Part shown: one piece after another, positions 1 to 39,585 of the stretch
Layout: each line of letters begins with the position of its first letter
Numbering within the stretch: the stretch's first letter is position 1
Assembly (NCBI RefSeq): GCF_030694575.1
Contig: NZ_JAUYUS010000037.1
Coordinates: 1-39,585 of the forward strand
Direction: 5' to 3'
DNA length: 39,585 nt
Source of the DNA: Parvibaculum sp.
GTDB taxonomy: Bacteria > Pseudomonadota > Alphaproteobacteria > Parvibaculales > Parvibaculaceae
Program-made: the position numbers and the translations under genes
Notes under the pieces: generated by a model
What the model saw: only the letters and a program-made list of their open reading frames with translations
Told to the model about the DNA's origin: nothing
Database searches by the model: none

Positions 1-1973
1 TGCAGGTTCAGGTAGTGCATATGGCGCTCATACTGGCCGAGAAGGTCGGCGATCACCTGCTCCCTCGTATAACCCATGATGTCGTAGCGCTGGCCACCTT
101 CGCGCAAGGCGGCTTCGGCGCGCCATGTATGATCCGGCCCCTCGCGTTCGCCCTCGAGCGCGGTGACGGCGAAGCTCGGAACGGGCACACTGCGCAGCGC
201 GACGCCATAGAGGAAATCGTCGCTGGCGCCATGCCCGACCGTGAGCCGCACTTCGTCCGGGGAAACGCTCACATCCGCATCGAGACCGCGACCGCGAATT
301 TCGGCGGCAACGTCGTTGAGCGCGGGGGTGACGATATCGCGCATGAAGACGAGCGCACGCTCGCGCGTCGGCTGATGCAGGAGCGTGCCGAGCCGCCGCT
401 TCCAGGCGAGAGGCGGGTGGCTTGCCACAACCGGTATGCCAAACTGGAGGCTCTGCTGGCGGCGTGTTTCCTGGCGAAGCGCGGTGAAGAGGCCGTAGCA
501 GACCACGAGCAGAATGGCCGCGAGAGGAAGGGCGCTCGCAATGGCGCCCGTCTGCAACGCGGCGAGACCGCCGGCGAGGAGCAGAACGGCGGCGACCACG
601 CCTTCCATCAGTGCCCAGAAGATGCGCTGCCAGACGGGCGGCTCCGGGTTGCCGCCCGAGGTGATGATGTCGATGACGAGGCTGCCGGAATCCGACGAGG
701 TGACGAAGAAGGTGACGACGAGAAGCGTCGCAACGATCATCGAGATGCCGGCAAAGGGAAGATGGCCGAGAAACTGGAAGAGCGCCACGGCAACATCCGC
801 CTGCACGGCTTCCACCATCTGGGCGGTGCCGTCGAGTTGCATGGCGAGCGCGGTGTTGCCGAATACGGTGAACCAGAGAAAGGTGAAGCCGGACGGCACC
901 AGCAGGACGCCGATCACGAACTGACGGATCGTGCGGCCGCGCGAAATGCGCGCGATGAACATTCCGACGAAAGGCGACCAGGATATCCACCAGCCCCAGT
1001 AAAAGAGCGTCCAGCTGCCGATCCAGTCATTCGGCTGGTAGGCATAGAGGGTGAACGTCTTGCCGATGAGTTCGCTGAGGTAACCGCCGGTATTCTGCAT
1101 GGCGGCCTGGAGCAGGAAGACCGTCGGGCCGACGACCAGAACGAAAAGCATGAGCGACAGTGCGAGCACGAGGTTGAGTTCGGAGAGACGCCTGATACCT
1201 GCGTTGATGCCGGAGGCGACGGAGCCCGTCGCCAGTAACGTGATGCCGGCGATCAGCGTCAGTTGCACGCCGACCGACATGTCGATGCCGAAGAGATAGT
1301 TGAGGCCGGCATTCACTTGCATCACGCCGAGGCCCAACGACGTCGCGACGCCGAACATCGTGCCGAAGACGGCGAAGATGTCGACGATATGACCCATCCA
1401 GCCATGGATGCGGTCGCCGATCAGCGGATAGAGGGCCGAGCGGACCGTGAGCGGCAAGCCGTGACGAAACGAGAAGTAAGCGAGCGCCATGCCCACCACG
1501 GCATAGATTGCCCATGCGTGGAGGCCCCAGTGGAAAAAGGCAAGCTGCATCGCGTTGCGCGCGGCTTCGACCGTGCCGCCTTCGCCCCGCGGCGGATGGG
1601 CGAAGTGAAGGACCGGCTCGGCGACGCCATAGAACATGATGCCGATGCCCATGCCGGCGCTGAACAGCATGGCGAACCAGGAACCCGTCGAGAAATCCGG
1701 CACGGAATCGTCCGGCCCGAGCCTGATCGCGCCCATGGAACTCGCGGCGACCCCAACCGCGAAAACCAGAAAGGTTGCGACGGACGCGACATAGAACCAG
1801 CCCATCTCGTGGACGATCCACGATTGAATGGAGGCGAAGATCGTCGCGGCATCGTCCGGATCGCTCGCCGCGAAGACGAGCGCGACGAGGATGAGGGCCG
1901 CGGAACCGAAGAAGACCGGAGCGTTTGCCTGAAAAAGGCGCGACTTTTTGCGGCTCGTTTCTTCCGCAGCCAT
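1..1973 (-). CDS. BCCT family transporter, BetT-like (C-terminus cut by window edge)
   Basis: Betaine/choline/carnitine family secondary transporter of the inner membrane, importing a quaternary-amine osmolyte or its precursor. The frame is open from an ATG at 1973, behind a good AGGAGA ribosome site, to the left edge, giving 657 codons without a stop. The family signature is plain near 965-1020 (WTLFYWGWW followed by ISWSPFVG), among about twelve hydrophobic segments. A soluble C-terminal domain of about 150 residues follows and ends at the edge in RHMHYLNL. From memory E. coli BetT is 677 residues with a similar tail, so only about 20 residues should be missing. The long tail favours a BetT-like proton/choline symporter over a short BetP type. 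Substrate is inferred, and no betA/betB genes are visible here. Confidence 0.92.
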   Translation of the reverse strand, partial: MAAEETSRKKSRLFQANAPVFFGSAALILVALVFAASDPDDAATIFASIQSWIVHEMGWFYVASVATFLVFAVGVAASSMGAIRLGPDDSVPDFSTGSWFAMLFSAGMGIGIMFYGVAEPVLHFAHPPRGEGGTVEAARNAMQLAFFHWGLHAWAIYAVVGMALAYFSFRHGLPLTVRSALYPLIGDRIHGWMGHIVDIFAVFGTMFGVATSLGLGVMQVNAGLNYLFGIDMSVGVQLTLIAGITLLATGSVASGINAGIRRLSELNLVLALSLMLFVLVVGPTVFLLQAAMQNTGGYLSELIGKTFTLYAYQPNDWIGSWTLFYWGWWISWSPFVGMFIARISRGRTIRQFVIGVLLVPSGFTFLWFTVFGNTALAMQLDGTAQMVEAVQADVAVALFQFLGHLPFAGISMIVATLLVVTFFVTSSDSGSLVIDIITSGGNPEPPVWQRIFWALMEGVVAAVLLLAGGLAALQTGAIASALPLAAILLVVCYGLFTALRQETRRQQSLQFGIPVVASHPPLAWKRRLGTLLHQPTRERALVFMRDIVTPALNDVAAEIRGRGLDADVSVSPDEVRLTVGHGASDDFLYGVALRSVPVPSFAVTALEGEREGPDHTWRAEAALREGGQRYDIMGYTREQVIADLLGQYERHMHYLNL

Positions 1974-2199
1974 GACGGTCTCCTTTCGGACAATATTTCA
2001 GGGCAAAAAAGCGCGATGACGGCGAAGGAGATCGCCGCGCGGTCAATTGAGGTTATGTGATTTCATGCGCAGCATTACACACACAGTCCGCGAGGCCAAC
2101 CCGCAAGATACGCAGCGACGGCGACCGTGTTCCGCCACCACGCGCATTGCGAAGCGTTTGCCCGATCAACCACACACACGACAGAAGGAGGGCCTATCC

Positions 2200-2817
2200 A
2201 TGCGCGTCCTTATCCTCTCCGCACTCTTTGCAGCCATCGCCACTGCTCAGCCGGCATCGGCCGTAACGTTGACGCCGCCCGACACCGGGTACAGTGCGAC
2301 CAGAATCGTGAATGCCTCCGGGCGCGAGATTTCCGGCAAGCTCTATTCCGAAGACGGCAATGAGCGCTGGGAAATGACGATGCAGGGCATGCGGCAGATT
2401 TCCATCCTGCGGCACGGCGAGGGACGCATGTTCATGTACATGCCGGACATGAACATGGCGATGGAGATGGGACGCGCCGAAGCGGCGAATTACGGCGTCG
2501 ACAAATTGCTCGACGGCGTGGAGGCGGAAAAGATCGGCACCGAGACGATCGATGGAGAGCCTACGACGAAGTACCGCGTGCTGCCGGGACAGACGGCCCA
2601 GAAAGGCGATGCAACCATCTGGGTGACGGAGGACGGCATCCCGGTGAAGGCAGAAGGATCGAGCGCACAGGGGACATTTTCGATGCGGCTGACCGATCTC
2701 GAACGCGGCGCGCAGGACCCGTCGCTCTTCCAGCTTCCTCCCGGCGTGGCGCCGGTGAAGATGCCCGCCGGTATGCCGGCGACGGGCGGGGCCTTTCCCG
2801 GCCTGCCTGCGCGCTAG
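2200..2817 (+). CDS. secreted LolA-fold / DUF4412-like protein
   Basis: A 205-residue exported protein of unknown function. It begins at an ATG with a strong AAGGAGG site 9 bases upstream. The first 21 residues form a signal peptide ending in ASA. The mature part has the alternating pattern of outer-membrane lipoprotein-sorting-like folds: a strand that describes an oxidised or reduced state, a Met-rich stretch (MFMYMPDMNMAMEMG), then DATIWVTEDGIPVKAEG, which resembles the W-x-D-G-x-P-V motif of DUF4412 and LolA relatives. The Met cluster could bind a soft metal, which is speculation. The stop codon overlaps the convergent NADH dehydrogenase stop in a shared CTAG. The product is probably periplasmic. 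The fold call is moderate and the cellular role is unknown. Confidence 0.75.
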   Translation: MRVLILSALFAAIATAQPASAVTLTPPDTGYSATRIVNASGREISGKLYSEDGNERWEMTMQGMRQISILRHGEGRMFMYMPDMNMAMEMGRAEAANYGVDKLLDGVEAEKIGTETIDGEPTTKYRVLPGQTAQKGDATIWVTEDGIPVKAEGSSAQGTFSMRLTDLERGAQDPSLFQLPPGVAPVKMPAGMPATGGAFPGLPAR

Positions 2818-4181
2818 CCGGATCGGCCGCCGGCCGAGCCGGTCCGCGTTGTGCGTTCCTCGGCACGGCGTTCTTCCTCCACCGGTTCGACGCGCGTTCT
2901 CGGTTGTGCCGGCTCGGTGATGAGGCGCGCACCGCGCTGTAGCGTCACGTAGTCCCACAGCCATTTATAGGCGATGGCAATGCGATTGCGCGCGCCGATC
3001 AGGAAGAAGATGTGGACGGCGCCCCAGAAAAGCCAGGCGACGACACCCGTAAGGCGCACCCGGCGCAATTGCACGATCGCGGATTTCCTGCCGATGGTCG
3101 CGAGATCGCCGCGATGGCGATAGACGAAGGGCCCGGGTGCCGGACGCGCGCCCACGCGCGCCGAAATGACTTGTGCAACATAGCTTCCCATCTGCTTCGC
3201 GGCCGGTGCGATACCCGGAACCGGCTTTCCGTCGGACTGGAGTACGGTGGCCGTATCGCCGATAGCGTAGACATCCGTCATGCCCGGCACCGACAAATCG
3301 CCTGCGACGCGAAGCTGACCGTTCTTTTGAGCGGGCGCGCCGAGCCAGACGGCAGCGGGCGATGCGATCACACCGGCGGCCCAGATGATCGTCGCTGCAT
3401 CGATCCGGTCATCCGCGACATCGACACCGCCGGCATCGCAGCCGACGACTTTCGTATCGGTGAGCACCTCAACCCCCAGGCGCTCCAGCGCCTTTTTCGC
3501 GTAGCCGGCGAGGCGTTCGGAGAAGGCGGGCAGAATGCGCGAGCCCGCCTCCACCAGGAGAACGCGGGCGGCACCTGCATCGATGTTGCGGAAATCGGTG
3601 GCAAGGGTCTGGCGGGCCATATCCCTGATCGCGCCGGCAAGCTCGACGCCCGTCGGGCCGCCGCCGACGATGACGAAAGTGAGGAGACGCTTTCGGCTTT
3701 CCGTATCTTCGGCGAGTTCGGCTTTTTCGAAAGCCAACAGGATACGCCTGCGAATCTCCGTCGCATCCTCGATGCGCTTCAGCCCCGGTGCGAATTCGGC
3801 CCAGCCGTCGTTCCCGAAGTAGGAATGGGTCGAGCCCGTGGCCAGGATGAGATGATCGTAGGAAATTTCCTTTTCATCCGTCCGCACCACACGGGCGGCG
3901 GGATCGACACCGGTCACGGATCCGAGAAGGACGGTGGCATTTTTCTGATCTCTCAGGATGCCCCGGATAGGCCACGCGACATCTGCCGGAGACAATGCCG
4001 CCGTCGCCACCTGATAGAGGAGCGGCTGGAAGCAGTGATGGTTCTGGCGGTCGACGAGAACGACATCGACAGGCGCATCGGCGAGGCCACGCGCCGCATA
4101 GAGTCCGCCGAAACCGCCGCCGACGATCACCACCCTCGGCCGGCCGGCATTTCCGGCCCGCGTATGTTTGCCAGTATCCAT
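2814..4181 (-). CDS. ndh: type II NADH:quinone oxidoreductase (NDH-2 family)
   Basis: A 455-residue single-subunit flavoprotein that passes electrons from NADH to quinone without pumping protons. The FAD-binding Rossmann motif is at residues 17-30 (VVIVGGGFGGLYAA) and the NAD-binding motif at 169-180 (FVIVGGGPTGVE). A later YAIGDTATV is the second FAD contact typical of the family. The C-terminal region contains a hydrophobic, aromatic stretch (VAWLFWGAVHIFFLIGARN) that would attach the enzyme to the membrane, then a charged tail rich in Arg and Glu. Length fits the family. It stands alone and converges on the secreted protein at 2200. A related quinone or sulfide oxidoreductase is less likely, given the NDH-2-type tail. 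Confidence 0.88.
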   Translation of the reverse strand: MDTGKHTRAGNAGRPRVVIVGGGFGGLYAARGLADAPVDVVLVDRQNHHCFQPLLYQVATAALSPADVAWPIRGILRDQKNATVLLGSVTGVDPAARVVRTDEKEISYDHLILATGSTHSYFGNDGWAEFAPGLKRIEDATEIRRRILLAFEKAELAEDTESRKRLLTFVIVGGGPTGVELAGAIRDMARQTLATDFRNIDAGAARVLLVEAGSRILPAFSERLAGYAKKALERLGVEVLTDTKVVGCDAGGVDVADDRIDAATIIWAAGVIASPAAVWLGAPAQKNGQLRVAGDLSVPGMTDVYAIGDTATVLQSDGKPVPGIAPAAKQMGSYVAQVISARVGARPAPGPFVYRHRGDLATIGRKSAIVQLRRVRLTGVVAWLFWGAVHIFFLIGARNRIAIAYKWLWDYVTLQRGARLITEPAQPRTRVEPVEEERRAEERTTRTGSAGGRSG

Positions 4182-4374
4182 GTCTGAAATCCACCAGATC
4201 GAGACGGCCCCTTAGTCTAACGCCTTTTGCAGGGGTCGCGTTCCGGAATTTCTTCAACACTTCGGCAGGAGGCAGGATCCATGCCCGCCAAATCCATAAA
4301 GATGGAAATGAGGAACCTTTCTGCTCCCCACAGGTTCGCCCAATCGAAGGGTCCCGACGGAGGAATGTTTTCCA

Positions 4375-4998
4375 ATGGCCAAATCCGAAACGTTGAAAGT
4401 TCTCGCCTTGAACGGCAGCCTGAAATCCTCATCGGGCGAGCCGTCCTCAACCGAGCGCATGCTTGCGCTTCTCCTGCAGGAGTTTGCAAAGGAAAATGCG
4501 CAAGGCGAAATCGTGCGGCTGGCGGATCACAACATCAAACCGGGCGTCACTTCGGACGAAGGCGAAGACGATGCGTGGCCGGCTGTCCGCGAGAAAATCC
4601 TGGATGCCGATATCCTGATTGCGGGAACGCCGGTGTGGCTCGGACAGCCGTCGAGCATCATCAAGCGCGCAATGGAGCGGATGGATGCGTTTCTCTCGGA
4701 GAAGGACGATGGCGGCCGGATGGTTTCCTATGGCCGCGTCGCTGCCGTCGCCGTCGTCGGCAATGAAGACGGTGCACATCACATATCCGCCGATCTCTTT
4801 CAGGCGATGAACGATGTGGGTTTCACGCTCGCGCCCAACGCCGTTGCCTATTGGGTGGGCGAGGCAATGGGGAGCACCGATTTCAAGGACCTCGACGAGG
4901 TGCCCGAAGCTGTTTCCTCGGCGATCCGCATGCTGGTGCGCAACACGACGCATCTCGCCCGGCAGTTGAAGGCAGAGAGCTATCCGCCGGTGAAGTGA
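4375..4998 (+). CDS. NADPH-dependent FMN reductase family protein
   Basis: A 207-residue flavodoxin-fold protein likely to reduce FMN or use bound FMN as an NAD(P)H oxidoreductase in the cytoplasm. The N-terminal strand and phosphate loop read VLALNGSLKSSSGEPSSTERM, as in the NADPH-dependent FMN reductase and WrbA-type families. AGTPVWLGQPSSIIKRAMERMD is the second flavin-contacting loop, which in this family has the pattern P-x-W-x-G-x-P-S. An AGGA site lies about 10 bases before the ATG. The SDR gene at 5023 follows after 24 bases in the same direction, so the two are probably co-transcribed, perhaps as a redox or stress pair. The physiological substrate is not shown. Confidence 0.82.
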   Translation: MAKSETLKVLALNGSLKSSSGEPSSTERMLALLLQEFAKENAQGEIVRLADHNIKPGVTSDEGEDDAWPAVREKILDADILIAGTPVWLGQPSSIIKRAMERMDAFLSEKDDGGRMVSYGRVAAVAVVGNEDGAHHISADLFQAMNDVGFTLAPNAVAYWVGEAMGSTDFKDLDEVPEAVSSAIRMLVRNTTHLARQLKAESYPPVK

Positions 4999-5022
4999 GC
5001 ATCGAACCAGAAAGGATTTTCC

Positions 5023-5886
5023 ATGTCGCAGAGCAAATCCGCGCCACAACCGCAGGAGCAAAGCCACCAGCCCGGCAGCGAAGATCAAATGCACCCTGCG
5101 CCGGATTACATGCCGCGCTTTCCCGGCTCAGGACGGCTCAAGGGAAAAGCTGCAATCATTACCGGCGGCGATTCCGGCATCGGGCGCGCGACCGCCATTC
5201 TCTTTGCCCGCGAAGGTGCGAAGGTCGGCTTCCTCTACAAGGACGAAACGGAAGAGGAAGACGCGCGGGAAACCATCGAACGCATAAAGGCCGAGGGCGC
5301 CGAATGCTTCTCCATGGCGGGAGACATCGGCGACAAGGCCGTGGCCGAAGCCTTTGTCGCCAAGGCGCTGGAGACCTTCGGGCAACTCGATGTGGTGGTG
5401 AACGGCGCGGCGGAGCAACACTACCGGCCGGACATAACCGACATTCCCGAGAAACAGATGGAGCGGACCTTCCGCACCAATATCTTTGGCTGCTTCCACG
5501 TCATCCAGGCGGCGCTGCCCCATCTGAAGCGCGGCGCGTCGATTGTCTGCATCACGTCGGTTACGGCTTATCGCGGGCAACCGACGTTGCTCGACTATTC
5601 CTCGACCAAGGGAGCGGTGCTCGCGCTTGTGCGGGCGCTGTCGTCCAATCTGGCGGAGAAGGGCATCCGCGTGAACGGCGTTGCGCCCGGCCCGATCTGG
5701 ACACCGCTTATTCCGGCTTCCTTCCCCGAGGACAAGGTTGCGGAGTTCGGCAAGAGTGCGCCGCTGGGACGGCCCGGACAGCCGAACGAAGTGGCACCGG
5801 CGCTGCTCTTTCTTGCCTGCGAGGACGCGTCATACATGACGGGGCAAGTGCTCCATCCGAATGGCGGCGATCTGATCGGCGGCTGA
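5023..5886 (+). CDS. SDR family oxidoreductase, YghA-like
   Basis: A 287-residue short-chain dehydrogenase. It carries the extended polar N-terminus (about 35 residues rich in Gln, Ser and Pro) seen in YghA and general-stress SDRs such as YdaD. The cofactor loop TGGDSGIG is at 47-54 and the structural NNAG motif is present as NGAA. The catalytic set is Ser179, Tyr192 and Lys196 (DYSSTK). The C-terminal MTGQVLHPNGGDLIGG closes the fold in the usual way. It follows the FMN reductase by 24 bases with an AAAGGA site before the start. Likely an NAD(P)H-dependent aldehyde, ketone or sugar reductase with a stress role; the substrate cannot be read from sequence. Confidence 0.88.
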   Translation: MSQSKSAPQPQEQSHQPGSEDQMHPAPDYMPRFPGSGRLKGKAAIITGGDSGIGRATAILFAREGAKVGFLYKDETEEEDARETIERIKAEGAECFSMAGDIGDKAVAEAFVAKALETFGQLDVVVNGAAEQHYRPDITDIPEKQMERTFRTNIFGCFHVIQAALPHLKRGASIVCITSVTAYRGQPTLLDYSSTKGAVLALVRALSSNLAEKGIRVNGVAPGPIWTPLIPASFPEDKVAEFGKSAPLGRPGQPNEVAPALLFLACEDASYMTGQVLHPNGGDLIGG

Positions 5887-5918
5887 GCCCGGCGTCGGGC
5901 CGGCCTACCGAGCTGAAA

Positions 5919-6044
5919 CTAGAGCTGCTTTTTTATCGTTCGTGCCGTCGCCGAGATGTCCTCGCCGAGGCCCTCCACGGTGTTGCAGCCGGCCAATCCC
6001 AGCAAGGTCAGAAGCAGCAACGCGACGGTCAATTTCCTGGTCAT
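5919..6044 (-). CDS. entericidin-like small lipoprotein
   Basis: A 41-residue gene too short for most gene finders. It begins MTRKLTVALLLLTLLGLAGCN, a textbook type II signal with lipobox LAGC. The mature peptide NTVEGLGEDISATARTIKKQL matches the entericidin A/B (EcnA/EcnB) pattern, in which a 20-25 residue amphipathic lipopeptide sits in the envelope. In enterobacteria EcnA and EcnB act as an antidote/toxin pair in stationary phase. Only one copy is seen here, so any toxin role is unproven. It lies just downstream of tRNA-Gly on the same strand. The longer open frame upstream runs through the tRNA and is not coding; the ribosome site is weak. Confidence 0.85.
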   Translation of the reverse strand: MTRKLTVALLLLTLLGLAGCNTVEGLGEDISATARTIKKQL

Positions 6045-6091
6045 CGGCAATGCCAATCCATATGGCGAGGGGAATTTATATTCCCGAGAAA

Positions 6092-6112
6092 ACGATTCCC
6101 GACTTTGCGGGA
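6092..6112 (-). terminator. weak terminator-like hairpin after tRNA-Gly
   Basis: Just past the tRNA CCA end the minus strand can form TCCCG-caaagt-CGGGA followed by ATCGTTTT. The stem is only 5 pairs, so this is a weak candidate. Confidence 0.35.
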
Positions 6113-6113
6113 C

Positions 6114-6187
6114 TGGAGCGGGTGAAGGGAATCGAACCCTCGTCGTAAGCTTGGGAAGCTTCTGCTCTGCCATTGAGCTACACCCGC
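6114..6187 (-). tRNA. tRNA-Gly (anticodon CCC)
   Basis: A complete cloverleaf on the minus strand. The acceptor stem is GCGGGTG pairing with CACCCGC, the D arm is GCTC-AATGGCA-GAGC, and the anticodon loop TTCCCAA gives anticodon CCC. The T arm reads GAGGG-TTCGATT-CCCTT, and CCA is encoded in the genome. The outermost anticodon-stem pair (27-43) is a G-A mismatch. It lies between the DUF2804 gene and the small lipoprotein. No second copy of its 3' end occurs in the window, so there is no sign that an element has integrated here. Confidence 0.97.
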
Positions 6188-6231
6188 GCGCCGCTAATTC
6201 TGTACGGTTTCGGCGCCCCCTGCGCAAGAGG

Positions 6232-7251
6232 CTACCAGCGGTTCTCGACCTCTTCGGCGAAACCGAGAAAATCCCGGATTTCGACCCGGCGGCCGTCATC
6301 CAGAACCGCCACGCCGGAAAAGCGGCCGAAGACCTGATGCTGGATCGAGCGCAGCAGTTTCAGGTCCACGGTGGCGCTACGATCGACGATCGGTTCGAAG
6401 GTCATCTCGAAGCGGCCATCGCTGCTCGAAAAGCTCCAGGGTGCGCCGTCATATGTGCCCTTTGGAATGTGAAAGGTGACGTGTTCCAGCTTGTGGGCAA
6501 CTCCGTCCATGAAAATCATGTTTTCCGTCGCGGCGGAGGTGTCGCCGAAGCCGTAACCGATATTGAAGCCAAAGGCCTGTCCGTCAACGATGCCGGAGGC
6601 CGAGCCCCAATACCAGGTATTGTCGTAAGTCCAGACGCCCCGCCCCCAATCCAGCACCCCGAAGGCGGAGGCTGGCGAAAATGCGTGCTTGCGACCGCCG
6701 ATCTCGACGGTGCCTTCCGCCGGCATGCAATTGATCTTCTGATTGTAGTAGAAGGCGCGCGGCGCGTCCGGGAAGGGGGTCGCGATCAACATCCGGTCCA
6801 TCGGCGGCTGCGACAGGAATATCTCGCCCTTCATGCCCCGGCCTTTCGCGAAACCGGGGCAATCGACCGTGAGGCGCCTGCCACCCGCCTCATGGCTAAA
6901 ACCGAGCGAGATTTTCGGGTGGGATTGGACGATGTCTCCCGCGTCGGCGCTTTCGGGCATTCCCATGCGGCCGCGCGGGAATGGAATCGTTACGCTGTCG
7001 GTCACCGCTTCCGGCTTTGAAAAATCGAGCCATGAGGCGGACAGGAAACCCATATAGGCATTGTCGGCGACCGTCAGCGCGATGCCGCATTCCTGATCGA
7101 GGACGCAGTAGTAGTCCCATTCCTTGATACGGAACCAGGAAGCCCGAATATCGGCACGCCGATACCTTCGCTTTTCGCTCCGCGCCCATCCGGCCTCACG
7201 GAGCCGGCCCTTGTCGTCCAGAAGTTCGCCCGCGCCCAATTCATGCTGCAC
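6232..7251 (-). CDS. DUF2804 family protein
   Basis: A 339-residue protein that fits the DUF2804 family in length and in its closing motif GFAEEVENRW. It is rich in aromatic and Gly residues (FGVLDWGRGVWTYDNTWYWGSA, FGFNIGYGFGD), suggesting a beta-rich fold like that of lipocalin-type or hydratase-like domains, with no signal peptide. Known members are uncharacterised, although similar genes occur near lipid and fatty acid metabolism genes. The start has no obvious strong ribosome site. It is divergent from the radical SAM gene, with about 90 bases between the two starts, so they may share a control region. tRNA-Gly lies 44 bases past its stop. Confidence 0.8.
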   Translation of the reverse strand: MQHELGAGELLDDKGRLREAGWARSEKRRYRRADIRASWFRIKEWDYYCVLDQECGIALTVADNAYMGFLSASWLDFSKPEAVTDSVTIPFPRGRMGMPESADAGDIVQSHPKISLGFSHEAGGRRLTVDCPGFAKGRGMKGEIFLSQPPMDRMLIATPFPDAPRAFYYNQKINCMPAEGTVEIGGRKHAFSPASAFGVLDWGRGVWTYDNTWYWGSASGIVDGQAFGFNIGYGFGDTSAATENMIFMDGVAHKLEHVTFHIPKGTYDGAPWSFSSSDGRFEMTFEPIVDRSATVDLKLLRSIQHQVFGRFSGVAVLDDGRRVEIRDFLGFAEEVENRW

Positions 7252-7342
7252 CGGATAGGCCCCCTTTTTTGTTCAGGTTGAGCCTAACAGGGGTCGCGGA
7301 TTTGTGAATGGGCAGAACCGCGGGGAATGCTACTTTCCCGCC

Positions 7343-8296
7343 ATGGTCACCGTCCTCGACAACGCACCTCGCGAAAAGTTCTCCGACCCCGTGCTCACGG
7401 CGAAGGGCGAGACGCGCGCAAGCGTGGCGTTTGTCGAGTTGCGGACGCTGTGGATCAACACGGGCACGCTCTGCAATATCGAATGCGCCAATTGCTATAT
7501 CCATTCGAGCCCGACCGACGACCGGCTGGCCTATATTACCGCAGCCGAAGCGGCGCGCTTTTTCGATGAGGCGGCGGGCTTTTCGGATGTGCTGCCCGAA
7601 ATCGGCTTCACCGGCGGCGAACCCTTCATGAACCCGGACATGCTGGCCATGACCGGCGACGCGCTCGCGCGCGGGCATTCCGTACTCATCCTTACCAACG
7701 CCATGCAACCCATGCTTCGCCCGAGGATCAAGGCGGGGCTTCTGGCGCTCAATGAGAAGTACGGGGGACGGCTCAAACTCCGCGTCAGCCTCGACCACTA
7801 TGCCGCTGCGTTGCACGACGCGGAGCGTGGCGCCGGCAGCTTTGCAAGGACAATGGAAGGATTGCGCTGGCTCACGGACCATGGCTTTACGCTTGCCGTT
7901 GCCGGGCGCACCACATCCGGCGAACCGGAGGACAAGCAGCGGGCGGGATACGCGGCAATGTTCGCGCGTGAGAACATCGCGCTCGATGCGAATAATGCGG
8001 CGGCACTCGTTCTTTTTCCGGAGATGGACGAGAAGGCGGATGTGCCTGAAATCACCACCTCCTGCTGGGGCATTCTTCATGTCGATCCGGCCGACATGAT
8101 GTGTGCGACGAGCCGCATGGTTGTGAAGCGGAGAGACGCAGTGCGGCCTGCCATTGTTGCCTGCACGCTGTTGCCCGATGACGTACAATTCGAAATGGGT
8201 GAAACGCTTGCGGACAGCCTGCGCCCCGTAAAGCTCAATCACCGTCATTGCGCGAAGTTCTGCGTGCTGGGCGGCGCGAACTGTTCAGCCAGTTAG
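7343..8296 (+). CDS. radical SAM protein with C-terminal cysteine cluster
   Basis: A 317-residue radical SAM enzyme. The cluster-binding CNIECANCY (Cys44, Cys48, Cys51) follows the first strand (LWINTGTLC), and GFTGGEPFMN is the SAM-contacting GGE motif. The C-terminus carries a second cysteine group, HCAKFCVLGGANC (Cys303, Cys307, Cys314), plus SCWG and MMCATS. This suggests an auxiliary iron-sulfur cluster of the SPASM or twitch type. The substrate is unknown. No precursor peptide gene is next to it; its closest neighbour is the divergent DUF2804 gene. The ATG at 7343 was chosen, giving a short leader. An in-frame ATG at 7304 would add 13 residues, and neither start has a good ribosome site. 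Confidence 0.83.
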   Translation: MVTVLDNAPREKFSDPVLTAKGETRASVAFVELRTLWINTGTLCNIECANCYIHSSPTDDRLAYITAAEAARFFDEAAGFSDVLPEIGFTGGEPFMNPDMLAMTGDALARGHSVLILTNAMQPMLRPRIKAGLLALNEKYGGRLKLRVSLDHYAAALHDAERGAGSFARTMEGLRWLTDHGFTLAVAGRTTSGEPEDKQRAGYAAMFARENIALDANNAAALVLFPEMDEKADVPEITTSCWGILHVDPADMMCATSRMVVKRRDAVRPAIVACTLLPDDVQFEMGETLADSLRPVKLNHRHCAKFCVLGGANCSAS

Positions 8297-8348
8297 GCGC
8301 GCTGCGGCATTCTTCCCGTCTGCGTCAGGATGTCCCATCCGCTTTACA

Positions 8349-8362
8349 TTGAGCGTAATCAA
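8349..8362. promoter_or_regulatory. FNR/FixK-type binding site
   Basis: TTGAG-CGTA-ATCAA matches the Crp/FNR-family consensus TTGAT-N4-ATCAA at nine of ten positions. It lies 92 bases before the start of the small secreted protein at 8455, a plausible activator position for oxygen-responsive control (FnrL or FixK). Inference from a single site. Confidence 0.5.
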
Positions 8363-8454
8363 TGACCCCCCGTAACCGTTGGCGGACCCTCCTGCTACCG
8401 GACAGAACTCGCAATCTTGCGGGCTTCGCCGTTAACAAAGCAGGGAGACAGGAA

Positions 8455-8871
8455 ATGACCATCAAATCGCTGCTGGTGGCAGGTATTGCAATGGTGAGCC
8501 TGGTTTCTGGCGCTGCCTTTGCGGATGTCTATATGACCGGCGAAGAGGTCGCGAAGCTCGTTGCCGGCAAGACGATCGAAGGCCAGTACCGCGAATGCGG
8601 CGCCGGCAAAAACGATTTCCGCGAGTTTTACGACGAGAGCGGCCAGATTCGCGGTGCGGAGCGCGCCTGCAGCATGGCCGGAAGCTGGTCGAAGTACCAG
8701 GGACAGTGGGAGATCAAGGACGGCAAGTTCTGCGTCCTGCTGGGCTCGGACCGCCCGAGCGGATGCTTCGACTACAATGTCGACAAGGACGGAGTGCTGA
8801 CGCGGTACGACGCAAAGGGCGTCGCGAATGTGAGGTTCACCATCTACGACGGAAACCCGGACCACCTTTGA
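8455..8871 (+). CDS. small secreted protein, four cysteines, unknown function
   Basis: A 138-residue exported protein with signal peptide MTIKSLLVAGIAMVSLVSGA ending AFA, then DVYMTGEEVAKLVAGKTIEG. The start is set by an AGGGAGACAGGAA ribosome site directly upstream. Four Cys (RECG, RACS, KFCV, SGCF) and a Trp/Gly pattern (AGSWSKYQGQWEIKDGKFC) suggest a small disulfide-stabilised beta protein in the periplasm. The pattern resembles short alphaproteobacterial secreted proteins in which a 'G-x-W-x-v-x-g-x-l-C' strand repeats, but I do not recognise the family. It stands alone between the radical SAM gene and a terminator, behind the FNR-like box. Confidence 0.8.
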   Translation: MTIKSLLVAGIAMVSLVSGAAFADVYMTGEEVAKLVAGKTIEGQYRECGAGKNDFREFYDESGQIRGAERACSMAGSWSKYQGQWEIKDGKFCVLLGSDRPSGCFDYNVDKDGVLTRYDAKGVANVRFTIYDGNPDHL

Positions 8872-8884
8872 GTTTCCGGTAGAG

Positions 8885-8933
8885 TTGCGCGGTTGGCCCC
8901 TCCCCCTTGCCCCACAAGTAGCCAACCGCGCAA
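8885..8933. terminator. long-stem hairpin between convergent genes
   Basis: TTGCGCGGTTGGC (8885-8897) pairs perfectly with GCCAACCGCGCAA (8921-8933): 13 pairs around a 23-base C-rich loop, followed by TTTCTTC. It lies between the convergent secreted-protein gene and lrgB and probably ends both transcripts. The T tract is imperfect. Confidence 0.65.
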
Positions 8934-8955
8934 TTTCTTCATCGGGCGTGTGCGA

Positions 8956-9681
8956 TCAGCTCGCGAAAAGAAGCCAGAGTGCGGGCAGAAGAAGCGCCGT
9001 CACGATGCCGTTCAGTGCCATGGCGACGCCCGAGAACGTGCCCGTCACTTCGCCCTCCTGAAAAGCGCGCGCCGTGCCGATGCCGTGCGCGGCGATTCCC
9101 ATTGCGAAACCGCGGGCGCGGGGATCGCGGATGCGGAGCATGTTGAAGAACGCCGCGCCGAAGACTGCACCGATGACGCCGGTGATGATGACGAATGCCG
9201 CGGTGAGCGAGGCATAGCCGCCGATCTCCTCCGCGATCCCCATGGCGATCGGTGTCGTCACGGATTTCGGCGCCAGCGAGCGCACCGTTTCCATGCTCGC
9301 GCCCATCGCGTCGCCAATGAGGACGGCAGAGAGCACGGCGACCGCCGATCCCACGACAAGCGAAACGGCCATCGGAACCAGCGCCGAACGGACGCGCGCG
9401 AAGTTGCGATAGAGCGGCACCGCGAGCCCGACCGTTGCCGGGCCCAGAAGCCAGATGAGCGCCTGACCGCCACCCATATAGTCACCGACCCAGATATCCG
9501 CCGCAGAAAGCAGGGCGATGATCGGCGCCGATGCGAGAAGAACCGGATTGGCAAGCGGCGTTCCGCCAAGCGCGCGCTGGATGCGAAGCGCGAGGTAGTA
9601 GAAGAAGAGGGTCAGCAGAATCCAGAAACCGGCCTCGAAAACCCTGTCCCAGTATATGAGCTTGATGCCGATATCGCTCAT
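8956..9681 (-). CDS. lrgB: LrgB/CidB family membrane protein
   Basis: A 241-residue inner-membrane protein with about six hydrophobic segments. The late stretch AMGIAAHGIGTARAFQEGEVTGTFSGVAMALNGI is the LrgB hallmark (conserved A-H-x-x-G-T-A). In Gram-positives LrgAB and CidAB act in control of murein hydrolase activity, autolysis and pyruvate uptake; in plants the fused homologue is a glycolate/glycerate carrier. Its role in alphaproteobacteria is open. The ATG at 9681 overlaps the lrgA stop in ATGA, so translation is coupled. The upstream in-frame Met residues lie inside lrgA and were rejected. Confidence 0.9.
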   Translation of the reverse strand: MSDIGIKLIYWDRVFEAGFWILLTLFFYYLALRIQRALGGTPLANPVLLASAPIIALLSAADIWVGDYMGGGQALIWLLGPATVGLAVPLYRNFARVRSALVPMAVSLVVGSAVAVLSAVLIGDAMGASMETVRSLAPKSVTTPIAMGIAEEIGGYASLTAAFVIITGVIGAVFGAAFFNMLRIRDPRARGFAMGIAAHGIGTARAFQEGEVTGTFSGVAMALNGIVTALLLPALWLLFAS

Positions 9682-10058
9682 GCATCGCCGTCCTTGCCGC
9701 GCGTGAGGCGGGACGTCCATTGGAAGGCAAGCCCGGCCGCGAGCATTGCAAGGAAGGTGCTCGCGAAGAGCGCGACGAGGATCGGCCAGAGGTCGTCGGC
9801 GAGCAGCGCCGCATAGGCCATCACGCCGACGCCTGCGGGAATGTAGAAGAAATTGAGATGAGCGAGCAGGAAATCGCTTACATGTTTCAGGTCGGCGGGC
9901 ACACGGCGCAACGCGATGAGCCCGGCCAGCAGGATCAGAATGCCGATCACGGTGCCGGGCACCGGCAGCTTCAGCGCATAGGCGAAGAGCTTCCCCGCGA
10001 GATCGCAGGCGACGAGGACGGCAAAGGCGCAGAGGAGACGAAGCGGCGGGCGCGACAC
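9678..10058 (-). CDS. lrgA: LrgA/CidA family membrane protein
   Basis: A 126-residue holin-like membrane protein with four predicted hydrophobic helices and the family signature LPVPGTVIGILILLAGL near residue 30, followed by FIPAGVGVMAY in the form FYIPAGVGVM. It starts at GTG 10058, only three bases after the dCTP deaminase stop, and overlaps lrgB by four bases, so dcd-lrgA-lrgB form one leftward unit. LrgA is the partner of LrgB in export of murein hydrolase regulators or small carboxylates. No regulator of the LytSR or CidR type is seen in the window. Confidence 0.88.
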   Translation of the reverse strand: MSRPPLRLLCAFAVLVACDLAGKLFAYALKLPVPGTVIGILILLAGLIALRRVPADLKHVSDFLLAHLNFFYIPAGVGVMAYAALLADDLWPILVALFASTFLAMLAAGLAFQWTSRLTRGKDGDA

Positions 10059-10061
10059 TAT

Positions 10062-11219
10062 CTATTTCGCCCTGAAATGCTTCGAAAGCTTCAGGCCCTG
10101 ACGCTGGTAGTTGGAACCGAGGCCGGCGCCGTAGAGGACTGTCGGACGGTCGGTCAGGCGCTCCAGCACGAAGCGGCCGATGATCTGGCCGTGTTCGAGG
10201 ATGAAGGGGACTTCGTGGGAGCGGACCTCCAGCACGATGCGGCTGCCCGCCCCGCCCGCCTCGCGCGCGCCGAAGCCCGGATCGAAGAAGCCCGCGTAAT
10301 GCACACGGAATTCGCCTACCAGCGGGTTGTAGGGCACCATCTCGGCGGCATGCGTCGCCGGGATGTGCAACGCTTCGCGGGAGGCGAGAATATAGAATTC
10401 GTCCGGGTCCAGAATAAGTCCCTTGCCAGGGCGGACATGGACTGCGTCCCAGAAGTCGCGGACGTCATAGACGCCGACCTTGTCGATATCTATGACACCG
10501 GAGTGGCGCTTGGCGCGATAGCCGACGACCTCGTCTTCGGTCTCGGCGGAAAGATTGACCGTGAGTGCGATGCCGCCGTCGATATCCGCTTCGCCGTCGA
10601 CAAGCCTCAACTCCTCATGCAGGCGCTTCATCTCCGCATCGGAACTGACATGGGTGCCGCGGCGGAAGCGTATCTGGGCGAGGCGCGAACCGGGGCGGAC
10701 GAGGATCGGGAAGGTCCGCGGGCTGATCTCCAGGTAGAGATGGCCCTTGTAGCCCGCCGCCACCTGATCGAACTCGGCGCAGAAATCGGTGATGAGCCGC
10801 GTGAAGACGTCGAGGCGGCCGGTCGAGCTTTTCGGATTGGCCGACGCCGACGTCCGTTCGGACAATGCGAGGGCCTCCACGAGCGGCACGAGATAGACGC
10901 AACCGGTTTCGAGCACCGCGCCGTCGGTCAGGTCGATCCTGTGGAGCATCAGTTCCTCGACGCGCTCCATCACGCCATGCTCGGGGCCCGGCAGGAAGGA
11001 AGCGCGAAGGCGGTAGGCCGTGGTGCCGAGGCGCAGGTCGAGGCTCGCGGGCTGGATCTGGCCCGGATCGATCTCCAGGCCGCCCCAGATTTCCTTTTCG
11101 CGGATCAGCGCCTGGATGCCATGCGAGGGCAGGATGCCGGTCGCGTGCATCTGGCCGGGGCCGACGCGGCGCGGCTCGTCGCTGTGATTGGGAAAAAGAT
11201 CGTTCGCCGCCTTGGTCAT
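10062..11219 (-). CDS. dcd: dCTP deaminase, double-length alphaproteobacterial form
   Basis: A 385-residue enzyme expected to convert dCTP to dUTP for dTTP synthesis. At about twice the length of E. coli Dcd (193 residues), it contains two related halves. The first has the substrate-loop motif SSTGRLDVFTR and GHLYLEISPRTFPILVRPGSRLAQIRF. The second has HYAGFFDPGFG and GSRIVLEVRSHEVPFILEHGQIIGRFV. This matches the double-domain DCD family of alphaproteobacteria. The halves seem to have kept different parts of the active site (see findings). The start at 11219 has GGAAGG 8-13 bases upstream. It is divergent from metZ, which lies beyond the riboswitch. Confidence 0.9.
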   Translation of the reverse strand: MTKAANDLFPNHSDEPRRVGPGQMHATGILPSHGIQALIREKEIWGGLEIDPGQIQPASLDLRLGTTAYRLRASFLPGPEHGVMERVEELMLHRIDLTDGAVLETGCVYLVPLVEALALSERTSASANPKSSTGRLDVFTRLITDFCAEFDQVAAGYKGHLYLEISPRTFPILVRPGSRLAQIRFRRGTHVSSDAEMKRLHEELRLVDGEADIDGGIALTVNLSAETEDEVVGYRAKRHSGVIDIDKVGVYDVRDFWDAVHVRPGKGLILDPDEFYILASREALHIPATHAAEMVPYNPLVGEFRVHYAGFFDPGFGAREAGGAGSRIVLEVRSHEVPFILEHGQIIGRFVLERLTDRPTVLYGAGLGSNYQRQGLKLSKHFRAK

Positions 11220-11320
11220 GAAGTCTAGCCTTCCGGACGGAGCCTGCCGCCGCCTGCCGATCGCATGTCCTGTTTATAGTTGGCGCCACCGGGCGGGGAA
11301 AGGGGCGAGGCATGGTGGCC

Positions 11321-11349
11321 TTGACGAATGACCCCTCGCGCCCTTTAAT
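11321..11349 (+). promoter_or_regulatory. sigma-70 type promoter for metZ
   Basis: TTGACG (11321-11326), a 17-base spacer and TTTAAT (11344-11349) form a near-consensus housekeeping promoter. The predicted RNA start near 11356 falls immediately before the riboswitch aptamer. Confidence 0.75.
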
Positions 11350-11358
11350 GCGCGCGAA

Positions 11359-11415
11359 CTCGTGGTGATTTGAGCCGACCGGCTTGCGGCCACGTTAAAT
11401 AAATCGCTAAAAAGG
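11359..11415 (+). promoter_or_regulatory. SAM-II riboswitch aptamer
   Basis: S-adenosylmethionine-sensing RNA in the 5' leader of metZ. It matches the SAM-II (metA) consensus: the P1 stem CGTGG ... CCACG (11361-11365 with 11390-11394), the conserved TGATTTG at the start of the loop, GGCTTGC, then the 3' segment TAAATAAATCGCTAAAAAGG that folds back into the loop as a pseudoknot. This class is largely alphaproteobacterial and usually precedes metA, metX, metZ or metC. High SAM is expected to turn metZ off. Confidence 0.95.
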
Positions 11416-11427
11416 TCGGGACGCGAG

Positions 11428-11454
11428 CCCCGATCCGCCAGGTCGGGGTTTTTT
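11428..11454 (+). terminator. riboswitch-linked intrinsic terminator with competing antiterminator
   Basis: CCCCGATC (11428-11435) pairs with GGTCGGGG (11441-11448), an 8-pair stem with one G-T, around CGCCA and followed by six T. The same CCCGATC can instead pair with GGTCGGG at 11414-11420, which begins inside the 3' end of the aptamer. The two pairings exclude each other, as expected for transcriptional control of metZ. Confidence 0.75.
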
Positions 11455-11469
11455 ATTGGGGTGGCCCAG

Positions 11470-12660
11470 ATGAGCAAGACGACACGCGACGGCCGGAAGC
11501 TGCGGCCCCGGACAGAAGCCGTTCACGGCGGCACAAACCGCACGCCCTTCGGCGAGACGAGCGAGGCCATGTTCCTGACCTCCGGCTATGTCTACGAGTC
11601 GATGGAGGCCGCCGAGCGCCGCTTCAAGAACGAGGAGCCGGGCTTCGTCTATAGCCGCTTCTCCAACCCGACGGTGCGGAGCTTCGAGGAGCGGATGACC
11701 GAGCTCGAAGGCGCGGAAGACGCACGCGCGACCGCGACCGGCATGGCCGCCGTCACCTCCGCGATGCTCTGTTACCTCAAGGCGGGGGATCACGTTCTTT
11801 CCTCCCGCGCGCTTTTCGGTTCGTGCCGCTACATCGTGGAAGATCTGCTGCCGCGTTTCGGCGTGACCTCGACGCTGGTCGACGGGCGCGATCTCGACGC
11901 ATGGAAGAACGCCGTGCAGCCGAATACCAAGGTGTTCTTCCTCGAAACGCCCTCGAACCCGACGCTCGAGATCATCGACATCAAGGCGGTAGCGGAGATC
12001 GCCCATGCCGCCGGCGCGCTGCTCATGGTCGACAACGTCTTTGCGACGCCCGTCCTGCAGCGGCCGCTGGAACTCGGCGCCGATGTCGTCATCTATTCGG
12101 CGACCAAGCATATCGACGGTCAGGGCCGCTGCCTCGGCGGCATCGTGCTTGCGGGCCAGCAGTTCATCACCGACTACCTCGCGAATTTCCTGCGGCAGAC
12201 CGGACCGAGCCTCAGCCCCTTCAATGCCTGGGTGATGCTGAAGAGCCTCGAGACACTCGATCTTCGCGTCCGGGAGCATGCGCGGGGCGCCGAAGCCGTC
12301 GCCCGCTTTCTCGAAGGCCACAAGGGCATCGAGCGCGTCTTCTATCCGGGCCTGCCGAGCCACCCGCAGCACAACCTCGCCATGAGCCAGATGGATGCCG
12401 GCGGCAATATGGTCGCCTTCGAGGTGAAGGGCGGCAAGGCGGGTGCCTTCCGCTTCGCCAATGCGCTTCAAGTCATCAAGATTTCCAACAACCTGGGCGA
12501 TGCCAAGAGCCTCATTACGCACCCGGCAACGACCACCCATCAGCGGCTCACGCCGGAAGCGCGGGCGGAACTCGGGATCGGGGAGGGCCTTGTCCGGCTC
12601 TCGGTCGGGCTGGAGGATTCGGGCGACCTGATCGAGGATATGGAGCGGGCGCTGGCCTGA
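11470..12660 (+). CDS. metZ: O-succinylhomoserine sulfhydrylase
   Basis: A 396-residue PLP enzyme of the Cys/Met metabolism family that makes homocysteine from O-succinylhomoserine (or the acetyl ester) and sulfide. Family landmarks: YSRFSNPTV at 61-69, the substrate/PLP stretch VFFLETPSNPTLE, VDNVFATP with the PLP-binding Asp, and the Schiff-base Lys213 in SATKHIDGQGRCLGG. The GRCLGG form is typical of MetZ, whereas cystathionine synthases have a different context. The ATG at 11470 was preferred because GGGGTGG sits at the right distance; a GTG at 11461 would add three residues. It is controlled by the upstream SAM-II riboswitch. apaG follows in the same direction. Confidence 0.95.
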   Translation: MSKTTRDGRKLRPRTEAVHGGTNRTPFGETSEAMFLTSGYVYESMEAAERRFKNEEPGFVYSRFSNPTVRSFEERMTELEGAEDARATATGMAAVTSAMLCYLKAGDHVLSSRALFGSCRYIVEDLLPRFGVTSTLVDGRDLDAWKNAVQPNTKVFFLETPSNPTLEIIDIKAVAEIAHAAGALLMVDNVFATPVLQRPLELGADVVIYSATKHIDGQGRCLGGIVLAGQQFITDYLANFLRQTGPSLSPFNAWVMLKSLETLDLRVREHARGAEAVARFLEGHKGIERVFYPGLPSHPQHNLAMSQMDAGGNMVAFEVKGGKAGAFRFANALQVIKISNNLGDAKSLITHPATTTHQRLTPEARAELGIGEGLVRLSVGLEDSGDLIEDMERALA

Positions 12661-12691
12661 CAGAGCCGTATCGCCCTAAAAATGCCGTCTG

Positions 12692-12706
12692 TTAAGAGGA
12701 AGTTAG
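12692..12706 (+). promoter_or_regulatory. near-consensus CtrA site
   Basis: TTAA-GAGGAAG-TTAG differs by one base from the CtrA full site TTAA-N7-TTAA, 144 bases before apaG. Such matches also arise by chance, so this is weak. Confidence 0.25.
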
Positions 12707-12849
12707 AGGGTCCCCGCTAGGGTGTTAATCCTGCGGGGGGAGGTTTGCGCGGCACTTGCCGGCGGCCTCATGCGGCACATATCCCTCGCAGGGTCGCAAC
12801 CAGAAGGTACGGCCCCGCACAACCCGACGCTTTCGCGCAAGGATCGCCG

Positions 12850-13242
12850 ATGTATAGCGCCATGACCCGTTCGATAAATATTCTTGTCGAGCCGACTTAT
12901 CTCGAGGATCAGTCGGAGCCCGACCAGGATTATTATGTCTGGGCCTATCATGTGACGATCGAGAACAAGGGCCCGGAAACGGTTCGCCTGCGCGCGCGCT
13001 ACTGGAAGATCACCGATGCGACCGGCCATGTGCATGAGGTGCGCGGCCCCGGCGTCGTCGGCGAGCAGCCGCTGCTGCGCCCCGGAGACAAATTCGAATA
13101 CACAAGCGGTACGCCGCTCGGCGCACCGTCCGGCATCATGTTCGGCAATTACGAGATGGAGACGGAAGAGGGCGAGAAGTTCGAGGTCGATATTCCGGCT
13201 TTCTCGCTCGACAGCCCTTATGCCAAGCGGATGCTGCACTAA
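12850..13242 (+). CDS. apaG: ApaG protein (Co2+/Mg2+ efflux-associated)
   Basis: A 130-residue single-domain protein with the fibronectin type III-like ApaG fold. Typical stretches are [25 protein letters not shown], the turn [32 protein letters not shown] and [22 protein letters not shown]. In enterobacteria ApaG is linked to cobalt resistance and low magnesium efflux; the molecular role is still unclear. The start at 12850 is set by AAGGA 6-10 bases before the ATG and by the usual family length. The 190 bases before it contain an imperfect hairpin (CCCCGC at 12712 with GCGGGG at 12733) and the possible CtrA site. Adjacency to metZ is common in alphaproteobacteria. Confidence 0.95.
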
Positions 13243-13344
13243 ATCAGGCACCCTTCCCCTCCTCGCTTCCCGCTTCCCGCCACGCTAGACTGACGCACAC
13301 AACCGCGTTCCCTCTACGCCTGCAGCCGGAAGCTCCATCATCCC

Positions 13345-14523
13345 ATGTCCGCACCGCAACGCTTCACGCCCCGCGAGATGATCGGGAAACTCGTCTCTTT
13401 CGATACGACGAGCCATCTCTCCAACCTCGCGCTCATCGAGTTCGTCGAGGCTTATCTCGCGAGCCACGGCGTGGCGTCCCGCCGGGTGATGAACGAGGAC
13501 GGAACGAAGGCCAATCTGTTTGCGACGCTCGGACCTGCGGACCAGCCAGGCGGCATCGTCCTTTCGGGGCATACGGATGTCGTGCCGGTCGAAGGGCAGG
13601 ACTGGTCGAGCGATCCCTTTTCCGTGGTCGAGCGCGAGGGAAAGTTGTTCGGACGCGGCACGAGCGACATGAAGAGCTTTATCGCCATTGCGCTCGCCTC
13701 CGTGCCGGAATTCCTGAAAGGGGGACCGCAGGTGCCGGTCCATTTCGCGCTTTCCTACGATGAGGAAGTAGGGTGTCTCGGCGTGCGGCCGATGATCGAC
13801 AGCATCATCCGCACCATGCCGAAACCGCAGGTGGTCATCGTCGGCGAGCCTTCATCCATGAAGGTCGTGAACGCGCACAAGGGCATCCAGTCCTACAACA
13901 CCAAGGTCACGGGTCTCGAATTCCATTCGAGCCAGACGCATCTCGGCGTGAGCGCCATCCAGTATGCGGCGGAGCTGATCTCCTTCCTGATGAAGCTCGC
14001 CGGCGAGATGCGCGAGCGCGGTGACGCTTCGGGGCGCTTCAGTCCGCCCTTCACGACGATCAGTGTTGGCCTCATAAAGGGAGGTACAGCCGTCAACATC
14101 ATTCCGAAGAGCTGTTCCTTCCTCTGGGAGTATCGCCCGCTGCCGGATGCCGATCCATCCGAGATCATCGCGCGGTTCAATGCCTTCGCGGAGGAGCAGG
14201 TGCTGCCGCGCATGCGCGCCGTCTTTCCGGGCGCACAGATCGAGACGGCAACGCGGGCGCAATCTCCAGGTCTCGGCGCACGGGACGGCGATCCCGGCGA
14301 GACGCTTGTGATGAAGCTCGCGCAGTGCAATTCGGCCGAGGCCGTCTCCTACAACACGGAAGCCGGGCTTTTTCAGCTTGCCGACATCCCGACCGTCGTC
14401 TGCGGTCCGGGGGATATCGCACAGGCGCACAAGCCGGACGAATTCGTGGAATTATCGCAGATCGCGGAATGCGAGCGCTTCATGAAGCGGCTGGCGGATT
14501 TTGTGTCAGGCCGACCGGTTTAG
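13345..14523 (+). CDS. argE: acetylornithine deacetylase
   Basis: A 392-residue zinc M20-family amidohydrolase that releases acetate from N-acetylornithine to give ornithine. Metal ligands and catalytic residues are visible: SGHTDVVP with His76 and Asp78, Asp108 in GRGTSDMK, and the catalytic Glu140-Glu141 in SYDEEVGCLG. A further Glu occurs in VGEPSSMK, and the C-terminal His in AHKPDEFVE. FHSSQTHLGVSAIQYAAELI begins the dimerisation domain. It is convergent with the argD-argF-hslO operon two kilobases away, so three arginine genes cluster here. The presence of argE implies the linear acetyl-removal route rather than argJ recycling alone. Confidence 0.93.
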   Translation: MSAPQRFTPREMIGKLVSFDTTSHLSNLALIEFVEAYLASHGVASRRVMNEDGTKANLFATLGPADQPGGIVLSGHTDVVPVEGQDWSSDPFSVVEREGKLFGRGTSDMKSFIAIALASVPEFLKGGPQVPVHFALSYDEEVGCLGVRPMIDSIIRTMPKPQVVIVGEPSSMKVVNAHKGIQSYNTKVTGLEFHSSQTHLGVSAIQYAAELISFLMKLAGEMRERGDASGRFSPPFTTISVGLIKGGTAVNIIPKSCSFLWEYRPLPDADPSEIIARFNAFAEEQVLPRMRAVFPGAQIETATRAQSPGLGARDGDPGETLVMKLAQCNSAEAVSYNTEAGLFQLADIPTVVCGPGDIAQAHKPDEFVELSQIAECERFMKRLADFVSGRPV

Positions 14524-14694
14524 TTCCGGAGCGCCGCGCATGTTGCGTGCGGCGTAAAGCGACCGCATGAAAGACAGAAGCTCCGGGGATTTTTCTCCGA
14601 CCGAAAGAATGGCCGGGTTTTGCGCAAGCTCGGCAATGTCGAACGGGAGATCCTCCCCGGCGGGATGGCCATGGGAGATTTTCCCAAATCCCAT
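14506..14694 (-). CDS. possible small protein, unknown
   Basis: A 62-codon frame that overlaps the argE stop by 18 bases, reading MGFGKISHGHPAGEDLPFDI onward. The composition is protein-like, and about two thirds of third positions are G or C, less than in neighbouring genes. No ribosome site, homologue or motif is evident. It fills the otherwise empty gap between argE and the lipoprotein gene and could be a gene remnant. Confidence 0.25.
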   Translation of the reverse strand: MGFGKISHGHPAGEDLPFDIAELAQNPAILSVGEKSPELLSFMRSLYAARNMRGAPELNRSA

Positions 14695-14720
14695 CGACCA
14701 GTTGGCAAAGCCGCGGCCTT

Positions 14721-15317
14721 CTAGCGCAGGACCGGGCCCATGCTGCGCTCTATCTCGGCGGTCAGCGCCGCGTCGAACTTCGCTGCCAGCGACTGCATCA
14801 GCGCGGCATAGGCGGCGTCGCGCTCATTGAGGCTTGCGCTTTCCAGGATCGTGCGCTCGGCATTTGCGTCCACATCCGCCGTCCACGAATTGAAGTCGCC
14901 GGCGTTCGGACCGGGCAGATCCACGGTCAGGCGTGCCTTGAGACGGGCCTTCAGACGTGTATCGAGCTGGTCGCCGAAAACGCCGGTGAGGCCGCCCTTC
15001 TTCTGCAGGGTCTCGGAAATCACCGTTCCGTCGAGAACGGTGAGCGTTGCCGTGCCCCGGTTGCCGGTGGTCACGAGGCGGGCCCGCGCCCAAGCCTGGG
15101 CAATGCTCGACGGCGAAACACGGTGCAGATGTTCGACATAGGGCTCCCGGCCGGAGGGCGTGAAGCGACTGTCGACGGACACGGAAGCAATATTCATGCG
15201 GATCGCGGGCCGCGCCTCAAAGGAAACGGACGATGGCGCTGCGGGAGCGGGCGGCTCCTTTGCGCAGGCTGCGGCCAGAAAGCCGAGGAAAACGACCGCG
15301 CCCAGACGGCGCAGCAT
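14721..15317 (-). CDS. hypothetical lipoprotein
   Basis: A 198-residue predicted lipoprotein: MLRRLGAVVFLGFLAAAC places the lipidated Cys at residue 18. The mature domain contains IRMNIASVSVDSRFTPSGREPYVEHLHRVSPSSIAQAWARARL, LTVLDGTVISETLQKKGGLTGVFGDQLDTRLKARLKARLTV and a helical C-terminus (AAYAALMQSLAAKFDAALTAEIERSM). This alternating beta-then-helix layout is like envelope lipoproteins that sit next to argF-hslO in alphaproteobacteria, function unknown. It is the last gene of the argD operon. A TTG at 15347 overlapping the hslO stop with AGAGGA upstream is an alternative start adding ten residues. Confidence 0.82.
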   Translation of the reverse strand: MLRRLGAVVFLGFLAAACAKEPPAPAAPSSVSFEARPAIRMNIASVSVDSRFTPSGREPYVEHLHRVSPSSIAQAWARARLVTTGNRGTATLTVLDGTVISETLQKKGGLTGVFGDQLDTRLKARLKARLTVDLPGPNAGDFNSWTADVDANAERTILESASLNERDAAYAALMQSLAAKFDAALTAEIERSMGPVLR

Positions 15318-15343
15318 GGAGAAGGCGCTTTTCTCGACCCGGG

Positions 15344-16303
15344 TCAATTCCGATCCTCTTTCAATTCGTCCGGTGCGAAGACATAGACTTCGCTGCAGAA
15401 CTCGCATGTAGCCGTAATTACACCATCCTGCACCATTTCGTCGATTTCGTGACCGTCGAAAGAGCGCAGGACGCTTTCCATCCGCTCACGTGAGCAATGG
15501 CAGGAGAATTCGACGGGGGCGGGTTCATAAGCGCGCACGCCGTCCTCGTGGAACAGCCGGAAGAGAAGCCGGTTCGGTTCGAGTGAGGGGTCCAGAAGTT
15601 CGTGGTCTTCGACCGTGTCGAGCAGTATCGAGGCGCGGTTCCAGTTTTCCTCTTCCTCCGTGACGGGGCGTTCTTCCTCGTCCTCCCGGTAGCCGGTCAG
15701 GCCGCCCTCGCGCGGGATATGCTGGATCATGATCGCGCCGGCACGCCAGTTCTTCTCCGGGCCCGATGCCTCGCGGTGATAGAAGGGCCCGGCCGCAATG
15801 CGGATGCGTGTCGCCACCTGTTCCGAACTCGCGAAATATTCGTGGGCGCTGTGGCTGAGGCCCTTCGGGTCGAGCGCGACGATACCCTGATAGCGCTCCA
15901 TATCGGCGCCCTGATCGATCGTCAGGGCCAGGTAGCCGTCGCCCATCAGATCAGCGGCGGTCGTCCGGCCATCCTTCAAAGCGTCCGCCAGCCGTTCCTC
16001 GTCCATCTGCGCATAGCCGCGCAGTTTGCCGGGCGATTCATAATCGGCCACCAGCAGGGAAACGGGGCCTTTGCTCTGCGTCTGGAGGATGAAGCGGCCG
16101 TTGAACTTGAGCGCCGAGCCGATCATCGCCGTCAGCGCCAGCGCCTCGCCGAGGAGCCGGGAAACCGGTTCGGGATAGGCGTGGGCCGTGAGCACCCGGT
16201 CGACCAGCGGACCGAGGCGCACAACGCGGCCGCGAATTCCCAGATCCTCGATCTGGAACGGCTGCACAAGGTCGTCGATACCGGTGCCTTCGATACTGCT
16301 CAC
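15344..16303 (-). CDS. hslO: Hsp33 redox-regulated chaperonin
   Basis: A 319-residue cytoplasmic holdase chaperone switched on by oxidation. The C-terminal zinc/redox site is intact: C-x-C in EFSCHCSRERM and C-x-x-C in ATCEFCSEVY. The chaperone domain shows the family stretches GLALTAMIGSALKFNGRFILQTQSKGPV and RGYAQMDEERL in near-standard form. The start is uncertain. The frame is open to 16387, inside argF, but the in-frame GTG at 16303 gives the usual family N-terminus (SSIEGTGIDDLVQPFQIEDL) and a 25-base gap after argF. It is co-transcribed with argD and argF, an arrangement conserved in alphaproteobacteria. Confidence 0.93.
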   Translation of the reverse strand: MSSIEGTGIDDLVQPFQIEDLGIRGRVVRLGPLVDRVLTAHAYPEPVSRLLGEALALTAMIGSALKFNGRFILQTQSKGPVSLLVADYESPGKLRGYAQMDEERLADALKDGRTTAADLMGDGYLALTIDQGADMERYQGIVALDPKGLSHSAHEYFASSEQVATRIRIAAGPFYHREASGPEKNWRAGAIMIQHIPREGGLTGYREDEEERPVTEEEENWNRASILLDTVEDHELLDPSLEPNRLLFRLFHEDGVRAYEPAPVEFSCHCSRERMESVLRSFDGHEIDEMVQDGVITATCEFCSEVYVFAPDELKEDRN

Positions 16304-16328
16304 TGACTGAATCCGATCTTCGGACGGA

Positions 16329-17270
16329 TCATTGGAAACACCACGCCAATACGCCTTTCTGGGCGTGCAGGCGGTTTTCCGCTTCATCGAAGACGACCGA
16401 AGCCGGGCCGTCGATCACATCCGCCGTCATTTCCTCGCCGCGATGCGCGGGCAGGCAATGCATGAAGATCGCATCCTTGCCGGCCGCCGCCATCAAGCTC
16501 GGGTTGACCTGATAAGGTGCGAGGAGGTTGTGGCGCCGCGACGCCGTTTCCACGCTGTCGCCCATCGAAACCCATGTGTCGGTGTTTACGCAATCGACGT
16601 CCTTCACCGCCTCCAGGGGATCGGTGGTGACGACGATCTTCGCGCCTTTCGACTTTGCCCAATCGAGCGCTTCGGGCACGGGAGAAAGTTCCGGCGGACA
16701 AGCGATGCGCAATTCGAACTCGAGCTGCGTTGCGGCCTGTATCCATGACGTGACGACATTATTCCCGTCGCCGACCCATGCGACGCGACGGCCCTTGATC
16801 GGTCCCTTGTGTTCCTCGAACGTCATGATGTCCGCCATCAGCTGGCAGGGATGCGAGCGGTTGGTGAGGCCGTTGATGACCGGCACCGTTGCATGCTCCG
16901 CGAGCTCCATCAGGTGTTCGTGATCGGTAGTGCGGATCATGATCGCATCCACGTAGCGGGAAAGAACGCGCGCCGTATCTGCAATCGTCTCGCCACGGCC
17001 GAGCTGCGTGTCGCCGCCGTTCAACAGCAGCGTCTCGCCGCCAAGCTGGCGCATTGCGACGTCGAAGGAAACGCGCGTCCGCGTGGACGGCTTTTCGAAA
17101 ATCATGGCGAGAAGCCGGCCATCGAGCGGACGGTCGCCATCCGGCTCCGCCTGCCCCTTGCCGTCGCGCGCCTGCTTGCGCTTCTTCGCGTTTTCGAGAA
17201 TGGTGCGAATGTCGACCGGCGCGATGCTGTCGAGATCGAGGAAATGACGCGGGCTCATGGCTTCGGTCAT
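16329..17270 (-). CDS. argF: ornithine carbamoyltransferase
   Basis: A 313-residue enzyme that joins ornithine and carbamoyl phosphate to give citrulline. Carbamoyl-phosphate binding is shown by [12 protein letters not shown] and [12 protein letters not shown]. Ornithine binding is shown by the loop [13 protein letters not shown] (S-M-G in the form DTWVSMGD) and the catalytic [13 protein letters not shown]. Lengths and order match the anabolic family. The ATG at 17270 overlaps the argD stop in ATGA, so translation is coupled. The second Met (17258) is an alternative start. No catabolic arginine deiminase genes are nearby, supporting a biosynthetic role. Confidence 0.96.
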
Positions 17271-18478
17271 GACTTGGCTCCCGCAACCTTCGCATCCTTG
17301 TCGAGCGCGGCGTCGAGCGCCGCACAGGCATGGCCGAGCTTTTCCATCGCCTCGTCGAGATGGCTTTCCTCGATGGTGAGCGGCGGCAGCAACCGCACGA
17401 CATTATCGCCCGCGCCGACAGCCAGCAGCTTTTCGGTGCGAAGGGCAGCGACGAGATCGGTGTTCGGCACACGGCATTTGATGCCGAGCATGAGGCCTTC
17501 GCCCCGCACGTCCTCGATGATGCGGGGATAGCGGTCCGCCAGCATCGCAAGCTTCTGACGCAGCTTCAGGCCAAGCATGCGTACATGCGGCAGGAACTTT
17601 TCGTCGAGCACGAGGTCCATGACCGCGTTTGCGACAGCCATCGCCAGCGGGTTGCCGCCGAAGGTCGAACCGTGGGTGCCGGCCGTCATGCCACGCGCGG
17701 CTTCTTCCGTCGCGAGGCAGGCGCCGACGGGGAAGCCGCCGCCCAGCGCCTTGGCGATCGCCATGATGTCCGGCGTGACGCCTGCGAGTTCATGCGCGAA
17801 GAGCGTGCCCGTGCGGCCCATGCCGGTCTGCACCTCGTCGAACACGAGCAGGATGCCGGCCTCGTCGCACATCTCGCGGATGCGGCGCAAATCTTCAGGC
17901 GGGAGAACGCGGATACCGCCTTCGCCCTGGATCGGCTCGATGAGGATGCCGGCCGTCGCCGGGCCGATCGCCGCCTTCAGCGCCTTCAGGTCGCCGAAGG
18001 GAACTTGCGGGAAGCCGGGCATCGCGGGGCCGAAGCCTTCGAGATATTTCTTCTGGCCGCCGGCCGCGATGGTCGCGAGCGTCCGCCCGTGGAAGGCGCC
18101 TTCCATGGTGATGAGTTCGTAGCGCTCGGGCGCGCCGCCCGCCGCATGGTATTTCCGCGCCATCTTGATCGCGCATTCGAGGGCTTCGGCGCCTGAATTG
18201 GTGAAGAAGACGGTGTCGGCGAAGGTCGCCTCGACGAGCCGGCGGGCGAGCTTTTCCTGGCCGGGAATGCGGTAGACGTTCGAGGTATGCCAGACCTTGC
18301 CGGCTTGCTCCGCCAGCGCGGAGACGAGATGGGGGTGGGCGTGGCCGAAGGCGTTGACGGCGATGCCGGCGCCGAAGTCGAGATAGCGCTCGCCATCGGC
18401 GGTGATGAGGTAAGGGCCCTCGCCCCGCTCGAATTCGAGGTCGGCCCGCGCATAGGTCGGCAAAACAGGCGTAATCAC
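17267..18478 (-). CDS. argD: acetylornithine aminotransferase
   Basis: A 403-residue class III PLP aminotransferase that converts N-acetylglutamate semialdehyde to N-acetylornithine, and probably also serves in lysine synthesis. Landmarks: [19 protein letters not shown], the PLP ring contact [26 protein letters not shown] with the PLP-nitrogen Asp, and the Schiff-base Lys in [14 protein letters not shown]. The GTG at 18478 was chosen: AGAAGGA lies about 10 bases upstream and [18 protein letters not shown] is the usual N-terminus. The frame runs on to 18607, but that part reads as non-coding leader. First gene of the argD-argF-hslO-lipoprotein operon, with a structured leader upstream. Confidence 0.95.
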
Positions 18479-18735
18479 GGGAATCGTATCCTTCTCACAT
18501 ATTCTATCGGGCGCACTGTTTCGCTGGAATGACGGGGAGAACGCCGCGGGCTTTTCGCGCGGCGGGCGGGCTCCGGACAGACCTGGCGAGACAGCAGTTT
18601 CCTGCAAACCGCTGCCCTTTCGGGGCGCGGTCTTCTCGTTGTCAGCCTCGTCGTTTCCCGCTCAGGATCATTTCGATCACCTTCAAACCCCTTTCGGGGG
18701 CTTCCCGCCGGTTCCCGGAACCGCAAGCCAAATAG
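18479..18735 (-). promoter_or_regulatory. argD leader region with two GAAA-loop hairpins and a palindrome
   Basis: About 255 non-coding bases separate argD from the upstream terminator. Read on the minus strand the leader holds two short hairpins with a GAAA loop: CCCC-GAAA-GGGG at 18688-18699, and the CCCGAAAGGG type at 18614-18626. Each is followed by GGTTTG(A/C)AGG, giving two imperfect repeats 74 bases apart. A perfect 13-base inverted repeat (GGTTCC-C-GGAACC, 18710-18722) lies upstream. No clear -10/-35 pair was found. A regulatory leader is an inference. Confidence 0.4.
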
Positions 18736-18759
18736 AAAAAGCCGCCTGCAAGGGGCGGC
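18736..18759 (-). terminator. intrinsic terminator after ABC permease gene
   Basis: On the minus strand GCCGCC-ccttgca-GGCGGC is followed by TTTTTC. It lies 76 bases after the ABC permease stop and separates it from argD. Confidence 0.85.
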
Positions 18760-18834
18760 AGTTCGAGAAGCAATGGAGTATTACGGCGAGGGGGCGGATC
18801 TGTCAATCGCCCCCCTCGCCCGCCGCGGGAGCCC

Positions 18835-19644
18835 TCAGGCCTTCAGCCGGTAGCCGGTGTGGAAGAGGATGTGGCAAAGCACCCAGAGAACGAGGTTCAC
18901 GCCCAGGACTATGGCGATGCCGGTGCCGAGCGAGCCGTCGGCATGGCCCGTGACGCCGTAGCGGAAGCCGTCGATCAGGTAGAAGACCGGGTTCCACTTG
19001 GTCACTTCATGGGCGAGATCGGGAAGCTGGGTTACCGAATAGAAGGTGCCCGACAAAAAGGTCAGCGGCAGGATGACGAAGTTTGTGACGGCCTGCAGAT
19101 GGTCGAACTTCTCCGACCAGATGCCGCCCAGCATGCCGAGCAGCGAGAGCATCAGCGAGGCGCCGACCGCGTAGAAGACGATGGCCCATGCATGCTCGAT
19201 GCCCATATGCACGAAAGGCAGCATGGCGAGGGTGGTCACCGCGCCGCACAGAAGCCCGCGGGTCACGCCGGCCATGGCGATGCCGAAATTGAGCTCGCCC
19301 GGCGACAAAGGCGGCATCAGCACATCGACGATATTGCCCTGTATCTTCGAGATCAGGATCGAGGAGGAGGTGTTGGCGAAGGCGTTCTGGATCATGGTCA
19401 TCATGACGAGGCCCGGCGCCAGAAACTCGATAAAGGGCACCCCATGCACGTCCGGACGGAACTTGCCGATGGCGAGCGCGAAGATCGCCAGGTAGAGGAG
19501 CGTCGTGATGACGGGCGCCGCGATGGTCTGCGTCATCACCTTCCAGAAGCGCCGCACTTCCTTCAGATAGAGCGTCCAGACGCCCAGCCAGTTCACCGCG
19601 CCGAAACGGCGGGCACCTTCCTCGGGATAGGGCGTGAGGCTCAT
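18835..19644 (-). CDS. ABC-2 type transporter permease
   Basis: A 269-residue inner-membrane permease of the ABC-2 exporter superfamily (DrrB, NodJ, YadH type). About six hydrophobic segments are visible. The N-terminal amphipathic helix precedes WTLYLKEVRRFWKVMTQTIAAP, and the conserved late stretch FVILPLTFLSGTFYSVTQLPDLAHEVTKWNPVFYLIDGFRYG is diagnostic. Substrates of this group are lipids, polysaccharides or drugs. The cognate ATPase gene is not adjacent: gcrA is on one side and argD on the other, so the ATP-binding subunit must be encoded elsewhere. It has its own terminator at 18736-18759. Confidence 0.9.
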   Translation of the reverse strand: MSLTPYPEEGARRFGAVNWLGVWTLYLKEVRRFWKVMTQTIAAPVITTLLYLAIFALAIGKFRPDVHGVPFIEFLAPGLVMMTMIQNAFANTSSSILISKIQGNIVDVLMPPLSPGELNFGIAMAGVTRGLLCGAVTTLAMLPFVHMGIEHAWAIVFYAVGASLMLSLLGMLGGIWSEKFDHLQAVTNFVILPLTFLSGTFYSVTQLPDLAHEVTKWNPVFYLIDGFRYGVTGHADGSLGTGIAIVLGVNLVLWVLCHILFHTGYRLKA

Positions 19645-19800
19645 GGCTTCCTCTTCTGATGCTTTTGAACTGCCGAGGCATACGCCAGAGCGCCGGGCCG
19701 GGCAAATGCGGGGGAGGGCCGTGGATGGCCCTGTCGCCCCATGTGAGGCCGCCGAAGCGCCCGCGCAAGAGGCGCGATGCCTGCCGCATATGCTCTTTTC

Positions 19801-19809
19801 TGTGGATAA
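19801..19809 (-). promoter_or_regulatory. consensus DnaA box upstream of gcrA
   Basis: TTATCCACA on the minus strand is a perfect match to the DnaA box, 25 bases before the likely gcrA -35 element. In Caulobacter DnaA activates gcrA transcription, so the site is well placed for the same job. Confidence 0.75.
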
Positions 19810-19833
19810 GGACCTCGTTTACGGGCCGCATGG

Positions 19834-19863
19834 TTGCGGTTTTGCCCCCTGATATTGTATATT
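19834..19863 (+). promoter_or_regulatory. candidate gcrA promoter
   Basis: TTGCGG (19834-19839), an 18-base spacer and TATATT (19858-19863) form the best housekeeping promoter in the 371-base gap before gcrA. A TTAA half-site (19869-19872) lies just downstream, where a CtrA-type repressor could act. The remaining 150 bases form a GC-rich leader. Confidence 0.5.
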
Positions 19864-20015
19864 TCCTGTTAACGCCTACGAAATCTAGTGGGGTGCCACG
19901 AGGCCATAGACCTCTTTTTGGGGTGGCCGGGGCCGGATTTCGGGGCTGATGCCGGGTTTTCACGGGGCCCTCGCATCCAACCGGGCCGTATTCAGGCCCC
20001 AAGGGGAGTAACATC

Positions 20016-20528
20016 ATGTGGACCGATGAACGCGTGGAACTGCTGAAGAAGCTCTGGGCCGAAGGCCTGAGCGCCAGCCAGGTTGCCAAGCAGCTCGGCG
20101 GCGTGACCCGCAATGCGGTGATCGGCAAGGTGCATCGCCTCGGATTGTCGGGCCGCGCCACGCCGAGCCGCCCTGCCCGCTCGCGTCCCCAGGCGCCCCG
20201 CACGCTGGTGCGCGGCCGTCCGGACCCGCTGACGGCGGAAGCGCGCGGCGAGGAGCGGTTGCGCGACATGGATGCGGAGAGGGCCGAAACGGTCCATGAG
20301 GAACGCGGCCTCGAGCCGATCCAGCGGGCGACCGTTCTCACTCTCACCGAACACACCTGCAAATGGCCCATCGGCGATCCGGGCCGTCCGGGCTTTCATT
20401 TCTGCGGCCGCGGGGCGGAACACGCTTCGCCCTATTGCACGGAACATGCGCGGATGGCCTACCAGCCGGTGCAGGCGCGGCGAAACCGCGAGCGCGACCG
20501 GATGCGCAAGGACCGTCTCGTAAGCTGA
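20016..20528 (+). CDS. gcrA: GcrA cell-cycle regulator
   Basis: A 170-residue sigma-70 cofactor found in alphaproteobacteria. In Caulobacter it binds RNA polymerase and stimulates promoters carrying CcrM-methylated GANTC sites, driving ctrA and division genes. The N-terminus is diagnostic: MWTDERVELLKKLWAEGLSA, then SQVAKQLGGVTRNAVIGKVHRLGLSGR, a helix-turn-helix. The central part is a Pro/Arg-rich linker. The C-terminal domain, which binds sigma domain 2 in the known protein, has the family's Cys/His cluster: HTCKWPIGDPGRPGFHFCGR, then SPYCTEHARMAYQP. AGGGGAG precedes the ATG. It is convergent with phoB, and a long palindromic terminator separates them. The DnaA box upstream supports the conserved DnaA-GcrA-CtrA cascade. 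Confidence 0.97.
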   Translation: MWTDERVELLKKLWAEGLSASQVAKQLGGVTRNAVIGKVHRLGLSGRATPSRPARSRPQAPRTLVRGRPDPLTAEARGEERLRDMDAERAETVHEERGLEPIQRATVLTLTEHTCKWPIGDPGRPGFHFCGRGAEHASPYCTEHARMAYQPVQARRNRERDRMRKDRLVS

Positions 20529-20598
20529 GAGAGCTATCGGCTCCGCCGTCCCCCTGAAGGCGGGTGGGGGACGGTTCGGGGGGCCCATGAGGGGAAGG

Positions 20599-20635
20599 AG
20601 CAGGCATCCATGGGCCCATGGATGCCTGCTTTTTA
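20599..20635 (+). terminator. gcrA terminator, 32-base perfect palindrome
   Basis: AGCAGGCATCCATGGG is followed at once by its exact complement (20599-20630) and then TTTT-ATT. The 16-pair stem has no unpaired loop as written. The T tract is only on the plus strand, so it should stop gcrA transcripts. Whether it also slows phoB transcripts is unclear. Confidence 0.88.
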
Positions 20636-20647
20636 TTGGGCAGAGTT

Positions 20648-21466
20648 CTAGTTGTGGAACTGCTCGTCCAGCGAATAGCCCGCCGAGCGGACGGTGCGGA
20701 TCGGATCCTTCTCGCCCTTGTCGTTGAGCGCCTTGCGCAGCCGGCCGACATGAACGTCGACGGTGCGGGCCTCGACATAGACGTCGGAGCCCCAGACGGC
20801 GTCGAGCAACTGCTCGCGGCTGAAGACGCGGCCCGGATGCTGGATCAGATGGTCGAGCAGGCGGTATTCGGTCGGCCCGAGATGGACTTCGCGCTCGCCG
20901 CGGCGGACGCGGTGGGCAGCGCGATCGATCACGATATCGCCGAAGGTGACTAGGTCTTCCGTGAGTGCGGGACGGATGCGCCGCATCACGGCGCGAATGC
21001 GCGCGAGCAACTCCGTCATCGAGAACGGCTTGGTGACGTAGTCGTCGGCCCCGGTGTCGAGACCACGGATGCGATCCGCTTCCTCGCCGCGCGCGGTAAT
21101 CATGATGATCGGCATGTTGCGCGTCTCGGGCCGGCCCCGCAAGCGGCGGCACAGCTCGATGCCGGAAAGGCCGGGCAGCATCCAATCGAGCAGCACGAGG
21201 TCGGGCGTCACCTCGCGAATCAGCAAGGCTGCTTCCTCCCCGTCGGAGGCGGCCACGACCTTGTATCCTTCCTTGTCGAGGTTGTACTGGAGGAGCGTCA
21301 GCAGCGCCTCTTCGTCCTCGACGATCATCACTACAGGTTTCATTCTGCGTTCGAACTGGCTGCGGTCAAGCGGACCCCGCTCCGTATGGGCCGTTTCGGG
21401 CCGAATCTGATCAAGTTCCACCGAAGCCTGACCCTGTTCGCCGCGACGAGCAAGCGTTATTGCCAT
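20648..21466 (-). CDS. phoB: phosphate regulon response regulator PhoB with N-terminal extension
   Basis: An OmpR-family response regulator, phosphorylated by PhoR, that binds Pho boxes. From residue 42 it reads MKPVVMIVEDEEALLTLLQY, the normal PhoB start. The receiver has the phospho-Asp in LVLLDWMLPGLSG, the conserved Thr in IMITARGEE and Lys in YVTKPFS. The winged-helix domain ends GRLRKALNDKGEKDPIRTVR-SAGYSLDE. The only good ribosome site (AGGAGG, 21475-21480) is 8 bases before the ATG at 21466, predicting 272 residues with a 41-residue extension. The internal ATG at 21343 gives the standard 231-residue protein but lacks a ribosome site. It lies 14 bases after phoU, the last gene of the pst unit. 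Confidence 0.93.
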   Translation of the reverse strand: MAITLARRGEQGQASVELDQIRPETAHTERGPLDRSQFERRMKPVVMIVEDEEALLTLLQYNLDKEGYKVVAASDGEEAALLIREVTPDLVLLDWMLPGLSGIELCRRLRGRPETRNMPIIMITARGEEADRIRGLDTGADDYVTKPFSMTELLARIRAVMRRIRPALTEDLVTFGDIVIDRAAHRVRRGEREVHLGPTEYRLLDHLIQHPGRVFSREQLLDAVWGSDVYVEARTVDVHVGRLRKALNDKGEKDPIRTVRSAGYSLDEQFHN

Positions 21467-21480
21467 GGCGCGCGCCTCCT

Positions 21481-22197
21481 CTAATTGCCGGTTTTGACGG
21501 CTGTGGTACTGGTCGTGTCGCCCTTGGGGCGTTCGTCGATCACCCATTGACCGGTGACCAGATAGTTGACCGTCTCGGCGATATTCGTCGCGTGATCGCC
21601 GATGCGCTCGATGTTCTTTGCGATGAAGAGCAGATGGGTCGAAACCCCGATGGTACGCGGGTCTTCCATCATGTAGGTGAGCAGTTCACGGAAGACCGAA
21701 TTGTACATGGCGTCGATCTCTTCGTCGTCGCGCCACACTTCCATCGCGGCTTGCGCCTCGCGGCTCGAATAGGCGTCGAGCACCTGCTTGAGCTGGCGCT
21801 GGGCGAGCCGGCCCATGCGGGAAATTCCCTGAATGAGGCGGTTGGCGCCTTCGAAGTCGTTCTGAAGAACCATCGCGCGCTTGGCGATATTCTTCGCGAG
21901 GTCGCCGATGCGCTCGAGGTCGATCGAAATCTTGATCGCCGCGATCGCCTCGCGCAGGTCCGCTGCCATCGGCTGGCGCAGGGCAATGAGGCGAATGGCG
22001 TGATTTTCAATCTCGGACTCGAGCACGTCGATGCGCTGATCCTCGCGGATCGTGCGTTCGGCGAGTTGCGTGTCCCGCCTTACGATGGCTTCTATCGCCG
22101 CCGACAGTTGAGCCTCCGTGAGGCCGCCCATCTGGGCGATTTGCGCGGAGAGCCCGTCCAACTCTTCCTGAAAGGACTTAACGATATGCTGGGTCAC
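21481..22197 (-). CDS. phoU: phosphate signalling protein PhoU
   Basis: A 238-residue all-helical protein with two PhoU repeats. Each repeat has the metal-binding E-R-I-G-D motif: DLERIGDLAKNIAKR in the first and NIERIGDHATNIAETV in the second. PhoU bridges the PstB ATPase and the PhoR kinase and keeps the regulon off when phosphate is plentiful. Translation starts at GTG 22197 behind AGGAGA, and the usual family N-terminus TQHIVKSFQEELDGL follows. The frame continues upstream into pstB but that part is not coding. Followed after 14 bases by phoB. Confidence 0.96.
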   Translation of the reverse strand: MTQHIVKSFQEELDGLSAQIAQMGGLTEAQLSAAIEAIVRRDTQLAERTIREDQRIDVLESEIENHAIRLIALRQPMAADLREAIAAIKISIDLERIGDLAKNIAKRAMVLQNDFEGANRLIQGISRMGRLAQRQLKQVLDAYSSREAQAAMEVWRDDEEIDAMYNSVFRELLTYMMEDPRTIGVSTHLLFIAKNIERIGDHATNIAETVNYLVTGQWVIDERPKGDTTSTTAVKTGN

Positions 22198-22243
22198 ACC
22201 CGGTTCTCCTGTTGGCCTCGTGGTATCTGTCCATATACATCGG

Positions 22244-23116
22244 TCAGCCGAAGCGGCCGGTGATGTAGTCCTGCGTACGCTGGTCGCTCGGATTGGTGAA
22301 GATGAGATCGGTCTCGCCTTCCTCAACCAACCTGCCGAGATGAAAGAAGGCCGCGCGCTGCGAGACGCGCGCCGCCTGCTGCATCGAATGCGTCACGATG
22401 ACGATGGTGTAGCGCTCGCGCAGTTCGTCGATCAGTTCCTCGATGCGCGCCGTCGCGATCGGATCGAGCGCCGAGCAGGGCTCATCCATAAGGATCACTT
22501 CGGGGTTCACCGCGATGGCGCGCGCAATGCAGAGGCGCTGCTGCTGGCCGCCTGAAAGACCGGTGCCCGGCTCCTTCAGGCGATCCTTGACCTCGTTCCA
22601 GAGGCCGGCGCGCTTCAGGCTGACTTCGACGATCTCGTCCATCTCCGAACCGGCCCTGGCTTTGCCATGGATGCGCGGGCCGTAGCAGATGTTGTCGTAG
22701 ATCGATTTCGGAAACGGGTTCGGCTTCTGGAACACCATGCCGACGCGCGCGCGCAGCAACACCGGATCTATCTTCGGATCGTAGATATTGGCGCCATCGA
22801 TCTCGATCGTGCCCGTCACGCTGCAGATGTCGATGGTGTCGTTCATGCGGTTGATGCAGCGCAGGAAGGTCGACTTGCCACAGCCGGACGGTCCGATGAA
22901 CGCCATGACCTGCCGCCCCGGAATGTCGATGGTCACGTCGAAAAGCGCCTGCTTCTCGCCGTAGAAAACCGAAACATTGCTGGCCGCGACCTTGATCTCG
23001 TGCCCATCCGTCCGAGTCGCGGCCGCGCCCGAAAGCACGCCGGTCGTTTCCGCCGTCTTGTCCATAATCATTCCCGAGGATTCAGTGGTTGCCATAGCCG
23101 TCATGTGTGTCACCAC
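22244..23116 (-). CDS. pstB: phosphate ABC transporter ATPase PstB
   Basis: The ATP-binding subunit of the PstSCAB phosphate importer, up to 290 residues. Walker A is [10 protein letters not shown], the ABC signature [16 protein letters not shown], and Walker [14 protein letters not shown]. The PstB-specific [10 protein letters not shown] and [14 protein letters not shown] are also present. The N-terminus is ambiguous: GTG codons at 23116 and 23113 overlap the pstA stop, and the ATG at 23104 is equally possible. About 40 residues precede the first beta strand, longer than in E. coli PstB, as often in alphaproteobacteria. Cytoplasmic face of the inner membrane, in the pst operon. Confidence 0.96.
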
Positions 23117-24405
23117 TTTCTTTCAAATCGTTTGCGCATGTAAATCGCGATTGCGTTCATGCAGACCAGAAACCCGAGCAGAACGATGATGGCCGCCGAG
23201 GTCCGCGAGGTGAAACCGCGCTCCGGGCTGTCGGCCCAGATGTAAATCTGGGTCGGCAGCGCCGTGGAGGGATTGAACATGCTCTCCGGTGCGGCTGTGA
23301 TAAATGCGTTCATGCCGATCAGAAGCAAGGGGGCCGTCTCGCCGAGCGCCTGCGCCAAGCCAATGATGGTGCCGGTCAGAATGCCCGGCATGGCGAGCGG
23401 CAGCACGTGATGGCCCACCGTCTGCATTTTGGAGGCGCCGACGCCGATGGCCGCTTCGCGGATCGAGGGCGGCACGGCCTTCAGGGCGGCGCGGGTGGCG
23501 ATGATGATGGTCGGCAGCGTCATCAGCGACAGCACGAGGCCGCCGACGATCGGCGCCGAACGCGGCATGCCGAAGAAGTTCAGAAAGACGGCGAGTCCGA
23601 GCAGACCGAAGACGATGGATGGCACGGCGGCGAGGTTGTTGATGTTGACCTCGATGATGTCGGTCCAACGGTTCTTCGGTGCAAACTCTTCAAGATAGAC
23701 CGCCGCGGAAATGCCCACGGGGAAACTCACCAGGAAGCAGATGAGCAGCGCGTAGAACGACCCGACGAGAGCCCCCCACAAGCCGGCCTGCTCCGGAAAG
23801 CGGCTGTCGGCATTGAAGATCATGCCCCAGTTGAAGGGTGCGGTGATGCGATCCTGCTCCACCAGGCGGTCATACCAGCCGATCTGGATATCGCTCACGC
23901 GGCGCTGATCGGAGGGGAGATTGCGGTCGATCGCGCCCTTGTGAAGCTGGTCGCCGATATCGGAGAGCGGAAAGGTGAAGGCGACAGTCTTGCCGATAAG
24001 CGAGGGATCGGCCACGACCATGTCGCGGAGCTGATACTGGGCGCTGCTCGTAAAAAGCTGGCGCAGTTCGCGCGTTTCCTTCGGCGTATCCACTTCCGGG
24101 AATAGGCGCGCGACTGCGTCGGAGAATAACTTCAGATAGCCGGCCGAACGCGGGTCGGCAGGATCAATCTTGTCGGCCGGCAGTTCCACGTCGAGCGTCA
24201 CCATGGTCTGCGTGATCGCCGGAAGCGCCGTGACTGCGATGGTGCCGACCAGCGCAGCCAGCATGCCGAGCGCAAAGACGATCGCCGTAACGCCATAGAA
24301 GCGCAGCCGCCTGTCGGACGCATAGCGCCGCTTCAGCTTTGCATCCGGCTCGTACCAGTTGCCTGTCTGAACGGCGGGCGCGGTGGAGATGGATTTATCA
24401 CTCAT
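23110..24405 (-). CDS. pstA: phosphate ABC transporter permease PstA, long form
   Basis: A 431-residue permease, about 135 longer than E. coli PstA. A first membrane segment ([20 protein letters not shown]) is followed by some 140 residues of polar, probably periplasmic sequence ([20 protein letters not shown] onward). This matches the DUF3333 type of alphaproteobacterial PstA. The core has five more helices and the coupling motif [29 protein letters not shown]. The ATG at 24405 overlaps the pstC stop by eight bases. The frame further upstream lies inside pstC and is Ser/Arg-rich nonsense, so it was rejected. Works with PstC as the membrane channel. Confidence 0.95.
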
Positions 24406-25777
24406 AGCGTTCCCGATAGCGCTTGACGACCTGGAGCGCGACGATGTTGAGCGCGAGGGTCGAGATGAAGAGGACGAGGCCAAGCCCGAAAGCGGCGAGC
24501 GTCTTGGGGCTGTCGAATTCGGTGTCGCCGATCAGCAGCGTTACGATCTGCACGGTCACCGTGGTAACGCCTTCGAGCGGATTGGCCGTCAGCGTCGCGG
24601 TCAGGCCCGCCGCCATGACGACGATCATGGTCTCGCCGATGGCACGGCTCACCGCCAGCAGGACACCGCCGACGATGCCGGGTAGCGCGGCAGGCAGCAG
24701 CACCTGGCGGATCGTTTCCGCCTTGGTCGCGCCGAGCGCATAGGAGCCATCGCGCATCGACTGCGGCACGGCCGAAATCGCATCGTCGGCGAAGGAGGAG
24801 ATGAAGGGAATGAGCATGATTCCCATCACGCTGCCGGCGGCGAGAGCGCTGTTCGATGCCACGCTCAATCCCATGGAGATACCGAATTCCCGGATCATCG
24901 GGGCGACGGTCAGGATGGCGAAGAAGCCGTAGACGATGGTCGGAATGCCGGCGAGAATCTCGAGCAGCGGCTTCACCACGGAGCGAACGCGGTGATTGGC
25001 ATATTCAACCAGATAAATGGCCGAGAAGAGGCCGACGGGGAGTGCCACGAACATGGCGATGGCGCTGATGAAGATGGTGCCCCAGAAGACAGGAACCGCG
25101 CCAAAGGCACCGGCAGCCGCAACCTGATCGGCGCGCATCGGCGTTTGCGGGCTCCATTCCAATCCGAAGAGGAAGGAGAAAACCGGCACGCGAGCGAAGA
25201 AGGCGAGGCTTTCGATCACCAGCGACAGGATGATGCCGAGCGTGGTGAGGATCGCGAGGATCGAGCAGACGATGAGACCCCAGCGGATGATGTTGTCGAC
25301 GCGGTTGCGGGCGCGGAATTCCGGCGAGAGGCGGGAGCGCGCATAGATCATGCCGCCAATGGCAAGTGCCAGCGCGCAGACGGCCATGCCGAGAGACGCA
25401 ATGCCACGCAGTGCATTGTAGCGTTCAGCCGCGTCGATCAGCGCCTGATCGGGCGTCCCGAAAATCCGTCCGCCCGCGATGCCCTTGATCTCGCTGGCGA
25501 TGAGCGACATACGCGAGCTTTCGACACCGTCCGTGACGTAGGACGGCAGACCCGCGAGAACGATGCTGTCGATGATCGTGTTCTGGGCGGCGAGCCAGAT
25601 GAGGACCAGGAGGAAGGCTGGCACGCCGCAGGAAAGAGCGACGAAGTAGCCGTGATAGGCGGGAATGGAATGCATGCCCTGCCCGGCACGCTTGAGGGCA
25701 CCTGCATTGGCGCGGCCCCAGAGATAGCCGATGAGGGAGAGCGCCAGGACGATCGCGAGAAGTGTGGTGGCAGACAT
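24398..25777 (-). CDS. pstC: phosphate ABC transporter permease PstC, long form
   Basis: A 459-residue permease, about 140 longer than E. coli PstC. The extra N-terminal part has two or three membrane segments (TLLAIVLALSLIGYLWG, GYFVALSCGVPAFLLVLIWLAA and GMAVCALALAIGGMIY) around a soluble loop. The ABC core carries the ATPase-coupling loop SYALGATKAETIRQVLLPAALPGIVGGVLLAVSRAIGET. The ATG at 25777 was chosen, with AGGA upstream and the family-like start MSATTLLAIV. It follows pstS after 81 bases that contain a strong hairpin, which may lower its expression relative to pstS. Confidence 0.95.
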   Translation of the reverse strand: MSATTLLAIVLALSLIGYLWGRANAGALKRAGQGMHSIPAYHGYFVALSCGVPAFLLVLIWLAAQNTIIDSIVLAGLPSYVTDGVESSRMSLIASEIKGIAGGRIFGTPDQALIDAAERYNALRGIASLGMAVCALALAIGGMIYARSRLSPEFRARNRVDNIIRWGLIVCSILAILTTLGIILSLVIESLAFFARVPVFSFLFGLEWSPQTPMRADQVAAAGAFGAVPVFWGTIFISAIAMFVALPVGLFSAIYLVEYANHRVRSVVKPLLEILAGIPTIVYGFFAILTVAPMIREFGISMGLSVASNSALAAGSVMGIMLIPFISSFADDAISAVPQSMRDGSYALGATKAETIRQVLLPAALPGIVGGVLLAVSRAIGETMIVVMAAGLTATLTANPLEGVTTVTVQIVTLLIGDTEFDSPKTLAAFGLGLVLFISTLALNIVALQVVKRYRERYE

Positions 25778-25821
25778 AGGACGGTCCTGACAAACGGACG
25801 TTGTTGCACGGTCGGAGAAGA

Positions 25822-25849
25822 TCACCCGGCGCCATCAGGCGCCGGGTGA
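25822..25849 (-). promoter_or_regulatory. intercistronic hairpin between pstS and pstC
   Basis: TCACCCGGCGCC (25822-25833) and GGCGCCGGGTGA (25838-25849) form 12 perfect pairs around a 4-base loop, 9 bases past the pstS stop. No T tract follows on the minus strand. It is better read as a 3'-end protecting or partial stop element that raises PstS over the membrane subunits. Confidence 0.65.
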
Positions 25850-25858
25850 CATGTCGTC

Positions 25859-26902
25859 CTACTTCTTCGGAGCCGGCATGTTGACCGCGTCCTGCGCGGC
25901 CTTCTGCACTGCGGCGCGGCGCGCGTCGGAGAGCACGATCAGGCCGCGCTCCTCGAGATAGCCGCCCGGACCCATGGCTTCATCGCTCGTGTATTCGGCG
26001 ATGAATTCATTGAGGCCGGGGATCACGCCACGATGGGCGTTCTTGATGTAGAAGAAGAGCGGGCGGGAGATGCCATAGGAGCCGTCCGCAATCGTGTGTT
26101 CTTCCGGCACGACACCGTTGACCTTCACGGCCTGCAGCTTGTCCTGGTTTTCATACAGGAACGAGTAGCCGAAGATGCCGTAGACGTTGGGGTCGGATTC
26201 AAGACGCTGCACGATCAGGTTGTCGTTTTCGCCGGCTTCGATGAACGGGCCGTCGGTGCGCATGCGCTGGCAGTTCTCCTTGAGGGCCTCCTTGTCGAAC
26301 AGTTCGAACGCGGGGAACTTCTTGCAGCCCTCGTCCATAACGAGTTCTACCCAGGCGTCGCGCGTGCCGGAGGTGGGGGGCGGGCCCATGACCTCGATGG
26401 CGATGTCGGGGAGCGACGGATCGATTTCCGACCACTTCTTGTAGGGGTTGTCGACGATCTTGCCGCCGACTTCGACCTTCGCGGCGAGCGCCTGGAAGAG
26501 CTGCGCCTTTGTCAGGTCGAGCTGCTTGCCACTGCGCGATACGGCCATCGAAAGGCCGTCAAAGCCGAGCACGACTTCCGTGATGTCGGTCACGCCGTTC
26601 TTGGCGCAGAGTTCGTATTCCGACAGCTTCATGGCGCGCGAGGCGCCCGTGATGTCCGGGTGGCCCGTGCCGACGCCGCCGCAGAAAATCTTCATGCCGC
26701 CGCCGGTGCCGGTCGATTCGACGACAGGCGCAGTGGCGCCCGTTTCATTCGCATACTGCTCGGCGGCCGCCTGCGTATAGGGGAACACGGTCGAGGAGCC
26801 GACAACTTGGATCTGGTCGCGGGCGTGCGCGACGCCAGCTACCGAAAGTGCAGCGACGGCAACCGTCGCGGCCATCGTCAGGGATTTGAGTTTCACGTTC
26901 AT
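25859..26902 (-). CDS. pstS: periplasmic phosphate-binding protein PstS
   Basis: A 347-residue periplasmic receptor that delivers inorganic phosphate to PstCA. The signal peptide (first 27 residues) ends VAHA. The mature protein begins RDQIQVVGSSTVFPYTQ, and the phosphate-contact loops are visible: VGSSTVFPYT, ESTGTGGGMKIFCGGVG, ITGASRAMK and the later PTSGTRDAW. Length and layout match the long alphaproteobacterial PstS type. It is the first gene of the pst operon, expressed from a promoter between it and phoR that carries a three-unit Pho box. The ATG at 26902 follows CTGGAGA closely. Confidence 0.96.
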   Translation of the reverse strand: MNVKLKSLTMAATVAVAALSVAGVAHARDQIQVVGSSTVFPYTQAAAEQYANETGATAPVVESTGTGGGMKIFCGGVGTGHPDITGASRAMKLSEYELCAKNGVTDITEVVLGFDGLSMAVSRSGKQLDLTKAQLFQALAAKVEVGGKIVDNPYKKWSEIDPSLPDIAIEVMGPPPTSGTRDAWVELVMDEGCKKFPAFELFDKEALKENCQRMRTDGPFIEAGENDNLIVQRLESDPNVYGIFGYSFLYENQDKLQAVKVNGVVPEEHTIADGSYGISRPLFFYIKNAHRGVIPGLNEFIAEYTSDEAMGPGGYLEERGLIVLSDARRAAVQKAAQDAVNMPAPKK

Positions 26903-27031
26903 TCTCCAGTTTGTGAATGCCGGGCACCGGGCAACCACATCAGCCCCCCAGCGCGCCCGAGCCTTTGACGAATTCGAAGCTGAATTCCATGTGGCTTTAA
27001 CCTTCAGGCGGGCGGACGCTAGCGGGCCGTC

Positions 27032-27060
27032 ACGAAAGGTTTACGACGGTTCCATGACAG
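27032..27060 (-). promoter_or_regulatory. Pho box, three tandem units, upstream of pstS
   Basis: On the minus strand CTGTCAT (27060-27054), CCGTCGT (27049-27043) and CTTTCGT (27038-27032) are spaced by 4 bases each, an 11-base period. The first unit is perfect and the next two are degenerate. It lies 130 bases before pstS, in the orientation expected for PhoB activation. Confidence 0.85.
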
Positions 27061-27088
27061 TTTTGCGAAGGTCTGGAAAATGGACGTT

Positions 27089-28417
27089 TCACCGTGCCGA
27101 AGCGGCATCCGGCAGGACCGGCAAAAGCACTGAAAAAGCAGAGCCTTGGCCAAGTTCGCTCTCGATGGCGAGGGTACCTTCGTGACGGTTCACGATGTGC
27201 TTCACGATGGCGAGACCAAGCCCCGTGCCCCCCCTCGCACGACTTGCTGCGGGGTCGACGCGGTAGAAGCGTTCGGTGAGCCGGGGGATGTGTTCCTTTG
27301 CGATTCCGGGGCCGAAATCGCGGACGGTAAGGCGGACGTAAGGGCGTCCGCCCTTCTCATCCGGGGCCAGGGAAATTTCGATCCGCTTGCCGGAGCGTCC
27401 GTAGCGGAGCGCATTGTCGGCGAGGTTCTGCACGACCTGTGCGAGTTCCTCGCGGTCGCCACGCACGCGCGGGAGCCCGGCGGGCGCCGTGACGCCGATC
27501 TCGACGCCGTATTGATCGGCGAGTGGCGTCAGCCCGTCCGTCACGTCGTTGACGACACCGAAGATATCTATGGCCTCGGAGGGGCGGACATGCTCGCGCT
27601 GCTCGATGCGCGACAGGGAAAGGAGATCGTCGATGAGGTGGCGCATGCGCGTCGCCTGATCCGCCATAATGCCGAGAAATTTCTCGCGCGCCTCGGGATC
27701 GTCCTTCGCGTGGCCGCGCAAGGTGTCGATGAAACCGGAGAGCGAGGCGAGCGGCGTCTTCAACTCGTGGCTGGCGAAAGCTACGAAGTCGGCGCGCATC
27801 GCTTCGATGCGGCGTGCCTCAGTAACGTCGCGAAGGAGAATAAAGATCATTCTCGACGACCCGCTGGCGCCGTCCGAAACCGGCGCGACGAAAGCGCTGT
27901 AGTTTCGCTGCACGGGTACCGGCACCACATATTCGATGGTGCGCGCCTTGCCGTCCGCGATCGCACCGTCGATGGCGGCGATGAGCGGCGCGCTGCGAAG
28001 TACGGTTGCGACGTGGCGGCCGGCCGCAGCCCTTCCGATCAAAGGTTCGACCGCGCCGTTGGCGAACAGCACCCGGCCCGAAGCGTCGAGCACGAAGAGG
28101 GGATCCGGCAGCCGATTGAGAAGCGCCAGCGCGTTTCCGCCCGCCGCGAAGGCGGGCAACATGCCCTCGCCACCCTGCGATCCGATCCGGATCGGCGTCG
28201 TCTCGCCGACGACCATCAGGCGGACAGCCGCGATACCCGCGAGAAAGAGGAACGAGAGAAAGGCCGCGATGGGATGCAGCCCGTCGAGGATCGTCAGCAG
28301 CGAGAAGACGATGGCCGCCGTGACGACGAAAGTGCGGGTGCCCGTCCAGCGGGCGACGAAATCGCGCAGCCGCGCCCTGCCCTTGTCCAGCCTCGACTTG
28401 TCTTCTACCGCCGCCAT
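27089..28417 (-). CDS. phoR: phosphate regulon sensor histidine kinase PhoR
   Basis: A 442-residue membrane kinase that phosphorylates PhoB when phosphate is low. Two closely spaced helices (about 30-45 and 48-70) leave almost no periplasmic loop, as in other PhoR proteins that read the Pst/PhoU complex rather than phosphate itself. A PAS domain covers about 95-200 (LPDPLFVLDASGRVLFANGA). The dimerisation helix has the phospho-His217 in FASHELKTPLASLSG. The ATPase domain shows the N box QNLADNALRYG, G1 DFGPGIAKE and G2 GGTGLGLAIV. The ATG at 28417 follows GGGAA; the upstream frame overlaps the acyl-CoA dehydrogenase tail and was dropped. The pst Pho box lies just past its stop. Confidence 0.95.
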   Translation of the reverse strand: MAAVEDKSRLDKGRARLRDFVARWTGTRTFVVTAAIVFSLLTILDGLHPIAAFLSFLFLAGIAAVRLMVVGETTPIRIGSQGGEGMLPAFAAGGNALALLNRLPDPLFVLDASGRVLFANGAVEPLIGRAAAGRHVATVLRSAPLIAAIDGAIADGKARTIEYVVPVPVQRNYSAFVAPVSDGASGSSRMIFILLRDVTEARRIEAMRADFVAFASHELKTPLASLSGFIDTLRGHAKDDPEAREKFLGIMADQATRMRHLIDDLLSLSRIEQREHVRPSEAIDIFGVVNDVTDGLTPLADQYGVEIGVTAPAGLPRVRGDREELAQVVQNLADNALRYGRSGKRIEISLAPDEKGGRPYVRLTVRDFGPGIAKEHIPRLTERFYRVDPAASRARGGTGLGLAIVKHIVNRHEGTLAIESELGQGSAFSVLLPVLPDAASAR

Positions 28418-28428
28418 GTCGTTCCCGG

Positions 28429-29646
28429 TTACACGCCGAAATCCCAACTCATGCCCTCGTGGTAGCACTTGAGGACGCTTTTCGCGATGACAATACGATG
28501 AACCTCGTCCGGACCGTCGGCGAGGCGCAATGTCCGGGCGCCCTGATACATGCCGGCAAGCGGCGTGTCACCCGAAACGCCGAGGGCGCCATGAACCTGG
28601 ATGGCACGGTCGACCACGCGCTCGAAGGCGGCGGGCACGAAGACCTTGATGGCCGAGATGTCGACGCGGGAATTGGCACCGTCCTCCATGCGGTGGGCGC
28701 AATGGATGGTCATGAGGCGGGCGGCCTGGATGTCCATGTAGCTGTCGGCGATGAAGCCCTGCACGAACTGTTTCGTTTCGAGCTTGCCGCCATGGACCTC
28801 GCGGCTTGTGGCGCGCTTGCACATGAGATCGAAGGCGCGCCACATCTGGCCGATCGAATTCATGCAATGAAACACACGGCCTTCGCCGAGCCGGTCCTGC
28901 GCGGCCTGATGGCCGGTGCCGGTGCGGCCGAGCTGGTTCCCGACCGGCACGCGGACGTTCTCGTATTTGATCTCGCAGTGGTCGCCGCCCGTGTGGCCCC
29001 AGACGGGAACGGAGCGGACGATGTTTACGCCGGGGGTGTCCATCGGCACGATGATCTGGGTCATCTTGTCCTTGACGCCGCCCTTGCCGTCCTTCTCTTC
29101 GGTGCGGCACATGACGATGGCGATGTGGGCGCGGCGGCCGTTCGACGTGAACCATTTGTGGCCATTGATGACCCAGTGATCGCCGTCGCGCACGGCGCGG
29201 GTCTGGATCGCATAGGGATCGGAGCCCGGCTGGTCGGGCTCCGTCATCGAGAAGCAGCTTTCGATGTCGCCGGCGACGAGCGGCTCCAGCCATTTCTTCT
29301 TCTGTTCGGGCGTGCCGTATTTCAGCAGGATTTTCTGATTGCCGGAATTGGGCGCGACGACGCCGAACAGGCGCGCGGAGAAAGGCGACCAGGCCATGAT
29401 CTCGTTCATATAGGCGTGCTTCAGAAAGCCGATGCCCATGCCGCCATATTCTTCCGGCAGATGCGGCGCCCACAGGCCCTGGTCCTTCACTTTCGCCTTG
29501 ATCCCGGCACGGACGGCTTCGGCTTCGTCGCCGCCTTTATAGAGCAGCGCCTCGGCCGGGATGATGTCTTCCGTCACGATCTTCGCGGTCATGAGCCGGA
29601 TGTCGTTGATGCCGTCATCGAGCCCCGGAATCGGTTGCACCTGCAT
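28429..29646 (-). CDS. acyl-CoA dehydrogenase family protein
   Basis: A 405-residue FAD-dependent enzyme that introduces a 2,3 double bond into an acyl-CoA. Family landmarks: LPEEYGGMGIGFLKHAYMNEIMAWS, the FAD/substrate loop CFSMTEPDQPGSDP, WVINGHKWFTSNG, and the C-terminal QVHGALGVSGDTPLAGMYQGARTLRLADGPDEVHRIVIAK. The DGPDEVH form resembles the ACAD10/ACAD11-like subgroup acting on long or branched chains. GGGAGGA precedes the ATG at 29646. It is divergent from the SDR gene at 29807, with a 160-base shared control region. The upstream Met (29685) would add 13 residues but lacks a site. Exact chain length is unknown. Confidence 0.93.
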   Translation of the reverse strand: MQVQPIPGLDDGINDIRLMTAKIVTEDIIPAEALLYKGGDEAEAVRAGIKAKVKDQGLWAPHLPEEYGGMGIGFLKHAYMNEIMAWSPFSARLFGVVAPNSGNQKILLKYGTPEQKKKWLEPLVAGDIESCFSMTEPDQPGSDPYAIQTRAVRDGDHWVINGHKWFTSNGRRAHIAIVMCRTEEKDGKGGVKDKMTQIIVPMDTPGVNIVRSVPVWGHTGGDHCEIKYENVRVPVGNQLGRTGTGHQAAQDRLGEGRVFHCMNSIGQMWRAFDLMCKRATSREVHGGKLETKQFVQGFIADSYMDIQAARLMTIHCAHRMEDGANSRVDISAIKVFVPAAFERVVDRAIQVHGALGVSGDTPLAGMYQGARTLRLADGPDEVHRIVIAKSVLKCYHEGMSWDFGV

Positions 29647-29806
29647 TGGACGTCCTCCCTCGGATCGTTTTGTTTGAGCCAGCATAGAGGGGAGCGGCGC
29701 GCGAGGTCCAACGGCTTGCTAAAAGCGGGCGGACGCTGCGTGACATTCGCATGAATTACCGTAGTCTAGCGCCGGATTTACAAAGGTTCAGCGAGGCAGA
29801 GGCGGC

Positions 29807-30646
29807 ATGACGGCGATCGACGGTAAACTGGCGGTGGTGACGGGCGCGGCGAGCGGCATCGGGCGGGGCACGGCGCTTGCGCTTGCGAAGCGGGGAGCGC
29901 GCCTCGCGATTTCGGATCTCGACAGGGACGGGCTTGCGGAGACGGCGGCGCGGATCGAGGCGCTGGGCGCGAAGGTCACGACCTATCTCGTCGACGTCGC
30001 CGACAGGGACGCGGTTTACGCTTTCGCCCAGGAGATCGAGGCGGCGCATGGCGGCGCGGACATCGTCATCAACAATGCGGGCGTCGCGCAGATCGCGCGG
30101 GTGGACGAGCTTGCCTATGACGATTTCGAATGGGTGATGAACATCGACTTCTGGGGCATGGTCTACGGCACCAAGGCCTTCCTGCCGCAACTGCAGGTAA
30201 AGGGCGGCGGACACATCGTCAACGTGTCGAGCATTTTCGGATTGATCTCGGTGCCGACGCAGGCCGCCTACAATTCCGCGAAGTTCGCCATTCGCGGTTT
30301 CACGGAAGCGCTGCGGCACGAGATGAAAGGCACGGACATCCAGGTCTCCTGCGTGCATCCGGGCGGCATCAAAACGAATATCGTCCGTAATGCCCGTTTT
30401 TTGCAGAGCACGCAGGCAACGGTGCGCGAGGACGCGGCTTCGGGCTTCGACAAGATCGCAAGGACGACGCCGGAACGCGCGGGCGAGATCATCGTGAACG
30501 GCATTGCGCGCAATCGTCCGCGCATCCTGATCGGTATGGATGCGAAAATCGTCGACTGGCTGCAACGGCTCATGCCGGTTTCCTATGGCCGCATCATGTT
30601 CCGCGGCGAAGGCAGCCCGCTTGCCGGAGGCGCGGACGCCAAATAG
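29807..30646 (+). CDS. SDR family NAD(P)-dependent oxidoreductase
   Basis: A 279-residue classical short-chain dehydrogenase. It has cofactor loop VVTGAASGIGRGTAL, DVAD for adenine contact, NNAGVAQ, the catalytic Ser in VNVSSIFG, and Tyr and Lys in AAYNSAKFAIRGFTEALRHEM. The C-terminus (MPVSYGRIMFRGEGSPLAGG) is longer than average and may touch a membrane or partner. AGAGG precedes the ATG. First gene of a rightward set with the metal-dependent hydrolase (57 bases later) and the styrene-oxide-isomerase-like gene. It lies opposite an acyl-CoA dehydrogenase, so a lipid, terpenoid or aromatic alcohol is a reasonable but unproven substrate. Confidence 0.92.
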   Translation: MTAIDGKLAVVTGAASGIGRGTALALAKRGARLAISDLDRDGLAETAARIEALGAKVTTYLVDVADRDAVYAFAQEIEAAHGGADIVINNAGVAQIARVDELAYDDFEWVMNIDFWGMVYGTKAFLPQLQVKGGGHIVNVSSIFGLISVPTQAAYNSAKFAIRGFTEALRHEMKGTDIQVSCVHPGGIKTNIVRNARFLQSTQATVREDAASGFDKIARTTPERAGEIIVNGIARNRPRILIGMDAKIVDWLQRLMPVSYGRIMFRGEGSPLAGGADAK

Positions 30647-30703
30647 GCGAAGCGATCCGCGCCGGGGAGGCGCGGAAGACTTGCCGAAGGGGGGAGACGG
30701 ATT

Positions 30704-31609
30704 GTGACGGGGACAGCAACGGATGCAGAGGGCGCGGCGCGAATGACCGTGCGGCGGATGGGCTTTGCCTATCCGGCCGCGATGAGCGGACACTGGAACA
30801 GGCGGCGCCCGGAATTTTCGCAGATCGTGAACGCGGCGTCGCTCGCGATGCCCTATCTCGAACCTTATCTCATCAAGACGATGCGGGAGGCGCGGCCGCA
30901 GATCAGCGATGCGGCACTGCTGAGCGCGCTCGACGACTATGTCGCGCAGGAGGCGATGCATTTCCGTCAGCACCGGAAATTCAACGACGAATTGAAGGCG
31001 CGCGGGTATCGCTCGATCGAAAAGATCGAAGCGCGGATGGCGGCGGATTATGCGCGGCTGACGGAGACCCGTTCGCTTGCCTTCAACCTTGCCTATGCGG
31101 AGGGCTTCGAATCCATGGCGCTGGCGATCGGCGAGATGCTGATCGAGGACCGGGAGTTCCTGTTCGGCGGCGCGGAAAGCGGCGTCGCGTCGCTGGTGCT
31201 GTGGCATTTCGTGGAAGAGATCGAACACAAGAATGTCGCCTATGACGTGTTCGAGCATGTGGCAGGCAATTACTTCCGGCGCGTCTACGGCGTTCTTTAC
31301 GCGACGGCGCATATCATGTGGCTGACGCGCGGGGGCTATCACGCTCTCCTGAAGGAGGACGGGCTCTGGCGCGACCTGCGCTCGCGCGTCGCGCTGGCTT
31401 TCCTCCTTGGACGGATATTCCGAAAACTTGCGCCGAAGCTCGCGCGCATCCTGGTGCCGGGCTACAGCCCGCGGCAGGTGGCCGACCCTGACTGGGCACT
31501 CGCATGGGCGGCGCTCTTCCGCGCCGACAACGAGGCCGCTGCGCGGCTCGACACGAACCGACTTGCCTCACCCCACCCCATCGCGATGACATCCGGAGAG
31601 ACAGAATGA
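30704..31609 (+). CDS. metal-dependent hydrolase (PF10118-like)
   Basis: A 301-residue helical protein of the predicted metal-dependent hydrolase family. The likely metal ligands form a ferritin-like set: YVAQEAMHFRQHRKFND (E-x-x-x-H-x-x-x-H), YAEGFESMALAIGEMLIEDREF and LWHFVEEIEHKNVAYDVF. These resemble a di-iron or di-zinc helical bundle. The N-terminal VRRMGFAYPAAMSGHWNRRRPEFSQIVNAAS is characteristic. The GTG at 30704 sits after GGGGGGAGA, a strong ribosome site. Its stop overlaps the ATG of the next gene in ATGA, so the two are translated together. The reaction is not known for this family. Confidence 0.88.
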   Translation: MTGTATDAEGAARMTVRRMGFAYPAAMSGHWNRRRPEFSQIVNAASLAMPYLEPYLIKTMREARPQISDAALLSALDDYVAQEAMHFRQHRKFNDELKARGYRSIEKIEARMAADYARLTETRSLAFNLAYAEGFESMALAIGEMLIEDREFLFGGAESGVASLVLWHFVEEIEHKNVAYDVFEHVAGNYFRRVYGVLYATAHIMWLTRGGYHALLKEDGLWRDLRSRVALAFLLGRIFRKLAPKLARILVPGYSPRQVADPDWALAWAALFRADNEAAARLDTNRLASPHPIAMTSGETE

Positions 31610-32130
31610 GCCAGGAAGCACAAGCAACCAATGATGCGGCGAGCATGGCGGGGCGGATGCGCGCCTTTCTCTTTCTGAACGGGATCGGGCTTTTCGTTCT
31701 TGCAATCGTCATCGGCTGGATCTGGTTTTTCGCGCTGCTCGGGCGCGTCGTGTTGTGGCCGCTGCCGATCGATGTGCCGGTGTCCATACCCGACGACGGA
31801 CGCGCATGGCGGATGGCGCATATGGAAGGCATTACGCAAGGCTTGATGCTGATGGCACTTGGTCTCGGGGGACAATTCATGCGGCTGACGCGCAAGCAGT
31901 TCGCGTGGTTTTTCTGGTCGGCGCTCGTGACCGCGTGGTTGTTCACGGTACCGACGATCTTCAACGCGATGTTCGGCACGAGGGGCCTCGCCTTTGGCGG
32001 CGGGCCGTTCAAGGCGGGGCTGGCGAACGACGTGATCTATCTTTTCGGGTGGCCGCCGGTGGTGGCGGTTCACATCATGCTGGGGCTGGCGGCGCTGGGC
32101 GTCTGGCGGCATATAAGGGCCTCAGAATAA
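31606..32130 (+). CDS. styrene-oxide-isomerase-like membrane protein
   Basis: A 174-residue protein with four hydrophobic helices (FLFLNGIGLFVLAIVIGWIW; ITQGLMLMALGLGGQFM; FAWFFWSALVTAWLFTVP; VIYLFGWPPVVAVHIMLGLAAL). Compared from memory with styrene oxide isomerase StyC (about 169 residues, four helices), the order of motifs agrees: an A-H pair after a short loop (WRMAHMEGITQG against WARAHSGPALNG), and RGLAFGGGPF against RGLTFGPNRF. The His is the residue reported as haem ligand in that enzyme. Other reported active-site residues (Asn, Asp, Tyr) do not obviously line up, so the substrate probably differs. Start coupled to the previous gene by ATGA. Confidence 0.7.
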   Translation: MSQEAQATNDAASMAGRMRAFLFLNGIGLFVLAIVIGWIWFFALLGRVVLWPLPIDVPVSIPDDGRAWRMAHMEGITQGLMLMALGLGGQFMRLTRKQFAWFFWSALVTAWLFTVPTIFNAMFGTRGLAFGGGPFKAGLANDVIYLFGWPPVVAVHIMLGLAALGVWRHIRASE

Positions 32131-32154
32131 CGCTCCGTCTACGGAGCAAGTGGC

Positions 32155-32396
32155 ACTTGTCCCCGCCCTAAAGGGGCCGGTTATCCCCGGTTTCGGGGGC
32201 TCTGTCATCGAACTGTCATCGATCTGTCACAAAACGTTTTCGGGGTCGCTTCGAGGGTCGCGGAGAGGCTCCGGGACGGTTTGTCCCCGCCCTCCTCACT
32301 CTCCGGCAGCAGCCCGGGGACGAGTGGTCCCGGGGACTTATCCCCGCCCCCGGCCGGACGGGAGGCAAAAAATTTGCAAAAAACTTGTCCCCGGGG
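32155..32396 (+). repeat. four interspersed TTGTCCCCG motifs
   Basis: ACTTGTCCCCGCCC at 32155, TTTGTCCCCGCCC at 32280, ACTTATCCCCGCCCC at 32336 and ACTTGTCCCCGGGG at 32383. The spacing is irregular, so this is not a tandem array. Confidence 0.6.
32202..32230 (+). promoter_or_regulatory. near-perfect Pho box, three tandem units
   Basis: CTGTCAT (32202-32208), CTGTCAT (32213-32219) and CTGTCAC (32224-32230), separated by CGAA and CGAT, an exact 11-base period. It is a better match to the PhoB consensus than the pstS site. The first annotated gene downstream, TerC, is 443 bases away, and no clear -10 element follows. Confidence 0.75.
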
Positions 32397-32672
32397 TGTC
32401 ATTCCCATTCCCGGGGATTAATGCGGAGCGTCGCTGTACGTCCCTCGGCCCCCGCCCCAAACGGCCGTTGGCCGTTTGACCCTCCCCCTAGGGAGGGCGA
32501 GAAGGAAATGGACGAGCGGAGGGATGACACCGCCCCCCCCCCCCGGTTGACAAGCGGGCGCGGCTGTATGACCTAATGGGGCCATACGCAATGACCGGGC
32601 CCCTCTGACGGCTTCCACCCCCGCCATGTCGGCATTGTTCATCTTCACGGATGGCATGGAAGATCGCCCGAA

Positions 32673-33689
32673 TTGGACCTCCCGGATTTCCTGTTTCTGT
32701 TTTTTCTCGGCAAGCCGCTCTGGATGTGGGCGGGCTTCATTGCGCTTGTCATTTCGCTGCTGGCGCTCGACCTCGGCGTGTTCCACCGCAAGCAGCACGC
32801 GATCGGCGTTTCGGAGAGCCTGAAACTTTCGGCCTTCTATATCTGTCTCGGGCTCGCCTTTGGCGGTTTCGTCTGGTGGTGGATGGGGCCGGACAGCGGG
32901 CTCAAATATCTGACCGGCTTCGTGATCGAAAAGAGCCTCGCGGTCGACAATCTTTTCGTCATCGCGATGATCTTCGCGCATCTCGCGATCCCGCGCGAAT
33001 ACCAGCACCGCGTTCTCTTCTGGGGCATTCTCGGCGTGATCGTGCTGCGCGGCATCATGATCGGGCTCGGCGCGACGCTGGTGGAGCGGTTCGAATGGAT
33101 CCTCTGGTTCTTCGCGGCCTTCCTCATCTATAGCGGCTTCAGGATGCTGTTTGCGGGCGAGGCGGACCAGGCGGAAGAGGAACACGCCGTGATCGGCTTC
33201 ATGCGGCGGAACTTCCGCGTGACGAAAAGGCTGCATGGCGACCGCTTCTTCGTGCGGCGGCCGGCGGACCGGGAGGGCAAGACGGTGCTCTTCATCACGC
33301 CGCTCTTCCTTGCGCTTGTCGTGATCGAGGTGGCGGACGTCATTTTCGCAGTCGATTCCGTGCCCGCGATCTTCGCCATCACGACGGATGCCTATCTCGT
33401 CTATACGAGCAACGTGTTCGCGATCCTCGGATTGCGCGCGCTTTATTTCGCGCTCGCCGCCACCATCGAACGGTTCCGCTATCTCAAGCACGCGATCGCG
33501 CTGGTGCTGATGTTCATCGGCTCGAAGATCGTGGTGGCGGACATGCTGGACATCGCGAAAATTCCGCCGGCGATTTCGCTCGGCGTGACGGCGGTGCTGC
33601 TGACGGGCGGCGTCGCCTATTCGATGTGGCGGACGCGGGGCGAGGCGCCGTTTTGTGCGGAGGATGAGGGTTCGCATCCTCGCGCGTGA
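32673..33689 (+). CDS. TerC family membrane protein
   Basis: A 338-residue integral membrane protein of the TerC/Alx family, members of which export manganese or handle metal loading of exported enzymes. Eight or more hydrophobic segments are visible. Conserved acidic motifs lie in the membrane: LLALDLGVFHRK, FVIEKSLAVDNLFVI and VIEVADVIFAVDSVPAIFAI. These paired E/D residues are the likely ion path. The start is a TTG at 32673 with GGAAGA about 10 bases before it; the family N-terminus fits (DLPDFLFLFFLGKPLW). No manganese yybP-ykoY riboswitch pattern was seen upstream. A Pho box lies 443 bases upstream. Confidence 0.92.
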   Translation: MDLPDFLFLFFLGKPLWMWAGFIALVISLLALDLGVFHRKQHAIGVSESLKLSAFYICLGLAFGGFVWWWMGPDSGLKYLTGFVIEKSLAVDNLFVIAMIFAHLAIPREYQHRVLFWGILGVIVLRGIMIGLGATLVERFEWILWFFAAFLIYSGFRMLFAGEADQAEEEHAVIGFMRRNFRVTKRLHGDRFFVRRPADREGKTVLFITPLFLALVVIEVADVIFAVDSVPAIFAITTDAYLVYTSNVFAILGLRALYFALAATIERFRYLKHAIALVLMFIGSKIVVADMLDIAKIPPAISLGVTAVLLTGGVAYSMWRTRGEAPFCAEDEGSHPRA

Positions 33690-33715
33690 TGGGGGACGGC
33701 CTCGACACGCGATAG

Positions 33716-33878
33716 TGTCATACCGGTGATCCCGGCTTTCGCCGGGACAGGAGCCGGGACCCAATCCACCTCAATTCTTGTGCGATGTGCCAATAGCTCG
33801 GTGCCGGGGCAAACGGCGAGTGCAACAGCCCTTGCTGAGGGAACCAATGGGTCCCGGCTTTCGCCGGGATGACAATTG
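33716..33878 (+). repeat. palindromic repeat element, copy A
   Basis: A unit bounded by hairpin-forming GTCATCCCGG...CCGGGAC ends (CCCGGCTTTCGCCGGG at 33731-33746 and 33853-33868). It shares 32 identical bases (33828-33859) in inverted orientation with copy B at 34931-34962, and 17 more at the other end. This TGGGTCCCGG-type repeat is common in alphaproteobacterial intergenic DNA. Confidence 0.8.
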
Positions 33879-33969
33879 TTTTTTGGTTTTTGGTGGAAGG
33901 CGCCGCCGCTTTTGTCATTCGGGGGCGGGCGGGATATTCTGCGGGACTTCCCCCAAACGGATGGATTTC

Positions 33970-34860
33970 ATGACGGATCGGACTTCGCAGCTCATCGGCC
34001 CCGCCTCGCGCGTTTATTTCTCGCAGCGGCTTCGGCTTCATTATGTGGACTGGGGGAACGAGGGGGCGCCGCCGCTGCTCATGATCCATGGCGGGCGCGA
34101 CCATTGCCGGAACTGGGACTGGACGGCGCAGGCGATGCGCGACCGCTATCACATCATCGCGCCCGATCTGCGCGGGCATGGCGACAGCCAGTGGATGGTG
34201 GGGAGCGGCTATGAGCTCAACGATTACGTCTACGACATCGCGCAACTGATCCACCAGAAGGGGCTGGCGCCGCTGACCATCATCGCGCATTCGATGGGGG
34301 GCGCGGTGGCGCTGCGCTATGCGGGGCTTTATCCCGAGACGGTGAAGAAGCTCATCGTGATCGAGGGGCTGGGGCCCTCGCCGAAGATGCTCAGTGAGCG
34401 GAAGGAAATTTCCACCGACCAGCGCATCCGCAACTGGATCGACGAGGTGCGCAAGCTCTCGTCGCGGCAGCCGCGCCGCTACGACTCGATCGAGGATGCC
34501 TACAAGCGGATGCAGGGCGAGAACCCGCATCTCTCGCCGGAGCGGGCGCGGCACCTCACCGTGCATGGCGTGAACCAGAACGAGGACGGCACTTACAGCT
34601 GGAAATTCGACAATTACGTGCGCGCCTTTTCGCCGGCGGGTTTCGACGAGGAGACCTCGACGAAGCTCTGGGCCCGCATCACCTGCCCGACGCTGCTCAT
34701 CCGCGGCACGGAAAGCTGGGCGAGCGACCCGGTGGCGGACGGGCGGGCGAAGCATTTCAAGACGGCGAAGGTCGTGGCCGTCGAGGGCGCGGGGCACTGG
34801 GTGCAGCACGACAAGCTGGACGAGTTCCTGCGGCTGACGGATGAGTTTCTGGCGGAGTAG
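33970..34860 (+). CDS. alpha/beta fold hydrolase
   Basis: A 296-residue esterase, lipase or epoxide-hydrolase-like enzyme. The fold landmarks are all present: oxyanion loop LLMIHGGRDHCRNWDW, PDLRGHGDS, the nucleophile Ser in IIAHSMGGAVAL, the acid region LLIRGTESWASDP and the catalytic His in VEGAGHWVQHDKLDEF. The cap domain is in the middle (about 150-230). The ATG at 33970 was preferred; 33961 would add three residues. The frame is open much further upstream but runs through a repeat element, so that part is not coding. It is bracketed by inverted repeat copies A and B and has no operon partner. Confidence 0.9.
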   Translation: MTDRTSQLIGPASRVYFSQRLRLHYVDWGNEGAPPLLMIHGGRDHCRNWDWTAQAMRDRYHIIAPDLRGHGDSQWMVGSGYELNDYVYDIAQLIHQKGLAPLTIIAHSMGGAVALRYAGLYPETVKKLIVIEGLGPSPKMLSERKEISTDQRIRNWIDEVRKLSSRQPRRYDSIEDAYKRMQGENPHLSPERARHLTVHGVNQNEDGTYSWKFDNYVRAFSPAGFDEETSTKLWARITCPTLLIRGTESWASDPVADGRAKHFKTAKVVAVEGAGHWVQHDKLDEFLRLTDEFLAE

Positions 34861-34890
34861 GTTTTCGCCGTCTGATTTTTCCATCCAAAA

Positions 34891-35052
34891 CAATTGTCAT
34901 CCCGGTGATCCCGGCTTTCGCCGGGACAGGAGCCGGGACCCATTGGTTCCCTCAGCAAGGGCGATGGTGCACGGCGCATCGCAGAATGATGCACGGAGCG
35001 ATGGAGCACGCATCAACGTGGATTGGGTCCCGGCCTGCGCCGGGATGACAAT
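34891..35052 (-). repeat. palindromic repeat element, copy B (inverted relative to A)
   Basis: Starts CAATTGTCATCCCGGTGATC and ends GCCGGGATGACAAT. It matches copy A in reverse: 34931-34962 equals the complement of 33828-33859 over 32 bases, and 35018-35034 that of 33753-33769. Copies A and B flank the hydrolase gene. Confidence 0.8.
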
Positions 35053-35067
35053 ATTTTTTTGTTTTCC

Positions 35068-35125
35068 TCTTCGCGTCTCCGCGCCTCCGCGTGAGAAACT
35101 CTCTGCGGCTCTGCGCCTCTGCGTG
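35068..35125. repeat. 8-base-period CGCG/TGCG repeat array
   Basis: Three units CGCGTCTC, CGCGCCTC, CGCGTGAG, a short AAACT-type spacer, then CTGCGGCT, CTGCGCCT, CTGCGTGC. It resembles a short repeat seen widely between genes in many bacterial phyla, whose role is unknown to me. Confidence 0.6.
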
Positions 35126-35155
35126 CCGATCTCTTCCTTCGCCGGTTGCGGCGGC

Positions 35156-35190
35156 GTGGATTGGGTCCCGGCTTGCGCCGGGATGACAAT
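35156..35190 (+). repeat. palindromic repeat, single arm (third copy)
   Basis: GTGGATTGGGTCCCGG-(cttgcg)-CCGGGATGACAAT repeats 35018-35052 with one difference over 35 bases. It lies 37 bases before the TetR stop, in the 366-base gap after the hydrolase gene, and may act as a terminator-like hairpin. Confidence 0.75.
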
Positions 35191-35226
35191 TTTTATTTGA
35201 TCCTTGGACGGAGGGTTTCGCGGCCG

Positions 35227-35913
35227 TCAGGTCTTCGAGGCTTCCTTCAGGGCCGCCAGCGTTTGTTCGGAGACGGGGGCGGTGAGGGCGCCGGCCAGGG
35301 CGTCGAAGAGGGAGGCGACGAAGAAGGCGCGGGCGGCGGCGTTCGTCGTCGCGTCGCCGCGGCGCGTCCAGATGGCAAGCGAGGTGAGCGCCATTTCGAC
35401 CATCAGGCGCTGGCGCTGCACGGCGATTTCGGGCGGCAGATCGGCGAGCACCGAAATGATGAGCGCGTTGGCGCGCGAGATGCCCTGGAAGCCGCTGCGG
35501 AGCGCGACGGTCGGCAGGTCGAAATCGGGATCGTTGAGCACCTGCGCCGCGAAGCGCACGAAGCGCACGCCCTCCTCCGTGTCGAGAAGGCCGGTCAAGG
35601 GCTCGAAGGTGGCGCGCAGGATCGCGTGGAGGTCGTCCGCCCCGCCCGCCTCGAGCAGCGCGTCGATGCGCGCCGCGCGGCGCTTGTCGATGGCGCCGAC
35701 GCGAGCATCGAGAATGGCCTGGACCAGACGCTGCTTGGAGCCGAAGTGATAATGCAGCGCGGACTCGTTGCGCTGGCCGGCGGCGACGTTGATCTCCTTC
35801 AGCGTGACGGCATGAAGCCCCCGCTCGCCGAACAGGCGCTCGGCAGCCTCCATCAGACGCGCGCGCGTATCGCCGCGCCGGGAAACCTTATCCGGATTTT
35901 CAAGTTCGCTCAT
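35227..35913 (-). CDS. TetR/AcrR family transcriptional regulator
   Basis: A 228-residue repressor-type regulator. The N-terminal helix-turn-helix reads TRARLMEAAERLFGERGLHAVTLKEINVAAG, with the recognition helix end ESALHYHFGSKQRLVQAILD. The long C-terminal ligand and dimer domain (about 150 residues) has several hydrophobic helices (ALIISVLADLPPEIAVQRQRLMVEMALTSLAIWTRRG). The ATG at 35913 lies 12 bases downstream of a 15-base palindrome, a good autoregulation site. It is divergent from the caspase-lysozyme fusion gene, with 151 bases between starts, so that gene is a candidate target. The ligand is unknown. Confidence 0.92.
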   Translation of the reverse strand: MSELENPDKVSRRGDTRARLMEAAERLFGERGLHAVTLKEINVAAGQRNESALHYHFGSKQRLVQAILDARVGAIDKRRAARIDALLEAGGADDLHAILRATFEPLTGLLDTEEGVRFVRFAAQVLNDPDFDLPTVALRSGFQGISRANALIISVLADLPPEIAVQRQRLMVEMALTSLAIWTRRGDATTNAAARAFFVASLFDALAGALTAPVSEQTLAALKEASKT

Positions 35914-35925
35914 ACCGGCAGAGAA

Positions 35926-35940
35926 TAATGATCCGCATTA
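35926..35940. promoter_or_regulatory. candidate TetR operator palindrome
   Basis: TAATG-ATCCG-CATTA, a 15-base inverted repeat 12 bases before the TetR start, in the control region it shares with the divergent fusion gene. Confidence 0.55.
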
Positions 35941-35998
35941 CGGGGGTCAATCGAATAGCAAAGACATAGTAAAACCGCAAATACACCCACTTTCTTTA

Positions 35999-36028
35999 TT
36001 GTATCATTTTGTAACTATTTGGCATAAT
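35999..36028 (+). promoter_or_regulatory. candidate promoter of the fusion gene
   Basis: TTGTAT, an 18-base spacer and CATAAT, in an unusually AT-rich 120-base stretch. The predicted RNA start near 36035 leaves a 30-base leader before the ATG at 36065. Confidence 0.5.
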
Positions 36029-36064
36029 ATCAAGTCTTGGGGTTTCGGCTACAGGCCGACTACA

Positions 36065-38008
36065 ATGATTACAAGATACGGTTTTCTTCCGATGCTGGCC
36101 CTGCTGGCCTGGGGACTCCAGGCGCCCCCGGCCGCCGCTCCCGCGACGGGCGTGGCCGGCCTGACGGGCGACGTCCCCATGGCGGGCGATCCCCCCGGGA
36201 GGAGCGGCGCGACGCAGGATACCGGCGAGAAGACGGCCCTCGCGGAGGAACGCGCGCGACTGTCCTATGCCCTCGTGATCGGCAATGAGCGGTATGCAAA
36301 TTATCCGGACTTCACCGGCGGCGAACTTGCCGCGCGGCGCATGGCAGCGCATCTGGCGGCGAGCGGCTACACGCTGGTGACCGGCGGCGCCGTCATCAAC
36401 GGCGCTTGGGCGGATGTCAGCTACGCACTGATGGAATTCCGCTCGGCGACGCGGGACGGCGGCATCGGCGTCGTCTATTTCGCCGGCCACACCTATTCCA
36501 GGGAAGGCGACAACTTCTTCCTCGCCGTCGATACCGCGGCACCCCGGAGCGAAAAGTTCATCCACACGCTGATTCCGGTCGACACGTTCTGGTCGTTTCC
36601 GCGCGGACGGGAGCCGGGGGCGCTGTTCATGGTGCTGGAAACCAAGGGCGCGCTGGGGATGCTGGGAGACAGGATAAAGGGCTCGGGCACGGGGCTCCTC
36701 GATTTCGAGACGCCGAGCAACGTCGTCGTGGCGCTGTCGGACGCGGCCGGGGCGGTGACGCTGTGGCCGCAGCAGAGCATCGAGGTGCCGGCGAAAACCG
36801 GCATCTGGGAGCGGCTCATGGGCAGCGAGCCGCCGGCCGAACTGCTGCCCTTCACAGCGGCGCTCATCGAAACCAGCGCGCTGACGGAGGGCGACGCCGT
36901 GGCGCTGCTGAAGGAGGCATCGCTGCGCGTGGCCGAGGCCACCGCCTTCGTGCAGCAGCCGGCGCTGTTCGCGACCGGGCGCAACGCCTTCGACCTGCAA
37001 TATTTCAGGCGCGAATTCGAAACGGCGGCAATCAAGCTGCAGAACGCCGTTCCCGACGCGCCGATGAACTTCAGTTCCGACGGGCTCGGCCTTACCAGCA
37101 TGATCCGGATGTTCGAGGGCTTCCGCGCCGCGCCCTATCTCGACATCGCGGGCATTCCGACGATCGGATACGGACACACGACCGGCGTGGCGATGAGCCA
37201 GCCGCCAATCACGGCGGCGGAAGCGGAACAGCTGCTCATCCTCGATCTCGCCAAGGCGGAAGCGGCCATCGACGAGCATGTGACGGTGGAGCTGAACGCC
37301 AACCAGCAGATGGCGCTCGCCTCGTTCATCTACAATGTGGGCACGGCGGGCTTTGCCAGTTCACAGGCCTTGCAGATGACGAATGAAGGCCGCTTCGAGG
37401 AGGCGGCGGCGGAAATGCTGCGCTGGGTGCATGTGCGGCGGAGCGAGAGCGGCCGGCCCTCGATGGAACCGGGGCTGCTGCGCCGCCGGGAGCTGGAGGC
37501 GTTCCTGTTCATCACGCCGGTGACGCCGGTATCGGCCGCCGAAATCATCCGGACCTTCGAGCCGATGTTCGCGGAGATGCGCGATACGGGGTCCGGGCGC
37601 CTGATCGGCTATGGACGCCGCGTCGACGATTTCGACGGCGCCTTCGTGCCGCCGACGAGCGTGGACGACGCGCTGGCGCGGGAATGGCTGGAAGAGGACG
37701 TGGCGCGGCTCGCGCTGCAGATCGCGGCGGCGGCCGGGGTGCCGCTGTCGCGCGGGCAGATGGCGGCGCTGATTTCCTATGCGCATGATGTGGGCTTCGA
37801 GAATTTCTATCGCTCGCCCGTTTTCACCCGGCTCACCCAGGAGGACTATGTGGGCGTGGCCAATGCGCTGCGCTTTGCCGAGGGCTCGCCGGGCAAGGGG
37901 CTTCTGCGCGTGGACCAGGGGACGATCAGCCGGCGCGCGGCGGAGGCGAGCCTGTTCTTCGCGAGCACCCATATCGAATTGCCGCGACCGCTCGCCGCGC
38001 TGCGCTGA
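36065..38008 (+). CDS. exported pseudo-caspase fused to two GH24 lysozyme-like domains
   Basis: A 647-residue protein. Residues 1-25 look like a signal peptide (FLPMLALLAWGLQAPPAAA). Residues 66-314 form a caspase-like (peptidase C14) domain: YALVIGNERYANYP, VVYFAGHTYSREGDNFFLAVD with His142, and the family tail LPFTAALIETSALTEGDAVALL. At the catalytic Cys position the strand reads FMVLETKGALG (190-199), and the protein has no Cys at all, so this half cannot be a cysteine protease. Residues 342-482 are a T4-type lysozyme domain with Glu351, Asp360 and Thr366 (MFEGFRAAPYLDIAGIPTIG). Residues 490-635 repeat the fold (Glu499, Asp507) but have Leu in place of Thr in GRLIGYG. The ATG at 36065 lies after the promoter; ribosome site weak. 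Probable murein-directed function in the envelope. Confidence 0.82.
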   Translation: MITRYGFLPMLALLAWGLQAPPAAAPATGVAGLTGDVPMAGDPPGRSGATQDTGEKTALAEERARLSYALVIGNERYANYPDFTGGELAARRMAAHLAASGYTLVTGGAVINGAWADVSYALMEFRSATRDGGIGVVYFAGHTYSREGDNFFLAVDTAAPRSEKFIHTLIPVDTFWSFPRGREPGALFMVLETKGALGMLGDRIKGSGTGLLDFETPSNVVVALSDAAGAVTLWPQQSIEVPAKTGIWERLMGSEPPAELLPFTAALIETSALTEGDAVALLKEASLRVAEATAFVQQPALFATGRNAFDLQYFRREFETAAIKLQNAVPDAPMNFSSDGLGLTSMIRMFEGFRAAPYLDIAGIPTIGYGHTTGVAMSQPPITAAEAEQLLILDLAKAEAAIDEHVTVELNANQQMALASFIYNVGTAGFASSQALQMTNEGRFEEAAAEMLRWVHVRRSESGRPSMEPGLLRRRELEAFLFITPVTPVSAAEIIRTFEPMFAEMRDTGSGRLIGYGRRVDDFDGAFVPPTSVDDALAREWLEEDVARLALQIAAAAGVPLSRGQMAALISYAHDVGFENFYRSPVFTRLTQEDYVGVANALRFAEGSPGKGLLRVDQGTISRRAAEASLFFASTHIELPRPLAALR

Positions 38009-38011
38009 GGC

Positions 38012-38218
38012 TCAGTCGAAGGGCCAGATGCCGCGATCCCTTGCGGGGAGGCCGAGCCATTCGCGGACCGCATCCTCGGCGGGGCGCGTCTCTTCCCAGA
38101 CCGGCACGGCCCCCTCGATCGCCTCGCGCGCGGTGGACGAGAAGACCGAAGCGATGAAGGCGAGGCCGAGGACCGTGATCAAGATCGTCAGCAGCGGACC
38201 GAAAGCGCGGGCGATCAT
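38012..38218 (-). CDS. small membrane protein, unknown
   Basis: A 68-residue protein with one N-terminal membrane helix (FGPLLTILITVLGLAFIASVF) and an acidic, Trp-containing C-terminus (VPVWEETRPAEDAVREWLGL, then GIWPFD). It ends three bases from the stop of the convergent caspase-lysozyme fusion. No homologue is recognised. Ribosome-site evidence is weak, but codon composition fits the neighbours. It could be a small envelope protein; a link to the fusion protein is only positional. Confidence 0.6.
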   Translation of the reverse strand: MIARAFGPLLTILITVLGLAFIASVFSSTAREAIEGAVPVWEETRPAEDAVREWLGLPARDRGIWPFD

Positions 38219-38417
38219 CTTGGGCGGTTTCCCATGGTGTGCGTCATTGCGCCGGGTTGGTTTGTTGGAGGGCGCTTGGGGGAGTGTCGTCTATCGAGGG
38301 ATTGTCCGCCAGCGGAGAAAGAGGGGTGAATCCGGCTTCGGCTACATATGAGGTCCGCTCTTGACGGATTACGGACATTCAAAGTATCCGATCTTACGTC
38401 GCTTCGGTCGAGATGCT

Positions 38418-39585
<1,168 letters not shown>

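Follow-up and report, generated by a model that had tools for sequence, protein, structure and literature searches.

Bacterial caspase folds that have lost their protease site are already in print as pseudo-orthocaspases (PMC6426788, PMC3501461); 8.6% of bacterial orthocaspases are without the dyad (PMC6426788), such forms are frequent in Alphaproteobacteria, where 75% of metacaspases keep the dyad (PMC3501461), and the commonest change of the dyad is that of His to Tyr together with Cys to Ser (PMC6426788, PMC3501461). Four fusions of a metacaspase with an Amidase_2 domain have also been published (PMC3501461) and, as they join a caspase fold to a peptidoglycan hydrolase, they are the closest printed relatives that were found. 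The nearest tested precedent for intramolecular restraint in a multi-domain wall hydrolase is PrgK of pCF10, in which the activity of the live muramidase is lowered by domains that do not themselves work, one being degenerate (PMC11323569).

The gene described here lies in a window of 39,585 nucleotides of Parvibaculum sp. (the whole stretch of DNA that was analysed), and it differs from each of these systems. With the pseudo-orthocaspases it shares a p20 fold and the loss of the His-Cys dyad, but where Tyr and Ser are typical of them, here the His is kept and the Cys has become Lys, and none of those described in the accessible text is joined to a lysozyme. The metacaspase-Amidase_2 fusions carry an amidase and not a GH24 muramidase, and tandem GH24 domains are unmentioned in the accessible part of their description; PrgK, in turn, is built from LytM, SLT and CHAP domains, belongs to a Gram-positive conjugation machine, and is described there without a caspase or a GH24 domain. 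The word “lysozyme” is absent from the main text of PMC3501461 and PMC6426788, and none of the papers listed by literature searches, in a library without most subscription papers, describes a caspase-lysozyme fusion. The pseudo-caspase that the preliminary description put forward is as such not new, since both pseudo-orthocaspases and fusions of a caspase with an amidase have been published (PMC6426788, PMC3501461); the parts are of known kinds, and their combination is new to the literature searched.

The gene and its product

The gene (36065..38008, + strand; open reading frame and Pfam) is one intact frame of 647 residues, with no internal stop and not a single cysteine in its product, and the GC of its codon positions (0.66/0.50/0.84, measured on the longer frame that starts at TTG) resembles that of the adjacent genes. 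The possibility of a frameshift, raised in the preliminary description, was not borne out, the 647 codons being open throughout; an assembly error, raised there too, was judged unlikely given this intact frame and the host-like codon use, in a gene known from a single genome. Pfam places Peptidase_C14 at residues 68–171, followed by two Phage_lysozyme stretches, and lists no family beyond caspase and GH24. A single-sequence AlphaFold2 model of the full-length protein (pLDDT 35.4) is useless for contacts between domains.

The first residues, about 1–25 (36065..36139, + strand), read as a probable Sec signal peptide, with A-x-A near residues 23–25 and without a lipobox; within the first 40 residues the 12-residue hydropathy maximum is 2.0. 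The protein thus probably carries an export signal, in agreement with what had been claimed at first. Its caspase relatives in the class also mostly look exported, since a crude hydropathy test places a hydrophobic segment in front of the domain in 26 of 29.

Elsewhere in the window there are a SAM_alpha riboswitch (11352-11431, + strand), a tRNA (6117-6187, − strand) and, at about 33690-35200, copies of an intergenic short repeat whose translation in the reading-frame listings is like “WVPACAGMT/FRRDD”.

A caspase fold without its protease site

The Peptidase_C14 match is above the Pfam cut-off (E 7e-6), and residues 58–335 (36236..37069, + strand) were modelled with AlphaFold2 from an alignment of 97 sequences, that is, the domain itself and 96 homologous domains from related loci, giving a pLDDT of 81.8 and a pTM of 0.80. 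Among solved structures the MALT1 paracaspase matches the model best, found by Foldseek at E 1.1e-12 and again at the head of the VIA-align 2 ranking (3uo8_C, Z 23.1, rmsd 5.9, 218 residues aligned; 3v4o_A, Z 22.3, rmsd 3.2, 214 aligned), with rows of procaspase-6 and caspase-7 at Z ~19–21. MALT1 is an active protease with Ig domains, and the identity with it is about 19% over the aligned part. A fold search of BFVD added nine matches at E ≤ 0.001, eight carrying the name caspase or metacaspase and the ninth an ORFan, all of which we take to be giant-virus proteins. The confidence of the model together with the MALT1 and procaspase matches makes the structural claim firm for residues 58–335, which are predicted to adopt a caspase fold (C14, clan CD; p20); the doubt first entertained, that structure prediction would show no such fold, was not borne out.

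The His loop YFAGHT (residues 138–143, with His142; 36476..36493, + strand) and the tail of the family (Q297, P299) are kept, as had been noted at the outset. The expected strand L-D-A-C-R reads here L191-E192-T193-K194-G195, so that L-E-T-K (residues 191–194; 36635..36646, + strand) stands in the place of L-D-A-C, and Lys194 occupies the column of the catalytic Cys, which is Cys in 94 of the 96 homologues and a gap in the other two. This upholds the earlier reading of the strand, and does not bear out the idea that the homologues might carry their Cys elsewhere. Because the His loop is itself part of one of the patterns used to collect the homologues, the set cannot measure the loss of His.

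The loss extends well beyond the nucleophile. Conservation in 85% or more of the 96 homologues marks out 43 columns; 27 of them, including many in the core and the tail, are kept here and 16 are lost, including Cys to Lys194, the Asp of DAC to Glu192, the Asp of NPxND to Ala89 and the Asp of ADG to Thr245. By our reading, nine of these 16 belong to the site or adjoin it (Ala89, Thr143, Glu192, Thr193, Lys194, Gly195, Gly198, Met199, Thr245). The homologues retain on average 94% of the conserved columns and this domain 63%, which equals the lowest value among the 96; it is the extreme of that set, with two others close to it (65% and 67%). The residues that define an active C14 protease are incomplete, His142 being present and the Cys lost, and those of an active C14B protease have also gone, with Ala89 and Glu192 in place of the Asp of the NPxND and DAC motifs, which we take to be the acidic S1 pocket residues of C14B proteases. 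Judged by its residues the caspase domain is proteolytically dead, having lost its protease site. A p20 fold with a lost dyad is what PMC6426788, in its accessible text, defines as a pseudo-orthocaspase.

Further losses of the Cys occur in three of 26 caspase rows at the level of the class (L013, L018 and L034; L008 and L023 in this set are one gene), and such nearby losses agree with the printed rates of dyad loss (PMC3501461, PMC6426788, accessible text). In L018 the site reads DAWR instead of DACR; L013 and L034 have GHT/GHS loops, a site without Cys, and repeats that by eye are SH3-like.

Two lysozyme domains

When PF00959 was searched against each copy separately, both exceeded the cut-off of 22.3 bits, at E 4e-37 for copy 1 (residues 345–484; 37097..37516, + strand) and E 2.2e-13 for copy 2 (residues about 491–633; 37535..37963, + strand). 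Copy 1 has the complete motif, E351-x8-D360-x5-T366, in accordance with E-x8-D/C-x5-T, and is predicted from these residues to hold a live-looking muramidase centre. Copy 2 departs from the triad: E499 is kept, the Thr column is a gap, and a Thr stands in the Asp column with an Asp one residue before it, for which reason the loss of the Asp depends on the alignment. An intact GH24 domain next to a copy without the Thr, as first described, is therefore what the alignment contains, and on its residues copy 2 is a degenerate GH24 that could be inert.

In 125 other GH24 domains, a set that excludes every row from the window, the Thr column holds Thr in 111, another residue in 13 and none in one, a rate that is biased because ten of the 13 sit in bacterial reading frames of 421–926 residues chosen for their length. 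Compared over 122 columns, copies 1 and 2 share 28% identity, and the lists of their nearest relatives differ at the top and overlap lower down, in such a way that an internal duplication and a separate capture are not distinguishable.

Domains of this phage type are also used by bacteria in proteins such as SpmX. The SpmX and BgtA families (NCBIfam NF051871 and NF058676) are alike in this respect, but a caspase domain is absent from the family description, and the scores against them fall far below the family values (SpmX 101.7 of 700 bits; BgtA, a GTA endolysin, 137.2 of 315 bits).

Distribution of the fusion

The order caspase/GH24/GH24 was found in no other genome searched and is, at present, a single occurrence. 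In the genus, the caspase half was matched in one of 27 genomes, its own, the other 26 being without a match; in the class it was matched in 41 of 385 genomes including its own (no more than five candidates were scored in each), the best other match having 26% identity at E 1.1e-11, and copy 2 was matched in 47 of 385, also including its own, the best other match having 33% at E 1.3e-13. Searches with the full protein covered 61 relatives, 40 of the order and 398 of the phylum (scoring up to three candidates in each genome), and 377 and 258 of two other orders (E ≤ 1e-8; up to three or four candidates); the samples overlap, and are even draws rather than complete sets. Among the matches listed, none besides the window spans the caspase and the GH24 parts; they fall in one or the other, and a few start in the stretch between.

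The converse searches gave the same picture. GH24 was found in none of 136 other caspase reading frames (133 distinct; 140 had been collected, four of them the window gene, and some are cut by the ends of their loci), and the caspase HMM found no caspase at E 0.01 in the long GH24 reading frames that were fetched. In its own genome, PF00959 has two matches, both inside this gene, there being no other GH24 gene, and PF00656 has none, in a search so insensitive that it also missed the caspase domain of the window. Of the phage collection (50,697 records) 2306 matched, and of the plasmid collection (72,556) 401, in neither case with a record in which one place covers 80% of the protein, on which grounds a phage or plasmid origin of the whole gene was rejected; the ten phage rows and ten plasmid rows listed all lie within residues 278–636, that is, the GH24 part and slightly before it. 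Exact peptide patterns of the full protein gave nothing in viral contigs and, in genome contigs, 18 stretches of which none is a relative, a test that needs exact matches of eight residues and that diverged orthologues would escape. The novelty attributed to this domain order has thus held, both in the other genomes and in the literature searched; having no orthologue, the fusion offers no evidence from conservation that it has been under selection.

The insertion site

Upstream, a divergent gene of the tetR family (35227..35913, − strand; profile and locus comparison) is kept in sister species without the pseudo-caspase gene. Its predicted promoter (−35 TTGACC, −10 TATTCT) contains a palindrome, TAATGN5CATTA (35926..35940), a probable operator that precedes tetR in every one of the 16 loci compared, with or without the pseudo-caspase gene, and that points to autoregulation of tetR. 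Between the palindrome and the gene there is an AT-rich stretch (35951..36064, + strand), which by eye was not seen before tetR in 15 sister loci. The AT-rich promoter and divergent TetR of the preliminary description are accordingly present as a stretch and a gene, but on the + strand of that stretch no sigma-70-like site turned up in a promoter scan, and control of the pseudo-caspase gene by TetR was rejected as unsupported, since tetR and palindrome are conserved where the gene is missing.

Downstream, separated by 3 bp, a convergent gene for a small membrane-protein-like product (38012..38218, − strand) occurs in six of the 19 sister loci fetched, and beyond it a copper-type P-type ATPase gene, named from sequence and cut by the contig end (38418..39585, − strand), forms the far flank of a variable interval. 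This interval between the ATPase and tetR (window 35913-38418; compared in loci L248-L266) is a swap site in the genus. The surroundings of tetR were obtained from 19 of the 26 other genomes, with the ATPase on the same stretch in 13, making 14 intervals with that of the window, of which four are empty (about 60–115 bp between the matched parts) and ten occupied, including the window. Strong PADLOC matches are present in five of the nine other occupied intervals: PD-Lambda-2 B and C in G013, OLD/AriA-like in G008, NsnA/GmrSD-like in G016, HEC-05-like in G011, and a methylase with Vsr in G023, the PADLOC methylase models being unspecific. The four without a strong match hold PIN_8, RES, AAA and, in one case, no family. 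The six stretches without the ATPase include Pycsar PycC and CapP beside the small gene in G026, a methylase in G017 and a HEPN protein in G021, the other three being those of G001, G022 and G012. The GC of the interval is 0.48–0.54 in G013, G005, G025, G016, G011, G009 and G023. It rises to 0.585 in G008 and 0.634 in G024, where an amine oxidase gene is present as well; that of the window is host-like, at 0.653.

More precisely, the pseudo-caspase gene occupies a sub-slot, bounded by tetR and the gene for the small membrane protein, that elsewhere is empty (G026, about 50 bp) or holds a DUF3237 gene (G017) or an ATPase fragment and a frame of 149 residues (G008), and from this comparison the insertion consists of one gene with its AT-rich upstream stretch. 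The association of the gene with a defence-type site is suggestive, not strong; that genes of defence type are swapped at this interval within the genus is a separately useful result. Among the inserted genes there are partial copies of the 3′ end of the ATPase and of the 5′ end of tetR (L250:3144-7055; L251:3262-5059), which hint that the cargo moves by recombination between the flanks. G001 and G022 have in common an exported-looking frame of 659 residues adjoining the small gene (L261:1199-3178, − strand; L264:1749-3956, + strand).

Discussion

The frame, the folds, the lost residues and the place of insertion come directly from the computation, and the reading that we prefer, with a probability of about 0.5, is that of a Sec-exported muramidase in which the dead caspase fold and the second GH24 copy would dock, target or restrain. 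In this scheme: (i) the gene would have arrived alone, bringing its own upstream region; (ii) the product would be exported by Sec to the periplasm; (iii) copy 1 (E351/D360/T366) would be the only live centre, cutting the glycan strands of murein; (iv) the dead N-terminal caspase fold would most likely be a docking or restraining domain for proteins; (v) and finally, the degenerate copy 2 would most likely bind glycan or pack on copy 1, positioning or damping it. Export, lysozyme activity, docking or restraint, and binding to the wall are what we infer in this scheme. The triad of copy 1, the significant GH24 match of both copies, the confident caspase fold, the 27 of 43 conserved columns that are kept, the mostly exported-looking relatives and the precedent of PrgK (PMC11323569) argue for this reading. 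It also draws on a genome with neither a PF00656 match nor another GH24 gene, and against it stand the missing orthologue and the insensitivity of that C14 search, which could miss a divergent caspase partner.

A single occurrence, with catalytic residues missing from two of its three domains, could also be a recent fusion of little function, a dead caspase with captured lysozymes heading to decay, and this, unlikely as it is, comes foremost among the alternatives; 647 intact codons, host-like codon use, the kept core and tail residues of the caspase and the full triad of copy 1 speak against it. Next in order, and slightly less likely still, is a secreted antibacterial lysozyme directed against neighbours, with the caspase fold as the part for delivery or receptor binding: the probable export signal, the complete triad and the patchy presence would suit it, but there is no obvious immunity gene, the adjacent small gene being found also in species without the pseudo-caspase gene, and Pfam recognises no families other than caspase and GH24. 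At the other end, an enzymatic activity kept or gained by the caspase fold, with His142 and a different nucleophile, is highly improbable; His142 and its loop persist while much of the remaining site is lost, but the Cys, the conserved Asp positions near it and the Arg that follows it have all been replaced, and no alternative nucleophile was identified.

The insertion site brings in an effector of defence or self-lysis borne by the hotspot, in which the dead caspase would sense a phage or stress partner in the envelope and free the lysozyme to kill the cell. PADLOC-type genes in the same interval of five other genomes, and PycC/CapP in a sixth (G026), speak for it; against it, the protein matches no PADLOC family at E 0.1, the methylase models count for little as they are unspecific, the other occupants of the sub-slot are not recognised defence genes, host-like non-defence genes (the amine oxidase of G008 and G024) share the interval, and its GC is host-like in the window, in contrast to that of the seven island-only intervals. 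We hold such an effector to be improbable, marginally more so than the antibacterial lysozyme, and its narrower form, a periplasmic lysozyme gated by the caspase at a defence-swapping site, where the dead fold would release the lysozyme on sensing a protease, damage to the envelope or part of a phage, to be a long shot. If it were true, a caspase fold would trigger bacterial lysis by contact and not by proteolysis.

Work on bacterial caspase folds has mostly treated them as proteases, or as pseudo-enzymes for which no partner is known. In an exported muramidase of the kind that we prefer, a dead caspase is fused to a live-looking wall-cutting domain, and the cleavage of murein would give a pseudo-caspase a direct and testable output; in other words, the fusion may be a new way to control a wall-cutting enzyme.
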